DNA of 64,000 bases from positions 1 through 64,000 of the forward strand of contig JANXNI010000005.1 of NCBI GenBank assembly GCA_025354165.1, given 5' to 3'. Source of the stretch: Burkholderiales bacterium (GTDB lineage Bacteria; Pseudomonadota; Gammaproteobacteria; Burkholderiales; Casimicrobiaceae). This document shows, in pieces, positions 1-64,000 of this stretch (position 1 is the stretch's first letter; every line of letters starts with the position of its first letter). Below the pieces are notes generated by a model, which was not told the origin of the DNA, searched no databases, and saw only the letters and a list, made by a program, of their open reading frames with translations. Both the position numbers and the translations under genes were made by a program.

Positions 1-77
1 CGGCTTGCCGCGACCCAACGCGCCTCAACAGTGATCGTCTGCATCGCGAACTTGGGTCGCGGCAAGCCGCTCCTACA
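1..77. repeat. REP-type hairpin element, copy 1 (left end cut by window)
   Basis: The arms at 1-18 and 52-69 are inverted copies (CGGCTTGCCGCGACCCAA and its complement) separated by about 33 bases; the right arm continues into CTCCTACA. The outer part of the left arm lies outside the window. The same arm sequence recurs at 3511, 5035 and 53618. It lies just beyond the 3' end of the minus-strand Mth938-like gene. Confidence 0.8.
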
Positions 78-91
78 AAAGCACAACAAGT

Positions 92-469
92 CTATGGTTC
101 AACCAACAACAACGCTGCCACCTGTCGTCCTTCGCCCAGTAGAACGTTGTACGTTCGGCACGCCGCCGCTGTGTCCATCACCTCAAATCCGATCCGTGCC
201 ACACGCAGCGGACTCAGCGCGTCCGGCGGTGGGAAGCGCAGCTTTTTACCCGTGCCAATGAGCACGATGTCCGCCGCGACGGTCACGCCGTCTGCAACCG
301 TGGCTGCCGTGATTTCAGCGAACGAAGTGACGGCCCATGGCGCCGCGACCGACGAATGCGCCACGCGCAAACTGTGCCCATACTCAACCCCCGCCACGCT
401 GATCGCGCCTGCGGTGTAGCCCGTGATTGCGAATTCGCTGGCGGCTTCGCGCTGAAATTTCATGGCCAT
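92..469 (-). CDS. Mth938-like domain protein (DUF498 / NDUFAF3-like family)
   Basis: A 125-residue protein matching the compact Mth938-like fold over its whole length. Seen in the sequence: an N-terminal stretch ending ITGYTAGAISVAG, a central DIVLIGTGKKLRFP motif and a C-terminal GFEVMDTAAACRTYNVLLGEGR block, all hallmarks of the family. Eukaryotic relatives (NDUFAF3) help assemble respiratory complex I; the bacterial role is not established, and I do not assign one. It has no signal peptide or membrane segment, so it is likely cytoplasmic. It is divergent from alaC, with which it is commonly neighboured in Burkholderiales. Start ATG at 469 is followed closely by a second in-frame ATG (MAM), so the exact start could be two codons later. 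Confidence 0.85.
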   Translation of the reverse strand: MAMKFQREAASEFAITGYTAGAISVAGVEYGHSLRVAHSSVAAPWAVTSFAEITAATVADGVTVAADIVLIGTGKKLRFPPPDALSPLRVARIGFEVMDTAAACRTYNVLLGEGRQVAALLLVEP

Positions 470-815
470 GAGCTGGCCTCCTTTGCTGCTGTTTGCGTTG
501 CTTCAGGTTGAATTATCGGCGAGGTTGAAGAACCACAATTGCAGATACGGCTTTTTCATGAAACAACGGCTGAATATGGGCTGAGCGCTCGTTTTGCCGA
601 TTATTGACTTACGCACGAAATTCAATATAGCCCCTATGCAGTAAGAATTTAGGAAAAAAGCTGCTTCGCGCATTGTCGCCGTGTTCTCTCGCCTGCTGCG
701 TTGCAGCAAATCGTATTCCCCGCTAACATCACAGGCTTAGGTGCCCCCTTCGTCTTGCAGAATTCTGTTGGATCGAGGAGGGGTTAATTCAATTCCTAGC
801 ACCAGGAATCACAAA
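470..815. other. Intergenic region between divergent Mth938-like gene and alaC
   Basis: This 346-base stretch should hold both divergent promoters, but I see no convincing sigma-70 boxes. A GAGGAGGGG run at about 777-785 is too far from the alaC ATG to act as its Shine-Dalgarno. A 68-codon minus-strand reading frame (503-709) has no family features and is not called. Confidence 0.5.
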
Positions 816-2003
816 ATGCAGACCGAGTTCTCGCGCATCAAGCGCCTTCCCCCGTACGTTTTTGCGATCACCACTGATCTCAAGATGGCTGCACGCCGCA
901 AAGGCGAAGACATCATCGATTTCGGCATGGGCAATCCCGACGGCCCCACGCCCAAGCACATCGTCGACAAGCTGGTCGAAACCGCGCTGCGCGGCGATAC
1001 CCACGGCTACAGCGTTTCCAAAGGCATTCCGCGTCTGCGCAAAGCCATCTGCAACTGGTACGCGCAGCGCTACGGCGCATGGCTCGACCCGGACAGCGAA
1101 GCCATCGTTACGATCGGTTCGAAAGAAGGCCTAGCGCATCTGATGCTTGCGACGCTGGATCGTGGTGACACGGCGTTGGTGCCGAACCCGAGCTATCCGA
1201 TTCACATTTACGGCGCGATCATCGCGGGCGCAGACATTCGCAGCGTACGCATGACCGAGGACGTGGATTTTTTCGAGGAAATCGAGCGCGCAATTCGTGA
1301 GAGCTTCCCGAAACCGAAGATGCTGATTCTCGGTTTCCCGTCGAACCCGACGGCGATGTGTGTTGACTTGCCGTTCTTTGAAAAAGTCGTTGCACTCGCT
1401 CGTGAACATGGCATCTGGGTCGTGCACGATCTCGCTTACGCCGACCTCGGATTCGATGGCTACAAAGCGCCGAGCATTATGCAGGTCAAGGGCGCGAAGG
1501 ACGTCGCCGTTGAGTTCTTCACCATGAGCAAAAGCTACAACATGGCGGGCTGGCGCGTCGGCTTCATGGTCGGCAATCCTCATCTGGTGAACGCCTTGGG
1601 CCGCATCAAAGGCTACAACGATTACGGCACATTCACGCCGATTCAGGTGGCGTCCATCGCTGCGCTCGAAGGCCCGCAGGATTGCGTTGAAGAGATTCGT
1701 TTGAAGTACGAAGGCCGCCGCAACGTAATGGTCAAAGGCCTGCACGAAGCGGGTTGGATGGTCGACAACCCGAAAGCCAGCATGTACATCTGGGCGAAAA
1801 TTCCTGAGCCGTACATGAAGATGGGTTCGCTGGAATTCGCAAAAAAATTGTTGGCAGATGCGAAAGTCAGCGTCTCTCCCGGCATAGGATTTGGTCAGTA
1901 CGGCGACACGCATGTGCGCTTCGCGCTGATCGAAAACGAATCGCGCTCACGGCAAGCGGTGCGCGGCATCAAGGACATGTTCAAGAAGGATGGGCTGCTG
2001 TAG
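816..2003 (+). CDS. alaC: alanine aminotransferase AlaC (class I/II PLP aminotransferase)
   Basis: A 395-residue class I/II aminotransferase that by family makes alanine from pyruvate with glutamate as amino donor. The pyridoxal-phosphate lysine is in the motif [13 protein letters not shown] (about K239), and the family motifs NPSYPIH and GFPSNPTA are present. The reading frame is open further upstream to 741, but the ATG at 816 is chosen because AGGA lies 7 bases before it and the protein then begins [16 protein letters not shown], as in AlaC proteins. It is followed by hom and thrC on the same strand, with a 155-bp miniature element inserted between alaC and hom. The adjacent aspartate-family genes fit a biosynthetic cluster. 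LL-diaminopimelate aminotransferase is a related alternative, but the context favours AlaC. Confidence 0.9.
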
Positions 2004-2010
2004 CTCTCCA

Positions 2011-2165
2011 GGGCACCTCTAAAAATTCATTTGTGGGGCGCATTGTGTCGTAGCGCGGTGCTCGCGCAGTTGCCAAAAGCGCTCATGCAACAGGGCGGCA
2101 ATGAAGGTTGCTGCGCTCCGGGCTCCTAACACTGCATCCCCAAAAATGAATTTTTAGAGGTGCCC
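2011..2165. mobile_element. Miniature inverted-repeat element, copy 1
   Basis: This 155-bp element begins GGGCACCTCTAAAAATTC and ends with the near-exact inverted complement, giving terminal inverted repeats of about 28 bp. It contains the internal block CCTAACACTGCATCCC found in the other two copies. TCCA immediately precedes the element (2007-2010) and is repeated immediately after it (2166-2169), which looks like a 4-bp target-site duplication. No coding capacity. It lies between alaC and hom, 24 bases upstream of the hom ATG. Confidence 0.8.
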
Positions 2166-2189
2166 TCCACACAAAAAACAAAGAAGGCA

Positions 2190-3500
2190 ATGAAACCACT
2201 ACGCATCGGACTCCTCGGCATCGGCACAGTCGGCGGCGGCACATTTGATGTGCTCACCCGCAACGCCGAAGAAATTTCACGTCGTGCCGGGCGTCCGATT
2301 ACGATTACGCATGTAGCTGACAAAGCCACGGCGCTTGCGGAAAAAGTAGTAGCAGGCCGCGCAACCATCACGGATGATGCGTTTGCACTTGTAAAAAATC
2401 CTGACATTGACGTCATCATTGAATTGATTGGTGGCTATGGCATCGCCAAACAATTAATTTTGGAGGCGATCGCCAACGGCAAGCACGTCGTCACGGCGAA
2501 CAAAGCATTGCTCGCGTTGCACGGCAACGAAATCTTCGCTGCCGCGCGCGCGAAAGGCGTCATCGTGGCGTTCGAGGCAGCCGTGGCTGGCGGGATCCCG
2601 ATCATCAAAGCATTGCGCGAAGGCTTGGTCGCCAACCGCATCGAATGGATCGCCGGCATCATCAATGGCACGACGAATTTCATCCTGTCCGAGATGCGCA
2701 GCAAGGGCTTATCGTTCACGGAAGTGCTGAAGACCGCACAGGCCAAAGGCTACGCCGAAGCTGACCCAACGTTTGACATCGAAGGCGTCGATGCGGGCCA
2801 CAAGATCAGCATCCTCGCGGCGATTGCTTTCGGCATTCCCTTGTCGTTCGTAAAAGCGCACGTGGAGGGCATCACGAAGATCGAGGCGAAGGATATTCGC
2901 TACGCCGAAGAGATGGGTTATCGCATCAAATTGCTTGGGCTAGCGCGTCGTCGCGAAGCTGGCATTGAGCTGCGCGTGCACCCTACGCTGATTCCGGCGA
3001 AACGGCTGATCGCCAATGTAGAAGGCGTGATGAACGCCGTACTGGTCAAAGGTGATGCCGTGGGCGCAACGCTTTACTACGGCGCTGGTGCGGGTGCGAG
3101 CCCAACCGCGTCCGCCGTGATCGCAGATCTCGTAGACATCGCGCGATTGATCGACGCCGACGCCAGCCATCGCGTGCCCTATCTCGCGTTCCAGCATGAC
3201 CGGATTGGCACTGAGCCTGTCTTATCAATGGATGATGTCGAGACCTCTTACTACCTGCGTTTGCGCGTCGATGACAAGCCGGGCGTGCTCGCCGACATCA
3301 CGCGTGTTCTTGCCGACAATCAGATCTCAATTGACGCCATGCTGCAAAAGGAGCCGGAAGAGGGCGAAGCGCAGGCCGACATCATTCTGCTCACGCACGA
3401 GACGATTGAGAAGAACGTCAAGCGTGCGATTGCAGCGATTGAGGCGCAGCCTAGTACGAGCGGCAAGATCGTTCTGTTGCGGCTTGAGAATCTGGCTTAG
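2190..3500 (+). CDS. hom: homoserine dehydrogenase
   Basis: A 436-residue monofunctional homoserine dehydrogenase, the usual length for the proteobacterial enzyme. By family it reduces aspartate semialdehyde to homoserine with NAD(P)H, the branch point to threonine and methionine. Seen: N-terminal Rossmann motif GLLGIGTVGGG, a substrate/catalytic segment FDIEGVDAGHKISILA (catalytic lysine about K205), and a C-terminal ACT domain (about 350-425, beginning YYLRLRVDDKPGVLADITRVL), the usual site of threonine feedback control. The frame can be read from a GTG at 2160 inside the upstream element, but ATG 2190 has GAAGG just upstream and matches family N-termini. Followed by thrC with a REP hairpin between. 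Confidence 0.95.
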   Translation: MKPLRIGLLGIGTVGGGTFDVLTRNAEEISRRAGRPITITHVADKATALAEKVVAGRATITDDAFALVKNPDIDVIIELIGGYGIAKQLILEAIANGKHVVTANKALLALHGNEIFAAARAKGVIVAFEAAVAGGIPIIKALREGLVANRIEWIAGIINGTTNFILSEMRSKGLSFTEVLKTAQAKGYAEADPTFDIEGVDAGHKISILAAIAFGIPLSFVKAHVEGITKIEAKDIRYAEEMGYRIKLLGLARRREAGIELRVHPTLIPAKRLIANVEGVMNAVLVKGDAVGATLYYGAGAGASPTASAVIADLVDIARLIDADASHRVPYLAFQHDRIGTEPVLSMDDVETSYYLRLRVDDKPGVLADITRVLADNQISIDAMLQKEPEEGEAQADIILLTHETIEKNVKRAIAAIEAQPSTSGKIVLLRLENLA

Positions 3501-3510
3501 TTAATTCGTC

Positions 3511-3584
3511 TGTGGGAGCGGCTTGCCGCGACCGAACGCGGCTTGGCTTAATCTGTCTCTGAGTCGCGGCAAGCCGCTCCTACA
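3511..3584. repeat. REP-type hairpin element, copy 2
   Basis: Arms at 3511-3532 (TGTGGGAGCGGCTTGCCGCG...) and 3563-3584 are inverted complements around a 30-base loop. It lies between hom and thrC and could fold in the shared transcript. Confidence 0.85.
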
Positions 3585-3610
3585 AAAGCCTCGCTTAATC
3601 GACAAACACT

Positions 3611-5032
3611 ATGAAATACATCTCCACTCGCGGACATCCCGCCAAGCAGTCGTTCAGCCAAGTTCTGCTCTCCGGCCTCGCCGAAGACGGCGGCCTGATG
3701 CTGCCGGAAAAGTTGCCAAAAATCACTGATGCTGAGCTGACCGCTTGGCGTGGTTTGCCCTATCACGCATTGGCGCACGCAGTGCTCTCGAAGTTCGTCG
3801 CGACCGAGGACATCGACTCGGCAACGCTCGCCGCTTTGACCAAAGCCACGTACACCAAAGAAGTTTTCTGCACCGATGAAATTACGCCGCTGCGCAGCAT
3901 CGATGGCTACGCTCAAGGCATGCAGATTCAGGCGCTGTCGAACGGCCCAACGCTCGCGTTTAAAGACATGGCAATGCAACTGCTCGGTCGCCTGTTCGAG
4001 TTTGAATTAGGTCGTCAAAACAAGACGCTCAACATCCTCGGTGCCACCAGCGGCGACACCGGCAGTGCCGCTGAGTACGCCATGCGGGGGCGCAAAGGTG
4101 TCAACGTGTTCATGCTCTCGCCCGCAGGACGCATGAGCGCGTTCCAGCGAGCGCAGATGTTTTCACTGCAGGACGCCAACATCCACAATATCGCTGTGGA
4201 AGGCGTGTTCGACGATTGTCAGGACATCGTGAAGGCCGTGTCGAACGACCTCGCGTTCAAGCGCGCGCACAACATTGGCACCGTGAACTCGATCAACTGG
4301 GGCCGTATTTCGGCGCAGGTGGTTTACTACGCGCGCGGCTATCTCGCTGCTACCACGAGCAATTCGCAAAAGGTTTCTTTCGCCGTTCCATCCGGAAATT
4401 TTGGCAACATTCTCGCGGGCCACATTGCCCGCGAAATGGGCGTGCCGATTGACACTTTGGTACTTGCCACCAACGAAAACAACGTCCTCGCCGAGTTCTT
4501 CAACAGGGGTGTGTACCGTCCGCGCCCGAGCAAAGAAACATTCGAAACATCGAGCCCGTCGATGGACATTTCCAAAGCGTCAAACTTCGAACGCTTTGTG
4601 TTTCATCTGTTTAACGGCGACGCTGCGCGCATCGCAACGATGTGGCGCGAAGTCGATCAAGGCCGATCATTCGATGTATCGCAGACGCCCGAATTCAAGG
4701 GAATGCGCGAACGCTTCGGCATCGTCGCTGGCACCAGTACACACGCGGACCGCTTGGCAACGATTCGTGAGGTCTACGAAAAAACCGGTAGCTTGATCGA
4801 CACACATACGGCGGACGCGATGAAAGTCGCCCGCACGCTCGTCAAACACGGCACGCCAATGATCGTGCTCGAAACGGCACTACCGGTGAAGTTTGCCGAG
4901 ACCGTTCAACAAGCCGTCGGCTTCGAACCGCCGGTCACGGCGGCGCAGCAAACAATGATGACATTGCCCTTGCGTGTGGTGCAGATTGCGCCATCGGTCG
5001 AACGCGTTAAAGCCATCGTCGCCGCTGGCTAA
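3611..5032 (+). CDS. thrC: threonine synthase
   Basis: A 473-residue threonine synthase of the proteobacterial/fungal (longer) type. By family it converts O-phosphohomoserine to threonine using pyridoxal phosphate. Seen: N-terminal MKYISTRGHPAKQSFSQVLL, the PLP-lysine motif LAFKDMAMQ (about K118), the phosphate-binding segment GATSGDTGSAAEYA and the later VPSGNFGNILAGH motif. ATG 3611 gives the characteristic MKYISTRG N-terminus. Together with hom it supplies two of the last three steps of threonine synthesis; homoserine kinase is not in the window. In many Burkholderiales moeA follows thrC; here an ABC ATPase follows instead. Confidence 0.95.
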   Translation: MKYISTRGHPAKQSFSQVLLSGLAEDGGLMLPEKLPKITDAELTAWRGLPYHALAHAVLSKFVATEDIDSATLAALTKATYTKEVFCTDEITPLRSIDGYAQGMQIQALSNGPTLAFKDMAMQLLGRLFEFELGRQNKTLNILGATSGDTGSAAEYAMRGRKGVNVFMLSPAGRMSAFQRAQMFSLQDANIHNIAVEGVFDDCQDIVKAVSNDLAFKRAHNIGTVNSINWGRISAQVVYYARGYLAATTSNSQKVSFAVPSGNFGNILAGHIAREMGVPIDTLVLATNENNVLAEFFNRGVYRPRPSKETFETSSPSMDISKASNFERFVFHLFNGDAARIATMWREVDQGRSFDVSQTPEFKGMRERFGIVAGTSTHADRLATIREVYEKTGSLIDTHTADAMKVARTLVKHGTPMIVLETALPVKFAETVQQAVGFEPPVTAAQQTMMTLPLRVVQIAPSVERVKAIVAAG

Positions 5033-5034
5033 TC

Positions 5035-5096
5035 TGTAGGAGCGGCGCAAGCCGCGAACATGCGACACGAGTTTCGCGACTTGCGCGGCTCCTACA
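5035..5096. repeat. REP-type hairpin element, copy 3 (variant arms)
   Basis: Inverted arms at 5035-5058 and 5073-5096 share the TGTAGGAGC...GCGAA pattern but read GGCGCAAGCCGCG instead of GGCTTGCCGCG. It begins 2 bases after the thrC stop and ends 8 bases before the ATG of the ABC ATPase gene, so the ATPase start region is essentially repeat DNA. Confidence 0.8.
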
Positions 5097-5104
5097 ATCT
5101 ACGA

Positions 5105-6160
5105 ATGCCCAATTCACTTGAAGTCAGCCACCTCGGCCATCGATACCCGCCACGCGGACGCGAGCCCGCGCGGGACACGCTGCACGATGTCAGTTTTCGT
5201 GTTGAAGCGGGCCGCGTTGGTTGCTTACTAGGCCCCTCCGGTTGCGGCAAAACCACGCTGCTGCGCTGCGTCGCGGGGCTGGAGCGCATCGGCGGTGGCA
5301 CCATTCGCATTGGAAATCGAGTCGTCGCTGACGCACGGACTCATATCGAACCCGAGCATCGCGGCGTCGGTGTGGTGTTTCAGGATTACGCGCTGTTTCC
5401 CCATCTTGATGTCGCCGGAAATGTCGGATTCGGCCTTGGAAAATTTTCTTCAACTGAACGCGCCGCGCGTGTAGAGGCGGCGCTTGATCTCGTACATCTG
5501 CGCGACACCGCGCACGCTTATCCGCACGAACTATCGGGCGGACAACAGCAGCGTGTGGCACTCGCGCGAGCGCTCGTCGTCAAACCAAAACTCGTGCTTT
5601 TCGACGAGCCGTTCTCAAACCTGGACATTGAAACGCGGCAACAGCTTTCTACAGAAGTTCGCGCGACTTTGGCGGAGGTGGGAGCGACCGCGTTACTCGT
5701 CACCCACGATCAACACGAAGCCTTCGCGCTGGCTGATGAAATCGGCGTATTACGTGACGGTCATCTAGAGCAATGGGATACTGCCTACAACCTCTACCAT
5801 CGCCCAGGCTCGCGCTTCATCGCGGACTTCGTCGGAGAAGGTGTTTTTTTGCCTGCCCGGGTGATCAACGCCACGCATGTCGACAGCGAGCTGGGCGACT
5901 TGCAACTCTCATCGCCGACAGCGCGTGCACCCGGTGATGAAATCGAACTGCTGCTGCGGCCCGATGACGTCGTTCACGACGACGCCAGTCCGACTACCGC
6001 AAAGGTGCTGGATCGCGCCTTTCGCGGCGCAGATTTTCTGTACACCCTTCAGCTCGCAAGCGGTCGCAGCGTGCTCGCTCTGGTGCCCAGCCACCACAAC
6101 CACCGAATCGGCGAAGCGATAGGCATTCGCGTAGAGCTGGATCACGTCGTCGCGTTTTGA
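5105..6160 (+). CDS. ABC importer ATP-binding protein, Fe3+/polyamine type (orphan)
   Basis: A 351-residue ABC ATPase of the FbpC/PotA class that would energise a periplasmic-binding-protein importer at the inner membrane. Seen: Walker A GPSGCGKTT (about 43-51), Q-loop VVFQDYALFPHL, signature LSGGQQQRVALARAL, Walker B LVLFDEPFSN, switch histidine in VTHDQHEA, then a C-terminal TOBE-like domain (about 245-351). ATG 5105 is preferred over an upstream ATG at 5060, which falls inside the REP hairpin and adds a non-family N-terminus. No permease or binding protein lies beside it, so the substrate cannot be inferred. Its stop codon overlaps the -35 element of the downstream tRNA-Arg promoter. Confidence 0.85.
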   Translation: MPNSLEVSHLGHRYPPRGREPARDTLHDVSFRVEAGRVGCLLGPSGCGKTTLLRCVAGLERIGGGTIRIGNRVVADARTHIEPEHRGVGVVFQDYALFPHLDVAGNVGFGLGKFSSTERAARVEAALDLVHLRDTAHAYPHELSGGQQQRVALARALVVKPKLVLFDEPFSNLDIETRQQLSTEVRATLAEVGATALLVTHDQHEAFALADEIGVLRDGHLEQWDTAYNLYHRPGSRFIADFVGEGVFLPARVINATHVDSELGDLQLSSPTARAPGDEIELLLRPDDVVHDDASPTTAKVLDRAFRGADFLYTLQLASGRSVLALVPSHHNHRIGEAIGIRVELDHVVAF

Positions 6161-6186
6161 CGAAACGACCCGCATCTGTCTATAAT
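6157..6186 (+). promoter_or_regulatory. sigma-70 promoter of tRNA-Arg
   Basis: TTGACG at 6157-6162 and TATAAT at 6181-6186 with an 18-base spacer. The -35 box contains the TGA stop of the upstream ABC ATPase gene. The tRNA begins 11 bases after the -10 box. Near-consensus and well placed. Confidence 0.85.
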
Positions 6187-6196
6187 AGAAAGCTTA

Positions 6197-6274
6197 GCGG
6201 CTGTAGCTCAGTTGGATTAGAGTACTTGGCTACGAACCAAGGGGTCGTGGGTTCAATTCCTGCCAGCCGCGCCA
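6197..6274 (+). tRNA. tRNA-Arg (anticodon ACG)
   Basis: Cloverleaf read directly: acceptor GCGGCTG (6197-6203) pairs with CAGCCGC (6264-6270), D arm GCTC/GAGT, anticodon stem CTTGG/CCAAG around loop CTACGAA giving anticodon ACG, T arm GTGGG-TTCAATT-CCTGC, discriminator G and encoded CCA. The A at position 34 is expected to be edited to inosine, reading CGU/CGC/CGA. Its 3' half is duplicated in degenerate form at 18441, marking it as a likely integration target. Confidence 0.97.
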
Positions 6275-6355
6275 TACTCATAAAGGGTTAGATGGATAGT
6301 ATCCACTAACCCTTTTTCTTTTTCTGGGATTTGCGTACCGTATGCGTACCGAATT
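6234..6355 (+). repeat. Putative island attachment site, tRNA side
   Basis: This 122-base stretch runs from the anticodon stem of tRNA-Arg through its terminator to two short direct repeats GCGTACC (6333-6339 and 6344-6350). It recurs in the same orientation at 18441-18561 at roughly 85% identity by eye. A tRNA 3' end duplicated at a distance is the classical footprint of tyrosine-recombinase integration. I see no integrase gene next to it. Confidence 0.7.
6283..6322 (+). terminator. Rho-independent terminator of tRNA-Arg
   Basis: AAGGGTTAG (6283-6291) pairs with CTAACCCTT (6306-6314), with inner TGGATAGTATCCA pairing, followed by a T-rich tract TTTTTCTTTTT. It is duplicated with changes at 18491-18520. 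Confidence 0.85.
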
Positions 6356-6451
6356 CGAACTTGATACCCGAGTCGACACGTAGATACGACCACTGAACTT
6401 CGTAGCCCGATGCCCCAACGTCGCGACGCCGAAGAGCAGAGAATTTGTGCG

Positions 6452-6955
6452 ATGGAAACATTTATGCCAGAAATCGAGCGAGCCGCCAGATTGATCGAAT
6501 CAGCCGATGTGCTGATCATCGCCGCCGGGGCACGTATGGGCGTCGATTCCGGGCTTCCAGACTTTCGTGCTAACGAAGGCTTCTGGAAGGCTTATCCGGC
6601 GCTGGCAAAGGCCAACATCGAGTTCTATTCGATTGCTTGCCCGGATGAATTTCAGCGCAATCCCCGTCGTACTTGGGGCATTTACGGCCATCGACTGAAT
6701 CTTTACCGAAGTACAGTCCCGCACGAGGGTTTCGCCATTCTCAATCGCTGGGCATAGCCCATGCTGCACGGTTATTCTGTCTTCACGAGCAATGTTGACG
6801 GGCAGTTTCAGAAAGCAGGATTCGCCGATCACGATCTCGATTGCGGCGAAGGCGGCGCACAAGTTTTTGCCCAGCCGGGCGGTTTTTATGGCGGTTGGGT
6901 GACGCCGGAGTTGACTGGGCCATTCAAGGGTGAGACTGGCAGCAGTGGTTGGTAG
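6452..6955 (+). pseudogene. Sir2-family NAD-dependent deacylase, broken
   Basis: The first part reads as a bacterial sirtuin: IIAAGARMGVDSGLPDFRAN is the NAD-binding GAGxS/PDFR block, and after the break VFTSNVDGQFQKAGF is the TxNVD block. An in-frame TAG at 6755-6757 interrupts the protein between these two blocks; reading resumes in the same frame at 6758. After GQFQKAGF the sequence loses sirtuin character: the expected catalytic histidine (HG) and zinc-cysteine region is missing, replaced by an unrelated glycine/tryptophan-rich tail ending at 6955. So the gene has both a nonsense mutation and a truncation. The ATG at 6452 is one of several possible starts (6410, 6464). It is the first gene inside the putative tRNA-Arg island. 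Confidence 0.75.
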
Positions 6956-7001
6956 CGACATTGGCGCGCCAGTGGACTGACCCCCGCTCCGGGGTTCACT
7001 C

Positions 7002-8216
7002 TTACCCAGAGGGTGTAGCGGCGCGGGCCAGTACCTGTATGGCTCGGTGCAGCCCTTCGCGACCAATGGGTATACCCATCACAGTCAATGCGCCTTCTAC
7101 GCCAGCCAAGCAACCCAGCAGCATGGCGGGGTTCAAGTCACCTAGGTGCCCAATGCGGAACATGCGTCCGGCAAACGGGCCAAGGCCGCCTGCAATGGCT
7201 ACTTGAAATTGCTCGCGCGCGATGTGGCGCAGTTCATCCGGGTTGATACCTGGGGACACCAGCACGCTGGTGACTGACACAGACCGGGCTTCGGGTATCT
7301 TGCACAAGAACTGCATCGCGCCACCTTCTGACCAGGCCGCCACCGCAGCTTGGGTGGCGTTGGCCAACGTACGGTGGCGTGCTAGTACGGCCTCCACGCC
7401 CTCCAAAAAGATCAATCCCAATGCTGCCTCCAGGCCAAACAGCATGCTTTGCGGCGGTGTTCCACAGAACTTTCGGTAAGACATTTCGCTTTTGCGTTTG
7501 CGCCAATCCCAGTAAAACCGTGGAGCCGGGTTGCGTTCGGACAGTGCAAAAGCCTTGGCATCCACCGCACAGAAGCCTAAACCGGGTGGGCACATCAAAG
7601 CTTTTTGGGAGGCACCCACTACGACGTTGGCACCCAAAGCCTCCATGTCAAAGGCGACTGCGCCTAGCGTCGCAACCACATCCACCACATAAAGCGCTGG
7701 ATGGGCAAGTTCGTCGAGCATTCGACGAAAACCAGCCAATTCATTGGTGGTGCCACTGGCCGTGTCGGTGTGCACCACAAACACGGCGACAATCTCGTGC
7801 CCCGTGTCGGCGCGCAGCACCGCTTCAACCGATGCCATGTCAATGGTGTACCCCTCGACATACGGCGTGCGTAGTACCTCTACTCCCATAGCTTCGGCCT
7901 GAATCGCCCATGATTCCGAGAAGTGCCCAGTGCCTGCGATCAGGACTTTTTGGTCTGTGTCGAGCAAATTAGCGATGGTCGCCTCCCAGGCACCATGCCC
8001 ATTGGCAGCGTACAGAAAGACATCGGCTTCACGAGTGCCGAGCAGGCGCTTCAGCCCCGCTTCGCAGGCGGCGATGGTCTCGTCCAGTCGCGGGTCACCC
8101 AGATCCATGGGCTGCCGGCGTAGGGCGTTCTGCACGGCCTCAGGCACATGGGTAGGCCCCGGGGAGTGGAGCAAACGATTGCCGGGGATGCGTTGATCAG
8201 AGTAGCGGTGTGTCAT
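7002..8216 (-). CDS. class V aminotransferase, serine/alanine-glyoxylate type
   Basis: A 404-residue PLP enzyme of the alanine-glyoxylate/serine-glyoxylate aminotransferase group. Seen: N-terminal NRLLHSPGPTHVPEAVQNAL, YAANGHGAWEATIANLL, HTDTASGTTNELAGF, and the PLP-lysine motif VVGASQKALMCPPGLGF (about K205). Family members transfer an amino group from serine, alanine or ureidoglycine to glyoxylate; the exact donor cannot be read from sequence. No signal peptide, so cytoplasmic. It is intact and divergent from the helicase gene across a 150-250 base spacer, inside the putative island. No glyoxylate or purine genes lie nearby to narrow the substrate. ATG 8216 gives a family-like N-terminus. 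Confidence 0.88.
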   Translation of the reverse strand: MTHRYSDQRIPGNRLLHSPGPTHVPEAVQNALRRQPMDLGDPRLDETIAACEAGLKRLLGTREADVFLYAANGHGAWEATIANLLDTDQKVLIAGTGHFSESWAIQAEAMGVEVLRTPYVEGYTIDMASVEAVLRADTGHEIVAVFVVHTDTASGTTNELAGFRRMLDELAHPALYVVDVVATLGAVAFDMEALGANVVVGASQKALMCPPGLGFCAVDAKAFALSERNPAPRFYWDWRKRKSEMSYRKFCGTPPQSMLFGLEAALGLIFLEGVEAVLARHRTLANATQAAVAAWSEGGAMQFLCKIPEARSVSVTSVLVSPGINPDELRHIAREQFQVAIAGGLGPFAGRMFRIGHLGDLNPAMLLGCLAGVEGALTVMGIPIGREGLHRAIQVLARAATPSG

Positions 8217-8369
8217 AGGGGGTTCCGGAGCAAGGGTCTGTTGAATGGGCGTTGAAGCAATTATTACGGCGCAACGCGAATTCGCCTTAATAACACGCGG
8301 GCCCAGCCAGAACTTTTGCTGTGATGCTTGTCAGGTAGTAGCGTGGAGCGTGTGCGAAAGGAGCGTTCG

Positions 8370-8471
8370 TTGCTGAATATAATCACAGTAATACGCAAGG
8401 CCGTCCCTGAAATCGTAGAGGACAGACTCATGGGTCTCCCAGGCCCGATTCGCCAACGACTTTTGTACTAA
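8370..8471 (+). CDS. Possible 33-codon leader ORF coupled to the helicase gene
   Basis: A short frame starting TTG at 8370, with AAAGGAG ending 6 bases before it, encodes 33 residues ending PGPIRQRLLY. Its TAA stop overlaps the helicase ATG (TAATG at 8469-8473), an arrangement typical of translational coupling. It has no recognisable domain. It may be a genuine small upstream peptide or the tail of a decayed upstream gene; helicases of this type often follow a nuclease gene, but nothing nuclease-like remains here. Confidence 0.4.
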   Translation: MLNIITVIRKAVPEIVEDRLMGLPGPIRQRLLY

Positions 8472-10795
8472 TGCCAGCTGTGTCATCAGCGCTTCGCGTC
8501 GGCGTACGCGACCTCTGCGAATTCACTGCGCGCGAGGGCGATCTGGATGTCCGCTTCGGCATGTCGCCCAATGCGCGAGAGGGCGTTGCGGGGCACTACA
8601 CGGTCACTGCACGCCGAGGTACTGACTACCAACGGGAAGTCACCCTCAAAGGGGCATGCAACGAGCTATCTGTCATAGGGCGAGCCGACGGCTATGACCC
8701 GTTACGTAGTCGCGTCGAAGAAATCAAGACATTTCGTGGCGACTTGTCGCGCCAGCCTGCTAGTCTGCGCCTACTGCATTGGGCGCAACTGAAAGTCTAC
8801 GGCTGGCTCTTGTGTGAGCGCGACGCCCTGCAATCCGTCACGCTCACGCTGGTGTACTTCAATATTGACTCAGAGCAGGAAATTACATTCGATCAAACGA
8901 TCAGTGCAACCGAACTGCAAGCGCATTTCCGTGAGTTGTGTGCACGCTACGCACAATGGGCGGCGCAAGATGCCGCGCATCGTTTACGCCGTGACGCACA
9001 TCTCACACGGCTGACGTTTCCGCACGAATCGTTCCGGCCCGGACAACGCGAACTGGCAGAAGCCGTGTTCCGCGCGGGGCGTTCGGGCAGTTGCTTGCTG
9101 GCCGAAGCGCCGACAGGAATTGGTAAGTCGATTGCTACGCTGTTCCCTATGCTCAAAGCAATGCCCGTACGTACGCTCGACAAGATTTACTTTCTGTCAG
9201 CCAAGACGTCAGGTCGAAAGCTGGCGCTCGATGCGTTGGCAATGTGTCAGGCCAACCGGCCTATTGATCCAATCACAGTTACGGAGCGTGATGTGCACAA
9301 CCCACCGCTTCGGGTTGTTGAGCTCATCGCAAAAGCAAAGGCCTGTCTGCACCCCGGTCAGGCGTGCACGGGTGCGAAGTGTCCGCTGGCATTGGGTTTC
9401 TTTGACCGGCTACCTTCGGCGCGTGTTGAATGGGTGTCGAGCAACGAGGGCGGCGCAAGGGCCGTCACCCTAGCCGCGCGTAATCACAATATTTGCCCCT
9501 ATTACTTCGCACAAGACCTCGTTCGATGGGCCGACGTGGTAGTCGCCGATTACAACTACTACTTCGACAGTAGCGCCTCGCTTTACGGTGCCATGGTTGA
9601 TAGCGAATGGCGAGTAAGCGTGCTGGTTGATGAAGCCCACAATTTGATTGAACGCGCACGCAGTATGTACTCAGCGACATTGCAACTGGCGCAAATCAAA
9701 GCGCTTCGCCATGAGGCTCCAGCGCTGAAGCGAACCTGGGATCGGTTAATCCGCAAGTGGCGTGAGTTGAAGCTGCCTGATGATGCTCTTTATCAAGTGC
9801 TGGATCGCGTGCCGACGAATTTTTTAAAGGCGCTTCAGACGTGCAGCACTGAAGTCGGGGCACATCTCGTCGACAACGCGGACGCGCCCGCGCAGGTACG
9901 CGACTTCTATCTCGCAGCGCTTCACCTGTTGCGCCGCGCTGAGTCCTTTGACGAGAACAGCGTGTTTGATGTCAGTCGCAGTGCGATGCGCAAGTCAAAC
10001 AGTGATACCGAGCTCGTCCTGCGCAATGTAGTACCCGCGCCGTACGTTGGCCCACGATTGGCTGCTGCTGAAAGCGTGGTGTTGTTTTCGGCGACGTTGA
10101 CCCCGGTCGATTTCTACCGGGGAATGCTGGGTGTACCCGAGGATGCAACGGTTCTTCAGGTGCCATCACCGTTCGCAAGCGATCAACTGAAAATCACAAT
10201 TGCCCGTCATATCTCTACGCGGTATCGGGACCGGAGCGCATCGCTGCGCGCCATCACTCAACTGATTGCCGATCAGCAATCGCAATGCCCCGGTAACTAC
10301 CTCGCTTTCTTCAGTAGTTTTGAATACCTCGAACTCGCTGCAAACGACTTGTCTGATTGCTTCCCACACCTCGTGCAGTGGCGACAGACCCGAGACACGA
10401 GTGAAGGCTTGCGCGAAGATTTTCTCGCGTCGTTTGTCGAGGGCGGCGAAGGGGTTGGTTTTGCAGTGTTGGGCGGCGCGTTTGCTGAAGGCGTCGATTT
10501 GCCGGGCACGAAACTCATCGGTGCATTCATTGCCACGCTGGGGCTACCGCCAACGGATCCGATCAACGAAACCTACCGCACCGTGATTGACCGTAAATTC
10601 GGTAGCGGCTACGAATACACCTACACCTACCCCGGCATTCGCAAGGTGGTGCAAGCAAGCGGGCGGGTCATACGCACCTTGACTGATCAGGGAGTGCTGC
10701 ATCTGATGGATAACCGATTTGCATCAGCAGCCGTTCGCCGACTGCTCCCGCCGTGGTGGTCAACTAACAATTCGCACCCATCGCGATCCGTGTAG
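8471..10795 (+). CDS. DinG/XPD-type Fe-S DNA helicase with N-terminal PD-(D/E)XK-like domain
   Basis: A 774-residue superfamily 2 helicase. Seen in order: an N-terminal domain (about 1-180) with a possible nuclease signature, D73 in GRADGYD followed by E84-x-K86 in VEEIKTFRGDL; Walker A EAPTGIGKS (212-220); four cysteines C292, C299, C304 and C342 spaced as in the XPD/DinG 4Fe-4S cluster; DEAH box (387-390) in LVDEAHNLIERAR; and C-terminal motifs GGAFAEGVDLPG and QASGRVIRT. By family it would unwind DNA 5' to 3' using ATP, in repair or in mobile-element maintenance. The ATG at 8471 overlaps the stop of a small upstream frame. Intact, inside the putative island. Similar proteins are annotated as ATP-dependent DNA helicases; a defence role is possible but unsupported. 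Confidence 0.88.
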   Translation: MPAVSSALRVGVRDLCEFTAREGDLDVRFGMSPNAREGVAGHYTVTARRGTDYQREVTLKGACNELSVIGRADGYDPLRSRVEEIKTFRGDLSRQPASLRLLHWAQLKVYGWLLCERDALQSVTLTLVYFNIDSEQEITFDQTISATELQAHFRELCARYAQWAAQDAAHRLRRDAHLTRLTFPHESFRPGQRELAEAVFRAGRSGSCLLAEAPTGIGKSIATLFPMLKAMPVRTLDKIYFLSAKTSGRKLALDALAMCQANRPIDPITVTERDVHNPPLRVVELIAKAKACLHPGQACTGAKCPLALGFFDRLPSARVEWVSSNEGGARAVTLAARNHNICPYYFAQDLVRWADVVVADYNYYFDSSASLYGAMVDSEWRVSVLVDEAHNLIERARSMYSATLQLAQIKALRHEAPALKRTWDRLIRKWRELKLPDDALYQVLDRVPTNFLKALQTCSTEVGAHLVDNADAPAQVRDFYLAALHLLRRAESFDENSVFDVSRSAMRKSNSDTELVLRNVVPAPYVGPRLAAAESVVLFSATLTPVDFYRGMLGVPEDATVLQVPSPFASDQLKITIARHISTRYRDRSASLRAITQLIADQQSQCPGNYLAFFSSFEYLELAANDLSDCFPHLVQWRQTRDTSEGLREDFLASFVEGGEGVGFAVLGGAFAEGVDLPGTKLIGAFIATLGLPPTDPINETYRTVIDRKFGSGYEYTYTYPGIRKVVQASGRVIRTLTDQGVLHLMDNRFASAAVRRLLPPWWSTNNSHPSRSV

Positions 10796-10937
10796 CAGTG
10801 AGGCGTCTGCTTTCGCGCTAGCGAACTTTGGCAATGTCGTCGCGCTTGACGCAGGCACCGATGGGGAGTTCGACTTGTTTAGGGTGGTGACGACCGCATC
10901 ATAGATAAGACACTCCTGTGGTGCATTTGACCAAGCG

Positions 10938-13460
10938 CTATTTGCCTTCCGCAGCTCCGGGTGCGCTTGCTTCTAGTGGGCGGGGCGGCGGGCCCTTTAC
11001 ATACTTGTCAAACCACTGCACCATTTCATACACAAGCTGTTCGTTCGACTCCATCGCTGCGTACCAGTGGGGTTCGTACGGCAGCATCACCAGCCGTGTA
11101 GTGCCGCCGTTGCCACGTACCGCCTCAAAGAGCTTGCTGGACTGCAGGGGCGTGGTGCCCGGGTTGGCATCGTCCGCGCCGTGCACGATCAACAGGGGGG
11201 TCTTAAGTTTGTTGGCATAAAAAAAAGGCGACACTTTGGTGTAAACGTCTGGCGCCTCCCACACCGAGCGGCGTTCACTCTGGAAGCCAAAGGGCGTGAG
11301 CGTCTTGTTGTAAGAACCGCTGGTGGCCACACCCGCGCGGAAGAGATTGGAGTGGGCAAGCAGGTTCACCGTCATTAGCGCGCCGTGGCTATGCCCGGTC
11401 ACGCCAACGCGCTCGGGGTCGGCTACGCCCAGGCGCACTGCTTCGTCGACTGCCGCCTTGGCATCTGCCACCAACTGCTCGGTATAAGTGTCATAGGCCT
11501 TTTTGGGGTCGCCGACAATCGGGAACGCCGCGTTGTCAATGATCGCGTAGCCCGCGAGCAGCAACAATCGATGTTGACGCAAGCGGGTGAAGGTCGCCTG
11601 CGAGCCGGTCGTCTGGCCAGCCTTTGAGGCATCGGCATAGTCGAGCGGATACGCATACAGAATGGTGGGTACGCGCGTACCTTCCTCGTAGCCCGGTGGC
11701 GTGTAAAGTGTGAACGACAAATCGAGCCCATCGGCTCGCTTGTATTTCACTAACCGCTTCTTGATTTGTCTCACCACAGGGCTCGGGTCGGCAATGTGGG
11801 TAATAGCGACGCTACTCGACGCAAAAACAGGTTCTCCGACCGAAGCCTCAACTGGTACGCCCAGCGTGCGGGTGAATGCGTTGGGCGGCGTGCTGACTGT
11901 CTGATGCCAGGTCACAAAGTGCCTTGAGTCCGCGCCAGTAAAAGAGAGAAATTGTTCGTAGGCATTCTTGTCGCTGCGAAACAAACGCTCGGTTTTAAGC
12001 GACTTGAGGTCTAGCCGGTCCAAGAAGGGTCGATCACCGCCTGGTGACGAACCCACACCCCGCAGGTAAATCGAGTCACCTTCCTGGCGCAGAACCACAC
12101 TGCCGTTCGCAAGCCGTTGGCGCACGGGGTTTCCTGGGTTGGCATATTTTTCATCGGTGGACAAGTCCCACAACAAGCGCGGAGTGTGGCCTGGCTCGTC
12201 CACATTGATCACAAAGGTTTTGCGCCAATGCCGGTTGTTGTCGTATTCAGTGACCAGCGCGACGTCTGGCTTCGGCCCCCACATGAAGCCGCTAAACCGC
12301 TGCTCGGTTCGCATGATCTCCGTCGGGGCGGCTTTGAACGGCGCTTTTTGCAGCATCACCTTGTCACGCGCGGGCACCCTGGTTGCCCAGTCGCCTCCGT
12401 CTAAAGCTTCGGCCCACACCAGAGTTGCGGGGTCGGTGGCTCGCCACGTGAAGTCACGTGGCCCCAGGGGTTCTCCGTGGATAGGTACTCGGTCCGCAAG
12501 CGGCAGCGATGCAATGTGCTGCACCGCTACGTTGGCGGATTCCGTCACATCCCACACCGCAACCTCTGTGGGGAAGCGGTCAAATGTGGTGACGTACGAA
12601 TAGGGCTTGCGAATAGCTGTTACCAGCACATGCCGACCATCGGGCGCGGGAGTCACTTGCTGGAAGCGGTCGGGCTTTCCGAGAAGCTTGATGGCTGATG
12701 TGCCTGCATCCACCAGGGCGAGCTGAGAGCTCGCGTAGTAATCAAACAGGTCTTCGTCATGGGGGTTGCCCAACGTGTCACGGTTCTCATATGTGCTGCT
12801 TTGGCCTTTATCCCCCAGCGACTCCTGAACGCTGGGGCCAGCTGGCACGAGCGGCGCGGGTGGGGGTGGCCCGATACGGTCTGGAACTAGTTTCACCAGC
12901 AACGTCTTTTGGTTAGGCATCCACTGCAACGTGTCTTCTAGCATCGGGTTCAAGTTCACGCCGGGAACTCGGTGCACGGCACCACTCTTTGCATCACCTA
13001 GCCAGAGTTCAACAGAAGTCTCGGCCACGTTCTCAAAGGCAAAGCTTTTGCCGTCCGCGCTCCATACCGGCGAGTTGGGGCACGCACCTACCGGCAGCTT
13101 GATCGGAGTTTGCGCGCCATCGGCAACAGTGACCAGCACTAATGAGCGGACACAGGGTGCAATACCGTAGCCGCCTGGGGTGTCATGCTTGCTGTGGTTT
13201 TTGGGCTCAATACGCACACCCGCTAGGCGCAAATAGGGCGTGGCCACCTTCGAGATGGAGGGAGCCTCTTGCCACGAGACCAGCAAGATGCGGTCTTGCG
13301 TGGGGCTCACACTGGGCTGAGGCGGGGTTTCGGCCCGCATCACATCAAGAATGGCTTTGGGTGGCTGGTTGTAGCCCGCAGCCGAACTAATCGGCGCGTA
13401 CAAAGCGCCGAGCGCAAGCGTTGCGATGCCAAATAACCATTTGGCGTGCTGAACAAACAT
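10938..13460 (-). CDS. secreted prolyl-oligopeptidase-family serine peptidase (S9)
   Basis: An 840-residue exported peptidase. ATG 13460 is chosen over the upstream GTG/ATG frame starts because GGAG lies upstream of it and the protein then starts with a signal peptide (MFVQHAKWLFGIATLALG... cut near SSAAG). Residues from about 30 to 600 resemble the beta-propeller of S9 peptidases; the C-terminal alpha/beta-hydrolase domain carries the nucleophile in GVTGHSHGAL (S691), the acid in VHGADDANPG (D763 or D764) and the histidine in LPYEPHWY (H798). By family it trims peptides, probably in the periplasm; bacterial glutamyl endopeptidases are the closest subgroup I can think of. Convergent with the helicase gene, leaving 142 bases between the two stops. 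Confidence 0.88.
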   Translation of the reverse strand: MFVQHAKWLFGIATLALGALYAPISSAAGYNQPPKAILDVMRAETPPQPSVSPTQDRILLVSWQEAPSISKVATPYLRLAGVRIEPKNHSKHDTPGGYGIAPCVRSLVLVTVADGAQTPIKLPVGACPNSPVWSADGKSFAFENVAETSVELWLGDAKSGAVHRVPGVNLNPMLEDTLQWMPNQKTLLVKLVPDRIGPPPPAPLVPAGPSVQESLGDKGQSSTYENRDTLGNPHDEDLFDYYASSQLALVDAGTSAIKLLGKPDRFQQVTPAPDGRHVLVTAIRKPYSYVTTFDRFPTEVAVWDVTESANVAVQHIASLPLADRVPIHGEPLGPRDFTWRATDPATLVWAEALDGGDWATRVPARDKVMLQKAPFKAAPTEIMRTEQRFSGFMWGPKPDVALVTEYDNNRHWRKTFVINVDEPGHTPRLLWDLSTDEKYANPGNPVRQRLANGSVVLRQEGDSIYLRGVGSSPGGDRPFLDRLDLKSLKTERLFRSDKNAYEQFLSFTGADSRHFVTWHQTVSTPPNAFTRTLGVPVEASVGEPVFASSSVAITHIADPSPVVRQIKKRLVKYKRADGLDLSFTLYTPPGYEEGTRVPTILYAYPLDYADASKAGQTTGSQATFTRLRQHRLLLLAGYAIIDNAAFPIVGDPKKAYDTYTEQLVADAKAAVDEAVRLGVADPERVGVTGHSHGALMTVNLLAHSNLFRAGVATSGSYNKTLTPFGFQSERRSVWEAPDVYTKVSPFFYANKLKTPLLIVHGADDANPGTTPLQSSKLFEAVRGNGGTTRLVMLPYEPHWYAAMESNEQLVYEMVQWFDKYVKGPPPRPLEASAPGAAEGK

Positions 13461-13900
13461 CAAGGATCTCCGTCTAGATTTAATAAACTGGAAAGTGGGG
13501 CAGACGACCGAAAAGGATACCGCGTTGTGGCTGCACATCTAGGTGAAGCTACCGCAGCGGCCCAAGAAAGTCAGCGCCAATGTTAAATGGACTGGGCCAT
13601 CGCCTGAAACGAGAGATAGAGCTACGGGATAGACGCTCCCGATATGACGGCGTACAAGGGCCGTAGTGGTGATGCGTGTGCTTGTGAAGGTGCCTGTGGC
13701 GGGCACCGGTCGCGGTTGAATCGGGTTGCAAGAACGTTGCGGCGATTTTCGGTACTATGGGTCAAGTTCGCGACGGCCCGCAAACAATTGGGGATCAAAT
13801 CAACCCAACTCACTATTTCCTGCGGATTACGTCCGCGCCGCAGGTGGCTGTACTTCGGAGCAGCCTCTCGTCAACCTTGCCCATGAATCGGGAGTCAACC
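13461..13900. other. Intergenic region between divergent S9 peptidase and rhodanese genes
   Basis: This 440-base region should carry two promoters. Several overlapping short frames read through it but none has family features. The rhodanese frame is open back to 13757 without a plausible Shine-Dalgarno. I see no repeat or strong hairpin. Confidence 0.45.
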
Positions 13901-14929
13901 ATGCACCGCTTTTCTCGCGACACCTCTCAAAGTCTTACCTTCGCCTTCCGCAAGTGGGGCCTACGCACTTTTGCTGTAGCAGTAGCGCTGATCGCTAACG
14001 TTGTTTTCGCCTCCACCATCATCATCGACCGTGCCAACGTTGCGCAGGCATTGCAGCGCGGCGCACTTTTGTGGGATGTGCGAGCGTCCGCGGACTATCA
14101 GAAGGGCCACGTGCCAGGCGCGGTGTCGATTGGCGACGCGCCCACCGTGTTGCGCGACCCTAACCGAGAAGATTTTATTAGTGTCGCCGCGATCGAGCGA
14201 ATCCTTGGCGGCGCTGGAATTGACCCATCGCAGGAGATCGTGGTGTATGGCAATCGCGGCACATGGAACCCCTATTTTGGCCTTTACACGGTGCAATATT
14301 TCGGCGGCGCGCGCGTGTCGGTTTATCACGATGGGATAGAAGACTGGACCGAGGCGGGCAAGCCGCTGACCCAGACTGAAACCAAACTCGCTTCGGTCAC
14401 ATTGAAGCTCACGGTGGATCCCGCCCGCGTGGCGTCGACTCGCGAAGTCATTGAAAAAGTGGGTAAGTCGGGTGTGCAACTGGTTGACGCACGCACTGCG
14501 GCTGAATTTGAAGGCAACGACATTCGCGCGATTCGCGGTGGTCACGTGCCGGGCGCGGTCAACATTCCCTACGAGCAAAATTGGCAGGACCCAGATACCC
14601 TTGCCAAGCTCGGCAAAAAACAAGTGAACTCAAGCGTGGGAATGGCACTGAAGCCTGTCGATGAGTTGCGCAAGCTCTACGCTGGACTCGACAAGGATAA
14701 AGAAACCATCGTGTACTGCCAAAGTGGTGCACGCGCCAGCGAATCGGCGGGTGTGTTGCAGCAACTGGGATTCAAAAACGTGAAGGTCTATGACTCGTCT
14801 TGGCTGGGTTACGCAAGCGTGCTCGACGCGCCGGCGGAAAACGTTACCTTCGTGAACGTTGGTGCACTGCAAAGTCGAATTCAAGCGCTGCAAAATCGCC
14901 TTGACGCGCTTGAGGCGGCACGCAAGTAA
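13901..14929 (+). CDS. exported tandem-rhodanese sulfurtransferase
   Basis: A 342-residue protein with a long basic N-region and hydrophobic segment ending VVFASTIIIDR, consistent with export. Two rhodanese domains follow. The C-terminal one (about 175-315) has the active-site loop VYCQSGARAS with catalytic C273. The N-terminal one (about 45-155) has G117 in the matching loop (VYGNRGTW), so it should be catalytically inactive, as is usual in two-domain sulfurtransferases. By family it moves sulfur from thiosulfate or 3-mercaptopyruvate to an acceptor such as cyanide or thiols. The ATG at 13901 has GGGAG 7 bases upstream; earlier in-frame starts at 13757 and 13883 lack one. A short coiled-coil-like tail (LQSRIQALQNRLDALEAARK region) ends the protein. 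Confidence 0.88.
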   Translation: MHRFSRDTSQSLTFAFRKWGLRTFAVAVALIANVVFASTIIIDRANVAQALQRGALLWDVRASADYQKGHVPGAVSIGDAPTVLRDPNREDFISVAAIERILGGAGIDPSQEIVVYGNRGTWNPYFGLYTVQYFGGARVSVYHDGIEDWTEAGKPLTQTETKLASVTLKLTVDPARVASTREVIEKVGKSGVQLVDARTAAEFEGNDIRAIRGGHVPGAVNIPYEQNWQDPDTLAKLGKKQVNSSVGMALKPVDELRKLYAGLDKDKETIVYCQSGARASESAGVLQQLGFKNVKVYDSSWLGYASVLDAPAENVTFVNVGALQSRIQALQNRLDALEAARK

Positions 14930-15099
14930 TTGTGAAGCGGGAGGTGGGCGCGATACGGTCGGAAGTCACTGCGGGTCGTTTGTTGATTGCCGTTAGCAAC
15001 GCGGCCTGTAGCCTAGCGTTTAGAGGAATTGCGTAAGTTCTGGATTGTAGTAAACCGTATCGAAAACAATCGAAATCTGGGGAAATGATGCTGCCTAGA

Positions 15100-15665
15100 G
15101 TCTCTGAGTTTCATAGCGAGCATGAGCTGTTTCGAATCGAACTGATCAACCTCGTTGATCGGCACCACACTTCGGTAAAGTCTATGTCCAGCTTCGGCTG
15201 AGAGGTTGCGGCCGGGCGCTTCGGCGCACGCTACGCTGAAGGAAAGGGCCGACCCGGTGTACCCATTCACCTGATGTTGGGACTGCACTATCTGAAGCCC
15301 GCGTTCAACCTCTCGATTGAGGCGGTCGTCGGGCGCCAGGTGGAGAACCCTTACTGGCAGTTTTTCTGTGGCGACCAATACTTCAAACACACGCCACCGA
15401 TTGATCCGTCACAGATGATGAGCTTTCGGCCCCGCATTGGCGAGGGTGGCTGTGAATTCTTGCTCGGCCTCACGATAAAAGCGGGAGTTGCCACCGAGAC
15501 GGTAGCCGGAGCGTCGCTCCCATCATCAACGTCGACAGCACCGTGCAGGACAAAGCCATCGCGTTTCCCACTTAGGCGCCGCTCTACTTCAAAGCCCTTG
15601 CGGCGCTTGTACTCGTGGCCAGGCAGAGCCCGCCATACCCACACCGAACGAGATAGCTAAAAAGT
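15100..15665 (+). pseudogene. IS5-family transposase remnant
   Basis: Broken DDE transposase of the IS5 family, N-terminal half only. In successive frames one reads IELINLVDRHH, then FGARYAEGKGRPGVPIHL, LGLHYLKPAFNLSIEAV and NPYWQFFCGDQYF, then, after another frameshift near 15505, NVDSTVQDKAIAFPT, the region around the first catalytic aspartate. At least two frameshifts are needed and the C-terminal half with the remaining catalytic residues is missing. Terminal inverted repeats were not found. It is the first of a cluster of insertion-sequence relics at 15.1-18.1 kb. Confidence 0.8.
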
Positions 15666-15734
15666 TAGGTGGAGCCCCTAGAGAGTTCCGCTTGACCGGA
15701 CGACTCGATCTGCACATTAACTAGTACGCTGGCA

Positions 15735-16547
15735 CGGTGCCTTTTTCGACAGCGCTAGCAGGCATCGAGTCGAGGGAATCCAGTCGCCCGCTCCAGAAGG
15801 TGAGCGACGCGGCGACTGGAACTGACCGAAGAAGGACAGATCTTCTTGGCCAGTACACGCAACATCCTTGACTCCATCGACGAGGCCGAGGACGAACTGG
15901 TGGCGCGGCACCAGCACCCTGCGGGCCGACTGCGGGTGAATGCGGCGTCACCCTTCATGCTGCACGCCATCGTGCCACTGTTGCCCGCCTTTAGCGCGTT
16001 GTTTCCCAAGATCATTCTGGAGCTCAACACCGACGACCTTAACGTGGATCTACTGGCGCAACGCACCGACATCGCGATTCGCATTGGGCCGTTGCGCGAC
16101 TCCACTCTGCATGCGCGACCACTATTCTCAAGCCGCCTTCGGGTGCTTGCCAGTCCCGCTTATCTTAAGCAGTACGGCCAGCCAAGACGCGTCACAGATC
16201 TGTCGGATCACCGCCTAATCTGCAACAGCCAGCTCCCCTCGCTCAATCAGTGGCCACTGCGCGGGCCGCACGGCGATGACTACATCGCTACACCCACGGT
16301 AAGCGCCTCCAGCGGTGAAACCATGCGTCACTTAGCGCTGGTTGGTATGGGCGTGGTCTGCCTTGCCGATTTTATGACCGACGCAGATCGTGCTCGAGGA
16401 GAACTGGTGCAGGTGCTGGCAAAAGACACGCTGGATGTGCGACAGCCTGTGAACGCGGTGTATTACCGCAATACCGCTTTGTCGTCGCGCATCAGCGCGT
16501 TTCTGGATTTCATGGCGGCGCGCATGAATACTGCGACTAGACCGTGA
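15735..16547 (+). pseudogene. LysR-family regulator, DNA-binding domain destroyed
   Basis: From 15846 an open frame encodes 233 residues matching the LysR substrate-binding domain (GRLRVNAASPFMLHAIVPLLPAF, DIAIRIGPLRDSTLHARPL, LALVGMGVVCLADFM). Reading back in frame gives RRLELTEEGQIFLAST, the usual junction after the helix-turn-helix, but further upstream the frame hits stops and the recognition helices are not readable. The effector domain looks intact to its C-terminus, so loss of the N-terminus probably happened through indels plus replacement by insertion-sequence debris. Without the DNA-binding domain it cannot work as a regulator. Confidence 0.75.
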
Positions 16548-16549
16548 GC

Positions 16550-16900
16550 ACTTATTTCTTGGGGCTCGACATGAGCTGACCAATGCGCCTCGCTGAACAC
16601 AAGGGCCGCTCACAACGGCGTATATATTCATCGGCGACCGTTGTATGTTTCCGGTGAATGTCAGGATATTTGTTGCGGGAATCATGCGAATTTTTGTCGA
16701 ATGGAATGTCGGCGGCGTGAGCTTTGAGGGTCGCATCGCGCTCTGGGTTGAGCATGGCCAGGCCGATGGGTTTCCAGTTTCGAGTGTCGCCTCACCAACG
16801 TTCTCGGTGTTCCTCGCGAGCTTGTTTATAGAGCGTTTCGCCCGCGCCATAGTGACTGTACCTGTGACCTTTTCGTTGAGTACTAAAGGGATGAAATTGT
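16550..16900. other. Region without a recognised gene
   Basis: A minus-strand frame at 16552-16755 has a coding-like composition (segment KYPDIHRKHTTVADEYI) and an overlapping plus-strand frame covers 16645-16953. I recognise neither. It may be further debris of a displaced gene. Confidence 0.35.
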
Positions 16901-17215
16901 ATGAAAGCAGATACGAAGAGATTGACAGGTTTAGCGGTACTGCTCGTGGATAAGATGAAGCTCGCGAGGTGCACGTTCACGCTTAAATTCAAAGCCGATG
17001 TAGTGCGTCACCGGAAGGCGGAGAACATGAGCTGGGCTGACGCGGGCAAGATGTTTGACGTACTCCCGAAGTTGATGAAAGACTGGGAAGCGCTTTCAGA
17101 TAAAGGCTAGCTCACGGGTGAAGCTGGGTGGCGCACGGTATCGCCCGAACAGCTCAGATTGCTGCCCTGCGCTCGGAGCTGTCGCGGCTGAAGATGGAGA
17201 ACGCGATATGAAAAA
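16901..17215 (+). pseudogene. IS3-family OrfA (helix-turn-helix) remnant
   Basis: The frame from 16901 contains FTLKFKADVVRHRKAENMSWADAGKMF...LMKDWEALSDKG, matching the transposase helix-turn-helix OrfA layout. It stops at 17108-17110, and similarity continues past the stop with LTGEAGWRTVSPEQL and then, in another frame, the leucine-rich segment around LKMENAI. So it has a nonsense mutation and frameshifts. No OrfB integrase domain follows. Confidence in the family is moderate because the sequence is diverged. Confidence 0.65.
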
Positions 17216-17516
17216 ACTGCCCCCGCGACCCCCCGGGGGCTCCTTACGGATAGAAACAAGCGGCGCAGCGACGGCAGCGTTGATTCGTCCGACCGCACGC
17301 TGATGGGCGGGCTACACTTTCGGTGCGTTCAGGAAATGCGCGTTAGCCTTTTGGAGGGCTTGGACCGCGTTAATAAACCTGGGCCTCGGGGGTATCTGCA
17401 TACCATCTGTGGCGACACCCATCGGTGAATGCCAATGACGGCGAACCCGTTTAGAAAATTGATCGGTTGACGCGACCCCGTCTGGACGTCCCCTCCCCCT
17501 TCATTGGAGAAACGCC

Positions 17517-18105
17517 ATGCGCGAAATCGATGGCGTTGCCAGCCCGCCAATCGTGGTTCCAAAGCCCCGACAAGCGAAAGCGAGCGGACTGCCCATCATT
17601 CACCTGTTGGCTGCAGGCATCGACATAGGCTCGCGCTATCACGTCGCAGCCGTTAGTCCTGATCTCGCTGATCAACCGGTGCAAACCTTTCAAGCGTTCA
17701 CCGGGGATGTGGTGCGGATGGCCGACTGGTTGCTAAGCGTTGGTATCAAGACCGTCGTGATGGAGTCCACCGGCGTGTACTGGGTCGCGGCCTTCGAGGT
17801 GCTCGAATCAAAGGGCCTTGAAGTTGTGCTGGCCAACGCGCGCGAAGCCAGCGCAATGCCGGGTAGGAAGTGCGACGTCAACGATGCGCAGTGGCTGTGG
17901 CGGCCGCATTCTTGCGGTTTGCTCCACGCCAGTTTCAGACCGAGACGCGAGATTGCCGCGCTTCGCGTTTACCTGCGAGCCCGCAGCGCCACCTTGAGTA
18001 TGCAGCGGCGCACATCCAGCACATGCAACGGGCGCTCACGCTTTAATGAATCTACAAGTCCAGCATGAGTTGAGCGATATCACGGGTGCGATCGGAATGG
18101 AGCGA
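17517..18105 (+). pseudogene. IS110-family (DEDD) transposase, truncated and frameshifted
   Basis: From ATG 17517 the frame reads the N-terminal RuvC-like DEDD domain: AAGIDIGSRYHVAAV (first D), VVMESTGVYWVAAFEVLESKG (E), and GRKCDVNDAQWLWRPHS (D...D). GGAG precedes the ATG by 6 bases. Near 17990 a frameshift occurs; in the next frame AAHIQHMQRALTL, then MNLQVQHELSDITGAIGM continue the family sequence to about 18105, where it stops. The C-terminal serine-containing Tnp domain is absent, so the element is dead. The 200 bases upstream (17300-17516) may be the remains of its non-coding left end. Confidence 0.85.
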
Positions 18106-18440
18106 TTTACCTTCTCGGAGCGAATTTAGGCACGCAGAAGGCTTGTCACCAAACGCATTTCACACTGCCCCACTACCCAACTATGAGGCTAAGCTGGGAA
18201 CTGGATTTGAACTTGCAGGCGCGACATCGGTGGCGACGCTTCCCATGCCGCAGGCCAGGTCATCAACATCGGCTCAAATGCCACGTGCGCTGTCACAATT
18301 CAAGACACAGTGGGCTCATTGTCTGCGTGACTTTTGCGTAAGTGGCGGTTTCAGTACTGGGCTAAGCAGAGCATAAATCGTCGGACCGGACGGCAAATAC
18401 TCTGCTTTAATCAATAATTGGCGTGCGGATTGAACGCTAA
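18106..18440. other. Region without a recognised gene, island 3' edge
   Basis: Between the IS110 remnant and the degenerate tRNA-Arg copy. A 96-codon frame (18086-18376) shows no family features. Nothing further recognised. Confidence 0.4.
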
Positions 18441-18561
18441 GAACCAAGAGGTAGTGGGTTCAATTCCTGCGAGCCGCGCCATACTCATAGTGGGTTGGAC
18501 AGATAGTTTCTGCTAACCCTTTTTCTTTCCCGAGATTTGCGTGCCGTATGTGTACCGAATT
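18441..18561 (+). repeat. Degenerate tRNA-Arg 3' end and terminator: putative second attachment site
   Basis: Direct copy of 6234-6355 with about 18 differences and one deletion by eye: anticodon-stem end GAACCAAG, T-arm GTGGGTTCAATTCCTGC, GCCGCGCCA, terminator stem ending CTAACCC plus T-run, and the paired motif GCGTGCC/GTGTACC corresponding to GCGTACC twice. The 5' half of the tRNA is absent, so it is not a functional tRNA. Together with 6234-6355 it brackets 12.2 kb of accessory DNA. Confidence 0.75.
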
Positions 18562-18771
18562 GGTTTCAGACTGCCGTCGTCATTGGCCCTCTTATTTCTA
18601 AGCGTCGGAGTTTCAGGAAAGGGATCAACGCAATTAAGGCACTTTGACGCCATCCTGCGGTCTGTCGCGTGCTGATTGTGATCCAAACCTAGATTAAATC
18701 TTTCGAATGTACGACGGCCGCGCTGAGACCGTTGACATTTGTCGCGTGGCCATCGCGTGGTAGCAAGCGGG

Positions 18772-19785
18772 TTAACCGTGCGGCGGAAAGATACCTTTCA
18801 GCGCGATTATCCAGTTCAGCGTAAGCGTTGGCATCACATTGTTGTGCGACGAGTTACCACCTGCCGGAGCCAGCGCGCCTGCGTTCATTTGCACGTCCGC
18901 CAGGGCGGCAGCGTAGGCAGAGGTGCCCGCAGCCGGTTGGCCTGGAGAATTGCCGACCGGATTTCCGACCGCTGGCGGAATCCGAGCCGGGCTGTCCATG
19001 ATGGGGTGGGAGTGCTTCGGCATTTGGCTCTGCTGCAGCGTGACGGTTGTGGCACCGCCCTTTTGCCCCATTTTGTAATGTTGCAACCCCGGACCTTGGC
19101 CTCCGCTGATAGGTATCGCGCCGCGCAGGTCCGGTAAGCCGAAAGTGGTTTTACCGTCCCCACCGTAGCGGTTTTGGATCACCGAAAACAGCGCCTTATT
19201 GTCCGCAACCGACAGCAACTGCCCCTCACAAAACGCAAACCCGGCGGGCGCAAAATCGTAGGGTACCAGCATCAACTGACCGATGTAAGCCTGTTCCCAA
19301 GTCGGGGGTGTGCCCTGAAGCGCGATGATCCAGTTGACCACCAGATAGGGCTGCTGGTTCGAATGCGCCTGACTGGCGCCGACATTAGCTACTACACCCG
19401 CATTCATCGGTGCGTTCGGTGGTGACCCATACAGATTGAAGTTTTCGGACGCATAGAGGTTCCCAGTTGGCACGTTCGTACCGGCGCTCGCAACCGCTGC
19501 ATTGAGTGTGTGCGTATGGTCTGGCATCTCAGCCATCGTAAGCGTGTGGTTCTCCTCCCCACTTTGCGCACCGAGCGTGAAGCCACCGCCATTGCCGCTT
19601 GCGGCTCGACCGCGCAAATCTGGCAACGAGAAATTCGTTTGCCCATCGCCGCCGTAAGTGGTGCCAAGTAACTTAAATAAGTCCCGATTCTGGGCGATCG
19701 GCAGTGATTGTCCCGCACAAATCGCCCAGCCCTTGGGCGCGAACGGGAAGCTTACTGCCACCATTTGTCCAATAAATGGTTCCAT
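18772..19785 (-). CDS. double phage-tail-collar protein (microcystin-dependent-protein family)
   Basis: A 337-residue protein made of two tandem collar modules. Module 1 (about 1-165) starts MEPFIGQMVAVSFPFAPKGW and has the conserved GTTYGGDGQTNFSLPDLRGR; module 2 (about 168-337) starts IGQLMLVPYDFAPAGF and has NRYGGDGKTTFGLPDLRGA. Each ends with a PYLVVNWIIAL or PTLTLNWIIAL strand. By family such proteins resemble the receptor-proximal part of phage short tail fibres; chromosomal versions are known as microcystin-dependent protein (MdpB-like) and their role is unclear. There is no signal peptide. ATG 19785 is chosen over a GTG at 19797 to match the family N-terminus. Co-directional with a single-module paralogue just upstream (20366-19848). 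Confidence 0.85.
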   Translation of the reverse strand: MEPFIGQMVAVSFPFAPKGWAICAGQSLPIAQNRDLFKLLGTTYGGDGQTNFSLPDLRGRAASGNGGGFTLGAQSGEENHTLTMAEMPDHTHTLNAAVASAGTNVPTGNLYASENFNLYGSPPNAPMNAGVVANVGASQAHSNQQPYLVVNWIIALQGTPPTWEQAYIGQLMLVPYDFAPAGFAFCEGQLLSVADNKALFSVIQNRYGGDGKTTFGLPDLRGAIPISGGQGPGLQHYKMGQKGGATTVTLQQSQMPKHSHPIMDSPARIPPAVGNPVGNSPGQPAAGTSAYAAALADVQMNAGALAPAGGNSSHNNVMPTLTLNWIIALKGIFPPHG

Positions 19786-19847
19786 AGACGCTCTCACTTT
19801 TCTCGTTGTTTGATGACGGGTCTAACCCGGCTTTTGCCTGCGCGAGC

Positions 19848-20366
19848 TCAGCTCGCCTTCGGGTAGGCCCCGTTCAGACTGATGATCCAGCTGAGCACGA
19901 GGTAGGGCTGCATGTTGTCGTGCGCCTGACCGCCACCCACCGATCCGCACATGTCGGCACTCATGGCGGTCGCAGCGGGTGCCCCTGAATGGTAGACATT
20001 GGTGGCGCTCACTGCAGGGCTGTTGCCAGACGCAAACGGACTCGTCGCGGTGCTGCTGTTGGCGCTAAGTGGGTGCGTATGCGTCGGAAGCTGGTCGGCG
20101 GTGAGCGTGACCGTCTCGACACCGCCTTTTTGCCCGATCATATAGTTGTGCAAGCCGGGCCCCTTACCGGCACAGAGCACCGTCCGCCCCCGTAGATCGG
20201 GCAAGCCAAAAGTTGTTTGTCCGTCGCCGCCATAGGTGGTGCCGATCAACTTGAACAGCGCGTCGTTTTCGGCAATTTGCATGAGCTGGCCATGACAAAA
20301 ATCCCAGCCCTGAGGTGCAAATTCGTAGGGAACCAGCAGTAACTGTCCAATAAAACTTTCCGACAT
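19848..20366 (-). CDS. single phage-tail-collar protein (microcystin-dependent-protein family)
   Basis: A 172-residue protein: MSESFIGQLLLVPYEFAPQGW, then the conserved GTTYGGDGQTTFGLPDLRGR, the GQKGGVETVTLTADQLPTHTHPL segment and the terminal PYLVLSWIISLNG strand. It is the usual one-module length of the family. ATG 20366 has AAGGACG 4-10 bases upstream, which decides against an upstream ATG at 20402. Its gene starts 62 bases upstream of the double-module gene's ATG, and the two probably form one transcript. No export signal is visible, as is typical of these proteins. Whether it assembles into a fibre with its neighbour is inference. Confidence 0.87.
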   Translation of the reverse strand: MSESFIGQLLLVPYEFAPQGWDFCHGQLMQIAENDALFKLIGTTYGGDGQTTFGLPDLRGRTVLCAGKGPGLHNYMIGQKGGVETVTLTADQLPTHTHPLSANSSTATSPFASGNSPAVSATNVYHSGAPAATAMSADMCGSVGGGQAHDNMQPYLVLSWIISLNGAYPKAS

Positions 20367-20703
20367 ATTCGTCCTTATTAGCAGGTCGGTGATGTGATGC
20401 AACTGAAATTGAGCTTACAAGACTTATCTGAGCGGCGCAAGCAATCTCAGTGATCGCCACAGATTGCACCCACGTTTGGGCGGATGCCAATGTCGCGCGC
20501 CACGGTTGCCATCACCAGCCGCGATTGCACAAAAAAGCTGAGGCATTTCCCTTGCGACTCAAGGTCGTTTGGGTCGCGGCAGCATCGCTAGCTCTCAGTC
20601 AATTCTTATGGTAGCCTGATCCGTAGAGCGACGTCGAGAATGTGTCATCTGCACGGACACAGTCGCACAGTCACACTGTCACCACTGGCCGCTCAAAAAG
20701 GTT
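20367..20703. other. Divergent control region between collar genes and the giant secreted protein gene
   Basis: 337 bases with no gene. It must hold the promoters of both divergent units. I see no clear sigma-70 boxes, repeats or operators by eye. Confidence 0.4.
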
Positions 20704-23700
20704 ATGAAATATATGTACCAATCAATTCGAGCGCTGCTCGTTGTCGCGCTGTTGATGAATGGTGGGCTGCGTCTCGCTTGGGCTGCGAGCTCTTGCACGC
20801 CGTCAGGAACCAACGCCACGCTGTCAACGTGTACGCAGAACACCTCCATTACGACCACGACAAACGTGGCGGGTGGTTTCGCAGTCAGCGGTAACCCTTA
20901 CCCGTCCATCATCACGGTTCCGGCGAACACTTTGTCTGGTACGGTCACAAAAGTTGTGGTGAAGCTCAATGGGCTGGCCCACACCGGTGCGGTCAGCGAT
21001 TTTGGTTTCCTCATTGTTTCGCCGTCGGGGAAAGCCCTTTCTCTTATGAGTCTGCCAGGAGACTTTACCGCGCAGAGCGGTATCAATATCACCGTCGACG
21101 ACACCGCCGCCTCACTCATGCCCTGCGATGGCGTCACAAAGCTCTTGAGCGGCACCTACAAGCCATCAGTGTGCGGCGACAACCCGACTTGGGTCAGCGC
21201 TTACCAAAGCTTTCCCGCGGATGCTGGAAACGGTTGGGCTGGATGCACCAACGCGTGCCCGCATGCCGCACCGGTGGGCACGGCAACCTTGGCGTCGATT
21301 TTTAACGCAGAAACCACACCCAATGGAAATTGGAAACTGTACACGCGAGACGAATCTTCGCTCGGAGGCAATGGAACAGTCACCTCGTGGCAACTCATCA
21401 TCACGACTTCCGGCGTGGCCTCTGCGGCAACGACCACCGCAATAAGCAATGCGCCAACCCCCATATTGCGCACCACTCCGGGCGCATCTGATGTAACCGC
21501 CCTCACGGTTGCCGTTACAAGCACCAGTGCCGTCAACGGAGGCACCGTCTCGTTCACCGACAACGGCAGCGCACTGGCATGTGCCGGAGGAAATCCGACG
21601 GTGAGCGCCAATGCGGCGCTTTGTAATGCCACCTTCGCCGCCGAAGGCGTACATAACATTCAGGCGACCTATTCGGGCACGGCTGGGTTCGCGCCGAGTA
21701 GCACTACAGCCAACAAGTTCGTCGTCGTCAATGACCGCTCGACATTGAGTGGTGTCGCCTCCACGGGTGGCCAGTTCTGCAACAACGGTGCTATCGCGCT
21801 ACCCGGTGCCGGTACCCCCCGCGTGTTCCCGTCAAACATATACGTCACGGCCAATGGCAGCCCGACCGGAGGCAATGCGTTTGGTGGCGTGATCACCGGG
21901 CTCACCGTCTCGCTGAACAGCTTTAGCCACACGTTCGGCACGCTCGCCAGCATGCTGCTCGTTTCACCATCAGGCAAGCCGTACATGATGATGGCGAATG
22001 CGTTTCAGGGACAGAACTTCGGGCCCGTGAATTTGCTGCTGTCGGACGCCGGTGCCGCCTTCATTCCACAGGCTAGTGCGGCCACGACAGGAACCTTCAA
22101 GCCTGCCGACTACAACGCCGGTACCGCTACGGATCCGGCCTCGTACGCGAACCGAAATTCGGCGGCGCTGTTTAATCCGCTGCCCGCGCCGACCACGGGT
22201 TACTTTTTTCCCGGCGGCAATGGACTGGGCTCGGCGACGTTTGGCACGACGTTTGGCGGCGACAGCGCCAACGGCAATTGGCGCTTGTATGCCATCAACT
22301 CTGTCGATGGCGGCAATACGGGTTCGGTCGGCAGCTGGTGCTTGAACTTCATCGTCAACGCGAGCGCGGTGGCCACCACTACGGTCGTAAGCGCAAACCC
22401 GGTGCAGGTCTTCACCACCGCGCCAACGCAGGCGACCACGATTACGGCGACCGTGTCCAGTACCAGTACGCCCACCGGTTCGGTGACGTTCACCGACAAT
22501 GGCACGCCACTCTGCAGTAACGTTTCCGTCGCCTCAGGGATTGCCAACTGCGCTGTGCCATCGTTCTCGACCCAGGGCAATCACAACATCACAGCGGCAT
22601 ACACGCCAACTGGCAGCTTCGGGCCGAGCTCAGGTGTAGGCGTTGTGCGCGTTGACGCTCGCGCCGTGAAGACGGTGGTGAACGCGACCACGTACCAGTA
22701 TTGCAACCCCGGAAACATCACTTTCCCCGGCCTCAATAATCAGGCGGGTCCGTCGTCACCGTATCCTGCCAACATCACCATCCCGGATCTACCAGGCACG
22801 ATCAACACGACGTCGGTGATCTACAACAACTTCACGGTTAACAATGGATCGGCGGCTCACGACTTCACTTCGATGCTGGTCGGCCCAGCGGGTAACAATG
22901 CATCGACCATTGACCTGATGTCGCGCGTCGGCGGCACTGCCCAATCGTTCAGTGGAAACATTACGCTGGTCGATTCGGCAGCCTCGTTTCTCCCCACCGT
23001 TGCCTTCGGCACTGGCAGCTACAAACCGACCAGTCTCACGCCGACGAATACCTATCCAGCGCTCACGCCACCGGGCCCGTTCGCGCCACCGTCTGGCCCG
23101 TTCCAGTACGCCGCGAGCAACGGAACGACTACGTTCGGTTCTGTGTTTGGCTCCGGAGCAGGCAATACGCAAACCGGCAACGGAACCTGGCGTTTGTACA
23201 GCCAGACCATAGGCAACGGAACCACTGGCAGTATCGGATCGGCCTGCCTGCTGTTCGTGGTCAACCCACCGGTGCTGGCACTCACCAAATCGCACGCCGT
23301 TCCCGCTGGTTACGCTCAGGGTTCGACAGGCAATACTTACACCGTAACTGTGAGCAATAACGGGCCGGGGCCTACAGGCGGCACCGCGACCGTGGTTGAC
23401 GATACGTCGCTGGCACCCGGGCTCACCGTCACAGCTATGGCGGGTACCAACTGGGCCTGCACGGTCGGGACCAAAACCTGTACGTCGACCGCCGCGGTGG
23501 CCGCAGGCAGTGCGTACCCCGCCATCACGGTAACCTTCAGCGTTAACAGCAACGCCGCTGCGGGCACCAATTCTCAGACTAACAAAGCCACCATCTCGGG
23601 CGGCGGCTCCATTGCGACCATCACGGCTAGCGATCCGACTACGGTCATCGCGGTTCCCACGCTCGTTGTAGCGAAGAGCCATTCAGGCAACTTCACCCAG

Positions 23701-24624
23701 GGCCAGTCTGGCGTGTGGAACATCACTGTGAGCAACACAGCGTCGCCGGCGGGTGTCACCTCTGGAACAACCACTGTGACCGATACGCTGCCCTTTGGCT
23801 ACACGCTGGCGTCGTTCAGTGGCTCTGGCTGGAGTTGCACAGGCACCGGCACGGCGAACATTTCCTGCACTAACGCGGCGGCTGTTGCTGGCGGCGCGTC
23901 CTTCGCCACGCTCGCGCTGACGGTGAATGTGCCCGCGAACTCGCCGAGTTCGGTGAGCAACACAGCCACGCTCAGTGGCGGCGGAATACTGGCGGCCTCG
24001 GTCGCCAGCAACGCCGATAGCGTGACGGTGATTCAGGCGCAGACGATCAGCTTCCCGGCAATCACACCTTTCTCGTGGTATCAGGGATCAGCGACGCTCG
24101 CCGCCTCAGCCAGCTCAGGATTAACGGTCGTCTACGCGGTGTCATCTGGCCCGTGCTCGCTTGCGGGCACCGTACTCACGGCGTCTGCATCCGGCTCTTG
24201 TGTCGTCACCGCCGACCAAAGCGGCAACGCAAATTTCGCCGCAGCTACGCAGCAGTCACAATCGGCAGCAGTGAACGTCGGACCCGCGTTGCTCGACATT
24301 GACGCAAGCGGCGCGCCGACCAAGTACGATCCCGCAACCGACGGACTGATGGTGACGCGCTTTCTGCTTGGCTATCAGGGGAATGCCATCACCAATATCG
24401 CCAACTCGGGACGCACTCCGGCGCTAATATTGACGCATCTGGCGAGCATCCTGCCGCTGCTGGACGTTGATGGTGATGGCAGCACGCGCGGCAGCAGCGA
24501 CGGTCTGCTTATCTTGCGCTACATGCTGGGTCTGCGAGGATCAGCGCTGCTGGCCGGCGCTTCAGTCGGGCCAGCGACCGCAGCGCAGGTTGAAGCTGCG
24601 ATCGGTCGGTTGATGCCCCCATAG
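20704..24624 (+). CDS. giant secreted modular protein (P-domain-like, Ig-like, DUF11, dockerin-like)
   Basis: A 1306-residue exported protein with a signal peptide (about 1-29, ending LAWAASS). Reading along: three repeats of a roughly 200-residue module ending NGNWKLYTRD/NGNWRLYAIN/NGTWRLYSQT plus a GTVTSWQL-type strand (about 30-240, 345-550, 650-855), resembling proprotein-convertase P-domain-like beta-sandwiches; Ig-like blocks between them (about 242-343, 552-648) with GGTVSFTDNG/GSVTFTDNG; two DUF11-like repeats (about 857-1108); another beta-rich block; and at about 1193-1290 two dockerin-like loops, LDIDASG...DGLMVTRFLLG and LDVDGDGS...DGLLILRYMLG. No catalytic domain is evident, so an adhesive or scaffold role on or outside the cell is the best inference. 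AAGG lies close before ATG 20704; ATG 20713 is an alternative start. Confidence 0.85.
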   Translation: MKYMYQSIRALLVVALLMNGGLRLAWAASSCTPSGTNATLSTCTQNTSITTTTNVAGGFAVSGNPYPSIITVPANTLSGTVTKVVVKLNGLAHTGAVSDFGFLIVSPSGKALSLMSLPGDFTAQSGINITVDDTAASLMPCDGVTKLLSGTYKPSVCGDNPTWVSAYQSFPADAGNGWAGCTNACPHAAPVGTATLASIFNAETTPNGNWKLYTRDESSLGGNGTVTSWQLIITTSGVASAATTTAISNAPTPILRTTPGASDVTALTVAVTSTSAVNGGTVSFTDNGSALACAGGNPTVSANAALCNATFAAEGVHNIQATYSGTAGFAPSSTTANKFVVVNDRSTLSGVASTGGQFCNNGAIALPGAGTPRVFPSNIYVTANGSPTGGNAFGGVITGLTVSLNSFSHTFGTLASMLLVSPSGKPYMMMANAFQGQNFGPVNLLLSDAGAAFIPQASAATTGTFKPADYNAGTATDPASYANRNSAALFNPLPAPTTGYFFPGGNGLGSATFGTTFGGDSANGNWRLYAINSVDGGNTGSVGSWCLNFIVNASAVATTTVVSANPVQVFTTAPTQATTITATVSSTSTPTGSVTFTDNGTPLCSNVSVASGIANCAVPSFSTQGNHNITAAYTPTGSFGPSSGVGVVRVDARAVKTVVNATTYQYCNPGNITFPGLNNQAGPSSPYPANITIPDLPGTINTTSVIYNNFTVNNGSAAHDFTSMLVGPAGNNASTIDLMSRVGGTAQSFSGNITLVDSAASFLPTVAFGTGSYKPTSLTPTNTYPALTPPGPFAPPSGPFQYAASNGTTTFGSVFGSGAGNTQTGNGTWRLYSQTIGNGTTGSIGSACLLFVVNPPVLALTKSHAVPAGYAQGSTGNTYTVTVSNNGPGPTGGTATVVDDTSLAPGLTVTAMAGTNWACTVGTKTCTSTAAVAAGSAYPAITVTFSVNSNAAAGTNSQTNKATISGGGSIATITASDPTTVIAVPTLVVAKSHSGNFTQGQSGVWNITVSNTASPAGVTSGTTTVTDTLPFGYTLASFSGSGWSCTGTGTANISCTNAAAVAGGASFATLALTVNVPANSPSSVSNTATLSGGGILAASVASNADSVTVIQAQTISFPAITPFSWYQGSATLAASASSGLTVVYAVSSGPCSLAGTVLTASASGSCVVTADQSGNANFAAATQQSQSAAVNVGPALLDIDASGAPTKYDPATDGLMVTRFLLGYQGNAITNIANSGRTPALILTHLASILPLLDVDGDGSTRGSSDGLLILRYMLGLRGSALLAGASVGPATAAQVEAAIGRLMPP

Positions 24625-25548
24625 CGCTACCTGCTTACGAAGAGTTATGGGCCTAGTTGAAGTGTTCAACGAGAAGACGACGCGGGCGCGCCGACGCGAG
24701 GATCGGGTGCGTTTCTCCGTCGAGGACACTCGCATATAGGTTTCTCTGTGGCCGACCAGGCACGTCTGTTTCAGCCCGTCGTTCAAGCGTCCGCAAAGAC
24801 TGCAACGCAGTTGGGGTGTATCCGGGCCCAGGCTCGTGGTCTGCGGTGGCTGGCAATTGAGTATGGCGAGCCGACGCACACCGGGAATGAGGCAGACGCA
24901 CCGTGATCGATTGAGCGGGATCCGACGCCGGCTTAGTTGCGGCGATTGCGAGAAAAGCGGCGCGGGTTGCGCTTAGACCTTCGCGTTGGATAAGCGCCCT
25001 GGGCCACTTGTTCAACATCGGCGCGCCCGATATCCAGCTAAGCGACATCAGCGCTGAAACCCTTGAAGCGGAGGGACGCTTGTTGGCTGAACTCTGCGAG
25101 CCCGCCGCAGTACGCGGGTACCTCTAACCCTGCGCGCGTCCGTTCGCTTCCACGGCGCAACAGATCGAGGTAGACGCACTCGCGACAAACTATCTCGCTT
25201 CGGTTCAGTGCTCCGCGTGTAGTTCGCCATTCAGCCGGTCAATTACGCATGACCAAACCGTCATGAAAATCAATCGTAGCCACGACGACACCGCAAAACT
25301 TGTGCGCCGCGTGCTACCGACGCACGCTCTGCAACAACGGTCGATCGGCAAATCGTCAGCGCGCCACCCGGTCGTGCGCTATGTCGCATCGGCTAGTTCT
25401 GCGGCGACGCGACGTGCCGATGAGCACGACATTGCGCATTTCAAACGCACAGGCTTCTGCATCCTTGAACGGTGCATCAAGACGACGAGTCGAAGTGCGC
25501 CGAAAGCTCGCTTCCTATCGATTCGACCCGGCGCAATCAGCCACGAGC
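24625..25548. other. Long region without an intact gene
   Basis: About 920 bases. The stretch around 24985-25127 reads coding-like on the plus strand (ALGHLFNIGAPDIQLSDIS...RLLAELCEPAAVRGYL, stop at 25127) without a plausible start, which suggests a gene fragment I cannot name. Frames at 24653-25048 (minus) and 25263-25754 (plus) look like chance readings; the latter runs into the uspA-like gene. Confidence 0.4.
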
Positions 25549-25562
25549 TTGATAGCGATCAA
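25549..25562. promoter_or_regulatory. FNR/ANR-type binding site
   Basis: TTGAT-AGCG-ATCAA, a perfect match to the FNR/ANR consensus TTGAT-N4-ATCAA. Its centre is 72 bases upstream of the uspA-like start codon. A TACGCT hexamer at 25585-25590 would put the start of transcription near 25597, i.e. the site at about -41.5, the activating class II position. This fits oxygen-limited induction of the uspA-phosphoketolase-ackA unit. Confidence 0.7.
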
Positions 25563-25627
25563 AGCCCCGATTTGAATCGTCAACTACGCTTCCACAATCA
25601 AGTATCAATCACGCAAGGAGTTTTACC

Positions 25628-26050
25628 GTGCACATTCTTTTGGCCGTCGATGGAAGTTCGTATACCAAGCAGATGCTCGCCTACATTGCCACACACGACG
25701 AGCTGCTCGGACTGGGACACGAGTACACCGCCATCACTTCAGTGCTTGCTGTGACGCCGAACGCCACGCATTTTCTCGGCTCCGCTACGATCGATAGTCA
25801 TTACCACGATGAGGCGGAGAAAGTGTTTCATCCCATCCGGGAATTCGCGGCGCAGCGTCAGTGGAAGCTCAAAACGCATCAGGCCAAAGGCAACGCGGTT
25901 GATGCCATCATTGCCTTTGTCGAAAGCCAAAAGCCAGATCTCATTGTGATGGGCACGCACGGTAATTCCGCGCTGCTTAATGTCGTGCTCGGGTCGGTTA
26001 CCACCGGCGTGTTGTCACGCTGCAAAGTGCCCGTATTGCTGATTCGTTAA
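25628..26050 (+). CDS. universal stress protein (UspA family)
   Basis: A 140-residue single-domain universal stress protein. Seen: N-terminal strand [10 protein letters not shown] and the C-terminal ATP-binding motif [36 protein letters not shown], which matches G-2x-G-9x-G-S/T. The GTG at 25628 is the start: AAGGAG sits 7 bases upstream and no in-frame ATG fits the fold. Ten bases separate its stop from the phosphoketolase ATG. Stress proteins beside fermentative or phosphoketolase genes under FNR/ANR control are known in Pseudomonas-type bacteria, and the FNR site upstream supports the same logic here. The molecular partner is unknown. Confidence 0.9.
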
Positions 26051-26060
26051 GCGCTATCCT

Positions 26061-28484
26061 ATGTCTGATGTGCTTCCCGCTGCGCCCGCAGAACGTCAGA
26101 CGCCGGTCGCTGGCGCTGTGAATCCGCTCTCTGCGCATCTGCTTCGCCAGATGCACGCGTGGTGGCGTGCGGCCAACTATTTGTCGGTCGGGCAAATCTA
26201 CCTGCGCGCGAATCCGTTGCTCGATGTGCCCCTCACGCTGGAACACATCAAGCCGCGCTTATTGGGCCATTGGGGCACTACACCGGGCCTGAACTTTGTG
26301 TATGTGCACCTCAATCGGCTGATTAAAGAAAACGATCTTGACCTGATCAGCATCATCGGTCCGGGGCACGGAGGGCCGGGGCTGGTAGCGAGCACTTATC
26401 TGGAGGGGACGTACACAGAGACCTACCCCACCGTTTCGCAGGATCGCCAGGGTATGCAGAAACTGTTTAAACAGTTCTCCTGGCCTGGCGGTATTCCAAG
26501 TCACGTCGCGCCGGAAACGCCGGGTTCTATTCACGAAGGCGGTGAACTGGGTTACTCGCTCCTTCACGCTTACGGCGCGGCGTTTGACAACCCTGATTTG
26601 ATTGTCGCCTGCATTATTGGCGATGGCGAAGCGGAGACTGGCGCGCTCGCAGCGAGCTGGCATTCCAACAAATTTCTAAACCCAGAGCGCGACGGCGCTG
26701 TGTTGCCGATTCTGCATCTCAACGGCTTCAAGATTGCGAATCCAACTTTGCTCGCACGCATCGGGCGTGAAGAGCTGACGGCGCTGATGCAGGGATACGG
26801 TTACGAACCGCATTTTGTTGTTGGTGATGGTCCGATGCAGGTACATCAGCTACTGGCCGCGACGCTTGATAAAGCGCTTGCCGAAATCCGCGCCATACAG
26901 GCAGCGGCGCGCTCGAATCATGCGCACAATCCGCCGAAGCGCCCTCGCTGGCCAATGATTGTTTTTCAAACACCGAAGGGCTGGACTGGGCCAAAGGTCG
27001 TTAATGGGTTGCCAGTCGAAGGAACGTGGCGAGCGCATCAGGTGCCGATTGCTGAGTTCAAGACTCCAGGACATATTGCGCAACTGGAAGCTTGGATGAA
27101 GAGCTACGGGCCAGAAGAATTGTTCGATGAGCACGGCAAGTTTCGCGACGAATTTGCGCAGCTGGCACCTTTAGGCTCGCGCCGTATGGGCGCGAATCCA
27201 CATGCCAATGGTGGCGAGCTTTTGGTGCCGTTGAAGCTGCCAGACTTCCGGGATTTTGCGGTTTCTGTATTGCAGCCGGGCGGCATCAAGATCGAATCAA
27301 CGCGCCTGCTGGGAACGTTCCTCGCTGGCGTTATGAAGGCGAATCTTGAGCGCGCCAACTTCCGGCTATTCGGGCCGGACGAAACAGCTTCTAACCGTCT
27401 GGATGCCGTGATCAATGTCACCGGCAAAGCGTGGATGGCAGACGTTGAGCCGCTTGATGTAGACCTTTCCTCTGATGGGCGCGTCATGGAAGTATTGAGT
27501 GAACATTTATGTGAGGGCTGGCTCGAAGGCTATTTGCTCACCGGGCGGCACGGATTTTTTTCGTGCTACGAGGCATTCATTCACATCATTGACTCCATGT
27601 TTAACCAGCACGCGAAGTGGTTGAAGGTGTGCAATCACATTCCGTGGCGCAAGCCGATCGCATCGTTGAACTATCTCCTCACGTCTCACGTGTGGCGGCA
27701 GGATCACAATGGGTTCTCACATCAAGACCCGGGCTTCATTGATCACGTCGCCAACAAAAACTCTGACGTGGTGCGAATCTATCTTGCGCCCGACGCGAAC
27801 TGCCTGCTCGCCGTTGCCGATCATTGCTTGCGCAGCCGGAACTACGTGAACGTGATCGTTGCAGGCAAGCAACCCGAGTGGCAGTGGCTCGACATTGACG
27901 CTGCGGTGAACCACTGCGCGGCGGGTGCGGGCATCTGGCAATGGGCCAGCACCGACGATGGCGAGCCAGATGTCGTGATGGCTTGCGCGGGCGATGTGCC
28001 GACCTTAGAGACGATGGCTGCGGTGACGCTCTTGCGCGACTATGCGCCTGACCTTCGAATTCGAGTCGTGAATGTGGTTGACTTGATGGCGCTGCAACCG
28101 CGAACCGATCACCCGCACGGCCTCACCGATGAGGCGTTCGATGCGATGTTTACGACGGACAAGCCGATTATCTTCGCGTACCACGGTTATGCGGGTCTCA
28201 TTCATCGATTGACTTACCGGCGACGCAATCACGACAATCTGCATGTCCGCGGTTACAAGGAAGAGGGCACGACTACGACGCCGTTTGACATGGCGGTGTT
28301 GAACAACACGGATCGCTATCAACTCGCGCTCGATGCAATTCGCCGCATACCGCGACTGGCCCATCTGGTCGATGAAGCGACCCTACGTCACCACGCAACC
28401 ATTGCGCGCCACAAGGCATACATCTACGAACACGGGGATGACATGCCGGAAGTGCTGAACTGGCGCTGGACGGCACTGACTTGA
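26061..28484 (+). CDS. xfp: xylulose-5-phosphate/fructose-6-phosphate phosphoketolase
   Basis: An 807-residue thiamine-diphosphate enzyme of full phosphoketolase length. By family it splits xylulose 5-phosphate (or fructose 6-phosphate) with phosphate to acetyl phosphate and glyceraldehyde 3-phosphate (or erythrose 4-phosphate). Seen: [67 protein letters not shown] broken here for length, the ThDP site [21 protein letters not shown], and [15 protein letters not shown]. It is preceded by a uspA-like gene and followed by acetate kinase whose start overlaps its stop, so acetyl phosphate would be passed on to make acetate and ATP. ATG 26061 has no strong Shine-Dalgarno, consistent with coupling to uspA. 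Confidence 0.95.
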
Positions 28485-29608
28485 ACGACGACGCATGCTT
28501 GCCGATACTGGCACTGAACGCGGGTTCATCTTCGCTTAAGTTTGGCCTGTATCTGGTGGGCGCTTACAGCAGCCGGATGCTGGTCTCAGGCGCGGCCGAC
28601 ATGGTGGCCGACGGGTATGTCGCGTTTGCTGCGAAGGATGCTGACGGTAACGTGCTTGCCGACGACGCGCGCGCGATTAGCTCACCCTACGCAGCGATTA
28701 GTCGAATTACCGACTTGCTGAATGAGCGGCGCTTGCCATCCATTGCGGCGGTCGGCCACCGCATCGTTCACGGCGGGCCGCGTTGTCGTCAGCACACGGT
28801 GATTGATTCGGCGGTGATGCAGAATCTGGTCGCCGCTAAAGTTTTCGCGCCACTGCATGTACCTCCGGCATTGCTGCTACTGGATTTCGCGCAAAAGCAA
28901 TTCCCGGACGCGCCGCAAGTGGCTTGCCTGGATACAGCGTTTCACAATACCTTGCCTGACGTCGCACGCACCCTGCCGATTCCGAAAGAGTTTCGTGCGC
29001 TTGGGATTGAGCGTTACGGGTTTCACGGACTGTCGTGCGAATCCATCGTGCGAAAATTTGGTAAACACGTGCCCAAACGCCTTGTTGTCGCGCATCTCGG
29101 CCACGGTGCCAGTGTGACTGCGGTGGCCGACGGGCTATCGATCGATACCAGCATGGGCTTGACCCCAAGCGGCGGCGTCGTCATGAGCACACGCTGCGGC
29201 GATATTGATCCCGGTGTGCTCGCGTACTTCGTTCGCGAGTGCGGTTACGACGCTGAAAAATTTGCAGCTTTGATTGACCATCGCTCAGGGATGATGGGCA
29301 TTTCGGGTGTCAGCGGTGACATGCGCAAACTTCGCAGAGCCGCCGCATCGAATCCTGATGCCGCGCTTGCGATAGCGATGTTCTGTTATTCGATCCGCAA
29401 GCAAATCGCGGCGATGGCAGTGGTGCTCGGTGGCGTTGACGCGCTTGTATTTACTGGGGGCATCGGCGAAAACGACGCAGCCGCACGAGCCAGCATCTGC
29501 GACGGTCTGGAAAGGCTCGGTATCGTCGCCGGTCAGGATTGCGTGCATGTGATTGCAGCGAATGAAGACGAGCAGATCGCGCTGCACACCTGGCAATTGA
29601 CGCACTGA
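28481..29608 (+). CDS. ackA: acetate kinase
   Basis: A 375-residue acetate kinase, which interconverts acetyl phosphate plus ADP with acetate plus ATP. Seen: N-terminal [35 protein letters not shown], the [10 protein letters not shown] block, [14 protein letters not shown] with [20 protein letters not shown], and the late [14 protein letters not shown] motif. The start is TTG at 28481, whose last bases overlap the phosphoketolase TGA stop (TTGA). No in-frame ATG exists near the conserved N-terminus, so translational coupling is likely. Third and last gene of the FNR-box unit. The region after it (29609-29801) is convergent with the ALDH gene and has no clear terminator. Confidence 0.93.
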
Positions 29609-29801
29609 TTTCATCCTACTAGTGAGCGCAGACTCGCTCATTCGGTAGCGCGCGATCCTCGTGTCGCCAGTTTCACTGGCACTAGTCGGTCATATTCAAT
29701 TTTGACGGAAGCGAGGCATTCGTAGGTGCGTTTCTCAAGACTGGGATCCAGCATTTTGCTGCGCCGTTGCCGATGGCGAATTGGTGTGGCCTACATCCCG
29801 G

Positions 29802-32201
29802 TCATTCACCGTACGGCACCCAGATATTCTTGATCTGGGTGGCTCTTTGCAGAAATTCGCGGCCTTGACCGGCGGCTGATTGCCAATCGCGCGCAATACC
29901 GGCGTCGACCCAGGTAGATTTCAGATTGCCGCTGGATGTACGCTCAACATGGGTGCTCCCCTCTTTGTCGCCGAAGTACCAGACCGCCGCGATGTCATCG
30001 TGCTCGGCAATGGTCTTGGCAAGCACGTTACGTTCACCTGTGACGAGGTTGATCACGCCACCCGGTACGTCGCTGGTTTCAAGGACTTGATAGAAATCGG
30101 TTGCGATCAGCGCGCTGGCTGGCGAGGGTACTGCAACCACACGGTTACCCATCGCAATCGCGGGCATGATGAGCGAGACCATCGAGAGCAGCGGTGATTT
30201 ATCGGGGCAGGCAATGCCCATAACGCCCCACGGCTCCGGCATGGCTAGCGTGACGTTACGGCTGCGGGTTGAATGAACAGCGCCATCGTATTTGTCGGCG
30301 TGTGCCGCGTAGAACATGATGCGGGCAATGGATTGCCCAACTTCGGCTTTGGCCTGTGCGGCCGTTGCACCTAGTAGCGAGCGCAGGCGGGCTACGAATT
30401 CATCGCTGCGTTGTTCAAGATTCTCGGCGAGAAAAAACAGCACCTGAGCGCGATTGTGAGCGGTGTAGCCAGACCATCCGATTGCCGCGTTCGCGGCCTC
30501 GACGGCATTGCGGATGTCCTTTCGGCTGCCTAAGCCTACTTGGCCTGCCGCTTTTCCTTTTGCATCAAAAACGGTGTAGCTATTGCCGCCGTCCGGTCTA
30601 GCCTGTTTGCCACCGATGTAGAGCTTTGCAGTGTGATCGAGCGACGGGACGCCTGACGTCGCCCTGCCACCAGTTGGCGCAATTGAAAAAGCGGTCGCCT
30701 TGGCCGATGCGTCGCGCGACTTGGCTACCGCATTCGCGCGCAGCTTGAGGTATTCGTACATACCCTCGCGCCCGCCTTCGCGCCCAAAGCCGCTTTCGCG
30801 ATAGCCGCCAAAGCCAGCACCCGCATCGAACAAATTCGTTGAGTTGATCCAGACGACGCCCGCCTTGACTCGTGCTGCGGCATCGAGCGCCACGTTGATG
30901 TTCTCCGACCAGATGGATGCGGCGAGGCCAAAGCGTGAATGATTTGCCAATTGCAGCGCTTCGTCTTGGGTTCGGAAGGTCGTGCTCACGAGCACCGGAC
31001 CGAAGATCTCTTCTTGCGCAATCGTTGCGGCGGGAGCAACGCCAGTGAAAAGCGTCGGCGGAAAGTAGAAGCCACGACTGGGCATCGCGCCTTCAGGCTG
31101 CCAGCACTGCGCACCTTCAGCGCGACCCTGTTCGACCAGGCTCGTGATCCGCTGTAACTGCGCCTCGGACACGATGGCGCCGACGTCGGTGGATTTGTCG
31201 AGTGGATCGCCAACGCGCAATTTTCTGGCGCGCGCTTTGAGTTTGTCATGAAAACGATTGGCAACAGATTCGTGCACCAGCAGACGTGATCCGGCGCAGC
31301 AAACTTGACCCTGATTGAACCAGATCGCGTCGACCACACCTTCAACCGCGCTATCAAGATCAGCATCGTCGAATACGATGAAAGGCGATTTGCCACCGAG
31401 TTCGAGAGAGAGTTTTTTTCCGGTACCCGCCGTAGCGTTGCGAATAGCGCGCCCGACCTCGGTAGAGCCGGTGAAAGCGATCTTGTCGACGTCTTTGTGC
31501 GCTACCAGCAGAGCGCCGGTCTCACCATCACCTGTAACAATATTGACCACACCCGGCGGTAGGCCCGCTTCCTGACAAAGCTCAGCGAAAGCAAGCGCCG
31601 TCAGCGGCGTGTATTCCGCAGGTTTGAGCACGACGGTGTTGCCCGCAGCCAACGCGGGTGCGATCTTCCACGCGAGCATCAACAGCGGGAAATTCCACGG
31701 AATGATTTGCCCGCACACGCCAACGGAGGTGTGATCCGGGAACTCCGAATCGATCAGATCGGCCCAGCCCGCGTGATGGTAGAAGTGCCGCGCAGCCAGT
31801 GGAACGTCGATGTCGCGACTCTCGCGAATCGGTTTGCCGTTGTCCATCGATTCCAGCACCGAGAAAAAGCGTTCGCGCTTTTGCAGCAGGCGGGCGATGG
31901 CGTAGAGGTAGCGAGCCCGCGCGTTGCCGGGTAGCGCGGACCATTTCTTGAATGCACTGCGCGCTGCGGATACTGCTGAGTCGACTTCCTGCTGGCCACC
32001 GTCAGCAGCGCAGGCGAGGTTTTCGCCTGTTGCCGGCGCGATCACCTCGAAATGCGCACCATCCGCAGAGCCAACAAACTCGCCGTTGATGAAGTGCTTG
32101 AACTGCCGCTGTTTACTGTCCAGCCACGCGACAACCTGATCGTTTGCCTCGGGCGCAACGCCGTAGTCCATCGTTTTTAGAATTTCAGTTACTTTTGACA
32201 T
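29802..32201 (-). CDS. double-domain aldehyde dehydrogenase (ALDH16-like)
   Basis: A 799-residue protein, far longer than the usual 480-500 residue ALDH. The first domain (about 35-500) is a complete aldehyde dehydrogenase: [30 protein letters not shown], general base in [10 protein letters not shown] (E267), nucleophile in [11 protein letters not shown] (C301), and EEIFGPVL. The second (about 530-799) is a degenerate ALDH fold: it keeps the nucleotide-binding-like part ([20 protein letters not shown]) but has no cysteine loop, so it should be non-catalytic, as in ALDH16 proteins. It begins 5 bases after the deoC stop, in the same transcript, which suggests it oxidises the acetaldehyde released by DeoC. 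NAD is the likely acceptor by family. Confidence 0.9.
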
Positions 32202-32206
32202 GGCAC

Positions 32207-33196
32207 TTACGCAATGGCGTGACGGTTGGCAGCGGAATAGCGACCCGTCACGTAGTGTTCGATTTGCCGCTCGATATCGCCCAGCATGGAGCTGGCACCA
32301 AAGCGGAAGAGGGACGGGTTGAGCCAGCGATTGCCCAGCTCTTCCTTGATCAAGGTAAGCCAGGCAAGCGCATCTTTCGCGCTCTTCAAACCACCGGCAG
32401 GTTTGAAGCCAACCGCGACCCCTGAAACTTCGCCGTAATCACGCAACGCTCGAACCATTGTCAATCCGACAGGTAGTGTCGCGTTGACGTCTTCCTTGCC
32501 AGTGGACGTTTTTATGAAGTCCGCGCCCGCCATCATCGCGACCCAACTGGCGCGATACACATTGCGCAAACTCTTCAGATCTCCTGTCGCAAGAATCGCC
32601 TTCAAATGCGCCTCGCCGCAGGCTTCGCGCATCGCAGAAATTTCGTCGTAAAGCCCCTGCCAGTCACCGCTAAACACGGTGGCACGACTGATCACGATAT
32701 CGATTTCGCGCGCACCTTCTTCAACGGCGTACCGAATCTCAGCGAGGCGCAGTTTCAGTGGCATCAAACCTGCGGGAAAACCCGTGGCGACGGAGGCCAC
32801 AGGAATGCCGCTGCCCTGCAACGCCTTAACTGCGCTACTCACCATCGTCGGATACACGCACACCGCCCCAACTTTCGGCATTGCGTCGAGACCCAGCGCT
32901 TCAACCAAATCGGCGCGCAATGGCATGCGGGCTTTGGCGCACAGCCGGGCGACGCGATCCGGCGTGTCGTCGCCGGAGAGGGTGGTCAGATCAATGCAGG
33001 TCAGCGCCTTGATGAGCCACGCCGCCTGCCATTCCTTTTTGACGGAACGGCGCGTTGTCAGCGTCGCAGCGCGGCGCTCCACCGCGCTCAAATTCACTCG
33101 TGCATTGGCGATGAGATCGAGGTTCAGCGCCATGCCCGCGTTGCGCACGGCATGTGTTGCCATAAGCTCAGTTACGATTTTTACGCTTGTACTCAT
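32207..33196 (-). CDS. deoC: deoxyribose-phosphate aldolase
   Basis: A 329-residue DeoC, which cleaves 2-deoxyribose 5-phosphate to acetaldehyde and glyceraldehyde 3-phosphate. Seen: the Schiff-base lysine in ADFIKTSTGKED (K229), the second active-site lysine in VAVGFKPAGGLKSAKDAL (K265), and VCVYPTMV for the first catalytic region. It is longer at the N-terminus than the E. coli enzyme, like the class found with ALDH partners. ATG 33196 has GAGGAGG 6 bases upstream, which rules out the longer frame from 33292. Upstream gene of a deoC-ALDH operon; divergent from the binding-protein gene at 33364. Confidence 0.93.
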   Translation of the reverse strand: MSTSVKIVTELMATHAVRNAGMALNLDLIANARVNLSAVERRAATLTTRRSVKKEWQAAWLIKALTCIDLTTLSGDDTPDRVARLCAKARMPLRADLVEALGLDAMPKVGAVCVYPTMVSSAVKALQGSGIPVASVATGFPAGLMPLKLRLAEIRYAVEEGAREIDIVISRATVFSGDWQGLYDEISAMREACGEAHLKAILATGDLKSLRNVYRASWVAMMAGADFIKTSTGKEDVNATLPVGLTMVRALRDYGEVSGVAVGFKPAGGLKSAKDALAWLTLIKEELGNRWLNPSLFRFGASSMLGDIERQIEHYVTGRYSAANRHAIA

Positions 33197-33363
33197 GATG
33201 TCCTCCTCGCCGTTTGTTCCCAATCGTAACGGATTGCGTGCATTCGGAACCCACCAAGGTAATATAAGCAGCCTACAAATACGCGACGGCACTTCGAATC
33301 ACCGAAGGCCGGATGCGCCGGCAAGTTCTGAGTGCAATCTCATGGCTCAAAAGGAGGAACAAT

Positions 33364-34398
33364 ATGAAACTGATTAATCGCGCCCTGAAGCATGTGTTTG
33401 CTGCGACCACCATGACCGCGGCTTTGGTCGTACCCATGACCTCAACCTACGCCGCTGAAACCCTGAATGTCTATTCAATATGGCCGGAAAACTGGGCGCG
33501 CCCCATGTTGCAGGAGTTCGAAAAGGCGAGCGGAATCAAAGTCAATTTTTTGCGCTTCTCGTCGGGCGAAGCGCTTGCCAGATTGATTGCCGAGAAGGGC
33601 AATCCGAAAGTGGACGTGTTGTTCGGCGGTCCCGTCGAGACATTTGGGGCGGGGGTCAAAGAAGGAATTTTCGAGGCTTATAAACCACCGTCTGCCGCTG
33701 CATTGCCTGCTCGCTTCAAGCACGAAGGTGGCATGTGGACAGCCATAGCTGACGACCCACTGGTTTTCATGACTAACAAGAAGTTCCTTGCAGACAATAA
33801 GCTGCAGGCACCAACTTCGTGGAATGATTTGCTGAACCCCGCGTACACCAACATGCTGCAGATGGCAGACGCACGTACGTCGGGCACAGCCGTGACGCGA
33901 ATTTTTTCAGTGCTTGAAGTGAATGGTCGCAACGAAGATAAAGCGTTCGACTTCCTGAAGAAAATGCGCAAGAGCATTCAGACTTATACGAAGAGCGGCG
34001 GCGGCGGCACGCTGCCAGTGGGCCTCGGGCAGGCGGCGGGTGGCATTTTCTTCATCGTCGATGCGCTTGACACCAAAGCCAAGGGTTACGACGTAGAGAT
34101 CAGCTTTCCGAAAGAGGGGATCGGCTCAGCGGCTGAAGGCATCGCGATGGTCAAGGGGTCCAAAAATCCCGAAGCAGCCAAAAAGCTGATCGACTGGGCA
34201 ACCAGCCCTGCGATGCAGTCGCTCTACGCGCCGAACAAAATCAATTTCGTTCCTGCGCACCCAACAGTGAAAACTGAGGCGTCGCTGGCTGCGATACTCA
34301 AGGACGCAAAGATCATTCCGATTGACGACGAATACGCAGGCGCAAACCGTAAGCGCATCATCGAGCGCTGGGTTCAGGAAGTGCTGAACGCGAAGTAG
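33364..34398 (+). CDS. periplasmic binding protein of an Fe3+/polyamine-type ABC importer
   Basis: A 344-residue exported solute-binding protein. Signal peptide about 1-28 (ending STYAAETLN), then an extracellular-solute-binding (type 1/6) fold: LNVYSIWPENWARPMLQEFEKASGIKV, VDVLFGGPVETF, DDPLVFMTNKKFL. The start is ATG 33364, with AAGGAGG 6 bases upstream; the longer frame from 33313 is unlikely. It is the first gene of a four-gene unit with a fused permease, an ATPase and a small secreted protein. Relatives bind Fe3+, thiamine, 2-aminoethylphosphonate or polyamines; the sequence does not decide the ligand, and the tyrosines typical of iron binding near the C-terminus are not obvious. Confidence 0.88.
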   Translation: MKLINRALKHVFAATTMTAALVVPMTSTYAAETLNVYSIWPENWARPMLQEFEKASGIKVNFLRFSSGEALARLIAEKGNPKVDVLFGGPVETFGAGVKEGIFEAYKPPSAAALPARFKHEGGMWTAIADDPLVFMTNKKFLADNKLQAPTSWNDLLNPAYTNMLQMADARTSGTAVTRIFSVLEVNGRNEDKAFDFLKKMRKSIQTYTKSGGGGTLPVGLGQAAGGIFFIVDALDTKAKGYDVEISFPKEGIGSAAEGIAMVKGSKNPEAAKKLIDWATSPAMQSLYAPNKINFVPAHPTVKTEASLAAILKDAKIIPIDDEYAGANRKRIIERWVQEVLNAK

Positions 34399-34415
34399 CG
34401 GGCGCTGCTGACACA

Positions 34416-36113
34416 GTGTCCGTAACCAGCCAGTCGCCGAGCAATGCGGCGTATCGTGACCCGTTCTTTGCGGGCATCATCCTGTTACTTTGGGTGCTGC
34501 TCGCGCTGTTCGTGCTGTACCCACTCGCCTGCCTGTTTGGGCGGGCGTTCGTCGATGGCGGCACTATCTCTTTGCAACCGTTGCTCGATGTCCTCAACAA
34601 CCCGCATCACCGCCGTGCATTTGGAAATAGCCTGATTCTGGCGCTGGCTGTTGGAGTGGGTGGCACGCTGCTGGGTTTCCTCTTCGCTTTTACTGCCGTG
34701 CGCGGCGGACTTTCGCGGCGTGTAATTGGGTTCATTGATACGGCGACCTTGCTGCCGCTGATTTCGCCACCGTTCACGATCTCGGTGGCGATTCTGTTTT
34801 CGTTCGGCGCACGTGGCCTGATCACCTACGATCTGCTTGGTATCAAAGGCTTCGCGATCTACGGATTCATGAGCACGGCAGCGGCGGAAATGATTACGTA
34901 TTTCCCGATTGCGTATCTGACGTTGCGGCCCATTCTCGCGAGCATTGATCCGAATATCGAGAACGCCGCGTTCAGCATGGGTGCGTCGCGGGCGCGCGTG
35001 TTTCGCACGATGACTTTGCCGCTGTCGATGCCCGGCATCGCTAACGCATTTCTGCTGTTGTTTGCCTGTTCGCTCGCGGATTTCGCAACGCCGCTGATTC
35101 TTGCGGGCAATGATTTTCCAGTACTACCGACCGAGGCGTTTTTGCAGATTACCGGGCAGTTTGATTTGCGTGGCGGCGCGCTGTTATCGATCTTGTTGCT
35201 GGTGCCTGCTGCAGTGGTTTTCTTCCTGCAACGTTATTGGCTCCAGGGTCGCAGTTTTGTTACCGTAACTGGCAAAGCAGGTTCGCGCAGCAGTGTTGAA
35301 ATCCTCACGCCAGCGATGCGCTTCACGCTTTTCGCGTTGTGCGGCGCCGTATCAATCGTAGTGATTTATTTCTATGCGCTGTTGCTGTTCTCGTCGCTGG
35401 TCGTCGCGTTTGGTGCCAATCACACATTCACTTTCAAGCACTATCACGTCATCTTTACCGAAGGCTTGCCCGCCATTCGCGACACGCTGATCATCGCGGC
35501 GATTGGCATGCCGCTTGGCGGCATTTATGGCGTAGTCGTTGGCTATCTCGTCGCTCGCAAACAGTTCTGGGGACGGCAGTCGCTGGAGCTTGCCTCGATG
35601 ATCAATTACGCCTTGCCGGGAACCATCGTAGGCATCGCGTACCTGCTCGCGTTCAACGACAAACCGATGGAGCTAACGGGCACGGCGGCCATCATCATCG
35701 CCTGCTATATCTTTCGTTACAGCCCGACCGGTATTCGCGCCACGATTGCGCTGTTGCATCAGGTGGACAAGAGTCTGGAAGAAGCCTCCGAAAGTCTCGG
35801 CGCGAAGAGCTTCACGACGTTCCGCCGCATCACGTTGCCGCTGATCATGCCAGCGTTCTTCACCGGTCTTGGCGTAGTGTTCATCCGATCGATGACGGCG
35901 ATCAGCGCCACTATCTTCCTGATCTCGATTAACTGGACGCTGGTCACGGTGCGCATTCTTGAAAACATGACCGAACTTTCACTGGGGCCAGCTGCGGCAT
36001 TCTCGGTGCTGGTCGTTGTGATTGTTTATGTCGTCCTGTTCCTGATCGGGCAAATGCTCGCGCGCTTCCGTGCGCTAGAGGGCGGGCGTGTTGAAAGCAT
36101 TTTGGGAGGCTAA
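34416..36113 (+). CDS. ABC importer permease, double-domain FbpB type
   Basis: A 565-residue inner-membrane protein with about twelve hydrophobic segments forming two fused permease halves. Each half carries an EAA-type loop for contact with the ATPase: about ENAAFSMGASRARVFRTMTLP in the first half and EEASESLGAKSFTTFRRITLP in the second (the G near the middle of each is the hallmark). Such fused permeases are typical of FbpB-type Fe3+ importers and related systems. The start is GTG 34416, 17 bases after the binding-protein stop, with only a weak Shine-Dalgarno; no in-frame ATG precedes the first membrane segment. Operates with the flanking binding protein and ATPase. Confidence 0.9.
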   Translation: MSVTSQSPSNAAYRDPFFAGIILLLWVLLALFVLYPLACLFGRAFVDGGTISLQPLLDVLNNPHHRRAFGNSLILALAVGVGGTLLGFLFAFTAVRGGLSRRVIGFIDTATLLPLISPPFTISVAILFSFGARGLITYDLLGIKGFAIYGFMSTAAAEMITYFPIAYLTLRPILASIDPNIENAAFSMGASRARVFRTMTLPLSMPGIANAFLLLFACSLADFATPLILAGNDFPVLPTEAFLQITGQFDLRGGALLSILLLVPAAVVFFLQRYWLQGRSFVTVTGKAGSRSSVEILTPAMRFTLFALCGAVSIVVIYFYALLLFSSLVVAFGANHTFTFKHYHVIFTEGLPAIRDTLIIAAIGMPLGGIYGVVVGYLVARKQFWGRQSLELASMINYALPGTIVGIAYLLAFNDKPMELTGTAAIIIACYIFRYSPTGIRATIALLHQVDKSLEEASESLGAKSFTTFRRITLPLIMPAFFTGLGVVFIRSMTAISATIFLISINWTLVTVRILENMTELSLGPAAAFSVLVVVIVYVVLFLIGQMLARFRALEGGRVESILGG

Positions 36114-36155
36114 TTTGGAGCTGCGAGAAATGTTCAAACGAAGCGGAGCGCTGGC

Positions 36156-37253
36156 ATGGCAGTAACAGCGGCGCAACCGGTTCCGATCCGGTTGACCGGG
36201 ATTGGCAAGAGCTTCGAACACGGCGTCAAGGGGCGTATTCATGCGGTGCGCGATGTCAACGTCGCGGTCGTTCCGGGTGAGTTGCTTACCTTGCTCGGCC
36301 CATCAGGCTGTGGCAAGACCACTACGCTGCGCATGATCGCAGGGTTTGAGCAACCGACCGAGGGTGAGATTCATATCGGTGAGAAAAACGTCACGGGCCT
36401 GCGCGCCAACGAACGGAACATTGGTTTCGTATTTCAGAACTACGCCATCTTCCCGCATCTTTCCGTGTTTGAGAACGTTGGTTACGGCCTGCGCGTTCAG
36501 CAGAAGCCGGAGGATGAGATCAAGCGTGCGGTGGCTGACGTGCTTGACCTGGTGGGGTTGGCAGGTTATGCCCAACAACATCCGCATCAGCTTTCAGGCG
36601 GCGAACAGCAGCGTGTTGCCCTGGCCCGAGCGATTGTGTTCCGTCCTCGCATCCTGTTGTTCGACGAACCACTTTCCAATTTGGACGCGAAATTGCGCGT
36701 GCAGATGCGCGGCGAGATTCTGCAACTGCAGAAGCGTCTCGGTATCACAACGGTGTACGTGACACACGATCAGGAGGAGGCGATGGCTATCTCTGATCGC
36801 ATTGCAGTCATGGATCGTGGGTCTATCGTGCAGATTGCCAGCGCGGAAGACTTGTATGACCGACCGAGCAATGAATTTGTGGCGCGATTCATCGGCCGCA
36901 CTAACTTGTTTGACGGGAAAATGCGCGACACCACGAACGGTCGAATCGTGGTTGAAGCTTTGGGCCAGACAATCGTCGCCAATTCCGCACCGGACGGCAT
37001 ACTCCCGGGGGATACTGTACGTGTGATGATTCGCCCTGAGCGCATCGCGCTTACTGTTCAGAGTACGACAGGCGTAGGCGCCAAGGTGCTGAGCCGCACG
37101 TTTCTTGGTGAGAAAACTGAGTACCACGTCTCGGTCGGTGATCAGTTAGTTCAGGCAACACTGTACGGGCAAGGCAAGCAGTCGGCATTTGCAGCAGGCG
37201 ATTCAGTACAAATAATTTTTCCGGCAGACGGCGTTCATTTGATGAAACCATGA
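36156..37253 (+). CDS. ABC importer ATP-binding protein, Fe3+/polyamine type
   Basis: A 365-residue ABC ATPase with Walker A GPSGCGKTTT, Q-loop GFVFQNYAIFPHL, signature LSGGEQQRVALARAI, Walker B ILLFDEPLSNLD, switch VTHDQEEA, and a C-terminal TOBE-like domain (GDTVRVMIRPERIAL...HVSVGDQLVQATLYG). It should couple ATP hydrolysis to the fused permease encoded just upstream. The start ATG 36156 gives a family-like N-terminus. Its TGA stop overlaps the ATG of the next gene (ATGA at 37250-37253). It is a paralogue of the orphan ATPase at 5105, which might use this or another permease; that is inference. Confidence 0.92.
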   Translation: MAVTAAQPVPIRLTGIGKSFEHGVKGRIHAVRDVNVAVVPGELLTLLGPSGCGKTTTLRMIAGFEQPTEGEIHIGEKNVTGLRANERNIGFVFQNYAIFPHLSVFENVGYGLRVQQKPEDEIKRAVADVLDLVGLAGYAQQHPHQLSGGEQQRVALARAIVFRPRILLFDEPLSNLDAKLRVQMRGEILQLQKRLGITTVYVTHDQEEAMAISDRIAVMDRGSIVQIASAEDLYDRPSNEFVARFIGRTNLFDGKMRDTTNGRIVVEALGQTIVANSAPDGILPGDTVRVMIRPERIALTVQSTTGVGAKVLSRTFLGEKTEYHVSVGDQLVQATLYGQGKQSAFAAGDSVQIIFPADGVHLMKP

Positions 37254-37777
37254 CTAGACTTTCAACGTCAACTTTCTGGCGAAATTGCGTCGCTTCGGCT
37301 GGTCTGTTGTTCGTGGCTTCCGCTTATGCGCAAACCAGCGGAGAGGTGCTGCACGGCGCCGATGGCATCTTCGTATCACCCGATGCGGCCATCGTTTGGG
37401 CTGTCCTCAAGGCACCTACCGGCGACAAGGCCTCAGTATGGTTCAGAATCGTAAATTCAACGCGAAAATTCAGCCACGTCAGTGTCGACGGGGTCGATCC
37501 GTTCACGAAGAAACGCGAACGCATTGAGCCGGGCGTCGCGCTGAAGGCGGATGCACGCCTGCAATCGGATCGCGACACCTTCAGCGATCTACCGAGCCGA
37601 GAGGTGCATTTCTACCGAAATGAGAGCGACTGGAAAGCCGACAAACCAGCGATGACCGTGTACTACCTTGGCGTACCCGATACGACGCCTGAGTTCTCGA
37701 CCAGGGCTGCGCTGGAGGACTATTTAAGTACGGTTAAATTGGTCGCACATCCAGTAATCGGTCCTAAAGCACCATAA
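37250..37777 (+). CDS. small secreted protein of unknown function in the importer operon
   Basis: A 175-residue protein with a signal peptide (about 1-27, LLFVASAYAQ). The mature part has no domain I recognise; it is beta-rich and polar, with VWFRIVNSTRKFSHVSVDGVDPF and VHFYRNESDWKADKPAMTVYYLG. The start ATG overlaps the ATPase stop in ATGA, so it is translated with the importer, and a hairpin terminator follows 22 bases after its stop. A periplasmic accessory role for the importer is plausible but unproven. Confidence 0.8.
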   Translation: MTRLSTSTFWRNCVASAGLLFVASAYAQTSGEVLHGADGIFVSPDAAIVWAVLKAPTGDKASVWFRIVNSTRKFSHVSVDGVDPFTKKRERIEPGVALKADARLQSDRDTFSDLPSREVHFYRNESDWKADKPAMTVYYLGVPDTTPEFSTRAALEDYLSTVKLVAHPVIGPKAP

Positions 37778-37798
37778 ATGTGCACTTCGCGGCTTTGT

Positions 37799-37831
37799 GC
37801 CGGCGACGGGTGTCTGCGCCGGGCTTTTTTG
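37799..37831 (+). terminator. Rho-independent terminator of the importer operon
   Basis: CCGGCG (37800-37805) pairs with CGCCGG (37817-37822), 11-base loop, followed by GCTTTTTTG. Placed just after the small secreted protein gene. Confidence 0.75.
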
Positions 37832-37963
37832 CCAGAATCTGGAAGACGTCGAGTCAATGGCAGCGTCAAAGTTCTAAACTTACTTGATTCCCAGCGCGTG
37901 GATCACACCTTTGCGGTCATGTTTACTGGGAAATTGCACCACCGGAATCAAAGGAGAAATTAG

Positions 37964-39199
37964 ATGCAAACGAAATTCAAGCTGACAGCTGTGGCACTCG
38001 CGTGGGTGGCGTCTACAGCTTTCGCTGCGGACCCAATCAAAGTAGGCGTTGCCGGTCCATTCACGGGCGGCTCGTCATCCATGGGTGTGAGCATGCGCGA
38101 CGGCGTCCGCTTGGCCGCTGACGAGATCAACAAGTCGGGGGGTGTGCTGGGCCGTCAGCTGCTGCTCGTCGAGCGCGATGACGAAGCCAAAAATGAGCGC
38201 GGTGTGCAGATTGCACAAGAGCTCATTAGCAAGGAAAAAGTAGTGGCTGCCGTGGGTTACATCAACACGGGTGTGGCGCTAGCATCGCAGCGCTTCTTTC
38301 AGGACGCAAAGATTCCTGTGATGAACAATGTAGCTACCGGTTCTGTTATCACCCACCAGTTTGATGACCAGCCCGAGAACTACATTTTCCGCAATTCTGC
38401 ACACGACAGCATCCAAGCGCCGATGATCGTTGAAGAAGCCATCACCAAGCGCGGCTTCAAGAAAGTAGCGATTCTCGCTGACTCGACCAATTACGGCCAA
38501 CTCGGTCGCGAAGATCTTGAAAAAGCGCTTGCACTGAAGAACGTAAAAGCGGTTGCCGTTGAGAAATTCAACATCAAAGACGTCGACATGACGGCTCAAC
38601 TGCTCAAGGCGAAAGAAGCCGGTGCAGAAGCTGTTCTCACCTACGGAATCGGCCCCGAACTGGCGCAAATTGCCAATGGCATGACGAAGCTCGGCTGGAA
38701 AGTGCCTATCGTCGGGAGCTGGACACTTTCGATGGCCAACTACATTGATAACGCTGGCCCTGGCGGTGAGGGCGCACGTATGCCGCAAACCTTCATTCAG
38801 GAAGCGACTACTCCGAAGCGCAAAGCTTTTATCGACAATTACCTGAAAACGTTCAAACCGAAGAACAACCGCATCGACTCACCAGTCTCCGCTGCGCAAG
38901 GTTATGACTCGGTCTATCTGCTTGCGGCTGCGATCAAGCAGGCTGGCAGCACGGATGGCCCAAAAATCAAGGCGGCGCTGGAAGAGCTCAAAGCGCCGGT
39001 GGATGGCGTGGTCACGAGCTACAACAAACCGTTCTCAAAAACTGATCACGATGCGATCACAGCTAACATTCCAGTGTTCGGCGAAGTGAAAGGTCAGCGC
39101 GTGGTTTATGCGTACGCGGATGATCAGAAGAAAGCATCTGAAGTTCGCGTGAAAGACGCGAATGCCAAGGGCGCTTTGTCGCAGACCAAGAAGCCTTAA
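37964..39199 (+). CDS. livK: branched-chain amino acid-type ABC binding protein
   Basis: A 411-residue periplasmic binding protein of the LivK/leucine-isoleucine-valine family. Signal peptide about 1-21 (VASTAFAAD), then IKVGVAGPFTGGSSSMGVSMRDGVRLAADEINKSGG, GRQLLLVERDDEAKNERGVQIAQELIS, and the central hinge-side VAILADSTNYGQLGREDLEKAL. AAGGAG lies 9 bases before ATG 37964. First gene of the liv-type unit; a hairpin at 39217 separates it from the permease genes. In Burkholderiales this family also carries amides, urea and aromatic compounds, so the ligand is not certain from sequence. Confidence 0.88.
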   Translation: MQTKFKLTAVALAWVASTAFAADPIKVGVAGPFTGGSSSMGVSMRDGVRLAADEINKSGGVLGRQLLLVERDDEAKNERGVQIAQELISKEKVVAAVGYINTGVALASQRFFQDAKIPVMNNVATGSVITHQFDDQPENYIFRNSAHDSIQAPMIVEEAITKRGFKKVAILADSTNYGQLGREDLEKALALKNVKAVAVEKFNIKDVDMTAQLLKAKEAGAEAVLTYGIGPELAQIANGMTKLGWKVPIVGSWTLSMANYIDNAGPGGEGARMPQTFIQEATTPKRKAFIDNYLKTFKPKNNRIDSPVSAAQGYDSVYLLAAAIKQAGSTDGPKIKAALEELKAPVDGVVTSYNKPFSKTDHDAITANIPVFGEVKGQRVVYAYADDQKKASEVRVKDANAKGALSQTKKP

Positions 39200-39216
39200 T
39201 CAGTTTGAGCCACGCC

Positions 39217-39260
39217 TGCGCCGTCACCAGCCTATGCTCGTGACGGCGCATTAGTTTTAT
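39217..39260 (+). terminator. Intercistronic hairpin between livK and livH
   Basis: TGCGCCGTCAC (39217-39227) and GTGACGGCGCA (39240-39250) form a perfect 11-bp stem with a 12-base loop, followed by TTAGTTTTAT. The U-run is interrupted, so it may be a leaky terminator or a 3' stabilising structure that favours more binding protein than permease. Confidence 0.65.
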
Positions 39261-39315
39261 CGGGGCACAACCTGTGCTTTGACCGCACTTTAGTTTTAGT
39301 GTTTCGGAGACGGTT

Positions 39316-40191
39316 ATGCAGATATTCACGCAATTGTTGTTCAGCGGTATCGCGCTGGGCATGATCTACGCGGTGATCGCGTTCGGTTACCAACTTACAT
39401 TCGCGACGTCCGACACGCTGAACTTCGGGCAGGGCGACGCGCTCATGCTCGGTGCGCTCGTTGGACTAACGCTGGTGAATCTCGGGGTAAATTACTGGCT
39501 GATGATTCCATTGGTGTGCCTGTTCGGCGCGGCTCAAGGCGCGTTTGTCGAACGTATCGGCGTGCGTCCCGCGATCAAAATAAAGAGCGAATTTGGCTGG
39601 ATCATGTCGACCATCGCTCTCGGCATCATCTTCAAAAACGTCGCGGAAAACGTTTGGGGGCGTGACGATCTAAAGTTCCCGTCACCGCTGCCTGAATCGC
39701 CTATGCACTTCCTCGGCGCTAACGTGCTGCCGATGGAAATTCTGGTTGTCGTCGGCGCGGTGCTCATGATGTTGGCGGTCGAGATTTTCAACCGCAAATC
39801 AATTTACGGCAAAGCGGTTGTTGCGACGTTTAATGATCGTGATGCGGCAAAACTGATGGGCATCAACACAGGGCTCGTCATTACATTTTCGTACGCGCTT
39901 TCGTCCACTACGGCGGCGTTTGCTGGCGTGCTCATAGCACCTCTCACGCTGACCGGCGCCACGATGGGCGCAGTGCTTGGCCTCAAGGCGTTTGCTGTCG
40001 CGATCATCGGTGGCTTAACCAGTGGCATGGGCATTATCGTGGGCGGCATCATCCTCGGTGTCGCCGAAACCACGACTGGTTTTTACCTTTCGACCGGTTA
40101 CAAAGATGTGCCCGGGCTTGTGCTTCTGCTGATTGTTTTGGCCGTAAAGCCTGCGGGCCTGTTTGGCAAGTCCGCCATCAAGAAAGTCTGA
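39316..40191 (+). CDS. livH: branched-chain amino acid-type ABC permease LivH
   Basis: A 291-residue inner-membrane protein with about eight hydrophobic segments. Family signatures: LLFSGIALGMIYAVIAFGYQLTFATSDTLNFGQGD at the N-terminus and GAVLGLKAFAVAIIGGLTSGMGIIVGG near the C-terminus. By family it pairs with LivM as a heterodimeric permease. GGAG lies before ATG 39316. It ends at TGA 40189-40191, and the next gene begins 3 bases later. Confidence 0.92.
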   Translation: MQIFTQLLFSGIALGMIYAVIAFGYQLTFATSDTLNFGQGDALMLGALVGLTLVNLGVNYWLMIPLVCLFGAAQGAFVERIGVRPAIKIKSEFGWIMSTIALGIIFKNVAENVWGRDDLKFPSPLPESPMHFLGANVLPMEILVVVGAVLMMLAVEIFNRKSIYGKAVVATFNDRDAAKLMGINTGLVITFSYALSSTTAAFAGVLIAPLTLTGATMGAVLGLKAFAVAIIGGLTSGMGIIVGGIILGVAETTTGFYLSTGYKDVPGLVLLLIVLAVKPAGLFGKSAIKKV

Positions 40192-40194
40192 GTG

Positions 40195-42138
40195 ATGAAG
40201 CCGTCAAAATGGGCGCTTGCGGGCCTCGGCGTACTTGCGCTCGTACTGTTCCCGGTCGCGACCACCAACCCGTATTACATCCACCTACTCGAAACCATCA
40301 TGATCTATGCGATCGTGCTGTTCGGGCTTGACATCGTAGTTGGATATACCGGGCAGGTGTCGCTGGGCCACGCGGGCCTGTTCGGCATCGGTGCCTATAC
40401 TGCCGGTGTGCTGGTGACCAAACTTGGCGTACCGCTACTTGTCGCGCTGATCGCGGCGATCGGAGTTACGGCGCTATTTGGCGCGCTGTTGGCGTTGCCC
40501 GCCTTGCGCGTCACCGGACCGTATCTCGCGATGGTGACCCTCGCGTTTGGCACCATCATCCAGATTCTCATTAACGAGATGAGCTTTCTTACGGAGGGAC
40601 CGATGGGCATCAAGCTCAGCAAGCCACCGTTGCTGGGCCACAAGCTCGACGAGCAGGAGTTTTTCTGGCTGGTCGTGTTCGTCCTGATTGCCTCACTGGT
40701 GTTTGTACATCGCGTATTGCGATCACATCTCGGGCGGGCCTTCGAGGCGTTACGGGGCAGCCCCGTAGCATCCGATTGCATGGGTGTTTCGGTATATCGC
40801 TACAAGGTTTATGCCTTTGTGATCAGCGCCGGACTTGCCGGGCTGGCAGGCTCGCTGTACGCCTATTCCGAGCAGTACATTTCACCGAACACATATAACT
40901 TTGAGCTGACAGTGCTGTTCCTGCTTGCCATCATCATGGGTGGTCGCAAGACGCGCACCGGCGCTTTGCTCGGGGCCGCGATCATCGTCATGCTGCCGAA
41001 GTTGCTCGACGACATCGAACTGTTTCGCATCGTCGCGGTGACCTTCGCGGTTCTCATCGCCGTCGGTTCCGGGATCCAGGTCGCGCGCGGCAAGACGACG
41101 GTCGTCAAAACCTCCATTCCCGTAGTCGGTGGCATCGCTCTTGCAGCGTTGTCGTTCGTGTTGACCACCATGACAGACTGGCGACTGTCTGTTTTCGGTG
41201 TGATTACGTTGTTCGTCGTGTATTTCCTGCAGGACGGTATCGTAGGCTTTGTCCGGACGACCTTCAACATTGAGGGCCACGCGAGCGCCGAAGCCGAAGA
41301 GACACGTGCACTGACCGTTGGTGGCGCTGCGTTGCAACATCCATCGGGCGGGACAACGCCCGAGTTGCTTGTAGCCTCAAATGTTCTCATGCAGTTTGGC
41401 GGGCTCAAGGCACTCAACAATGTCGATCTCCGCGTCAAGCGCGGCAGCATCCACGGACTGATCGGGCCGAATGGATCCGGCAAGAGCACGATGATGAACG
41501 TTCTCACAGGTATTTATGTTCCTACTGCGGGCAGCATCGTGTTTGAGGACAAATCGGTAGTTGGTCGCACGCCATCTGACATTGCGCTCTCGGGTATTGC
41601 ACGCACCTTCCAGAACGTGCAGTTGTTCGGGGAAATGACGGCACTGCAAAACGTGCTGGTCGGCCTGCATCACACTTTTGTCAGCAATCTCGTAGACGTC
41701 GCGCTGCACACACCACGTTACAAGCGCGATCGCGACCAGAGCGCCGCACGAGCGCATGCGTTGCTGAGCATTGTCGGCTTGAGTGATCTCGCGGGCGAAG
41801 AGGCACGTAACCTGCCGTACGGCAAGCAGCGATTGCTTGAAATCGCGCGCGCGCTGGCGCTGAATCCGCAACTTCTATTGCTGGATGAACCTGCGGCTGG
41901 CCTCACTGCTCCGGATATCAAAGAGCTCGTGACCATTATCCAGAAAATCCGCGCCGAAGGCATCACAATCATTCTGATCGAGCATCACATGGACGTGGTC
42001 ATGGCCATCTGCGACACCGTAACCGTACTCGATTTCGGTCAGAAAATTGCCGAAGGAACGCCTGCGGCAGTGAAGTCAGACCCTAAAGTGATTGAGGCTT
42101 ACCTCGGTGGTGATGCCGCGTCCCTCAGTCCCGCCTGA
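40195..42138 (+). CDS. LivM-LivG fusion: permease joined to ATPase
   Basis: A 647-residue fusion. The N-terminal part (about 1-350) is a LivM permease (HAGLFGIGAYTAGVL, ALRVTGPYLAMVTLAFGTIIQ, EALRGSPVASDCMGVSVYRYK), with additional hydrophobic segments to about 340. The C-terminal part (about 390-647) is the LivG ATPase: GPNGSGKSTMMNVLTG (from about 423), Q-loop and RTFQNVQLF, NLPYGKQRLLEIARAL in place of the LSGG signature as usual for LivG, and LLLDEPAAGL. Separate livM and livG are the rule, so this fused arrangement is notable, though fusions occur in Burkholderiales. ATG 40195 is preferred to GTG 40192. Confidence 0.92.
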   Translation: MKPSKWALAGLGVLALVLFPVATTNPYYIHLLETIMIYAIVLFGLDIVVGYTGQVSLGHAGLFGIGAYTAGVLVTKLGVPLLVALIAAIGVTALFGALLALPALRVTGPYLAMVTLAFGTIIQILINEMSFLTEGPMGIKLSKPPLLGHKLDEQEFFWLVVFVLIASLVFVHRVLRSHLGRAFEALRGSPVASDCMGVSVYRYKVYAFVISAGLAGLAGSLYAYSEQYISPNTYNFELTVLFLLAIIMGGRKTRTGALLGAAIIVMLPKLLDDIELFRIVAVTFAVLIAVGSGIQVARGKTTVVKTSIPVVGGIALAALSFVLTTMTDWRLSVFGVITLFVVYFLQDGIVGFVRTTFNIEGHASAEAEETRALTVGGAALQHPSGGTTPELLVASNVLMQFGGLKALNNVDLRVKRGSIHGLIGPNGSGKSTMMNVLTGIYVPTAGSIVFEDKSVVGRTPSDIALSGIARTFQNVQLFGEMTALQNVLVGLHHTFVSNLVDVALHTPRYKRDRDQSAARAHALLSIVGLSDLAGEEARNLPYGKQRLLEIARALALNPQLLLLDEPAAGLTAPDIKELVTIIQKIRAEGITIILIEHHMDVVMAICDTVTVLDFGQKIAEGTPAAVKSDPKVIEAYLGGDAASLSPA

Positions 42139-42161
42139 TCAAAATTCGGAGACAAAGAAGT

Positions 42162-42881
42162 ATGTTGAAGATCACCAATCTGCACGCGGGCTACGGCAAA
42201 GTGGAAGTCCTGCATGGCATCACCCTCGAAGTGCCGAAGGGCAGCGTCGTCACGCTGATTGGAAGCAACGGAGCCGGTAAAACTACGACCATGCGCGCCA
42301 TTTCGGGCATGATCGCGCCGACCGAGGGCCGCATCACGCTCGGTGGCGAAGACATTACCGGCCGTGAGTCTCACCGTATCGCCAAGCTAGGCGTTGCGCA
42401 TTCGCCAGAGGGGCGCCGCGTGTTTGCCACGATGACCGTGAACGACAATTTGTTGCTCGGCGCGTTTCCGCGACTGACGGGGTCACGGCCGAAGGGCGAT
42501 GTCACAGCTGATCTTGCACGCGCGATGGAATATTTTCCACGACTCAAAGAGCGTCGATTGCAGCTTGCCGGCACGCTTTCGGGTGGCGAGCAGCAGATGC
42601 TCGCTATGGCCCGCGCCATGATGATGAACCCTGACGTCGTGCTGCTCGATGAGCCGTCGATGGGGCTGGCGCCTATTCTGGTTGAAGAGGTTTTCCGCAT
42701 CATCGCGCGGCTGCGCAAAGAGGGCGTTACCATGATGCTGGTAGAGCAATTTGCTGCCGCGGCTCTTAACGTCGCTGACTACGGATACGTACTGGAAAAC
42801 GGACGCATCGCGGTGCATGGACCAGCTGAAAAACTCAAGAACGATCCTGCGGTGAAGGCGGCTTATCTCGGAGGCCACTGA
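42162..42881 (+). CDS. livF: branched-chain amino acid-type ABC ATPase LivF
   Basis: A 239-residue ATPase of LivF length. Seen: Walker A IGSNGAGKTTTMRAI, HSPEGRRVFATMTVNDNL (a LivF hallmark), signature LSGGEQQMLAMARAMM, Walker B VVLLDEPSMGLAP, and VEQFAAAAL in the switch region. GGAG lies upstream of ATG 42162. It ends the unit; a 150-base gap follows before the dehydratase gene. With LivG (fused) it completes the ATPase pair of the importer. Confidence 0.93.
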   Translation: MLKITNLHAGYGKVEVLHGITLEVPKGSVVTLIGSNGAGKTTTMRAISGMIAPTEGRITLGGEDITGRESHRIAKLGVAHSPEGRRVFATMTVNDNLLLGAFPRLTGSRPKGDVTADLARAMEYFPRLKERRLQLAGTLSGGEQQMLAMARAMMMNPDVVLLDEPSMGLAPILVEEVFRIIARLRKEGVTMMLVEQFAAAALNVADYGYVLENGRIAVHGPAEKLKNDPAVKAAYLGGH

Positions 42882-43031
42882 TTTTTTCGGCATTGGCATC
42901 CGCAGTTTCTAGGCTTGCGTGATCGATCAGCTTTTGGCTGAAAGCACCATCGCGTAGGGGGTAGAGCTACATTTCCTCATTGTCGATTTTCAGAGAAATT
43001 TGTGGCTGCGAAGTAGCAACAAGGAACTCAA

Positions 43032-44768
43032 ATGTCGGGTAACAAAAGGAATATTGCTGAACTGCGTAGCCAACGCTGGTTAGCTCCTGAGGGTGTACGC
43101 GCCTTTGCACATCGCTCTCGTCTCGCGCAAGTGGGCTGGAATCGCTCGGACTTCATGGGCCGCCCGGTGATCGGGATTATCAACACATGGAGCGACATCT
43201 CGACCTGTCATTCGCACTTGCGCGAACGTGCACAAAAGGTGCGCGAAGGTGTGCTTCGCGCCGGAGGTTGGCCAATTGAACTGCCCGCGATGAGTCTGGG
43301 CGAGGTCTGGGTCAAGCCCACCACCATGCTCTACCGCAACTTTTTGGCGATGGAAACCGAAGAGCTCATTCGCTCGCACCCGATTGACGGTGTTGTGCTG
43401 ATGGGTGGTTGCGACAAGACGACACCTGCGCTGCTCATGGGGGCGTTCTCGATGAATTTGCCGGCGATTTTTATCCCAGCGGGCGCGTCTTCGAACGCGT
43501 CTTTCAAAGGAGAGAAAGTCGGCACCGGGACGCACACAATGAAGTTCTGGGCTGAGCGTCGCGCGGGCAATATGCCCGACGACGACTGGCTGGAACTGGA
43601 GAGCTGCATGACGCGCGGCCCTGGCACCTGCAATACGGCAGGCACGGCAACGACAATGACAGCAGTGGCCGAAGTGCTGGGCTTCTCATTGCCTGGCGCG
43701 CAGTCGATCCCCGCGATGGATTCGCATCATCCGCGAATGTGCTCGCAGGTGGGCGAGCGCATCGTGGCCATGGTGACGGAGGACCTGAAACCAACCGATA
43801 TTTGCACTGAGGCAAGTTTTCACAACGCCGTTAAAACCGTACTCGCGTTGGGCGGCTCAACCAACGCAGTTGTGCATCTCCCCGCGATGGCCGGACGGCT
43901 TGGCATCAAACTGCCGCTCGACGTGTGGGAACGCTATAACCAGACGATACCGGTGCTCGCGAACATCATGCCCGCAGGTGACGCGCTGATGGAGGATTTT
44001 TTCTTTGCGGGCGGGTTGCGCGGATTGCTCAAACGGATCGAAGCGCATCTCGATACATCAACCAGAAACGTTAATAGCAAATCGCTCGGCGAGAACATTG
44101 CCTCCGCAAAAGTGTTCAATGATGACGTGATACGGCCGCTCGACAATCCAGTGTCGAAGCAAGCCATCGCCGTCGTCACCGGCAACCTCGCCCCGCGCGG
44201 CGCAGTTATGAAACCATCGGCAGCGTCCCCCCATCTGCTCAAACACACAGGCCCGGCAGTGGTATTCGAAACCTTTGGCGATATGCAGGCGCGTATCGAC
44301 TCACCGGACTTGAACGTCACCAAAAATTCAATTCTGGTGCTCAAGAACGTTGGCCCCGTCGGTGCCCCCGGCATGCCGGAAGCGGGTAATCTGCCGATCC
44401 CCAAGAAGTTACTGGCCGAAGGCGTACGTGACATGGTGCGCATTTCAGACGCCCGTATGAGCGGTACGCATTACGGTACCTGCGTATTGCATGTCTGCCC
44501 CGAAGCGGCGGTCGGTGGGCCGCTTGCGCTCGTGCGCGATGGCGACATGATTGCGCTGGACGTGGCTGCACGCAGCATCACGTTACAAGTTCCGGAGCAG
44601 GAACTGGAACGTCGGCGCGCTGAATGGACGCTCGCCAAACCGGTCACACTCCGCTACAACCGAAGCTACGCGGCGCTCTATCAACAGCACGTCACGCAAG
44701 CTGACGAGGGTGCAGATTTCGATTTCCTTCAAGGCAATGAGCCGCTGCCTGAGCCCACGATTTTTTGA
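43032..44768 (+). CDS. IlvD/Edd-family dehydratase, sugar-acid (arabinonate) type
   Basis: A 578-residue IlvD/Edd-family iron-sulfur dehydratase. Seen: conserved cysteines in MGGCDKTTPALLMGA and SCMTRGPGTCNTAGTATTM, and the C-terminal SDARMSGTHYGTCVLHVCPEAAVGGP. Length and the WLAPEGVRAFAHRSRLAQVGW start look more like L-arabinonate/sugar-acid dehydratases than biosynthetic dihydroxy-acid dehydratase (IlvD). By family it removes water from an aldonate to give a 2-keto-3-deoxy acid. It follows the liv-type importer after 150 bases, and AAGGA precedes ATG 43032, but no partner aldolase or lactonase is adjacent, so the pathway is undecided. It could still act in isoleucine/valine synthesis; the ilvBHC genes lie 2 kb downstream. 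Confidence 0.8.
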   Translation: MSGNKRNIAELRSQRWLAPEGVRAFAHRSRLAQVGWNRSDFMGRPVIGIINTWSDISTCHSHLRERAQKVREGVLRAGGWPIELPAMSLGEVWVKPTTMLYRNFLAMETEELIRSHPIDGVVLMGGCDKTTPALLMGAFSMNLPAIFIPAGASSNASFKGEKVGTGTHTMKFWAERRAGNMPDDDWLELESCMTRGPGTCNTAGTATTMTAVAEVLGFSLPGAQSIPAMDSHHPRMCSQVGERIVAMVTEDLKPTDICTEASFHNAVKTVLALGGSTNAVVHLPAMAGRLGIKLPLDVWERYNQTIPVLANIMPAGDALMEDFFFAGGLRGLLKRIEAHLDTSTRNVNSKSLGENIASAKVFNDDVIRPLDNPVSKQAIAVVTGNLAPRGAVMKPSAASPHLLKHTGPAVVFETFGDMQARIDSPDLNVTKNSILVLKNVGPVGAPGMPEAGNLPIPKKLLAEGVRDMVRISDARMSGTHYGTCVLHVCPEAAVGGPLALVRDGDMIALDVAARSITLQVPEQELERRRAEWTLAKPVTLRYNRSYAALYQQHVTQADEGADFDFLQGNEPLPEPTIF

Positions 44769-44890
44769 TTGCTGCGTAATCCGTAGATCGAATTCGACGC
44801 GCCACGCGAGAGTCATTCTTCGTCAAAATTTCAGCTAACTTCGCGGCATTCGTGCAAAATGATCTGCTATCGTCTTCGTCGGCAACTTGC

Positions 44891-45358
44891 ATGAACGACT
44901 CCAGCTCTCACGCTGTCGATACAGAACGTCTGCGCAGCGAACTTCAGTTGGCAGGGCTGGATGGTGCCGTCAAGTGGCTCAATGCGCGCACGTCTTACCG
45001 CTATACAGGCATCTACCATCTGACGGATGCGACTATGCGTATGGTCGCAATCTTTGACCGCAAAGGAGAGGACGTCACGGCGCTCACGGTGATTCCGTTC
45101 GGCGACAGCTTCTGCCAATTTGTCATGAGCGACGGCGTGTTCAATGCGAACGACATAGCCAACGATCTGCGGCTGACGAATCATGCATTTCGTGACATCG
45201 TAGCGTCCTATTTTGGCTTGCCGTTATTCTCCGAAGCGGGAGGATTCTACGGGACACTTTGTCACTTCGATGTTGTTCCCAACGCCGTAAACGACGCTGA
45301 AATCGCGTTTTTATACAGCGCGACTCCGGTGCTTATGGAGCATCTCAGGCAGCTATAG
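44891..45358 (+). CDS. small GAF-like domain protein
   Basis: A 155-residue single-domain protein with GAF-like features: LNARTSYRYTGIYHL near the start, RMVAIFDRKGEDV, PFGDSFCQFVMSDG and a helical end. GAF domains bind small molecules, often linked to signalling, but no output domain is attached here. ATG 44891 is taken as start because the conserved part begins shortly after; a GTG at 44852 in the same frame is an alternative, and neither has a strong Shine-Dalgarno. It follows the dehydratase gene on the same strand with a gap of 122 bases. Confidence 0.72.
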   Translation: MNDSSSHAVDTERLRSELQLAGLDGAVKWLNARTSYRYTGIYHLTDATMRMVAIFDRKGEDVTALTVIPFGDSFCQFVMSDGVFNANDIANDLRLTNHAFRDIVASYFGLPLFSEAGGFYGTLCHFDVVPNAVNDAEIAFLYSATPVLMEHLRQL

Positions 45359-45575
45359 CGCCGCAGAAAATCTTCTGTTTAATCGCACCGCAAATTACTT
45401 CGGTGCCCAACGGGGCAGATACAGCTTTTCGTTGAAAGTGACGTTGCGTCGGGGCTCAACCTCATTTTCATCGCATATCGACTTAGTAAATAACCAATCG
45501 TCATCCCATATAAAGGCTCGCGTCCAGCGAAAAGCTGATGCCACGGCTAATGATTCCGAGAGCGAATCAGTGTGC

Positions 45576-46421
45576 CTACGCCACGATCTGCGCCAAACCC
45601 GCACCCGTGTCGATTTCAAAGGTCGTCACGTCAAAACGCAGCAAGCTGTGTTGGCCAAAGCCCATCACGATAGGAACGTCCCCTGCGTCACGTCCTCGTG
45701 CCATCACGACACGCCCGATACGTGGGCGGTTGTGGCGAGCGTCACAGGTGATCCATTGGTCGCCGAGGAACACCTCGAACCAGGCGCTGAAGTCCATTGG
45801 TGAAGGCGAGAACGGCACGCCGATGTCGCCGAGATAGCCTGTCACATATCGCGCCGGAATGTTCATGCAACGGCACAGCGTGACCGCCAGATGCGTGAAG
45901 TCGCGGCAGACGCCGACCTTTTCACGGAAGCCTTCCAGCGCCGTGCGATTGGCGCGGGCCAGTTGGTAATCGAAGCGAATATGTTGATGGACGAAAGTAC
46001 AGATCGCCTGCACGCGCGGCCAGCCGAGTGGCGTGGAACCGAACTGCGCCCATGCGAAGTTCAACAGTTCGCTATCTACCTCGCAGTATCGGCTCGGCAA
46101 TAGAAACTGCAACGTCGCGACGGGAAGTTCGCGCGGATCATGCTGAAAGGTGTTCTGCGGCGCAGCGTCCAGCAACCCGCTGTCGCGAATCTGTGCGCGG
46201 CTGCTAAATTTGACTGAGCCAACACCCTCGGGAACATTGATTCGCCCGCAGGTATTGCCGAACGAATCAACATATTCCTCCGCGTCAAAGTGCGGCGAAA
46301 TTTCTACGGCATCAGGCTGCAACAAATCGTCCCTGCGCGACGGATGAACGTGCAGCAGATAAATCACAGCCATCGGGGCGGTGATGGCAAGCTCGATGTC
46401 ATATCCAATCTGGATCAGCAT
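45576..46421 (-). CDS. transglutaminase-like cysteine protease-fold protein
   Basis: A 281-residue protein with a C-terminal transglutaminase-like domain. Seen: the cysteine motif KVGVCRDFTHLAVTLCRCMNIPARYVTGYLG (C172), followed by MDFSAWFEVFLGDQWITCDARHN, which supplies histidine and aspartate candidates of the triad, then GRVVMARGRDAGDV. An N-terminal beta-rich part (about 1-110) is typical of these bacterial proteins. No signal peptide. The start ATG 46421 has GAAGAGA upstream; a longer frame to 46568 is less likely. Function in bacteria is usually unknown (peptide crosslinking or hydrolysis). Divergent from ilvB across a 381-base region. Confidence 0.85.
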   Translation of the reverse strand: MLIQIGYDIELAITAPMAVIYLLHVHPSRRDDLLQPDAVEISPHFDAEEYVDSFGNTCGRINVPEGVGSVKFSSRAQIRDSGLLDAAPQNTFQHDPRELPVATLQFLLPSRYCEVDSELLNFAWAQFGSTPLGWPRVQAICTFVHQHIRFDYQLARANRTALEGFREKVGVCRDFTHLAVTLCRCMNIPARYVTGYLGDIGVPFSPSPMDFSAWFEVFLGDQWITCDARHNRPRIGRVVMARGRDAGDVPIVMGFGQHSLLRFDVTTFEIDTGAGLAQIVA

Positions 46422-46802
46422 AATTTTCTCTTCAATTGCGCGTTTTTTGCGGCGGAACGGACGTGCCCGACACGGAGCGCCGTGCGAGACGTCTAGTCGT
46501 TCATACGCATTGTTCATGCCATGACGAGCACGCAATATCGGCGGGCTAAGTGACCGGATGTAGGACAAGAGGCCGCGCGCTGCGCGCTTTTTATATACTT
46601 ACCGGTTCGGACACCGTGGCGCTTTGATTTACCCATTTTGGGCGAGTCGAGGGCACACGGGCTGACGGTCGGCCACAAGCCTCAGATCGTTCAGCCCGTG
46701 CAGAGCGTGCGCGAGGCCGTGTATATCCAGTTTTGAATGCCCTCAGGGGCCATGCGTCATCACCCAGCGACGCGCGGCATCACTAAACTCTTGAGGAAGA
46801 AC
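46422..46802. other. Divergent control region upstream of ilvB
   Basis: 381 bases without a gene, holding the ilvB promoter and leader and the start of the transglutaminase-like gene. A hairpin lies at 46656-46700 (listed separately). I see no Ile/Val/Leu-rich leader peptide. The frame of ilvB reads back to 46737 without adding conserved sequence. Confidence 0.5.
46656..46700 (+). promoter_or_regulatory. Inverted repeat in the ilvB leader
   Basis: CACGGGCTGA (46656-46665) and TCAGCCCGTG (46691-46700) are exact inverted complements with 25 bases between them, about 100 bases upstream of the ilvB ATG. No U-run follows. It could be an operator with widely spaced half-sites or an RNA stem; the sequence does not decide. 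Confidence 0.4.
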
Positions 46803-48524
46803 ATGTCACAGCAACAGCTATCGGGCGCGGAAATACTTATCCGTTGCCTCGCCGAAGAAAAGGTCGAATTCGTTTTCGGCTATCCGGGCGGCGCGGTACT
46901 CAATATCTACGACGAGATATTCAAACAAGACAAATTCAAGCATGTGCTGGTTCGGCACGAGCAGGCCGCTGTGCACGCTGCCGACGCCTATTCGCGCTCG
47001 TCGCAGAAGATTGGCGTTTGCCTCGTGACCTCCGGCCCCGGCGTCACCAACGCGGTCACCGGCATTGCCACGGCTTACATGGATTCGATTCCGATGGTCG
47101 TGATCAGCGGTCAGGTGCCGACGCATGCGATCGGGCAGGACGCATTTCAGGAATGCGACACCGTTGGCATCACGCGGCCCTGCGTTAAACACAACTTTCT
47201 GGTGAAAGATGTGAAGGATCTGGCTGCGACGTTGAAGAAGGCGTTCTACATCGCCTCCACCGGTCGCCCCGGCCCCGTGCTCGTCGATATTCCGAAGGAT
47301 GTGACCGCGAATAAATGCGCGTTCGAGTATCCGAAAGAGATCACGATGAGGAGCTACAACCCTTCAGGCAAGGGCCATAGCGGGCAGATCAAAAAGGCTG
47401 TTCAATTATTGCTTGAAGCCAAGCGTCCGATGATTTATGCGGGAGGCGGCGTAGTGCTGAACGACGCGTCCGTGCAGTTGACCAAGCTGGTGCGCATGCT
47501 CGGTTCGCCGTGTACGAACACGTTGATGGGTCTCGGTGGATTCCCTGCGAGTGATCCGCAGTTCGTCGGCATGCTGGGCATGCATGGCACGTATGAGGCA
47601 AACATGGCGATGCAGGACTGCGACGTACTCCTCGCGGTCGGCGCGCGTTTCGATGATCGCGTGATCGGCAATCCGGGACATTTTTTCCGCGATGGCCGCA
47701 AGATTATTCACATCGATATTGATCCGTCCTCGATCTCGAAGCGCGTCAAAGTGGACGTGCCGATCGTCGGCTACGTGCGCGATGTACTCGACGAAATGAT
47801 CAGTCAAATTCACGCCAGCGAGAAGAAACCCGACGCGGCTGCGCTGACTAGCTGGTGGACGACGATCAAGGGCTGGCAGAGCAAGAAGTGTTTGAACTTC
47901 AAGCCGTCTAAACCCGATGGTCGCATTAAGCCGCAAGCCGTTGTACAAGCGCTGTGGAAAGCCACGGGCGGTGACGCGATCATTACGTCTGACGTCGGCC
48001 AACATCAAATGTGGGCGGCGCAGTATTACCCGTTCGACAAGCCGCGTCGTTGGATTAACTCAGGCGGTCTCGGCACAATGGGCGTGGGCATTCCGTATGC
48101 AATGGGCGCACAGCTTGCGAACCCCGACGCAACGGTCGCTTGCATCACGGGCGAGGGCAGCGTGCAGATGTGCATTCAGGAGCTCTCGACCTGCAAGCAG
48201 TATCACATCCCGATGAAGATTATTAACCTCAACAACCGCTCGCTCGGCATGGTGCGGCAGTGGCAGGAATTCTTCTACGGCAATCGCTACGCTGAGAGCT
48301 ATATGGACGCGCTGCCGGACTTCGTGAAACTCGCTGAAGCCTACGGGCACGTCGGTATGAAGATCGAAAAAGCGGGCGATGTCGACGGCGCATTGCGAGA
48401 GGCGTTAGCGCTTAAAGATCGCCTCGTGTTCATGGTCTTCATTACCGATGAAACCGAGAACGTGTTCCCGATGATTCCGGGCGGCAAAGGTTTGTCCGAG
48501 ATGATTCTGGCAGAGGAGCTTTAG
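46803..48524 (+). CDS. ilvB: acetolactate synthase large (catalytic) subunit
   Basis: A 573-residue thiamine-diphosphate enzyme, which condenses two pyruvates to acetolactate or pyruvate with 2-ketobutyrate to acetohydroxybutyrate. Seen: EKVEFVFGYPGGAVLNIYDE with the catalytic-type glutamate segment HEQAAVHAADAYSR, GPGVTNAVTGIATAYMDSIPMVVISGQV, and the ThDP/Mg motif ITGEGSVQMCIQELSTCKQYHIPMKIINLNN. ATG 46803 has GAGGAAG upstream, so the frame back to 46737 is not used. First gene of ilvB-ilvH-ilvC for isoleucine and valine synthesis. Confidence 0.95.
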   Translation: MSQQQLSGAEILIRCLAEEKVEFVFGYPGGAVLNIYDEIFKQDKFKHVLVRHEQAAVHAADAYSRSSQKIGVCLVTSGPGVTNAVTGIATAYMDSIPMVVISGQVPTHAIGQDAFQECDTVGITRPCVKHNFLVKDVKDLAATLKKAFYIASTGRPGPVLVDIPKDVTANKCAFEYPKEITMRSYNPSGKGHSGQIKKAVQLLLEAKRPMIYAGGGVVLNDASVQLTKLVRMLGSPCTNTLMGLGGFPASDPQFVGMLGMHGTYEANMAMQDCDVLLAVGARFDDRVIGNPGHFFRDGRKIIHIDIDPSSISKRVKVDVPIVGYVRDVLDEMISQIHASEKKPDAAALTSWWTTIKGWQSKKCLNFKPSKPDGRIKPQAVVQALWKATGGDAIITSDVGQHQMWAAQYYPFDKPRRWINSGGLGTMGVGIPYAMGAQLANPDATVACITGEGSVQMCIQELSTCKQYHIPMKIINLNNRSLGMVRQWQEFFYGNRYAESYMDALPDFVKLAEAYGHVGMKIEKAGDVDGALREALALKDRLVFMVFITDETENVFPMIPGGKGLSEMILAEEL

Positions 48525-48526
48525 CC

Positions 48527-50060
<1,534 letters not shown>

Positions 50061-50077
50061 TCGCGATTTGATACAAA

Positions 50078-50107
50078 AAAACGGCACCCTAAGGTGCCGT
50101 TTCTATT
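50078..50107. terminator. Bidirectional terminator between ilvC and the porin gene
   Basis: AAACGGCACC and GGTGCCGTTT (stem about 50079-50102) around loop CTAA, with A-run on one side and T-run on the other. It serves ilvC on the plus strand and, 15-20 bases past its stop, the convergent porin gene on the minus strand. Confidence 0.9.
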
Positions 50108-50121
50108 TGCGTGGCGCGCTA

Positions 50122-51189
50122 CTAGAACTTGTGACGAAGACCCACGGCGAAAGAATTGCCACGATCAAAATTAGTGACCTTATCGTTCATGAAGACCGTG
50201 TACAGATCGGTGCGTTTTGACATCGTGTAGTCGTAACCGAACGAGAACGTCGAGCGCTTCGTGTTGTCGCGCGTGGTCACCGGTGCGGTCGTCCACTTGG
50301 TGTTGGCGTAGGCGAGCAGAAATTTGCCCGGGCCCGCTGCGAGGTCAGCCGACACGCTCATTGTCTTGCTTTCGGCATAGCCCGTAGCACCCGTGTAGTT
50401 GTCGTTCTTCGCACGTTCGTAGTCGGCGTAGATATTTGCCGGACCGATGCTCGCTTTTGCCGCCAGCATCCACGCCTTTTGCTGATTAAAGCCGACGTTG
50501 ACGGAGCCCACTGTGCCTGCGTTTGGATTGTTGGCGCGGACGTTATGGAAGAAACCGCCCAGAGCAAATGGCCCGTTGAAGTACAGGAAGTTGGCACCGT
50601 AGTTACGGTTGCTGCTGTTACCGGCCACTTCGCCGAACTGATAGTGAACGTTGCCGCTCAAGCCGCCAAAGTCTGGCGTTGTGTAGCGAACCTGATTGCT
50701 CCAGCCGGTGTCGCCCGCGTTCGCCGCAGCCCAGTCCGTGCCGTTGAACAGTGGCACGTTGGCATGCAACACAAGCGGCGAGAACGCAAAGGAATCACCG
50801 AAGGCATTGAAGATCACGGTTGGCAGAAAATTCGGAGCGAGATCGCGACCGACGTGCACCGAGCCGAAACCACCTGACAGGCCCACCCACGCATCACGGC
50901 TAAAGAAGGATTCGTTGCCATTGAAGCGGCCCACAGCGCCTGTATCCGGACGGAAGAAGGAAGTAATTTTGAACTCAGCCTTTAAGCCGCCACCCAAGTC
51001 TTCAGAGCCTGATACGCCCCACCAGGAGGTCGTCATACCGTTCGGATCAACCTTGCTGGTTCGCTTGTCGCCAGAATACTGAATGGAGCCGGCAAATACG
51101 TCGACGAGACCCGCGAGCGTGACGTTCTGCGCGAAAGCGCCGGAGGCCAGGGCAGCACTGACGGCTGCGGCGGCGAAACTTCTTTTCAT
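50122..51189 (-). CDS. outer-membrane general porin (Neisseria/Burkholderia type)
   Basis: A 355-residue trimeric-type porin. Signal peptide about 1-20 (MKRSFAAAAVSAALASGAFA) then QNVTLAGLVDVFAGSIQYSG, typical first strand of betaproteobacterial porins, the loop-3 region with a GSVHVGRDLAPNF segment, repeated beta-strands, and a terminal phenylalanine (FAVGLRHKF), the outer-membrane assembly signal. ATG 51189 has GAGGG upstream; the longer frame to 51285 is not used. It admits small hydrophilic solutes into the periplasm. Convergent with ilvC. Confidence 0.93.
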   Translation of the reverse strand: MKRSFAAAAVSAALASGAFAQNVTLAGLVDVFAGSIQYSGDKRTSKVDPNGMTTSWWGVSGSEDLGGGLKAEFKITSFFRPDTGAVGRFNGNESFFSRDAWVGLSGGFGSVHVGRDLAPNFLPTVIFNAFGDSFAFSPLVLHANVPLFNGTDWAAANAGDTGWSNQVRYTTPDFGGLSGNVHYQFGEVAGNSSNRNYGANFLYFNGPFALGGFFHNVRANNPNAGTVGSVNVGFNQQKAWMLAAKASIGPANIYADYERAKNDNYTGATGYAESKTMSVSADLAAGPGKFLLAYANTKWTTAPVTTRDNTKRSTFSFGYDYTMSKRTDLYTVFMNDKVTNFDRGNSFAVGLRHKF

Positions 51190-51556
51190 TGTTTTACCCT
51201 CAGAAATGGATTGACGGTGTGAGCTAAATTTCTTTCGCAACATCTTCAAGAAATCATGCGTCACGTCTTTGTAATATTTAAGCACCGGACGGGCTGAACG
51301 TCCCGTAAACCATAGACATACGGGCTATAAGCATTGAAAATGTTGCGCTGCGGCAACAGCTGTTAGTGCACCAAAATGCGGCGGTTTCACACGTTATTTG
51401 AGCCAAAAAACGAGCTAAAAATCAGTGACTGCAAGGAGAACAACTTTTCCATGAAAGCACCTTTGATAAAGGCCTGAGAACCAATTATGTAGCATATCGA
51501 CTATTTGCTATTTGAGTATTCAGCCCCCGTATTGACGTCATTTCACGCAAATGCTG
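51190..51556. other. Region upstream of the porin gene
   Basis: About 367 bases between the porin start and the convergent-side end of the quinone oxidoreductase gene, relatively AT-rich, as expected for a strong porin promoter. I cannot place -35/-10 boxes confidently. No gene or repeat seen. Confidence 0.4.
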
Positions 51557-52579
51557 TTACTCCTCAACGCGCAGTACGATCTTCCCAAAATGAGTGCCCG
51601 CTTCCATCATTTGGTGCGCTTTGACGACCTCGGAAAGTGCGAACGTCGCGTGAATGTTCGGGCGCAATGCATCGGTGTTTTGAGCAAATTTCGGCCAAAC
51701 CTGAGATTCGAGCGACGCGGCAATCGCAGCCTTCGCCGACTTCGGGCGTGCGCGCAAGGTCGAGCCCGTCCATGTCAATCGTTTCATCATGAGCGGTTGC
51801 ATGTTCACTTCCGCCTTCACGCCATGCTGAAACGCGATCTGCGCGATGCGGCCTTCGAGCGCGGCGGCGGCGAGGTTTTTCTGGAAGTACGGCGCGCCCA
51901 CCATGTCGAGAATCACGTCGGCGCCGCGTCCATCGGTGGCTGCCTTGGTCGCCTCAACGAAGTCCTCGGTTTTGTAATTGATGCCGGCGTCCGCGCCGAG
52001 TTTCAGCGCGTAATCAATCTTCGCCTGATCGCCGCATGTGACGATCACTTTGCTCGCGCCGAACGCTTTTGCGAGTTGAATCGCTGTTGAGCCGATCCCG
52101 CTCGATCCGCCGTGAATCAGTAGCGTTTCGCCCGCCGTTAAACGCGCGCGATCAAAGACGTTCGCCCACACGGTGAAAAACGTTTCACACAACGCCGCAG
52201 CTTCGAGCATCGACAATCCCGAAGGAATCGGCAGACAATGCGCAGCGGGCGTTTTGCAGTATTCGGCATAGCCACCGCCCGGTGTCAGCGCGCAAACGGC
52301 GTCGCCAGCCTTCCAGCGCGTGACGGCGCTGCCGACGGCAACGATCACGCCCGAGATTTCAAGGCCCATCACTTGCGACGCATCGGCAGGCGCGGGATAC
52401 GAGCCTGAGCGCTGTGAAACGTCAGGGCGGTTCACGCCTGCAGCTGCCACGCGTATCAGCACTTCATCGTCACTGACAACCGGCAGCGGCCCGTTGTTGA
52501 TGCGCATGCAGCCCGCCGGGCCGCCGGCGCCGTGATCGACGAATTGCATGGTGGTGGGCAGAGCAGAGGTTGCGTTCAT
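51557..52579 (-). CDS. NAD(P)H quinone oxidoreductase-like (PIG3/QOR, MDR superfamily)
   Basis: A 340-residue medium-chain dehydrogenase/reductase of the zinc-free quinone oxidoreductase group. Seen: VLIRVAAAGVNRPDVSQRSG, VMGLEISGVIVAVGSAV, and the nucleotide-binding LLIHGGSSGIGSTAIQLAKAFGASKVIVT; the zinc ligands of alcohol dehydrogenases are absent. By family it reduces quinones or alpha,beta-unsaturated carbonyls with NADPH. ATG 52579 is the chosen start. Divergent from the dipeptide-type permease gene at 52660. Confidence 0.9.
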   Translation of the reverse strand: MNATSALPTTMQFVDHGAGGPAGCMRINNGPLPVVSDDEVLIRVAAAGVNRPDVSQRSGSYPAPADASQVMGLEISGVIVAVGSAVTRWKAGDAVCALTPGGGYAEYCKTPAAHCLPIPSGLSMLEAAALCETFFTVWANVFDRARLTAGETLLIHGGSSGIGSTAIQLAKAFGASKVIVTCGDQAKIDYALKLGADAGINYKTEDFVEATKAATDGRGADVILDMVGAPYFQKNLAAAALEGRIAQIAFQHGVKAEVNMQPLMMKRLTWTGSTLRARPKSAKAAIAASLESQVWPKFAQNTDALRPNIHATFALSEVVKAHQMMEAGTHFGKIVLRVEE

Positions 52580-52659
52580 GAAAGGTCAGTGCAAATAGGG
52601 AAGTCAGTATTTTCGCGGAAAAGCGACGGCTACGTTCTCCGTAGGGTATTGTTGGCAAC

Positions 52660-53601
52660 ATGGGAAACTTTCTGCTGAAGCGCATCATCGCCACGATACC
52701 GGTGATGATCATCGTCGCGATCATCGTATTCACGCTCATCCGGCTCGTTCCCGGCGACCCCGCTGCCGTAATCGCGGGGAACATGGCGACCAACGAAGAC
52801 ATCGCGCGGATTCGTACGGAGTTGGGGCTGGATCGCTCCTTCCTCACGCAGCTCGGCATCTGGGGTAAGGGCCTCATCACGGGTGATCTCGGGCAATCGT
52901 TTTTCTTCAAGAAAGACGTCGTTGGATTAATCGGCGAACGGCTGGAGCCCACGATGGCGCTGGCGTTTTTGACCATCGTCATCACCGTCGTCATCGCGGT
53001 GCCGCTAGGCACGCTCGCGGCATGGCGACACGGCGGCTGGCTGGATCGTGCGTTGATGGGCTTCTCCGTACTCGGCTTTTCGATTCCGGTGTTTGTGCTC
53101 GGCTATCTCCTCGTCTATTTTTTCTCGCTAAAGCTCGACTGGTTTCCGGTGCAGGGATACAAGCCGTTTTCCGACGGCGTCGGGCCGTGGCTGCATCATT
53201 TGCTGTTGCCAGCGTTCACGTTGTCGATTGTGTACGTCGCGCTGATTGCGCGCGTGACGAGGGCGAGTGTCGCAGAGGCGCTGACCGAGGACTACGTGCG
53301 CACCGCCCGTGCCAAGGGTTTGCCGGAATCACGCGTTCTGATCAGGCATGCGCTTGCCAATGCCGCTGTGCCCATCGTGACCGTTATCGGAATCGGCATC
53401 GCGCTGTTGATTGGCGGTGTGGTCGTTACTGAGAGTGTGTTCTCGATTCCTGGGTTGGGAACGCTGACGGTGGATGCGGTGCTTGCACGCGATTTCCCGG
53501 TGATTCAGGGCGTGATTTTGTTCTTTGCGTTTTTGTATGTGGTGGTGAATTTGCTGGTGGATATGTCGTACCTGTTTCTTGATCCGAGGATTCGCTATTA
53601 A
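52660..53601 (+). CDS. dipeptide-type ABC permease (DppB-like)
   Basis: A 313-residue inner-membrane protein with six or so hydrophobic segments and the family features LLKRIIATIPVMIIVAIIVF at the start, LVPGDPAAVIAGNMAT, and the EAA-type loop YVRTARAKGLPESRVLIRHALAN. ATG 52660 follows a weak Shine-Dalgarno. It pairs with the DppC-like permease and the double ATPase downstream. No binding-protein gene lies in the window, so the ligand (peptides, nickel, glutathione, others) cannot be inferred. A REP hairpin separates it from dppC. Confidence 0.9.
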   Translation: MGNFLLKRIIATIPVMIIVAIIVFTLIRLVPGDPAAVIAGNMATNEDIARIRTELGLDRSFLTQLGIWGKGLITGDLGQSFFFKKDVVGLIGERLEPTMALAFLTIVITVVIAVPLGTLAAWRHGGWLDRALMGFSVLGFSIPVFVLGYLLVYFFSLKLDWFPVQGYKPFSDGVGPWLHHLLLPAFTLSIVYVALIARVTRASVAEALTEDYVRTARAKGLPESRVLIRHALANAAVPIVTVIGIGIALLIGGVVVTESVFSIPGLGTLTVDAVLARDFPVIQGVILFFAFLYVVVNLLVDMSYLFLDPRIRY

Positions 53602-53617
53602 TACGCAATATGGTTCC

Positions 53618-53673
53618 TGTAGGAGCGGCTTGCCGCGACCCAACGTTGAAGGTCGCGGCAAGCCGCTCTTACA
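53618..53673. repeat. REP-type hairpin element, copy 4
   Basis: Near-perfect inverted arms TGTAGGAGCGGCTTGCCGCG... (53618-53640) and its complement (53651-53673) with only a 10-base loop. It is the most compact copy and lies between two permease genes of one operon. Confidence 0.88.
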
Positions 53674-53685
53674 AGTGCATCGGCC

Positions 53686-54570
53686 ATGAACTCAACCGTC
53701 AAACACGTCCTCAAAAACGGTGCCGTCCGCTTCGGCCTCAGCGTGCTCTCCGTACTGGTGATCCTCGCGATCCTCGCGCCTGTGCTGGGCACGGTCGACC
53801 CCGCATGGCTAGACGCCATCAACATGAATCAAAAGCCCATGACCACGGCCGACTGGACCGGTCCGGATAACAAGACGGTGCCGTATACGTTTCTAATGGG
53901 GACCGACAGCTTCGGTCGTGATGTTTACAGCCGCGTGATCTACGGCATTCGCGTGTCGCTCGTCGTAGGCGTCACGGTGGCCGTCGTGTCGCTGATCTTC
54001 GGCACTTTTCTCGGGCTGATGGCGGGATACTTCCGTCGTGTTGACGCGATCCTCATGCGCGTGATGGATGGCATGATGGCGATCCCCGGCATTCTGCTCG
54101 CCATTGCGCTGGTCGCTGCATGGGGCGCGCAGCTCTCCACCGTAATCATCGCGATTGCTGTCCCCGAGATTCCTCGCGTGACGCGGCTGGTGCGCGCGCT
54201 GGTGCTGTCAATTCGTGAAGAACCGTACATCGAAGCCGCGATTTCGGTCGGCACGCCAACGTGGAAAATTTTGCTCAAACATGTGCTGCCGAATTCGATC
54301 GCACCGATGGTCGTGCAGGGCACTTATGTTTGCGCGTCAGCGATTTTGCTGGAAGCGATTTTGAGTTTTCTCGGACTCGGTTTACCGAGCGAAATTCCCA
54401 CGTGGGGCAACATCATGGCCGAAGCGCGCGTGGTGTTCTCTTCAGCGCCGCACAATATGTGGTTCCCCGGAATATTTCTCGCGCTCACGGTGCTCGCAGT
54501 AAACATGCTCGGCGACGGTCTGCGTGACACGCTTGATCCGAAATTCAACAAACGCGGGGAGAAGCGATGA
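53686..54570 (+). CDS. dipeptide-type ABC permease (DppC-like)
   Basis: A 294-residue inner-membrane permease, partner of the DppB-like protein. Seen: an N-terminal segment FGLSVLSVLVILAILAPVLG, the DppC motif LMGTDSFGRDVYSRVIYGIRVSL, and the EAA-type loop EAAISVGTPTWKILLKHVLPN, then FLGLGLPSEIPTWGNIMAEAR near the C-terminus. The start ATG 53686 lies just after a REP hairpin with a poor Shine-Dalgarno. Its stop overlaps the ATPase start in ATGA (54567-54570). Confidence 0.92.
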   Translation: MNSTVKHVLKNGAVRFGLSVLSVLVILAILAPVLGTVDPAWLDAINMNQKPMTTADWTGPDNKTVPYTFLMGTDSFGRDVYSRVIYGIRVSLVVGVTVAVVSLIFGTFLGLMAGYFRRVDAILMRVMDGMMAIPGILLAIALVAAWGAQLSTVIIAIAVPEIPRVTRLVRALVLSIREEPYIEAAISVGTPTWKILLKHVLPNSIAPMVVQGTYVCASAILLEAILSFLGLGLPSEIPTWGNIMAEARVVFSSAPHNMWFPGIFLALTVLAVNMLGDGLRDTLDPKFNKRGEKR

Positions 54571-56195
54571 GCGCTGTTCTCTCCGTTCGCAACCTGTCCG
54601 TTGCACTACCAACTGGTGCTGACCGAGCGCTAGCTGCCGAAAACATAAGCTTTGAAGTCAACGCCGGCGAAATCCTCTGCCTGCTCGGTGAATCAGGCTC
54701 CGGAAAATCAGTTATTTCGTTTGCGGTGATGGGCCTGCTGCCCGACAACGTGCGAGTGTCGGCGGGCGAAATTTTGCTAGGTAACGAAAACCTGCTCACG
54801 CTTTCGCCGGCAGCATTGCGCGGCAAACGCGGCGACGATATCGCAATGGTTTTTCAGGAACCGATGACTGCATTGAACCCGGTCATGACCTGCGGCGATC
54901 AACTCGACGAGTTGCTCGCTGAACACACGCAGCTTTCAGCCAATGAGCGAAAGGCAAAAACGCTCGCGATGTTCGAGGCAGTCAAACTGCCGGAACCCGA
55001 CCGCATTTTCAGCAGCTATCCGCATCAGCTGTCAGGCGGTCAGCGCCAGCGCATCATGATCGCGATGGCGCTGATTCTTGAGCCGAAGCTTTTGATCGCC
55101 GACGAGCCCACCACGGCGCTCGACGTCACCACGCAGGCCGAAGTGCTCGCGCTGATCAAAACGCTGCAACGCGAACGCGGCACCGCAGTGCTCTTCATCA
55201 CGCACGACATGGGCGTCGTCGCCGAAATCGCCGATCGCGTAGTAGTATTGCAAAACGGCAAACAGGTTGAAGCAGGCACCAAGGATCAAGTGCTGCGGCA
55301 ACCGCGCGAGGCCTACACGCGAATGCTCATCGCCTCCGTGCCCGGCACCGAGCCGCCTGCGGAGGGTATCACCCACGACGGCGCAGCGCTCTTGTCGGTA
55401 GTGGGTCTCGGCAAGACCTATTCCAGCGGCGGTTGGTTCCAGAAGAAGCGCATAACGGAGGCCGCAAAGGGCGTGAGCTTCACGCTGCATCCCGGTGAAA
55501 CCGTTGGCATCGTGGGGGAGTCGGGCTCCGGCAAAAGCACCGTCGCGCGCTGTATCACGCGTTTGATCGATCCCACGATCGGCGACATGCAACTGGGCAA
55601 CACGAGACTCGACGGCGTCTCACGTGACAGCCTCAAACTCGCGCGCAAACGCATCCAGATTATTTTTCAGGATCCGTATCGCTCGCTGGATCCACGGCAG
55701 CGCGTCGGCGAAGCCATCATCGAAGGCCCGTTGAATTTCGGCGTCTCACGCAACTCGGCGATGGCGCGTGCCAGAGATTTGATGAACCTCGTGCGCCTCT
55801 CCCCCGATGTACTGTCGCGCTACCCCAACGAATTTTCTGGCGGCCAGCGCCAGCGCATCAGCATCGCGCGTGCGCTCGCTCTCGATCCTGAAGTTTTGAT
55901 TTGTGACGAAGCGGTCTCCGCGCTCGACGTCTCGGTGCAAGCACAAGTGCTCAAGCTGCTCGAAGAAATTCAGGCCAAACTCAATCTCGCGATTCTGTTT
56001 ATCACGCATGACTTACGCGTCGCCGCACAGATCTGTGATCGCGTGCTCGTGATGCGGCGCGGCGAAGTCGTGGAGCAGGGCACCGCGCGTGATGTGTTCA
56101 TCACGCCAAAGCATGCTTACACGCAGAGACTGTTGGCCAGCGCGCCGGGGCGGGGGTTTGAGTTTGCGACTCAAACGACTAGTGGGCACCTCTAA
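54567..56195 (+). CDS. dipeptide-type ABC importer, fused DppD-DppF ATPases
   Basis: A 542-residue protein with two ABC ATPase domains: first Walker A GESGSGKSVISFAVMGLLP (from about 40), QEPMTALNPVMTCGDQL, LSGGQRQRIMIAMAL, LLIADEPTTALD; second Walker A GESGSGKSTVARCITRL (from about 316), QDPYRSLDPRQRVGEAI, FSGGQRQRISIARAL, LICDEAVSALD. Such fusions resemble GsiA/YejF. It is translationally coupled to dppC by ATGA. The last codons G-H-L and the TAA stop (56184-56195) come from the inverted-repeat element inserted at 56184, so the original C-terminus has been altered there. Confidence 0.92.
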   Translation: MSAVLSVRNLSVALPTGADRALAAENISFEVNAGEILCLLGESGSGKSVISFAVMGLLPDNVRVSAGEILLGNENLLTLSPAALRGKRGDDIAMVFQEPMTALNPVMTCGDQLDELLAEHTQLSANERKAKTLAMFEAVKLPEPDRIFSSYPHQLSGGQRQRIMIAMALILEPKLLIADEPTTALDVTTQAEVLALIKTLQRERGTAVLFITHDMGVVAEIADRVVVLQNGKQVEAGTKDQVLRQPREAYTRMLIASVPGTEPPAEGITHDGAALLSVVGLGKTYSSGGWFQKKRITEAAKGVSFTLHPGETVGIVGESGSGKSTVARCITRLIDPTIGDMQLGNTRLDGVSRDSLKLARKRIQIIFQDPYRSLDPRQRVGEAIIEGPLNFGVSRNSAMARARDLMNLVRLSPDVLSRYPNEFSGGQRQRISIARALALDPEVLICDEAVSALDVSVQAQVLKLLEEIQAKLNLAILFITHDLRVAAQICDRVLVMRRGEVVEQGTARDVFITPKHAYTQRLLASAPGRGFEFATQTTSGHL

Positions 56196-56326
56196 AAATT
56201 CAGTTGTGGTGCGCATTGTGTCGTCACGCGGTGCTCGCATTCCTCACGTACCAGGGTGTACGCTCCGGTTGCAGTGCTCCGGGCTCCTAACACTGCATCC
56301 CTAAAAATGAATTTTTAGAGGTGCCC
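56184..56326. mobile_element. Miniature inverted-repeat element, copy 2
   Basis: A 143-bp element with the same GGGCACCTCTAAAAATTC terminal inverted repeats and internal CCTAACACTGCATCCC block. TAGT flanks it on both sides (56180-56183 and 56327-56330), a 4-bp direct repeat. Its left end overlaps the fused ATPase gene and supplies the stop codon. Confidence 0.85.
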
Positions 56327-56353
56327 TAGTATCCCTTAGATACCTAGGTCAAA

Positions 56354-56548
56354 GTGAAGACGCAGGGTGACCGCTACTTTGCTCCGGGCACAGGTGACGA
56401 TGGTCGCGGTTTCGCGGCACTACTCTCCGTCATTCTCGCGCTGAACGCAACGCAAATCAAAACAGTTGGCAACGTGTGGTTTGTTGGCATCGTGAGAGGA
56501 GGCGCTGGGCGGTTCGAATTGCGTCTTTATTTTTCGAGGCTTTAACCC
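56354..56548 (+). pseudogene. M20-family peptidase fragment
   Basis: A 64-codon frame reads RYFAPGTGDDGRGFAALLSV and VGNVWFVGIV, matching the metal-site region of M20 peptidases (the aspartate of GTGDDGRG). The following GEEALG glutamates appear only in another frame (about 56493-56512), so a frameshift breaks it. Both ends are missing. It lies next to a mobile miniature element, which may have come with the deletion. Confidence 0.65.
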
Positions 56549-56604
56549 CATGTGACCGGGTCTTTCGTTCATGTAGTCTTGCATCCTAATCAAGGACTTG
56601 AACG

Positions 56605-58200
56605 ATGACTTCCGTTTCCCTCACATTGCTGGCGCTCGTCGTGGGCATCAGCGTCGTCGGCGCTACCTACGATGCCTATGGTGCAGATAGCGCCATCAAG
56701 CGCGTGACACTTTACCCCGGCGTGGCTGCGGTTGAGCGCACAGCACCGGTTGTTGCCGGGGCCAGTGAAGTGCGGCTGACTTGCCTGCCGATTTCCTTCG
56801 ACATCAACTCCATTCGCGTCGAAGCGGATACCGGGATTCGCGTCGGTGACGTGAGTGTGAAGACAGTCGGCAAAGCGCTGGCCACGCGGTGTAAGGTCGG
56901 CTCGAACGACACCAAAATTCGCGATGTCGAAGATCAGCGTGCGGCGCTTGACGCAGATGTCGCTGGCAACGAGGCAGTATTGGCGTACATCAAAGCACTG
57001 AATGCACCCGACGGCGGTGCTACTCGCTCGACTGCGGCTATCGCCAGCAATCTCGACACTGCCGTTGAGAGCGTGCGCCGCGCAGTCAGCGCGACGCTGG
57101 TCAAGCAGCAAAAACTTGCCCGGCAGCGCGAATTACTTGACCAACAAATTGCGCTGTTGACGGCGCAAAACGAATTTGGCGGTACGAAAGCGGAGCAGTT
57201 TCGCGAAGTGACCGTTCGTGTGTTTGGCGGCAAAGGGGGCGAGCTGCGCCTGACCTATCAGGTGAACGGTCCTGGCTGGACGCCGAGCTATCGCGCGGCG
57301 CTTGATTCGACTGCTGGCACGGTGAAGATGGAGCGTTTGGCGGTGGTGGCACAGGCGAGTGGCGAGGATTGGCGCGGCGTTCAATTGCGTCTGTCGACCG
57401 CACAGCCAAAGGTTGGCGTGACACCGCCGACGCCGTGGCCTTGGGAGATCAGCTTATTGCCGCCATTGGGCGCTGTCAGCACGGGGTTTGCGCCTGCACC
57501 ACCCGCGATGGCTCCGATGCCTGTCATGGCGAGAAGCGCAAAAGAATCCAACGAGCCGAGTTTTGATGCCAGCGTGTTTGAAGGCACCTACAGCACCGAA
57601 TTTGAAGTACCCGGTGCGGTCGATCTGGCATCGAACGGCCAACGCACCACTTTGCCGCTCGGCAGCCAGACGATGACGGCCAAAGTGTTCAGTCGCTTGG
57701 TGCCGAACGTGTCGAATGAAGCCTTCGTAATGGCTGACGTAGCGCTCCCCGAGGGAGTGTGGCCGCGCGGCGATTTGCAGCTCTTGCGCGACGGCGCTTT
57801 GGTGGGAAAGACCGTATGGAATGTCGGCGACGAAGCGAGCATCAGCGTTGCTTTTGGTCGCGATGAGTCGCTCCGCGTGCGGGTTGATCCACAGAAAACG
57901 CAGAGCGCGACGGCTGGCTTTATCGGCAACCGTCAGGAACGCGAATGGCATCGCGCTTACACGATTGAAAATCTGCGCAAGACGGCGGCGAATATCGAGG
58001 TGCTCGAGGCCACGCCCGTTGGCACCGATGCCGACATCAAGGTAGAGCAGAAATTCAGTCCGCAACCGACCGAAAAGGACTGGAAAGCCAAGCGTGGCGT
58101 GGTGGCGTGGATCGAAACGCTTGCGCCCGGAACGAGCGTAAAACTATCGGCGGACTACAAAGTGACTTATCCTAAAGACGCGCGAGTCGGTGGGTTGTAA
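56605..58200 (+). CDS. exported DUF4139-family protein (mucoidy inhibitor MuiA-like)
   Basis: A 531-residue protein with an N-terminal export signal (ending VGATYDAYGAD) and the DUF4140-DUF4139 layout: IKRVTLYPGVAAVERTAPV near the start, a central helical region likely to form a coiled coil (about 110-190), then the C-terminal LTYQVNGPGWTPSYRAALDS...RLAVVAQASGEDWRGVQLRLSTAQP, a DUF4139 hallmark. Function is not known for the family beyond the genetic name mucoidy inhibitor. AAGGAC precedes ATG 56605. It stands alone on this strand. Confidence 0.87.
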   Translation: MTSVSLTLLALVVGISVVGATYDAYGADSAIKRVTLYPGVAAVERTAPVVAGASEVRLTCLPISFDINSIRVEADTGIRVGDVSVKTVGKALATRCKVGSNDTKIRDVEDQRAALDADVAGNEAVLAYIKALNAPDGGATRSTAAIASNLDTAVESVRRAVSATLVKQQKLARQRELLDQQIALLTAQNEFGGTKAEQFREVTVRVFGGKGGELRLTYQVNGPGWTPSYRAALDSTAGTVKMERLAVVAQASGEDWRGVQLRLSTAQPKVGVTPPTPWPWEISLLPPLGAVSTGFAPAPPAMAPMPVMARSAKESNEPSFDASVFEGTYSTEFEVPGAVDLASNGQRTTLPLGSQTMTAKVFSRLVPNVSNEAFVMADVALPEGVWPRGDLQLLRDGALVGKTVWNVGDEASISVAFGRDESLRVRVDPQKTQSATAGFIGNRQEREWHRAYTIENLRKTAANIEVLEATPVGTDADIKVEQKFSPQPTEKDWKAKRGVVAWIETLAPGTSVKLSADYKVTYPKDARVGGL

Positions 58201-58272
58201 CGAGTCGCTCCTGCTTTGAAAACTGCCGCGACTACGCATCGTTAATCGCGGCTACGGATTAAGGACGTGCCC

Positions 58273-58779
58273 ATGCAAACCACGCTTACTCGCTTCATCT
58301 TTGTCGTTACGCTGCTGGCGGCAGCTGTGTTTGTATACGTGACGAGTCAGGCGTTACCTGATCGCGTGGCCTCCCACTTCGGCGCGTCCGGGCTAGCCGA
58401 TTCGTTTATGACGCGCAGCGCTTATCGGACTTTCATGCTGTGTTTTATCGTTGGCTTACCGCTGGTGATGGCAGTGTCGATGACGAGCATCTTTCGGCGT
58501 GCCGGTCCGCGCATGAATATTCCGAACCGTGACTTTTGGCTCGCTGACAGTCGGTTTGAAGCGACTGTTACCTTCCTGATCGATCATACAACGCGTCTGA
58601 CCATTGGCTTGACGGTTTTTTTATGTTTTGTGCACAAGCTCGTGGTCGATGCCAATACACGCACACCGCCCGCGCTCGACAACGCTTCGATCATCGGCGC
58701 TTTGGTGGTATTTCTGGTGTTCGTGACCGTCTGGATCGTCTGGCTGTATTTGGCGTTTCGTCTGCCCGGCAAACGATAG
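58273..58779 (+). CDS. DUF1648-type membrane protein
   Basis: A 168-residue protein with four hydrophobic segments and the DUF1648 signature LPDRVASHFGASGLADSFMTRSAY after the first. Other family members include a Bacillus immunity-type protein (YhdP/SdpI relatives), but this one's role is unknown. ATG 58273 has AAGGAC 7 bases upstream and is preferred to GTG 58267. Likely in the inner membrane. Confidence 0.8.
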   Translation: MQTTLTRFIFVVTLLAAAVFVYVTSQALPDRVASHFGASGLADSFMTRSAYRTFMLCFIVGLPLVMAVSMTSIFRRAGPRMNIPNRDFWLADSRFEATVTFLIDHTTRLTIGLTVFLCFVHKLVVDANTRTPPALDNASIIGALVVFLVFVTVWIVWLYLAFRLPGKR

Positions 58780-58788
58780 CGACGGCCT

Positions 58789-58814
58789 GACGTTTCGGTG
58801 CGCGCCGAAACGTC
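58789..58814 (+). other. Perfect 10-bp hairpin after the DUF1648 gene
   Basis: GACGTTTCGG (58789-58798) and CCGAAACGTC (58805-58814) with a 6-base loop. No U-run follows, so not a classical terminator; it may act as one with Rho or stabilise the upstream message. Confidence 0.6.
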
Positions 58815-58839
58815 CATCACGGCTCCGCGTTAGACTTTC

Positions 58840-59484
58840 ATGATGTTCTCAAGCCTGATCTCCCTCGCACTGCTCTACCTCGCGGCACTCGTCATTCCCG
58901 GCCCGAATTTATTGCTGTTGACGCACACTGCCGCGTCGTCGTCGCGACGCGCGGCGCTGGGTGTGGCGTTCGGGATTGCGACGGGAACTTTCCTGTGGGT
59001 CGCGGTTGCGGTGTTTGGCGAGCAGAAGATTTTTGATGCGGTTCCGGCGTTGCAGACGGGGCTGCGCGCGGTGGGTGGTTTGTATTTGCTTTATCTGGCG
59101 TTTTCTTTGTTTCGCTCGATGTGGGTTGATCGCAGAACCGCGCTCGATACGAGCGAGGTTGTCGCCGTGCCGGAAGACAAAGCAGGGCAACGAACCTACT
59201 TCCGCAAAGGCTTGCTGACCAATCTGACGAACCCGAAATCGCTCGCCTTCTGGACCAGCGTTGCCGTAGTGAGTCTTGATCCGAATGCTGCGTTGGCGAC
59301 GCGAATTTCAGCGGTGATGATGGTTGGCCTGATGGGGCTTGTTTGGCACATCGGTCTTGCGTATCTTTTCTCGACACCACCGGCGCAGCGCGCTTATATG
59401 CGTGCGAAGCCGGTGCTCTCGGTAATCACGGGCGCGGTGATGGGGGCGTTCGGAACGCGGCTCTTGCTGGGCCTGCGCGGTTGA
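58840..59484 (+). CDS. LysE-family amino acid exporter
   Basis: A 214-residue membrane protein with about six hydrophobic segments and the LysE/RhtB signatures LVIPGPNLLLLTHTAASSSRRAALGVAFGIATG near the start and LLTNLTNPKSLAFWTSVAVV in the middle. By family it exports amino acids or related compounds. ATG 58840 or the adjacent ATG 58843 is the start. Its stop lies 4 bases before the putative TTG start of the MFS gene. Confidence 0.88.
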   Translation: MMFSSLISLALLYLAALVIPGPNLLLLTHTAASSSRRAALGVAFGIATGTFLWVAVAVFGEQKIFDAVPALQTGLRAVGGLYLLYLAFSLFRSMWVDRRTALDTSEVVAVPEDKAGQRTYFRKGLLTNLTNPKSLAFWTSVAVVSLDPNAALATRISAVMMVGLMGLVWHIGLAYLFSTPPAQRAYMRAKPVLSVITGAVMGAFGTRLLLGLRG

Positions 59485-59488
59485 TGCT

Positions 59489-60766
59489 TTGAGCGATTTA
59501 ACTGGGAGTAAACAGCCGACGACGGTGTCGCCGTTAGCGCTCGCGTTGGCGCTGTCGCTCGGTGCCGCCGTGTCGCTTGGCGTTACGCGATTCGCGTACG
59601 GCTTGTTGTTGCCACCAATGCGCGCCGACCTTGGTTGGTCTTACACGTTCGCGGGCAGCATGAACACGTCGAACGCGCTCGGCTACTTCGTCGGCGCGCT
59701 GCTGACGCCGTGGCTCATGCGGCGGATTAGCGCGGCGTCGGTGATGGTGTGGGGGGCATTGAGTGCGAGTGTTTTCATGGGGTTGTGCGGGTTTTTTACC
59801 GACGGCACGATGTTGCTCGTGCAGCGCTGGGCGGCGGGTGTAGCGAGCGCGACCGTGTTCATCACGGGTGGGGTTCTGGCTGCGCGATTGGGCACGCTTG
59901 ATGCCGCTGGTGGCAATCGAAGCTCGCTACTGTTGGGCATTTATTACGGCGGCTCTGGCATCGGCATCGCAGCATCTGCTTTGCTGGTGCCCGCACTGCT
60001 CAACGCGACGGATAGCCACCATCAGTGGCTCGGTTTCGCCAATTGGGCATGGGCTTGGTGGGCGTTGGCGTTGCTCTGTATTGCGGGGAGTCTCGCGCTG
60101 CTTTGGCCTGCGCGCGTAATGCGCCCTCTCGTGTCCGCGGCGTCTACTTCGTCGTCTGAAAAATCGCATCTCCGATTGCGGGATTTCACATTTTCGCTCG
60201 CGGGTTACACGATGTTTGGCGTGGGCTACATCGGCTACATGACCTTTGTGATTGCGCTGCTCCGCGAGCAGGGTGCGAGCGTTGGGCAAATCACGACGTT
60301 CTATGCATTGCTCGGTGTGGCATGTATGGCATCCTCGCGTGTTTGGGCGGGGTTGCTGGCGCGGCACAAGAGCGGTCGTGCGCTGGCGACGCTGAATGCG
60401 TTGTTGGGTATGGCGACGATCTTGCCAGCACTGACCAGCGCGTGGCCAGTGATTCTGCTGTCTGGCGTCGTGTTTGGCGGCGTGTTTTTGTCTGTCGTGG
60501 CATCCACGACAGCGCTTGTTCGTCACAATTTGCCTTCTGGCGATTGGGTGAAAGGAATCAGTGCCTTCACGACGGTGTTCGCGGTCGGCCAGATCGTCGG
60601 CCCGGTGGTAGTCGGATGGATCGCTGATGCTTCGTCGGGATCGTCAGTGGCGACGAATGCATCAGGGTTAGTGGGCTTGCAGCGCGGCCTCGTTTTCTCG
60701 GCTATCGCGCTGTGGTTAGGAGCGATCTTTGCGAGCCGACAGCGGACGTTGCAACCAAAGGCGTAG
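59489..60766 (+). CDS. MFS transporter
   Basis: A 425-residue protein with twelve hydrophobic segments typical of the major facilitator superfamily, including RFAYGLLLPPMRADLGWSYTFAGSMNTSNALGYF (helix 1-2 with the YbfB/YjiJ-type pattern) and a central loop around 205-225. It is likely an exporter; the substrate is unknown. The start TTG 59489 is the first possible codon after the LysE stop; a GTG at 59525 is an alternative, and neither has a strong Shine-Dalgarno. Close coupling to the LysE-family gene suggests co-expression. Confidence 0.8.
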   Translation: MSDLTGSKQPTTVSPLALALALSLGAAVSLGVTRFAYGLLLPPMRADLGWSYTFAGSMNTSNALGYFVGALLTPWLMRRISAASVMVWGALSASVFMGLCGFFTDGTMLLVQRWAAGVASATVFITGGVLAARLGTLDAAGGNRSSLLLGIYYGGSGIGIAASALLVPALLNATDSHHQWLGFANWAWAWWALALLCIAGSLALLWPARVMRPLVSAASTSSSEKSHLRLRDFTFSLAGYTMFGVGYIGYMTFVIALLREQGASVGQITTFYALLGVACMASSRVWAGLLARHKSGRALATLNALLGMATILPALTSAWPVILLSGVVFGGVFLSVVASTTALVRHNLPSGDWVKGISAFTTVFAVGQIVGPVVVGWIADASSGSSVATNASGLVGLQRGLVFSAIALWLGAIFASRQRTLQPKA

Positions 60767-60888
60767 CGGTGGAAATTTTGTGCGGACGGGCGTAAACTGA
60801 AGCGCATGCGACGTTGAGTTTTCATCGCGCCGTAACGTGTGCTGTCTGTCGTCGTGTTCGTTAGTTGCTCTGAAACAGGGTGCTTACT

Positions 60889-61158
60889 ATGCCAACTGTC
60901 TCTTTCGCTCCGCAGCTTCAACGCCATGTTTCCTGTCCGACGCAAATCGTGTCGGCAGCGAGTTTGGGTGAAGCCTTGACGGCGGCATTTCTCGCGGCAC
61001 CGTTAATGCAAAGTTACGTGCTGGACGATCAGGGGCATGTGAGAAAGCACGTAGCAGTATTTGTCAACAACGAGATGATCGCGAGCCGACGCGATCTGTC
61101 GCTGGCAGTCGGTGAGAAAGATTCGATCATTGTGATTCAGGCATTAAGTGGGGGATAG
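60889..61158 (+). CDS. ubiquitin-like MoaD/ThiS-family protein
   Basis: An 89-residue beta-grasp protein ending in ALSGG, the diglycine tail used for adenylation and thiocarboxylation in MoaD/ThiS proteins. Seen: LGEALTAAFLAAPLMQSYVLDDQG and VAVFVNNEMIASRRDL, the fold's typical strands. ATG 60889 is preferred to GTG 60880. No moaE, thiazole or tungsten-cofactor genes lie beside it; instead an Asp-box propeller gene follows across a mobile miniature element. It could be a sulfur carrier or a protein-modifying tag; the sequence alone does not say. Confidence 0.87.
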   Translation: MPTVSFAPQLQRHVSCPTQIVSAASLGEALTAAFLAAPLMQSYVLDDQGHVRKHVAVFVNNEMIASRRDLSLAVGEKDSIIVIQALSGG

Positions 61159-61159
61159 T

Positions 61160-61314
61160 GAGCACCTCTACAAATTCATTTGTGGGGCGCTTTGTGTCGT
61201 TGCGGGGTGCTCGCGTTTTTGCCAAAAGCGCTCATGTACAAGAGCGTACGTTCCGGTTGCTGTGCGCCCCACGCCTAACACTGCATCCCCAAAAATGAAT
61301 TTTTAGAGGTACTC
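61160..61314. mobile_element. Miniature inverted-repeat element, copy 3 (ends diverged)
   Basis: A 155-bp element with the same internal block and inner terminal repeats; the outermost bases are GAGCACC/GGTACTC instead of GGGCACC/GGTGCCC. No 4-bp flanking duplication is visible. It begins 2 bases after the MoaD-like stop and ends 3 bases before the ATG of the propeller gene; AGAGGT at its end is placed to act as that gene's Shine-Dalgarno. Confidence 0.8.
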
Positions 61315-61317
61315 CAG

Positions 61318-62418
61318 ATGTCGACGTTGTTAATTGCATCCCGCAAGGGATTGTTTACGGCTGATCATCATTCGGCTGATGGTAAATGGCAGATCACGGG
61401 CCATCATTTCCACGGTGAACCGGTGTCGCAAGTGCTGGCCGATCCGCGCGACGGCACGTGGTACGCCGCGCTTCGGCTCGGACACTTTGGCGTGAAGCTG
61501 CGGCGTAGCGCGGATCGCGGCGCAACGTGGGTTGAGATCCCTGCGCCTGCTTTTCCGCCGAAGCCGACAGAAGGCGAATGGGCTGATGATGCGACGCCGT
61601 GGACGGTCGATCTTGTGTGGTCGCTTGCCGCAGGTGGTGCGCATGAGCCAAAAACGTTGTGGGCGGGCTGCATGCCCGCCGGGCTGTTTCGCTCGCAAGA
61701 TGGCGGCGATAGCTGGCAGTTGATCGACTCGCTGTGGCTCGACGCACGGCGCAAAGGCTGGTTTGGCGGTGGCAACGATCATCCCGGCTTGCATTCGATT
61801 TGTGTTGATCCAAACAACAGTCAGCGACTGACGATTGCCATTTCGTGCGGTGGTGTCTGGAAGAGTGAAGATGCGGGCAAAAGCTGGGGATTGTTCGGCA
61901 ACGGCATGCACGCACCGTACATGCCACCCGAAGTCGAGGAGGACCCGAACACGCAGGATGGGCATTCGCTATCGATGTGCGCCGCGCACCCGGAGGTGAT
62001 GTGGGTTCAGCATCATGCGGGTGCGTATCGAAGCGTTGATGGTGGTGTGAATTTCACACGACTGACGCCACCGCTCCCGAGCGATTTTGGCTTCGTCATC
62101 GTCGCCGATCCGGTGAATCCGCTTCGCGCGTGGGTTGCCCCGGCGTTAGCGGACACATTTCGTTATGCACCCGATGGTGCGATGTGTGTGATGCGCACGG
62201 ACGATGGCGGTAAAACGTGGCAAGCGTTTCGCAACGGCTTGCCGCAAACGCATGCTTATGATCTTGTGTATCGGCACGGTTTGGCGCTCGCGCCGGATCG
62301 CAATACGATGGCGATGGCCTCGACGACGGGCAATGCGTGGACTAGCGTTGATGCCGGTGAAAACTGGGTATCACTCGGCGCGCAATTGCCGCCGGTTGCG
62401 GCAGTCGCCTGGGCATAG
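61318..62418 (+). CDS. Asp-box (BNR) beta-propeller protein
   Basis: A 366-residue protein with six Asp-boxes of the S/T-x-D-x-G-x-x-W/F type (RSADRGATW, RSQDGGDSW, KSEDAGKSW, RSVDGGVNF, RTDDGGKTW, TSVDAGENW), each marking a propeller blade. No signal peptide, so it should be cytoplasmic, which is unlike secreted sialidases, and the sialidase arginine triad is not evident. It is often annotated as an exo-alpha-sialidase by its repeats alone; I would not. It follows the MoaD/ThiS gene, so a joint role in handling the carrier or its target is the inference. ATG 61318 has AGAGGT from the adjoining element upstream. Confidence 0.85.
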   Translation: MSTLLIASRKGLFTADHHSADGKWQITGHHFHGEPVSQVLADPRDGTWYAALRLGHFGVKLRRSADRGATWVEIPAPAFPPKPTEGEWADDATPWTVDLVWSLAAGGAHEPKTLWAGCMPAGLFRSQDGGDSWQLIDSLWLDARRKGWFGGGNDHPGLHSICVDPNNSQRLTIAISCGGVWKSEDAGKSWGLFGNGMHAPYMPPEVEEDPNTQDGHSLSMCAAHPEVMWVQHHAGAYRSVDGGVNFTRLTPPLPSDFGFVIVADPVNPLRAWVAPALADTFRYAPDGAMCVMRTDDGGKTWQAFRNGLPQTHAYDLVYRHGLALAPDRNTMAMASTTGNAWTSVDAGENWVSLGAQLPPVAAVAWA

Positions 62419-62490
62419 TTGGCAATACAACTTGTTCGCCAAATGCCCGCCGCTTAAGGGCTAAATCGCGATTTGGTCAATTGTTGATTA

Positions 62491-62520
62491 TTGCGATAAT
62501 CGTGCGCTAGCCCCTATAGA
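62491..62520 (+). promoter_or_regulatory. Possible sigma-70 promoter of the DUF1697 gene
   Basis: TTGCGA (62491-62496) and TATAGA (62515-62520) with an 18-base spacer, about 52 bases before the ATG at 62573. Weak -35; judged by eye only. Confidence 0.35.
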
Positions 62521-62572
62521 ATAGTGGTTGTAGCTAAAAGCTGATCGAGTAATCTTGGAGAAAATTGATTGA

Positions 62573-63115
62573 ATGGCCGAATACATCGCCTTCCTGCGCG
62601 GCATCAATGTCGGCGGTCACAATATCAAAATGGACGTCCTTTGCGAGCGGTTCGAAGCTGCGGGTTTGGCAAAGGTTGAGACGTTTATCGCCAGCGGCAA
62701 TGTGATTTTTGAGTCACGCAGCGCGGACACGGCCCAGCTTGAAGCGAAGATTGAAAGGCAGCTTGCTTTGAGCCTTGGCTATGACGTCGCGACGTTCATC
62801 CGTACGCGTGCCGAGGTTGCGCATCTCGCGGATTGCGCCGCATTTTCCGAAGAAAAGTTGGCCAGCGCGCGCGCGTTTTGTGTGGCGTTCGTCAAAGCAC
62901 CGTTGAGCGCAGCACAGGCGGCGACCTTGCAACAGTTTGCGACTGACGTGGATGAGTTTCACACCACTGGTCGCGAGATTTTCTGGCTGTGCAAAGTGCG
63001 TCAGAGCGAGTCGAAGTTTTCCAACGCACAGTTTGAGCGAAAAATGGGAATTGCCGGGACGTTTCGGAGCATTACGACGGTGAAGAAACTGGCAACAAAG
63101 TATCCACCGCGATAG
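62573..63115 (+). CDS. DUF1697-family protein
   Basis: A 180-residue protein with the DUF1697 signatures AEYIAFLRGINVGGHNIKM at the N-terminus, KVETFIASGNVIFES, and a C-terminal RNWRT-type region here SITTVKKLA. The family is widespread and uncharacterised; it has two ferredoxin-like halves. No signal peptide or membrane segment. TTGGAG precedes ATG 62573 by about 13 bases. Convergent with the DUF2214 gene, with stops 16 bases apart. Confidence 0.88.
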   Translation: MAEYIAFLRGINVGGHNIKMDVLCERFEAAGLAKVETFIASGNVIFESRSADTAQLEAKIERQLALSLGYDVATFIRTRAEVAHLADCAAFSEEKLASARAFCVAFVKAPLSAAQAATLQQFATDVDEFHTTGREIFWLCKVRQSESKFSNAQFERKMGIAGTFRSITTVKKLATKYPPR

Positions 63116-63131
63116 CGCCGCGCAGTTCGTC

Positions 63132-63593
63132 TTACTTCGCTGTGTAGCCAATCCCGCGCGCCATGAGCGCTGCCAGCAGCGGCAACACGACGATCAACAG
63201 CGCCTGCATGTGAATAAACTTGCGCGCTCCCTTAATCTCGTCAACGCCCGGCACAAAGGTCGGATTCGCTTTCAGTGCTTTGCCCCACTTCAAATAACGC
63301 ATCGTCGGTGGCACCGAGAGCAGTCCAATGAGCAGAAAGAGGCCCAATTTGGCGTGAAATATCGGATTACCCCAATAAAACGCCGCGCCTTTCGTGCCCA
63401 TGTAAACACGCGCAAATCCGACTATTAGCAACATCGCCGCAAAAACGCCGTAAAACAGGTCGTAGCGCGTCAACTGGCGCGTCTGTGCGGTCGTCATGCC
63501 GGGCTTGCATAGTGCCATTTCAACGAACAGGATCGCCACCAGTGCAAACGCTGCGATATGGTGCACATAAGCAAGGAGGGCATCAAGGATCAT
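63132..63593 (-). CDS. DUF2214-family membrane protein
   Basis: A 153-residue inner-membrane protein with four hydrophobic segments. Signatures: LDALLAYVHHIAAFALVAILFVE at the N-terminus, YDLFYGVFAAMLLIVGFARVYMGTKGAAFYWGNPIFHAKL, and a last hydrophobic span before the C-terminus. Histidines in the helices (HH near 11, H near 80) could bind haem, but I only note them. Function unknown. ATG 63593 gives the family's N-terminus. Confidence 0.87.
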   Translation of the reverse strand: MILDALLAYVHHIAAFALVAILFVEMALCKPGMTTAQTRQLTRYDLFYGVFAAMLLIVGFARVYMGTKGAAFYWGNPIFHAKLGLFLLIGLLSVPPTMRYLKWGKALKANPTFVPGVDEIKGARKFIHMQALLIVVLPLLAALMARGIGYTAK

Positions 63594-63688
63594 GGCGAAC
63601 TCGGTGGAAGTTAGAGTGAATTGCGTTAGCGGCGTACGGTTCGCTTTGTACTACATTGCGATTTCCATTTCACGCTTTAGATTTTGAT

Positions 63689-64000
63689 ATGCGCATTGCC
63701 ATCGGCGGTTTTCAACACGAGACAAACACCTTCGCGCCCTCGCGCGCGACCTACGAGCGATTCGTTCAAGGCGGTGGTTGGCCACCGGTCTCCATCGGCA
63801 ACGAAATTTTTGAGCGCTTCCAGAATCAAAATATACCGATCTCGGGTTTCATGAATGAGATGGCATCGGCCCACACGCTGGTTCCCACCGCCTGGGCCGC
63901 TGCGAGCCCCAGCGCGCAGGTCACCGACGACGCGTTCGAACGCATCGCAGGCGCGATCTGCGATGGCATTCGCAAGGCAAACGCCGATATGGTCTACCTT
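63689..64000 (+). CDS. M81-family metallopeptidase MlrC-like, cut by window end
   Basis: The first 104 codons of a gene that runs off the window. ATG 63689 begins MRIAIGGFQHETNTFAP, the N-terminal signature of M81/MlrC (microcystinase C-type) metallopeptidases, with the metal-binding histidine and glutamate of QHETN; SGFMNEMASAHTLVPTAWAAASPSAQVTDDAFERI follows as in the family. By family it hydrolyses small peptides or related amides; microcystin degradation is not implied by this signature alone. The C-terminal half must be read from the next window. It is divergent from the DUF2214 gene across about 95 bases. Confidence 0.88.
   Translation, partial: MRIAIGGFQHETNTFAPSRATYERFVQGGGWPPVSIGNEIFERFQNQNIPISGFMNEMASAHTLVPTAWAAASPSAQVTDDAFERIAGAICDGIRKANADMVYL

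Follow-up and report, generated by a model that had tools for sequence, protein, structure and literature searches.

The described systems closest to the element reported here are miniature inverted-repeat elements (MITEs) of the IS5 family such as MITEPsy1, a sequence of 100 nt that the consulted part of PMC3189936 assigns to 'IS5?' with a 4-nt duplication of CTAG or YTAA. As these MITEs are described there, they are like our element short and non-coding, with inverted ends and a 4-bp duplication, and moved in trans, but the end sequence of MITEPsy1 is different. Similar sequences are reported in other bacteria, and the same part of PMC3189936 mentions no core that is common to different end types. 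CGTC repeats are stated to have no dedicated transposase, and their mobilization is left open, in the sections of PMC3733652 used here. The small RNA sX9 is counted, in an excerpt of PMC9029176, among the most prevalent annotated bacterial sRNAs. MITEs are usually seen as deletion products of one parent IS; here, the pairings of core and ends are multiple.

The analysed window is a stretch of 64,000 nucleotides from a Burkholderiales bacterium (contig JANXNI010000005.1, positions 1–64,000), which holds three copies of the element on the forward strand, at the positions given in a preliminary description. Copy 1 (2011–2165; 155 bp) is a longer variant, defined by its sequence and by sites without the element in the congeners G012, G014 and G009. 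Copy 2 (56184–56326; 143 bp) is a shorter variant and copy 3 (61160–61314) again has 155 bp, both being defined by sequence and genome search. The terminal inverted repeats of copy 1, at 2011–2038 on the forward strand and 2138–2165 on the reverse strand, agree by eye at 27 of 28 bases, in keeping with the length of about 28 bp first proposed. The exact 4-bp target duplications claimed for two copies are read directly from the sequence: TCCA at 2007–2010 and 2166–2169 around copy 1, and TAGT at 56180–56183 and 56327–56330 around copy 2. The flanks of copy 3 (TAGT and CAGA) form no duplication. The 18-bp ends are exact on both sides of copies 1 and 2 and have two mismatches each in copy 3. Searched with up to three mismatches, a 19-base end pattern gives six matches in the window, which are the six ends, where shuffled sequences predict 0.01. 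Between the ends lies a hairpin core, which model R1 places on the forward strand at 2044–2131 in copy 1 (36.6 bits), 56217–56292 in copy 2 (78 bits) and 61193–61280 in copy 3 (45.3 bits), with one further match at 11.6 bits that is noise. Rfam at curated cut-offs gives a single match across the window, a tRNA. At 143–155 bp the copies are too short for a transposase gene, as their lack of coding capacity had been described. The MITE reading with transposition-type duplications is backed by copy number, by the 4-bp duplications and by relatives' sites without the element. The element is, very probably, a MITE with IS5-family ends that is moved in trans and has a core not tied to these ends.

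The whole-genome search proposed earlier shows that the element is far commoner than three copies. In the source assembly (97 contigs totalling 4.72 Mb, 95% complete), 69 raw matches, many of them one place on both strands, reduce to 40 separate places, some partial; one end-only place brings the total to 41. A copy was called well bounded when both 18-bp ends lay within four mismatches, which holds for 28 of the 41; the remaining 13 were left out of the duplication count, including two with exact 4-bp flanks (L026 and L070). Exact 4-bp duplications flank 12 of the 28 well-bounded copies, where mismatched partners would give 0.15, and at least three of the four flank bases are equal in 21 of 28 (2.56 expected). 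Identical flanks of 3 bp or of 5 bp are found in none of the 28. Among the 12 duplicated words, ten start with T (TCCA, TATT, TGAA, TTAT, TTCG, TGTA, TAGT, TAGA, TCAA and TTTA), and the other two are AGCA and CCTG. Copy lengths are bimodal, with 15 copies of 143–145 bp, 12 of 154–157 bp and one of 166 bp. The end pattern, with up to three mismatches, matches 31 + 35 places in the genome, compared with 1 + 0 for its reversed control. For the single ends (C78; L056, L071), no second end occurs within the 3-kb locus, and a plasmid search with copy 1 gave no match. The context of 24 copies, judged from long reading frames rather than a gene caller, is between co-directional frames in 15, divergent in four, convergent in three and within a frame in two.

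Sites without the element were sought in 16 congeners with the joined flanks of ten sites, one duplication being removed (the flanks of copy 3 were left unaltered). For copy 1, the joined flanks match without the element in G012 (1–217 of 220), G014 (1–219) and G009 (2–216; 76% identity). The junction is a single CTCCA in G012, whereas in G014 and G009 it has diverged and TCCA is missing. In at least five further congeners the flanks match apart. The expectation that relatives carry empty sites with a single target word is thus borne out for copy 1, which is absent in three congeners and leaves the single word in G012, and not for copy 2, for which no match across the junction is listed among the 16 congeners and whose flanks lie 473 bases apart in G001. 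For copy 3, single matches cross the junction in G006, G013 and G005 at 68–71% identity, as aligned by the search and not by hand, and the site of another copy (L017) is crossed in G001 at 74%. In G001 (L399) and G003 (L388), the intergenic spot of copy 1 is filled by other palindromic repeats, and hairpins may be favoured at this spot. One copy with no target duplication (L004) apparently sits, by eye, at the same site as a copy in G001 (L244); thus, at least one insertion would be older than the split between the source genome and G001.

Regarding the transposase, the preliminary description supposed a full-length donor elsewhere in the genome, bounded by the same repeats. None was found in the source assembly (97 contigs, 95% complete), which has no match to PF01609, in a search positive in nine of 14 control genomes, or to two IS5-type protein queries. 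Multi-copy IS are often missing from fragmented assemblies; thus, in an assembly as fragmented as this one, the absence of a transposase is not established either. The part of the proposal that stands is the matching ends, which occur on IS5-type elements in other genomes. A full-length element of 1254 bp on an Acidihalobacter contig (L151) has ends with one and zero mismatches of 18, and its protein of 346 aa matches NCBIfam NF033581 (transpos_IS5_4) at 268.6 bits against a cut-off of 140; its flanks are unequal (TTCA/TACA). This autonomous member and the window copies share the same ends, as is looked for in an IS5-family derivative. In G050, from the same order, an IS5_4-type frame is present in nine copies of 99–100% identity. 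The elements measure 1334–1335 bp, with two mismatches per end in the copies inspected and identical 4-bp flanks in one of the three with both ends seen, and the first frame exceeds the cut-offs of NF033581, PF05598 and PF01609. The copies inspected (L188, L189 and L190) have two overlapping frames of 299 and 167 aa, not one transposase, and the frameshift behind this layout is either common to these copies or programmed. The congener G001 holds pieces of an IS5-type element at contig ends, with three mismatches in the ends. These IS5-type ends lie about 120–140 bases from several contig ends (L195–L198 and others), a pattern typical of a multi-copy IS that the assembly has collapsed. The matching ends on IS5-type elements, together with the 4-bp duplications, make IS5-type mobilization of these ends well supported at the level of sequence. 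An IS5-type DDE transposase would recognize the inverted repeat of about 18 bp, GGGCACCTCTAAAAATTC, acting in trans, and the ends and duplications suggest that the element moved with duplication of 4 bp of target.

The same ends occur widely and enclose different interiors. The 18-bp end is present in at least 116 stretches of public genome contigs, including, among the matches listed, Nitrosomonas, Nitrotoga, Gallionella, Fibrobacter, Planctomycetes and Clostridia. These listed matches contain 92 end pairs of 60–400 bp, of which 65 have identical 4-bp flanks, a count taken without a shuffled control. Blastn sorts the 92 interiors into 19 clusters; the largest has 48 members, and ten are singletons, of which one is largely masked. 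Window copies 1 and 2 cluster with each other, outside these 19. Such clusters do not prove separate origins, as some may be kin too distant for blastn; the cluster of L156 and L138 is kin of the window core by model R1. When model R1 was run on 100 of the 116 public loci (among the matches listed), it gave seven matches, two of them (L156 and L138) inside an end pair; thus, by this model, most public elements with these ends are without the window core. Seven of the 92 listed elements contain CGTC-tagged REP units, defined as in the part of PMC3733652 consulted (the tag, an 8-bp stem with at most one mismatch, a 4-base loop and CCA), and all seven have exact 4-bp duplications. Five carry two units on opposite strands and two carry one unit; the stem begins with AT at least once in six of the seven, and two (L147 and L168) are near-identical and from one genome.

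The core in turn is found far beyond these ends. A search with one copy (L017) matches 12 of 27 genomes, with full copies in congeners and the inner part alone, otherwise framed, in other genomes; in G022, for example, the core is framed by CAGGCTGTTGAAAAG with flanks such as CTAG/CTAG. Model R1, scoring at most 17 candidates per genome, matches 106 of 274 sampled genomes of the class, one of them the source genome, at E ≤ 0.01 per genome, a threshold at which chance would give about three. Viral contigs scanned with the core pattern gave no match. Single core copies are present in one Salmonella Infantis record and in three of 5426 E. coli genomes (L250, L251 and L252), and the two E. coli copies viewed sit between ucpA and cysP. 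In eight copies of G022 (L257, L261, L262 and L268–L272) and one of G001 (L244), a stem segment like TTTGCCAAATGAG takes the place of the usual arm or lengthens it, on one side or on both, and a segment similar to it is present in the 155-bp window variant.

For the core structure, 83 cores gave 79 within length limits, 40 after removal of near-copies and 38 in the final alignment, from which two cores with an inserted stem module were left out. Of the 17 pairs in the consensus hairpin, 12 show changes on both sides among the 38 diverse cores. Paired cells amount to 96.6% compared with 86.0% after shuffling, and the covariation score of 0.301, against 0.107 in shuffles that ignore relatedness among copies, was reached by none of 500 shuffles. 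An unpaired TCA in the internal loop and a bulged T are invariant or more than 90% conserved across the 38 copies; the side of the loop opposite the TCA is less conserved. Lowest-energy folds of 20 elements, computed without shuffles, are mostly one long imperfect hairpin; the fold predicted for window copy 2 is divided into three inner hairpins instead of a single one. These data show that the core pairing is kept. The covariation does not give the cause, since the shuffles ignore relatedness and arm-to-arm copying could also produce paired changes.

The best-surviving alternative takes up this last point: the covariation would be DNA mechanics, produced by template switching between the arms of a quasi-palindrome with no selection on structure. 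Long imperfect hairpins are a classic substrate for template-switch correction, most of the folded elements take that form, and in some G022 copies, such as L261 and L268, an arm segment is replaced on both sides. However, unselected correction should erase both the unpaired TCA and the bulged T, and these are conserved. We regard template switching as a possible but rather doubtful source of the covariation.

A second alternative concerns function. The core could be a true small RNA or a cis-acting RNA, namely sX9, that the host needs, with mobility being secondary. We compared the core loci with sX9 (Rfam RF02228; gathering cut-off 44) at 29 loci, in sets of nine and 20. Three of the 20, all with other ends, exceed the cut-off on the right half of the core (L276, L278 and L279), and eight more loci match below it, namely L274 and L275 from the 20 and six of the nine; the others gave no match at the limits applied. 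At E ≤ 0.01, 15 of the 20 core loci have no sX9 match; the window has none at the cut-off, and three copies from the source genome have none at E ≤ 5. A comparison of five loci gave one weak match, of 23.8 bits, in a G001 copy. Part of the sX9 annotation therefore likely marks such hairpins, to judge from the RF02228 matches on these loci. The strong covariation of the core, the three matches over the cut-off on its right half, the prevalence of sX9 among annotated sRNAs (in the portion of PMC9029176 seen) and the placement of 15 of 24 classified copies between co-directional frames would all suit a host RNA. The target duplications and the sites without the element argue against it, as do the lack of sX9 matches in the window at the cut-off and in the three source copies, and the 15 of 20 core loci with no match. 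The copy common to the source genome and G001 (L004/L244), matched by eye, is compatible with a host RNA or with a mobile element. The possibility, raised in the preliminary description, that the element instead belongs to a conserved RNA gene holds in half: its core is conserved, forms a hairpin and is related to sX9, but this hairpin lies inside a mobile element. A host RNA with secondary mobility is unlikely in our view.

The end types that frame the core were set class by class after inspection of 29 single loci and 80 further stretches, with a loose match of up to five mismatches per end, rows of equal flanks merged, and L301 and L366 counted in both A2 and C. Ends of the type GAACCTGTTCACGAT have 3-bp duplications in six of nine loci (control 2.1), and class A2 ends of the type GAGCTTGTGA have them in five of 12 (control 2.5), which is weak. 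The window's end type frames the core in G080 and G172, with 4-bp duplications in four of five loci (control 0), and CAGGCTGTTGAAAA ends have 4-bp duplications in seven of 23 (control 1.2). Around class D and E ends, GGACTTACGC (n = 7) and GACCTCTTTCC (n = 6), TA is present on both sides in all, equal to the control, and so may be part of the element. Classes F and G (six and two loci) have no clear duplication. The Salmonella copy L250, missed by the script, has by eye TAA on both sides of GAGCCTATCCCA ends. Within each of G080 and G172, the core lies between two end types. One locus of G228 (L333) has nested ends, GGAACCTCTGA outside GAACCTGTTCACGAT, as if the hairpin had acquired a second end pair or had landed inside one. 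The class-wise ends replaced a first automatic end finder, which was poor because palindromic duplications were drawn into the ends. That finder had placed ends at 56 of the 94 core loci and given eight identical 4-bp flanks against 1.04 expected and a maximum of five in 1000 shuffles; with so few identical flanks, many core copies are old or ambiguous. An end-pattern search recognized no full-length elements with class C or A1 ends, and none was recognized for these or the other end types in 20 stretches judged by their ends and the starts of long frames, without a family search.

Core trees were used to compare end types with descent. On a tree of 82 clearly end-labelled cores, the end labels need 11 changes, with a least possible seven and a shuffled mean of 41.6. 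Four of the eight end types need one change each, and the well-supported branches alone force at most one origin per end type. A more careful tree of 51 of these cores, with the long-branched L138 left out, rejects a single clade for class B, the window's end type (p 0.0005), and for class C, CAGGCTGTTG (p 0.00004). A single origin of classes B and C is thus rejected by the core trees, with the caveats that the columns used are few (77) and pair with each other and that the tested groups were named after the first tree. The alternative with no end exchange, a single MITE lineage of great age in which ends and transposases diverged together, would fit the strong clustering of end types (11 changes against a shuffled mean of 41.6), the four of eight types needing one change and the one origin per type forced by supported branches, but it is improbable given the rejected clades for classes B and C (51 cores), the two end types that carry the core within G172 and within G080, and the window's ends around CGTC-REP units and other cores, for which descent alone is insufficient.

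In many Gammaproteobacteria this covarying hairpin core is paired with other ends, whose duplications are of 3 bp or are different 4-bp ones, and elsewhere the window's ends enclose other cores. These two sets of comparisons suggest that ends and middle are exchangeable parts. The hairpin is probably kept either because co-directional genes tolerate a folded insert without a gene between them or because the fold aids spread. Joining of the core to new ends by nested insertion, as L333 might illustrate, or by recombination between arms is a guess. We infer the acting transposase, the repeated exchange of ends and cores, and the benefit of the hairpin to spread or tolerance from genome comparisons. 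A broader proposal, to which we give slightly less than even weight, is that of modular MITEs: palindromic cores selected for their fold would pass between the ends of different transposases, the window's hairpin core would be one such module across Gammaproteobacteria, sX9 would partly be a half of this core, and the CGTC REPs would be another module, carried inside IS5-type ends. If true, this would explain how gene-less palindromes outlast their transposases, as one core would survive the extinction of any single transposase. It would also provide a carrier for the CGTC REPs, an open question in the consulted sections of PMC3733652, and the sX9 'sRNA' family would partly be a fragment of a mobile element, so that genome annotation would change.

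Finally, we compared the element with other known palindromic repeats. The literature searched, with most subscription journals outside it, describes no bacterial MITE with one core and different ends. The CGTC REPs are palindromic units, often in head-to-head dimers as described in part of PMC3733652, and such units are found inside window-type ends; the window copies carry a core other than those of the CGTC-positive public elements. The model of sX9, an sRNA of Xanthomonas, matches several loci over the right half of the core and onward into the stem; however, sX9 is annotated as an sRNA gene and not as half of a mobile hairpin, and the window copies fall below its cut-off. ERIC/RU-1 of enterobacteria is an imperfect hairpin of 127 bp whose motif order is similar by eye to that of the core (Table 1a of PMC2759123). 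Its membership of the core family is not supported, the best E value with model R1 being 0.26 (four copies, 2093 bases, filters off). YPAL/RU-2 of Yersinia is a palindromic intergenic repeat of about 168 bp with duplications (parts of PMC2229807 and PMC2759123), and its printed sequence, compared by eye, looks unlike the core. QMITE1 and QMITE2 of Coxiella are MITEs that yield small RNAs, QMITE2 being present in more than one species, and they are set apart from the window element by description, as the sizes and duplications given in the consulted text of PMC5896051 differ. Beside these families the element is ordinary as a MITE, and the exchange of ends and cores would be its surprising part.
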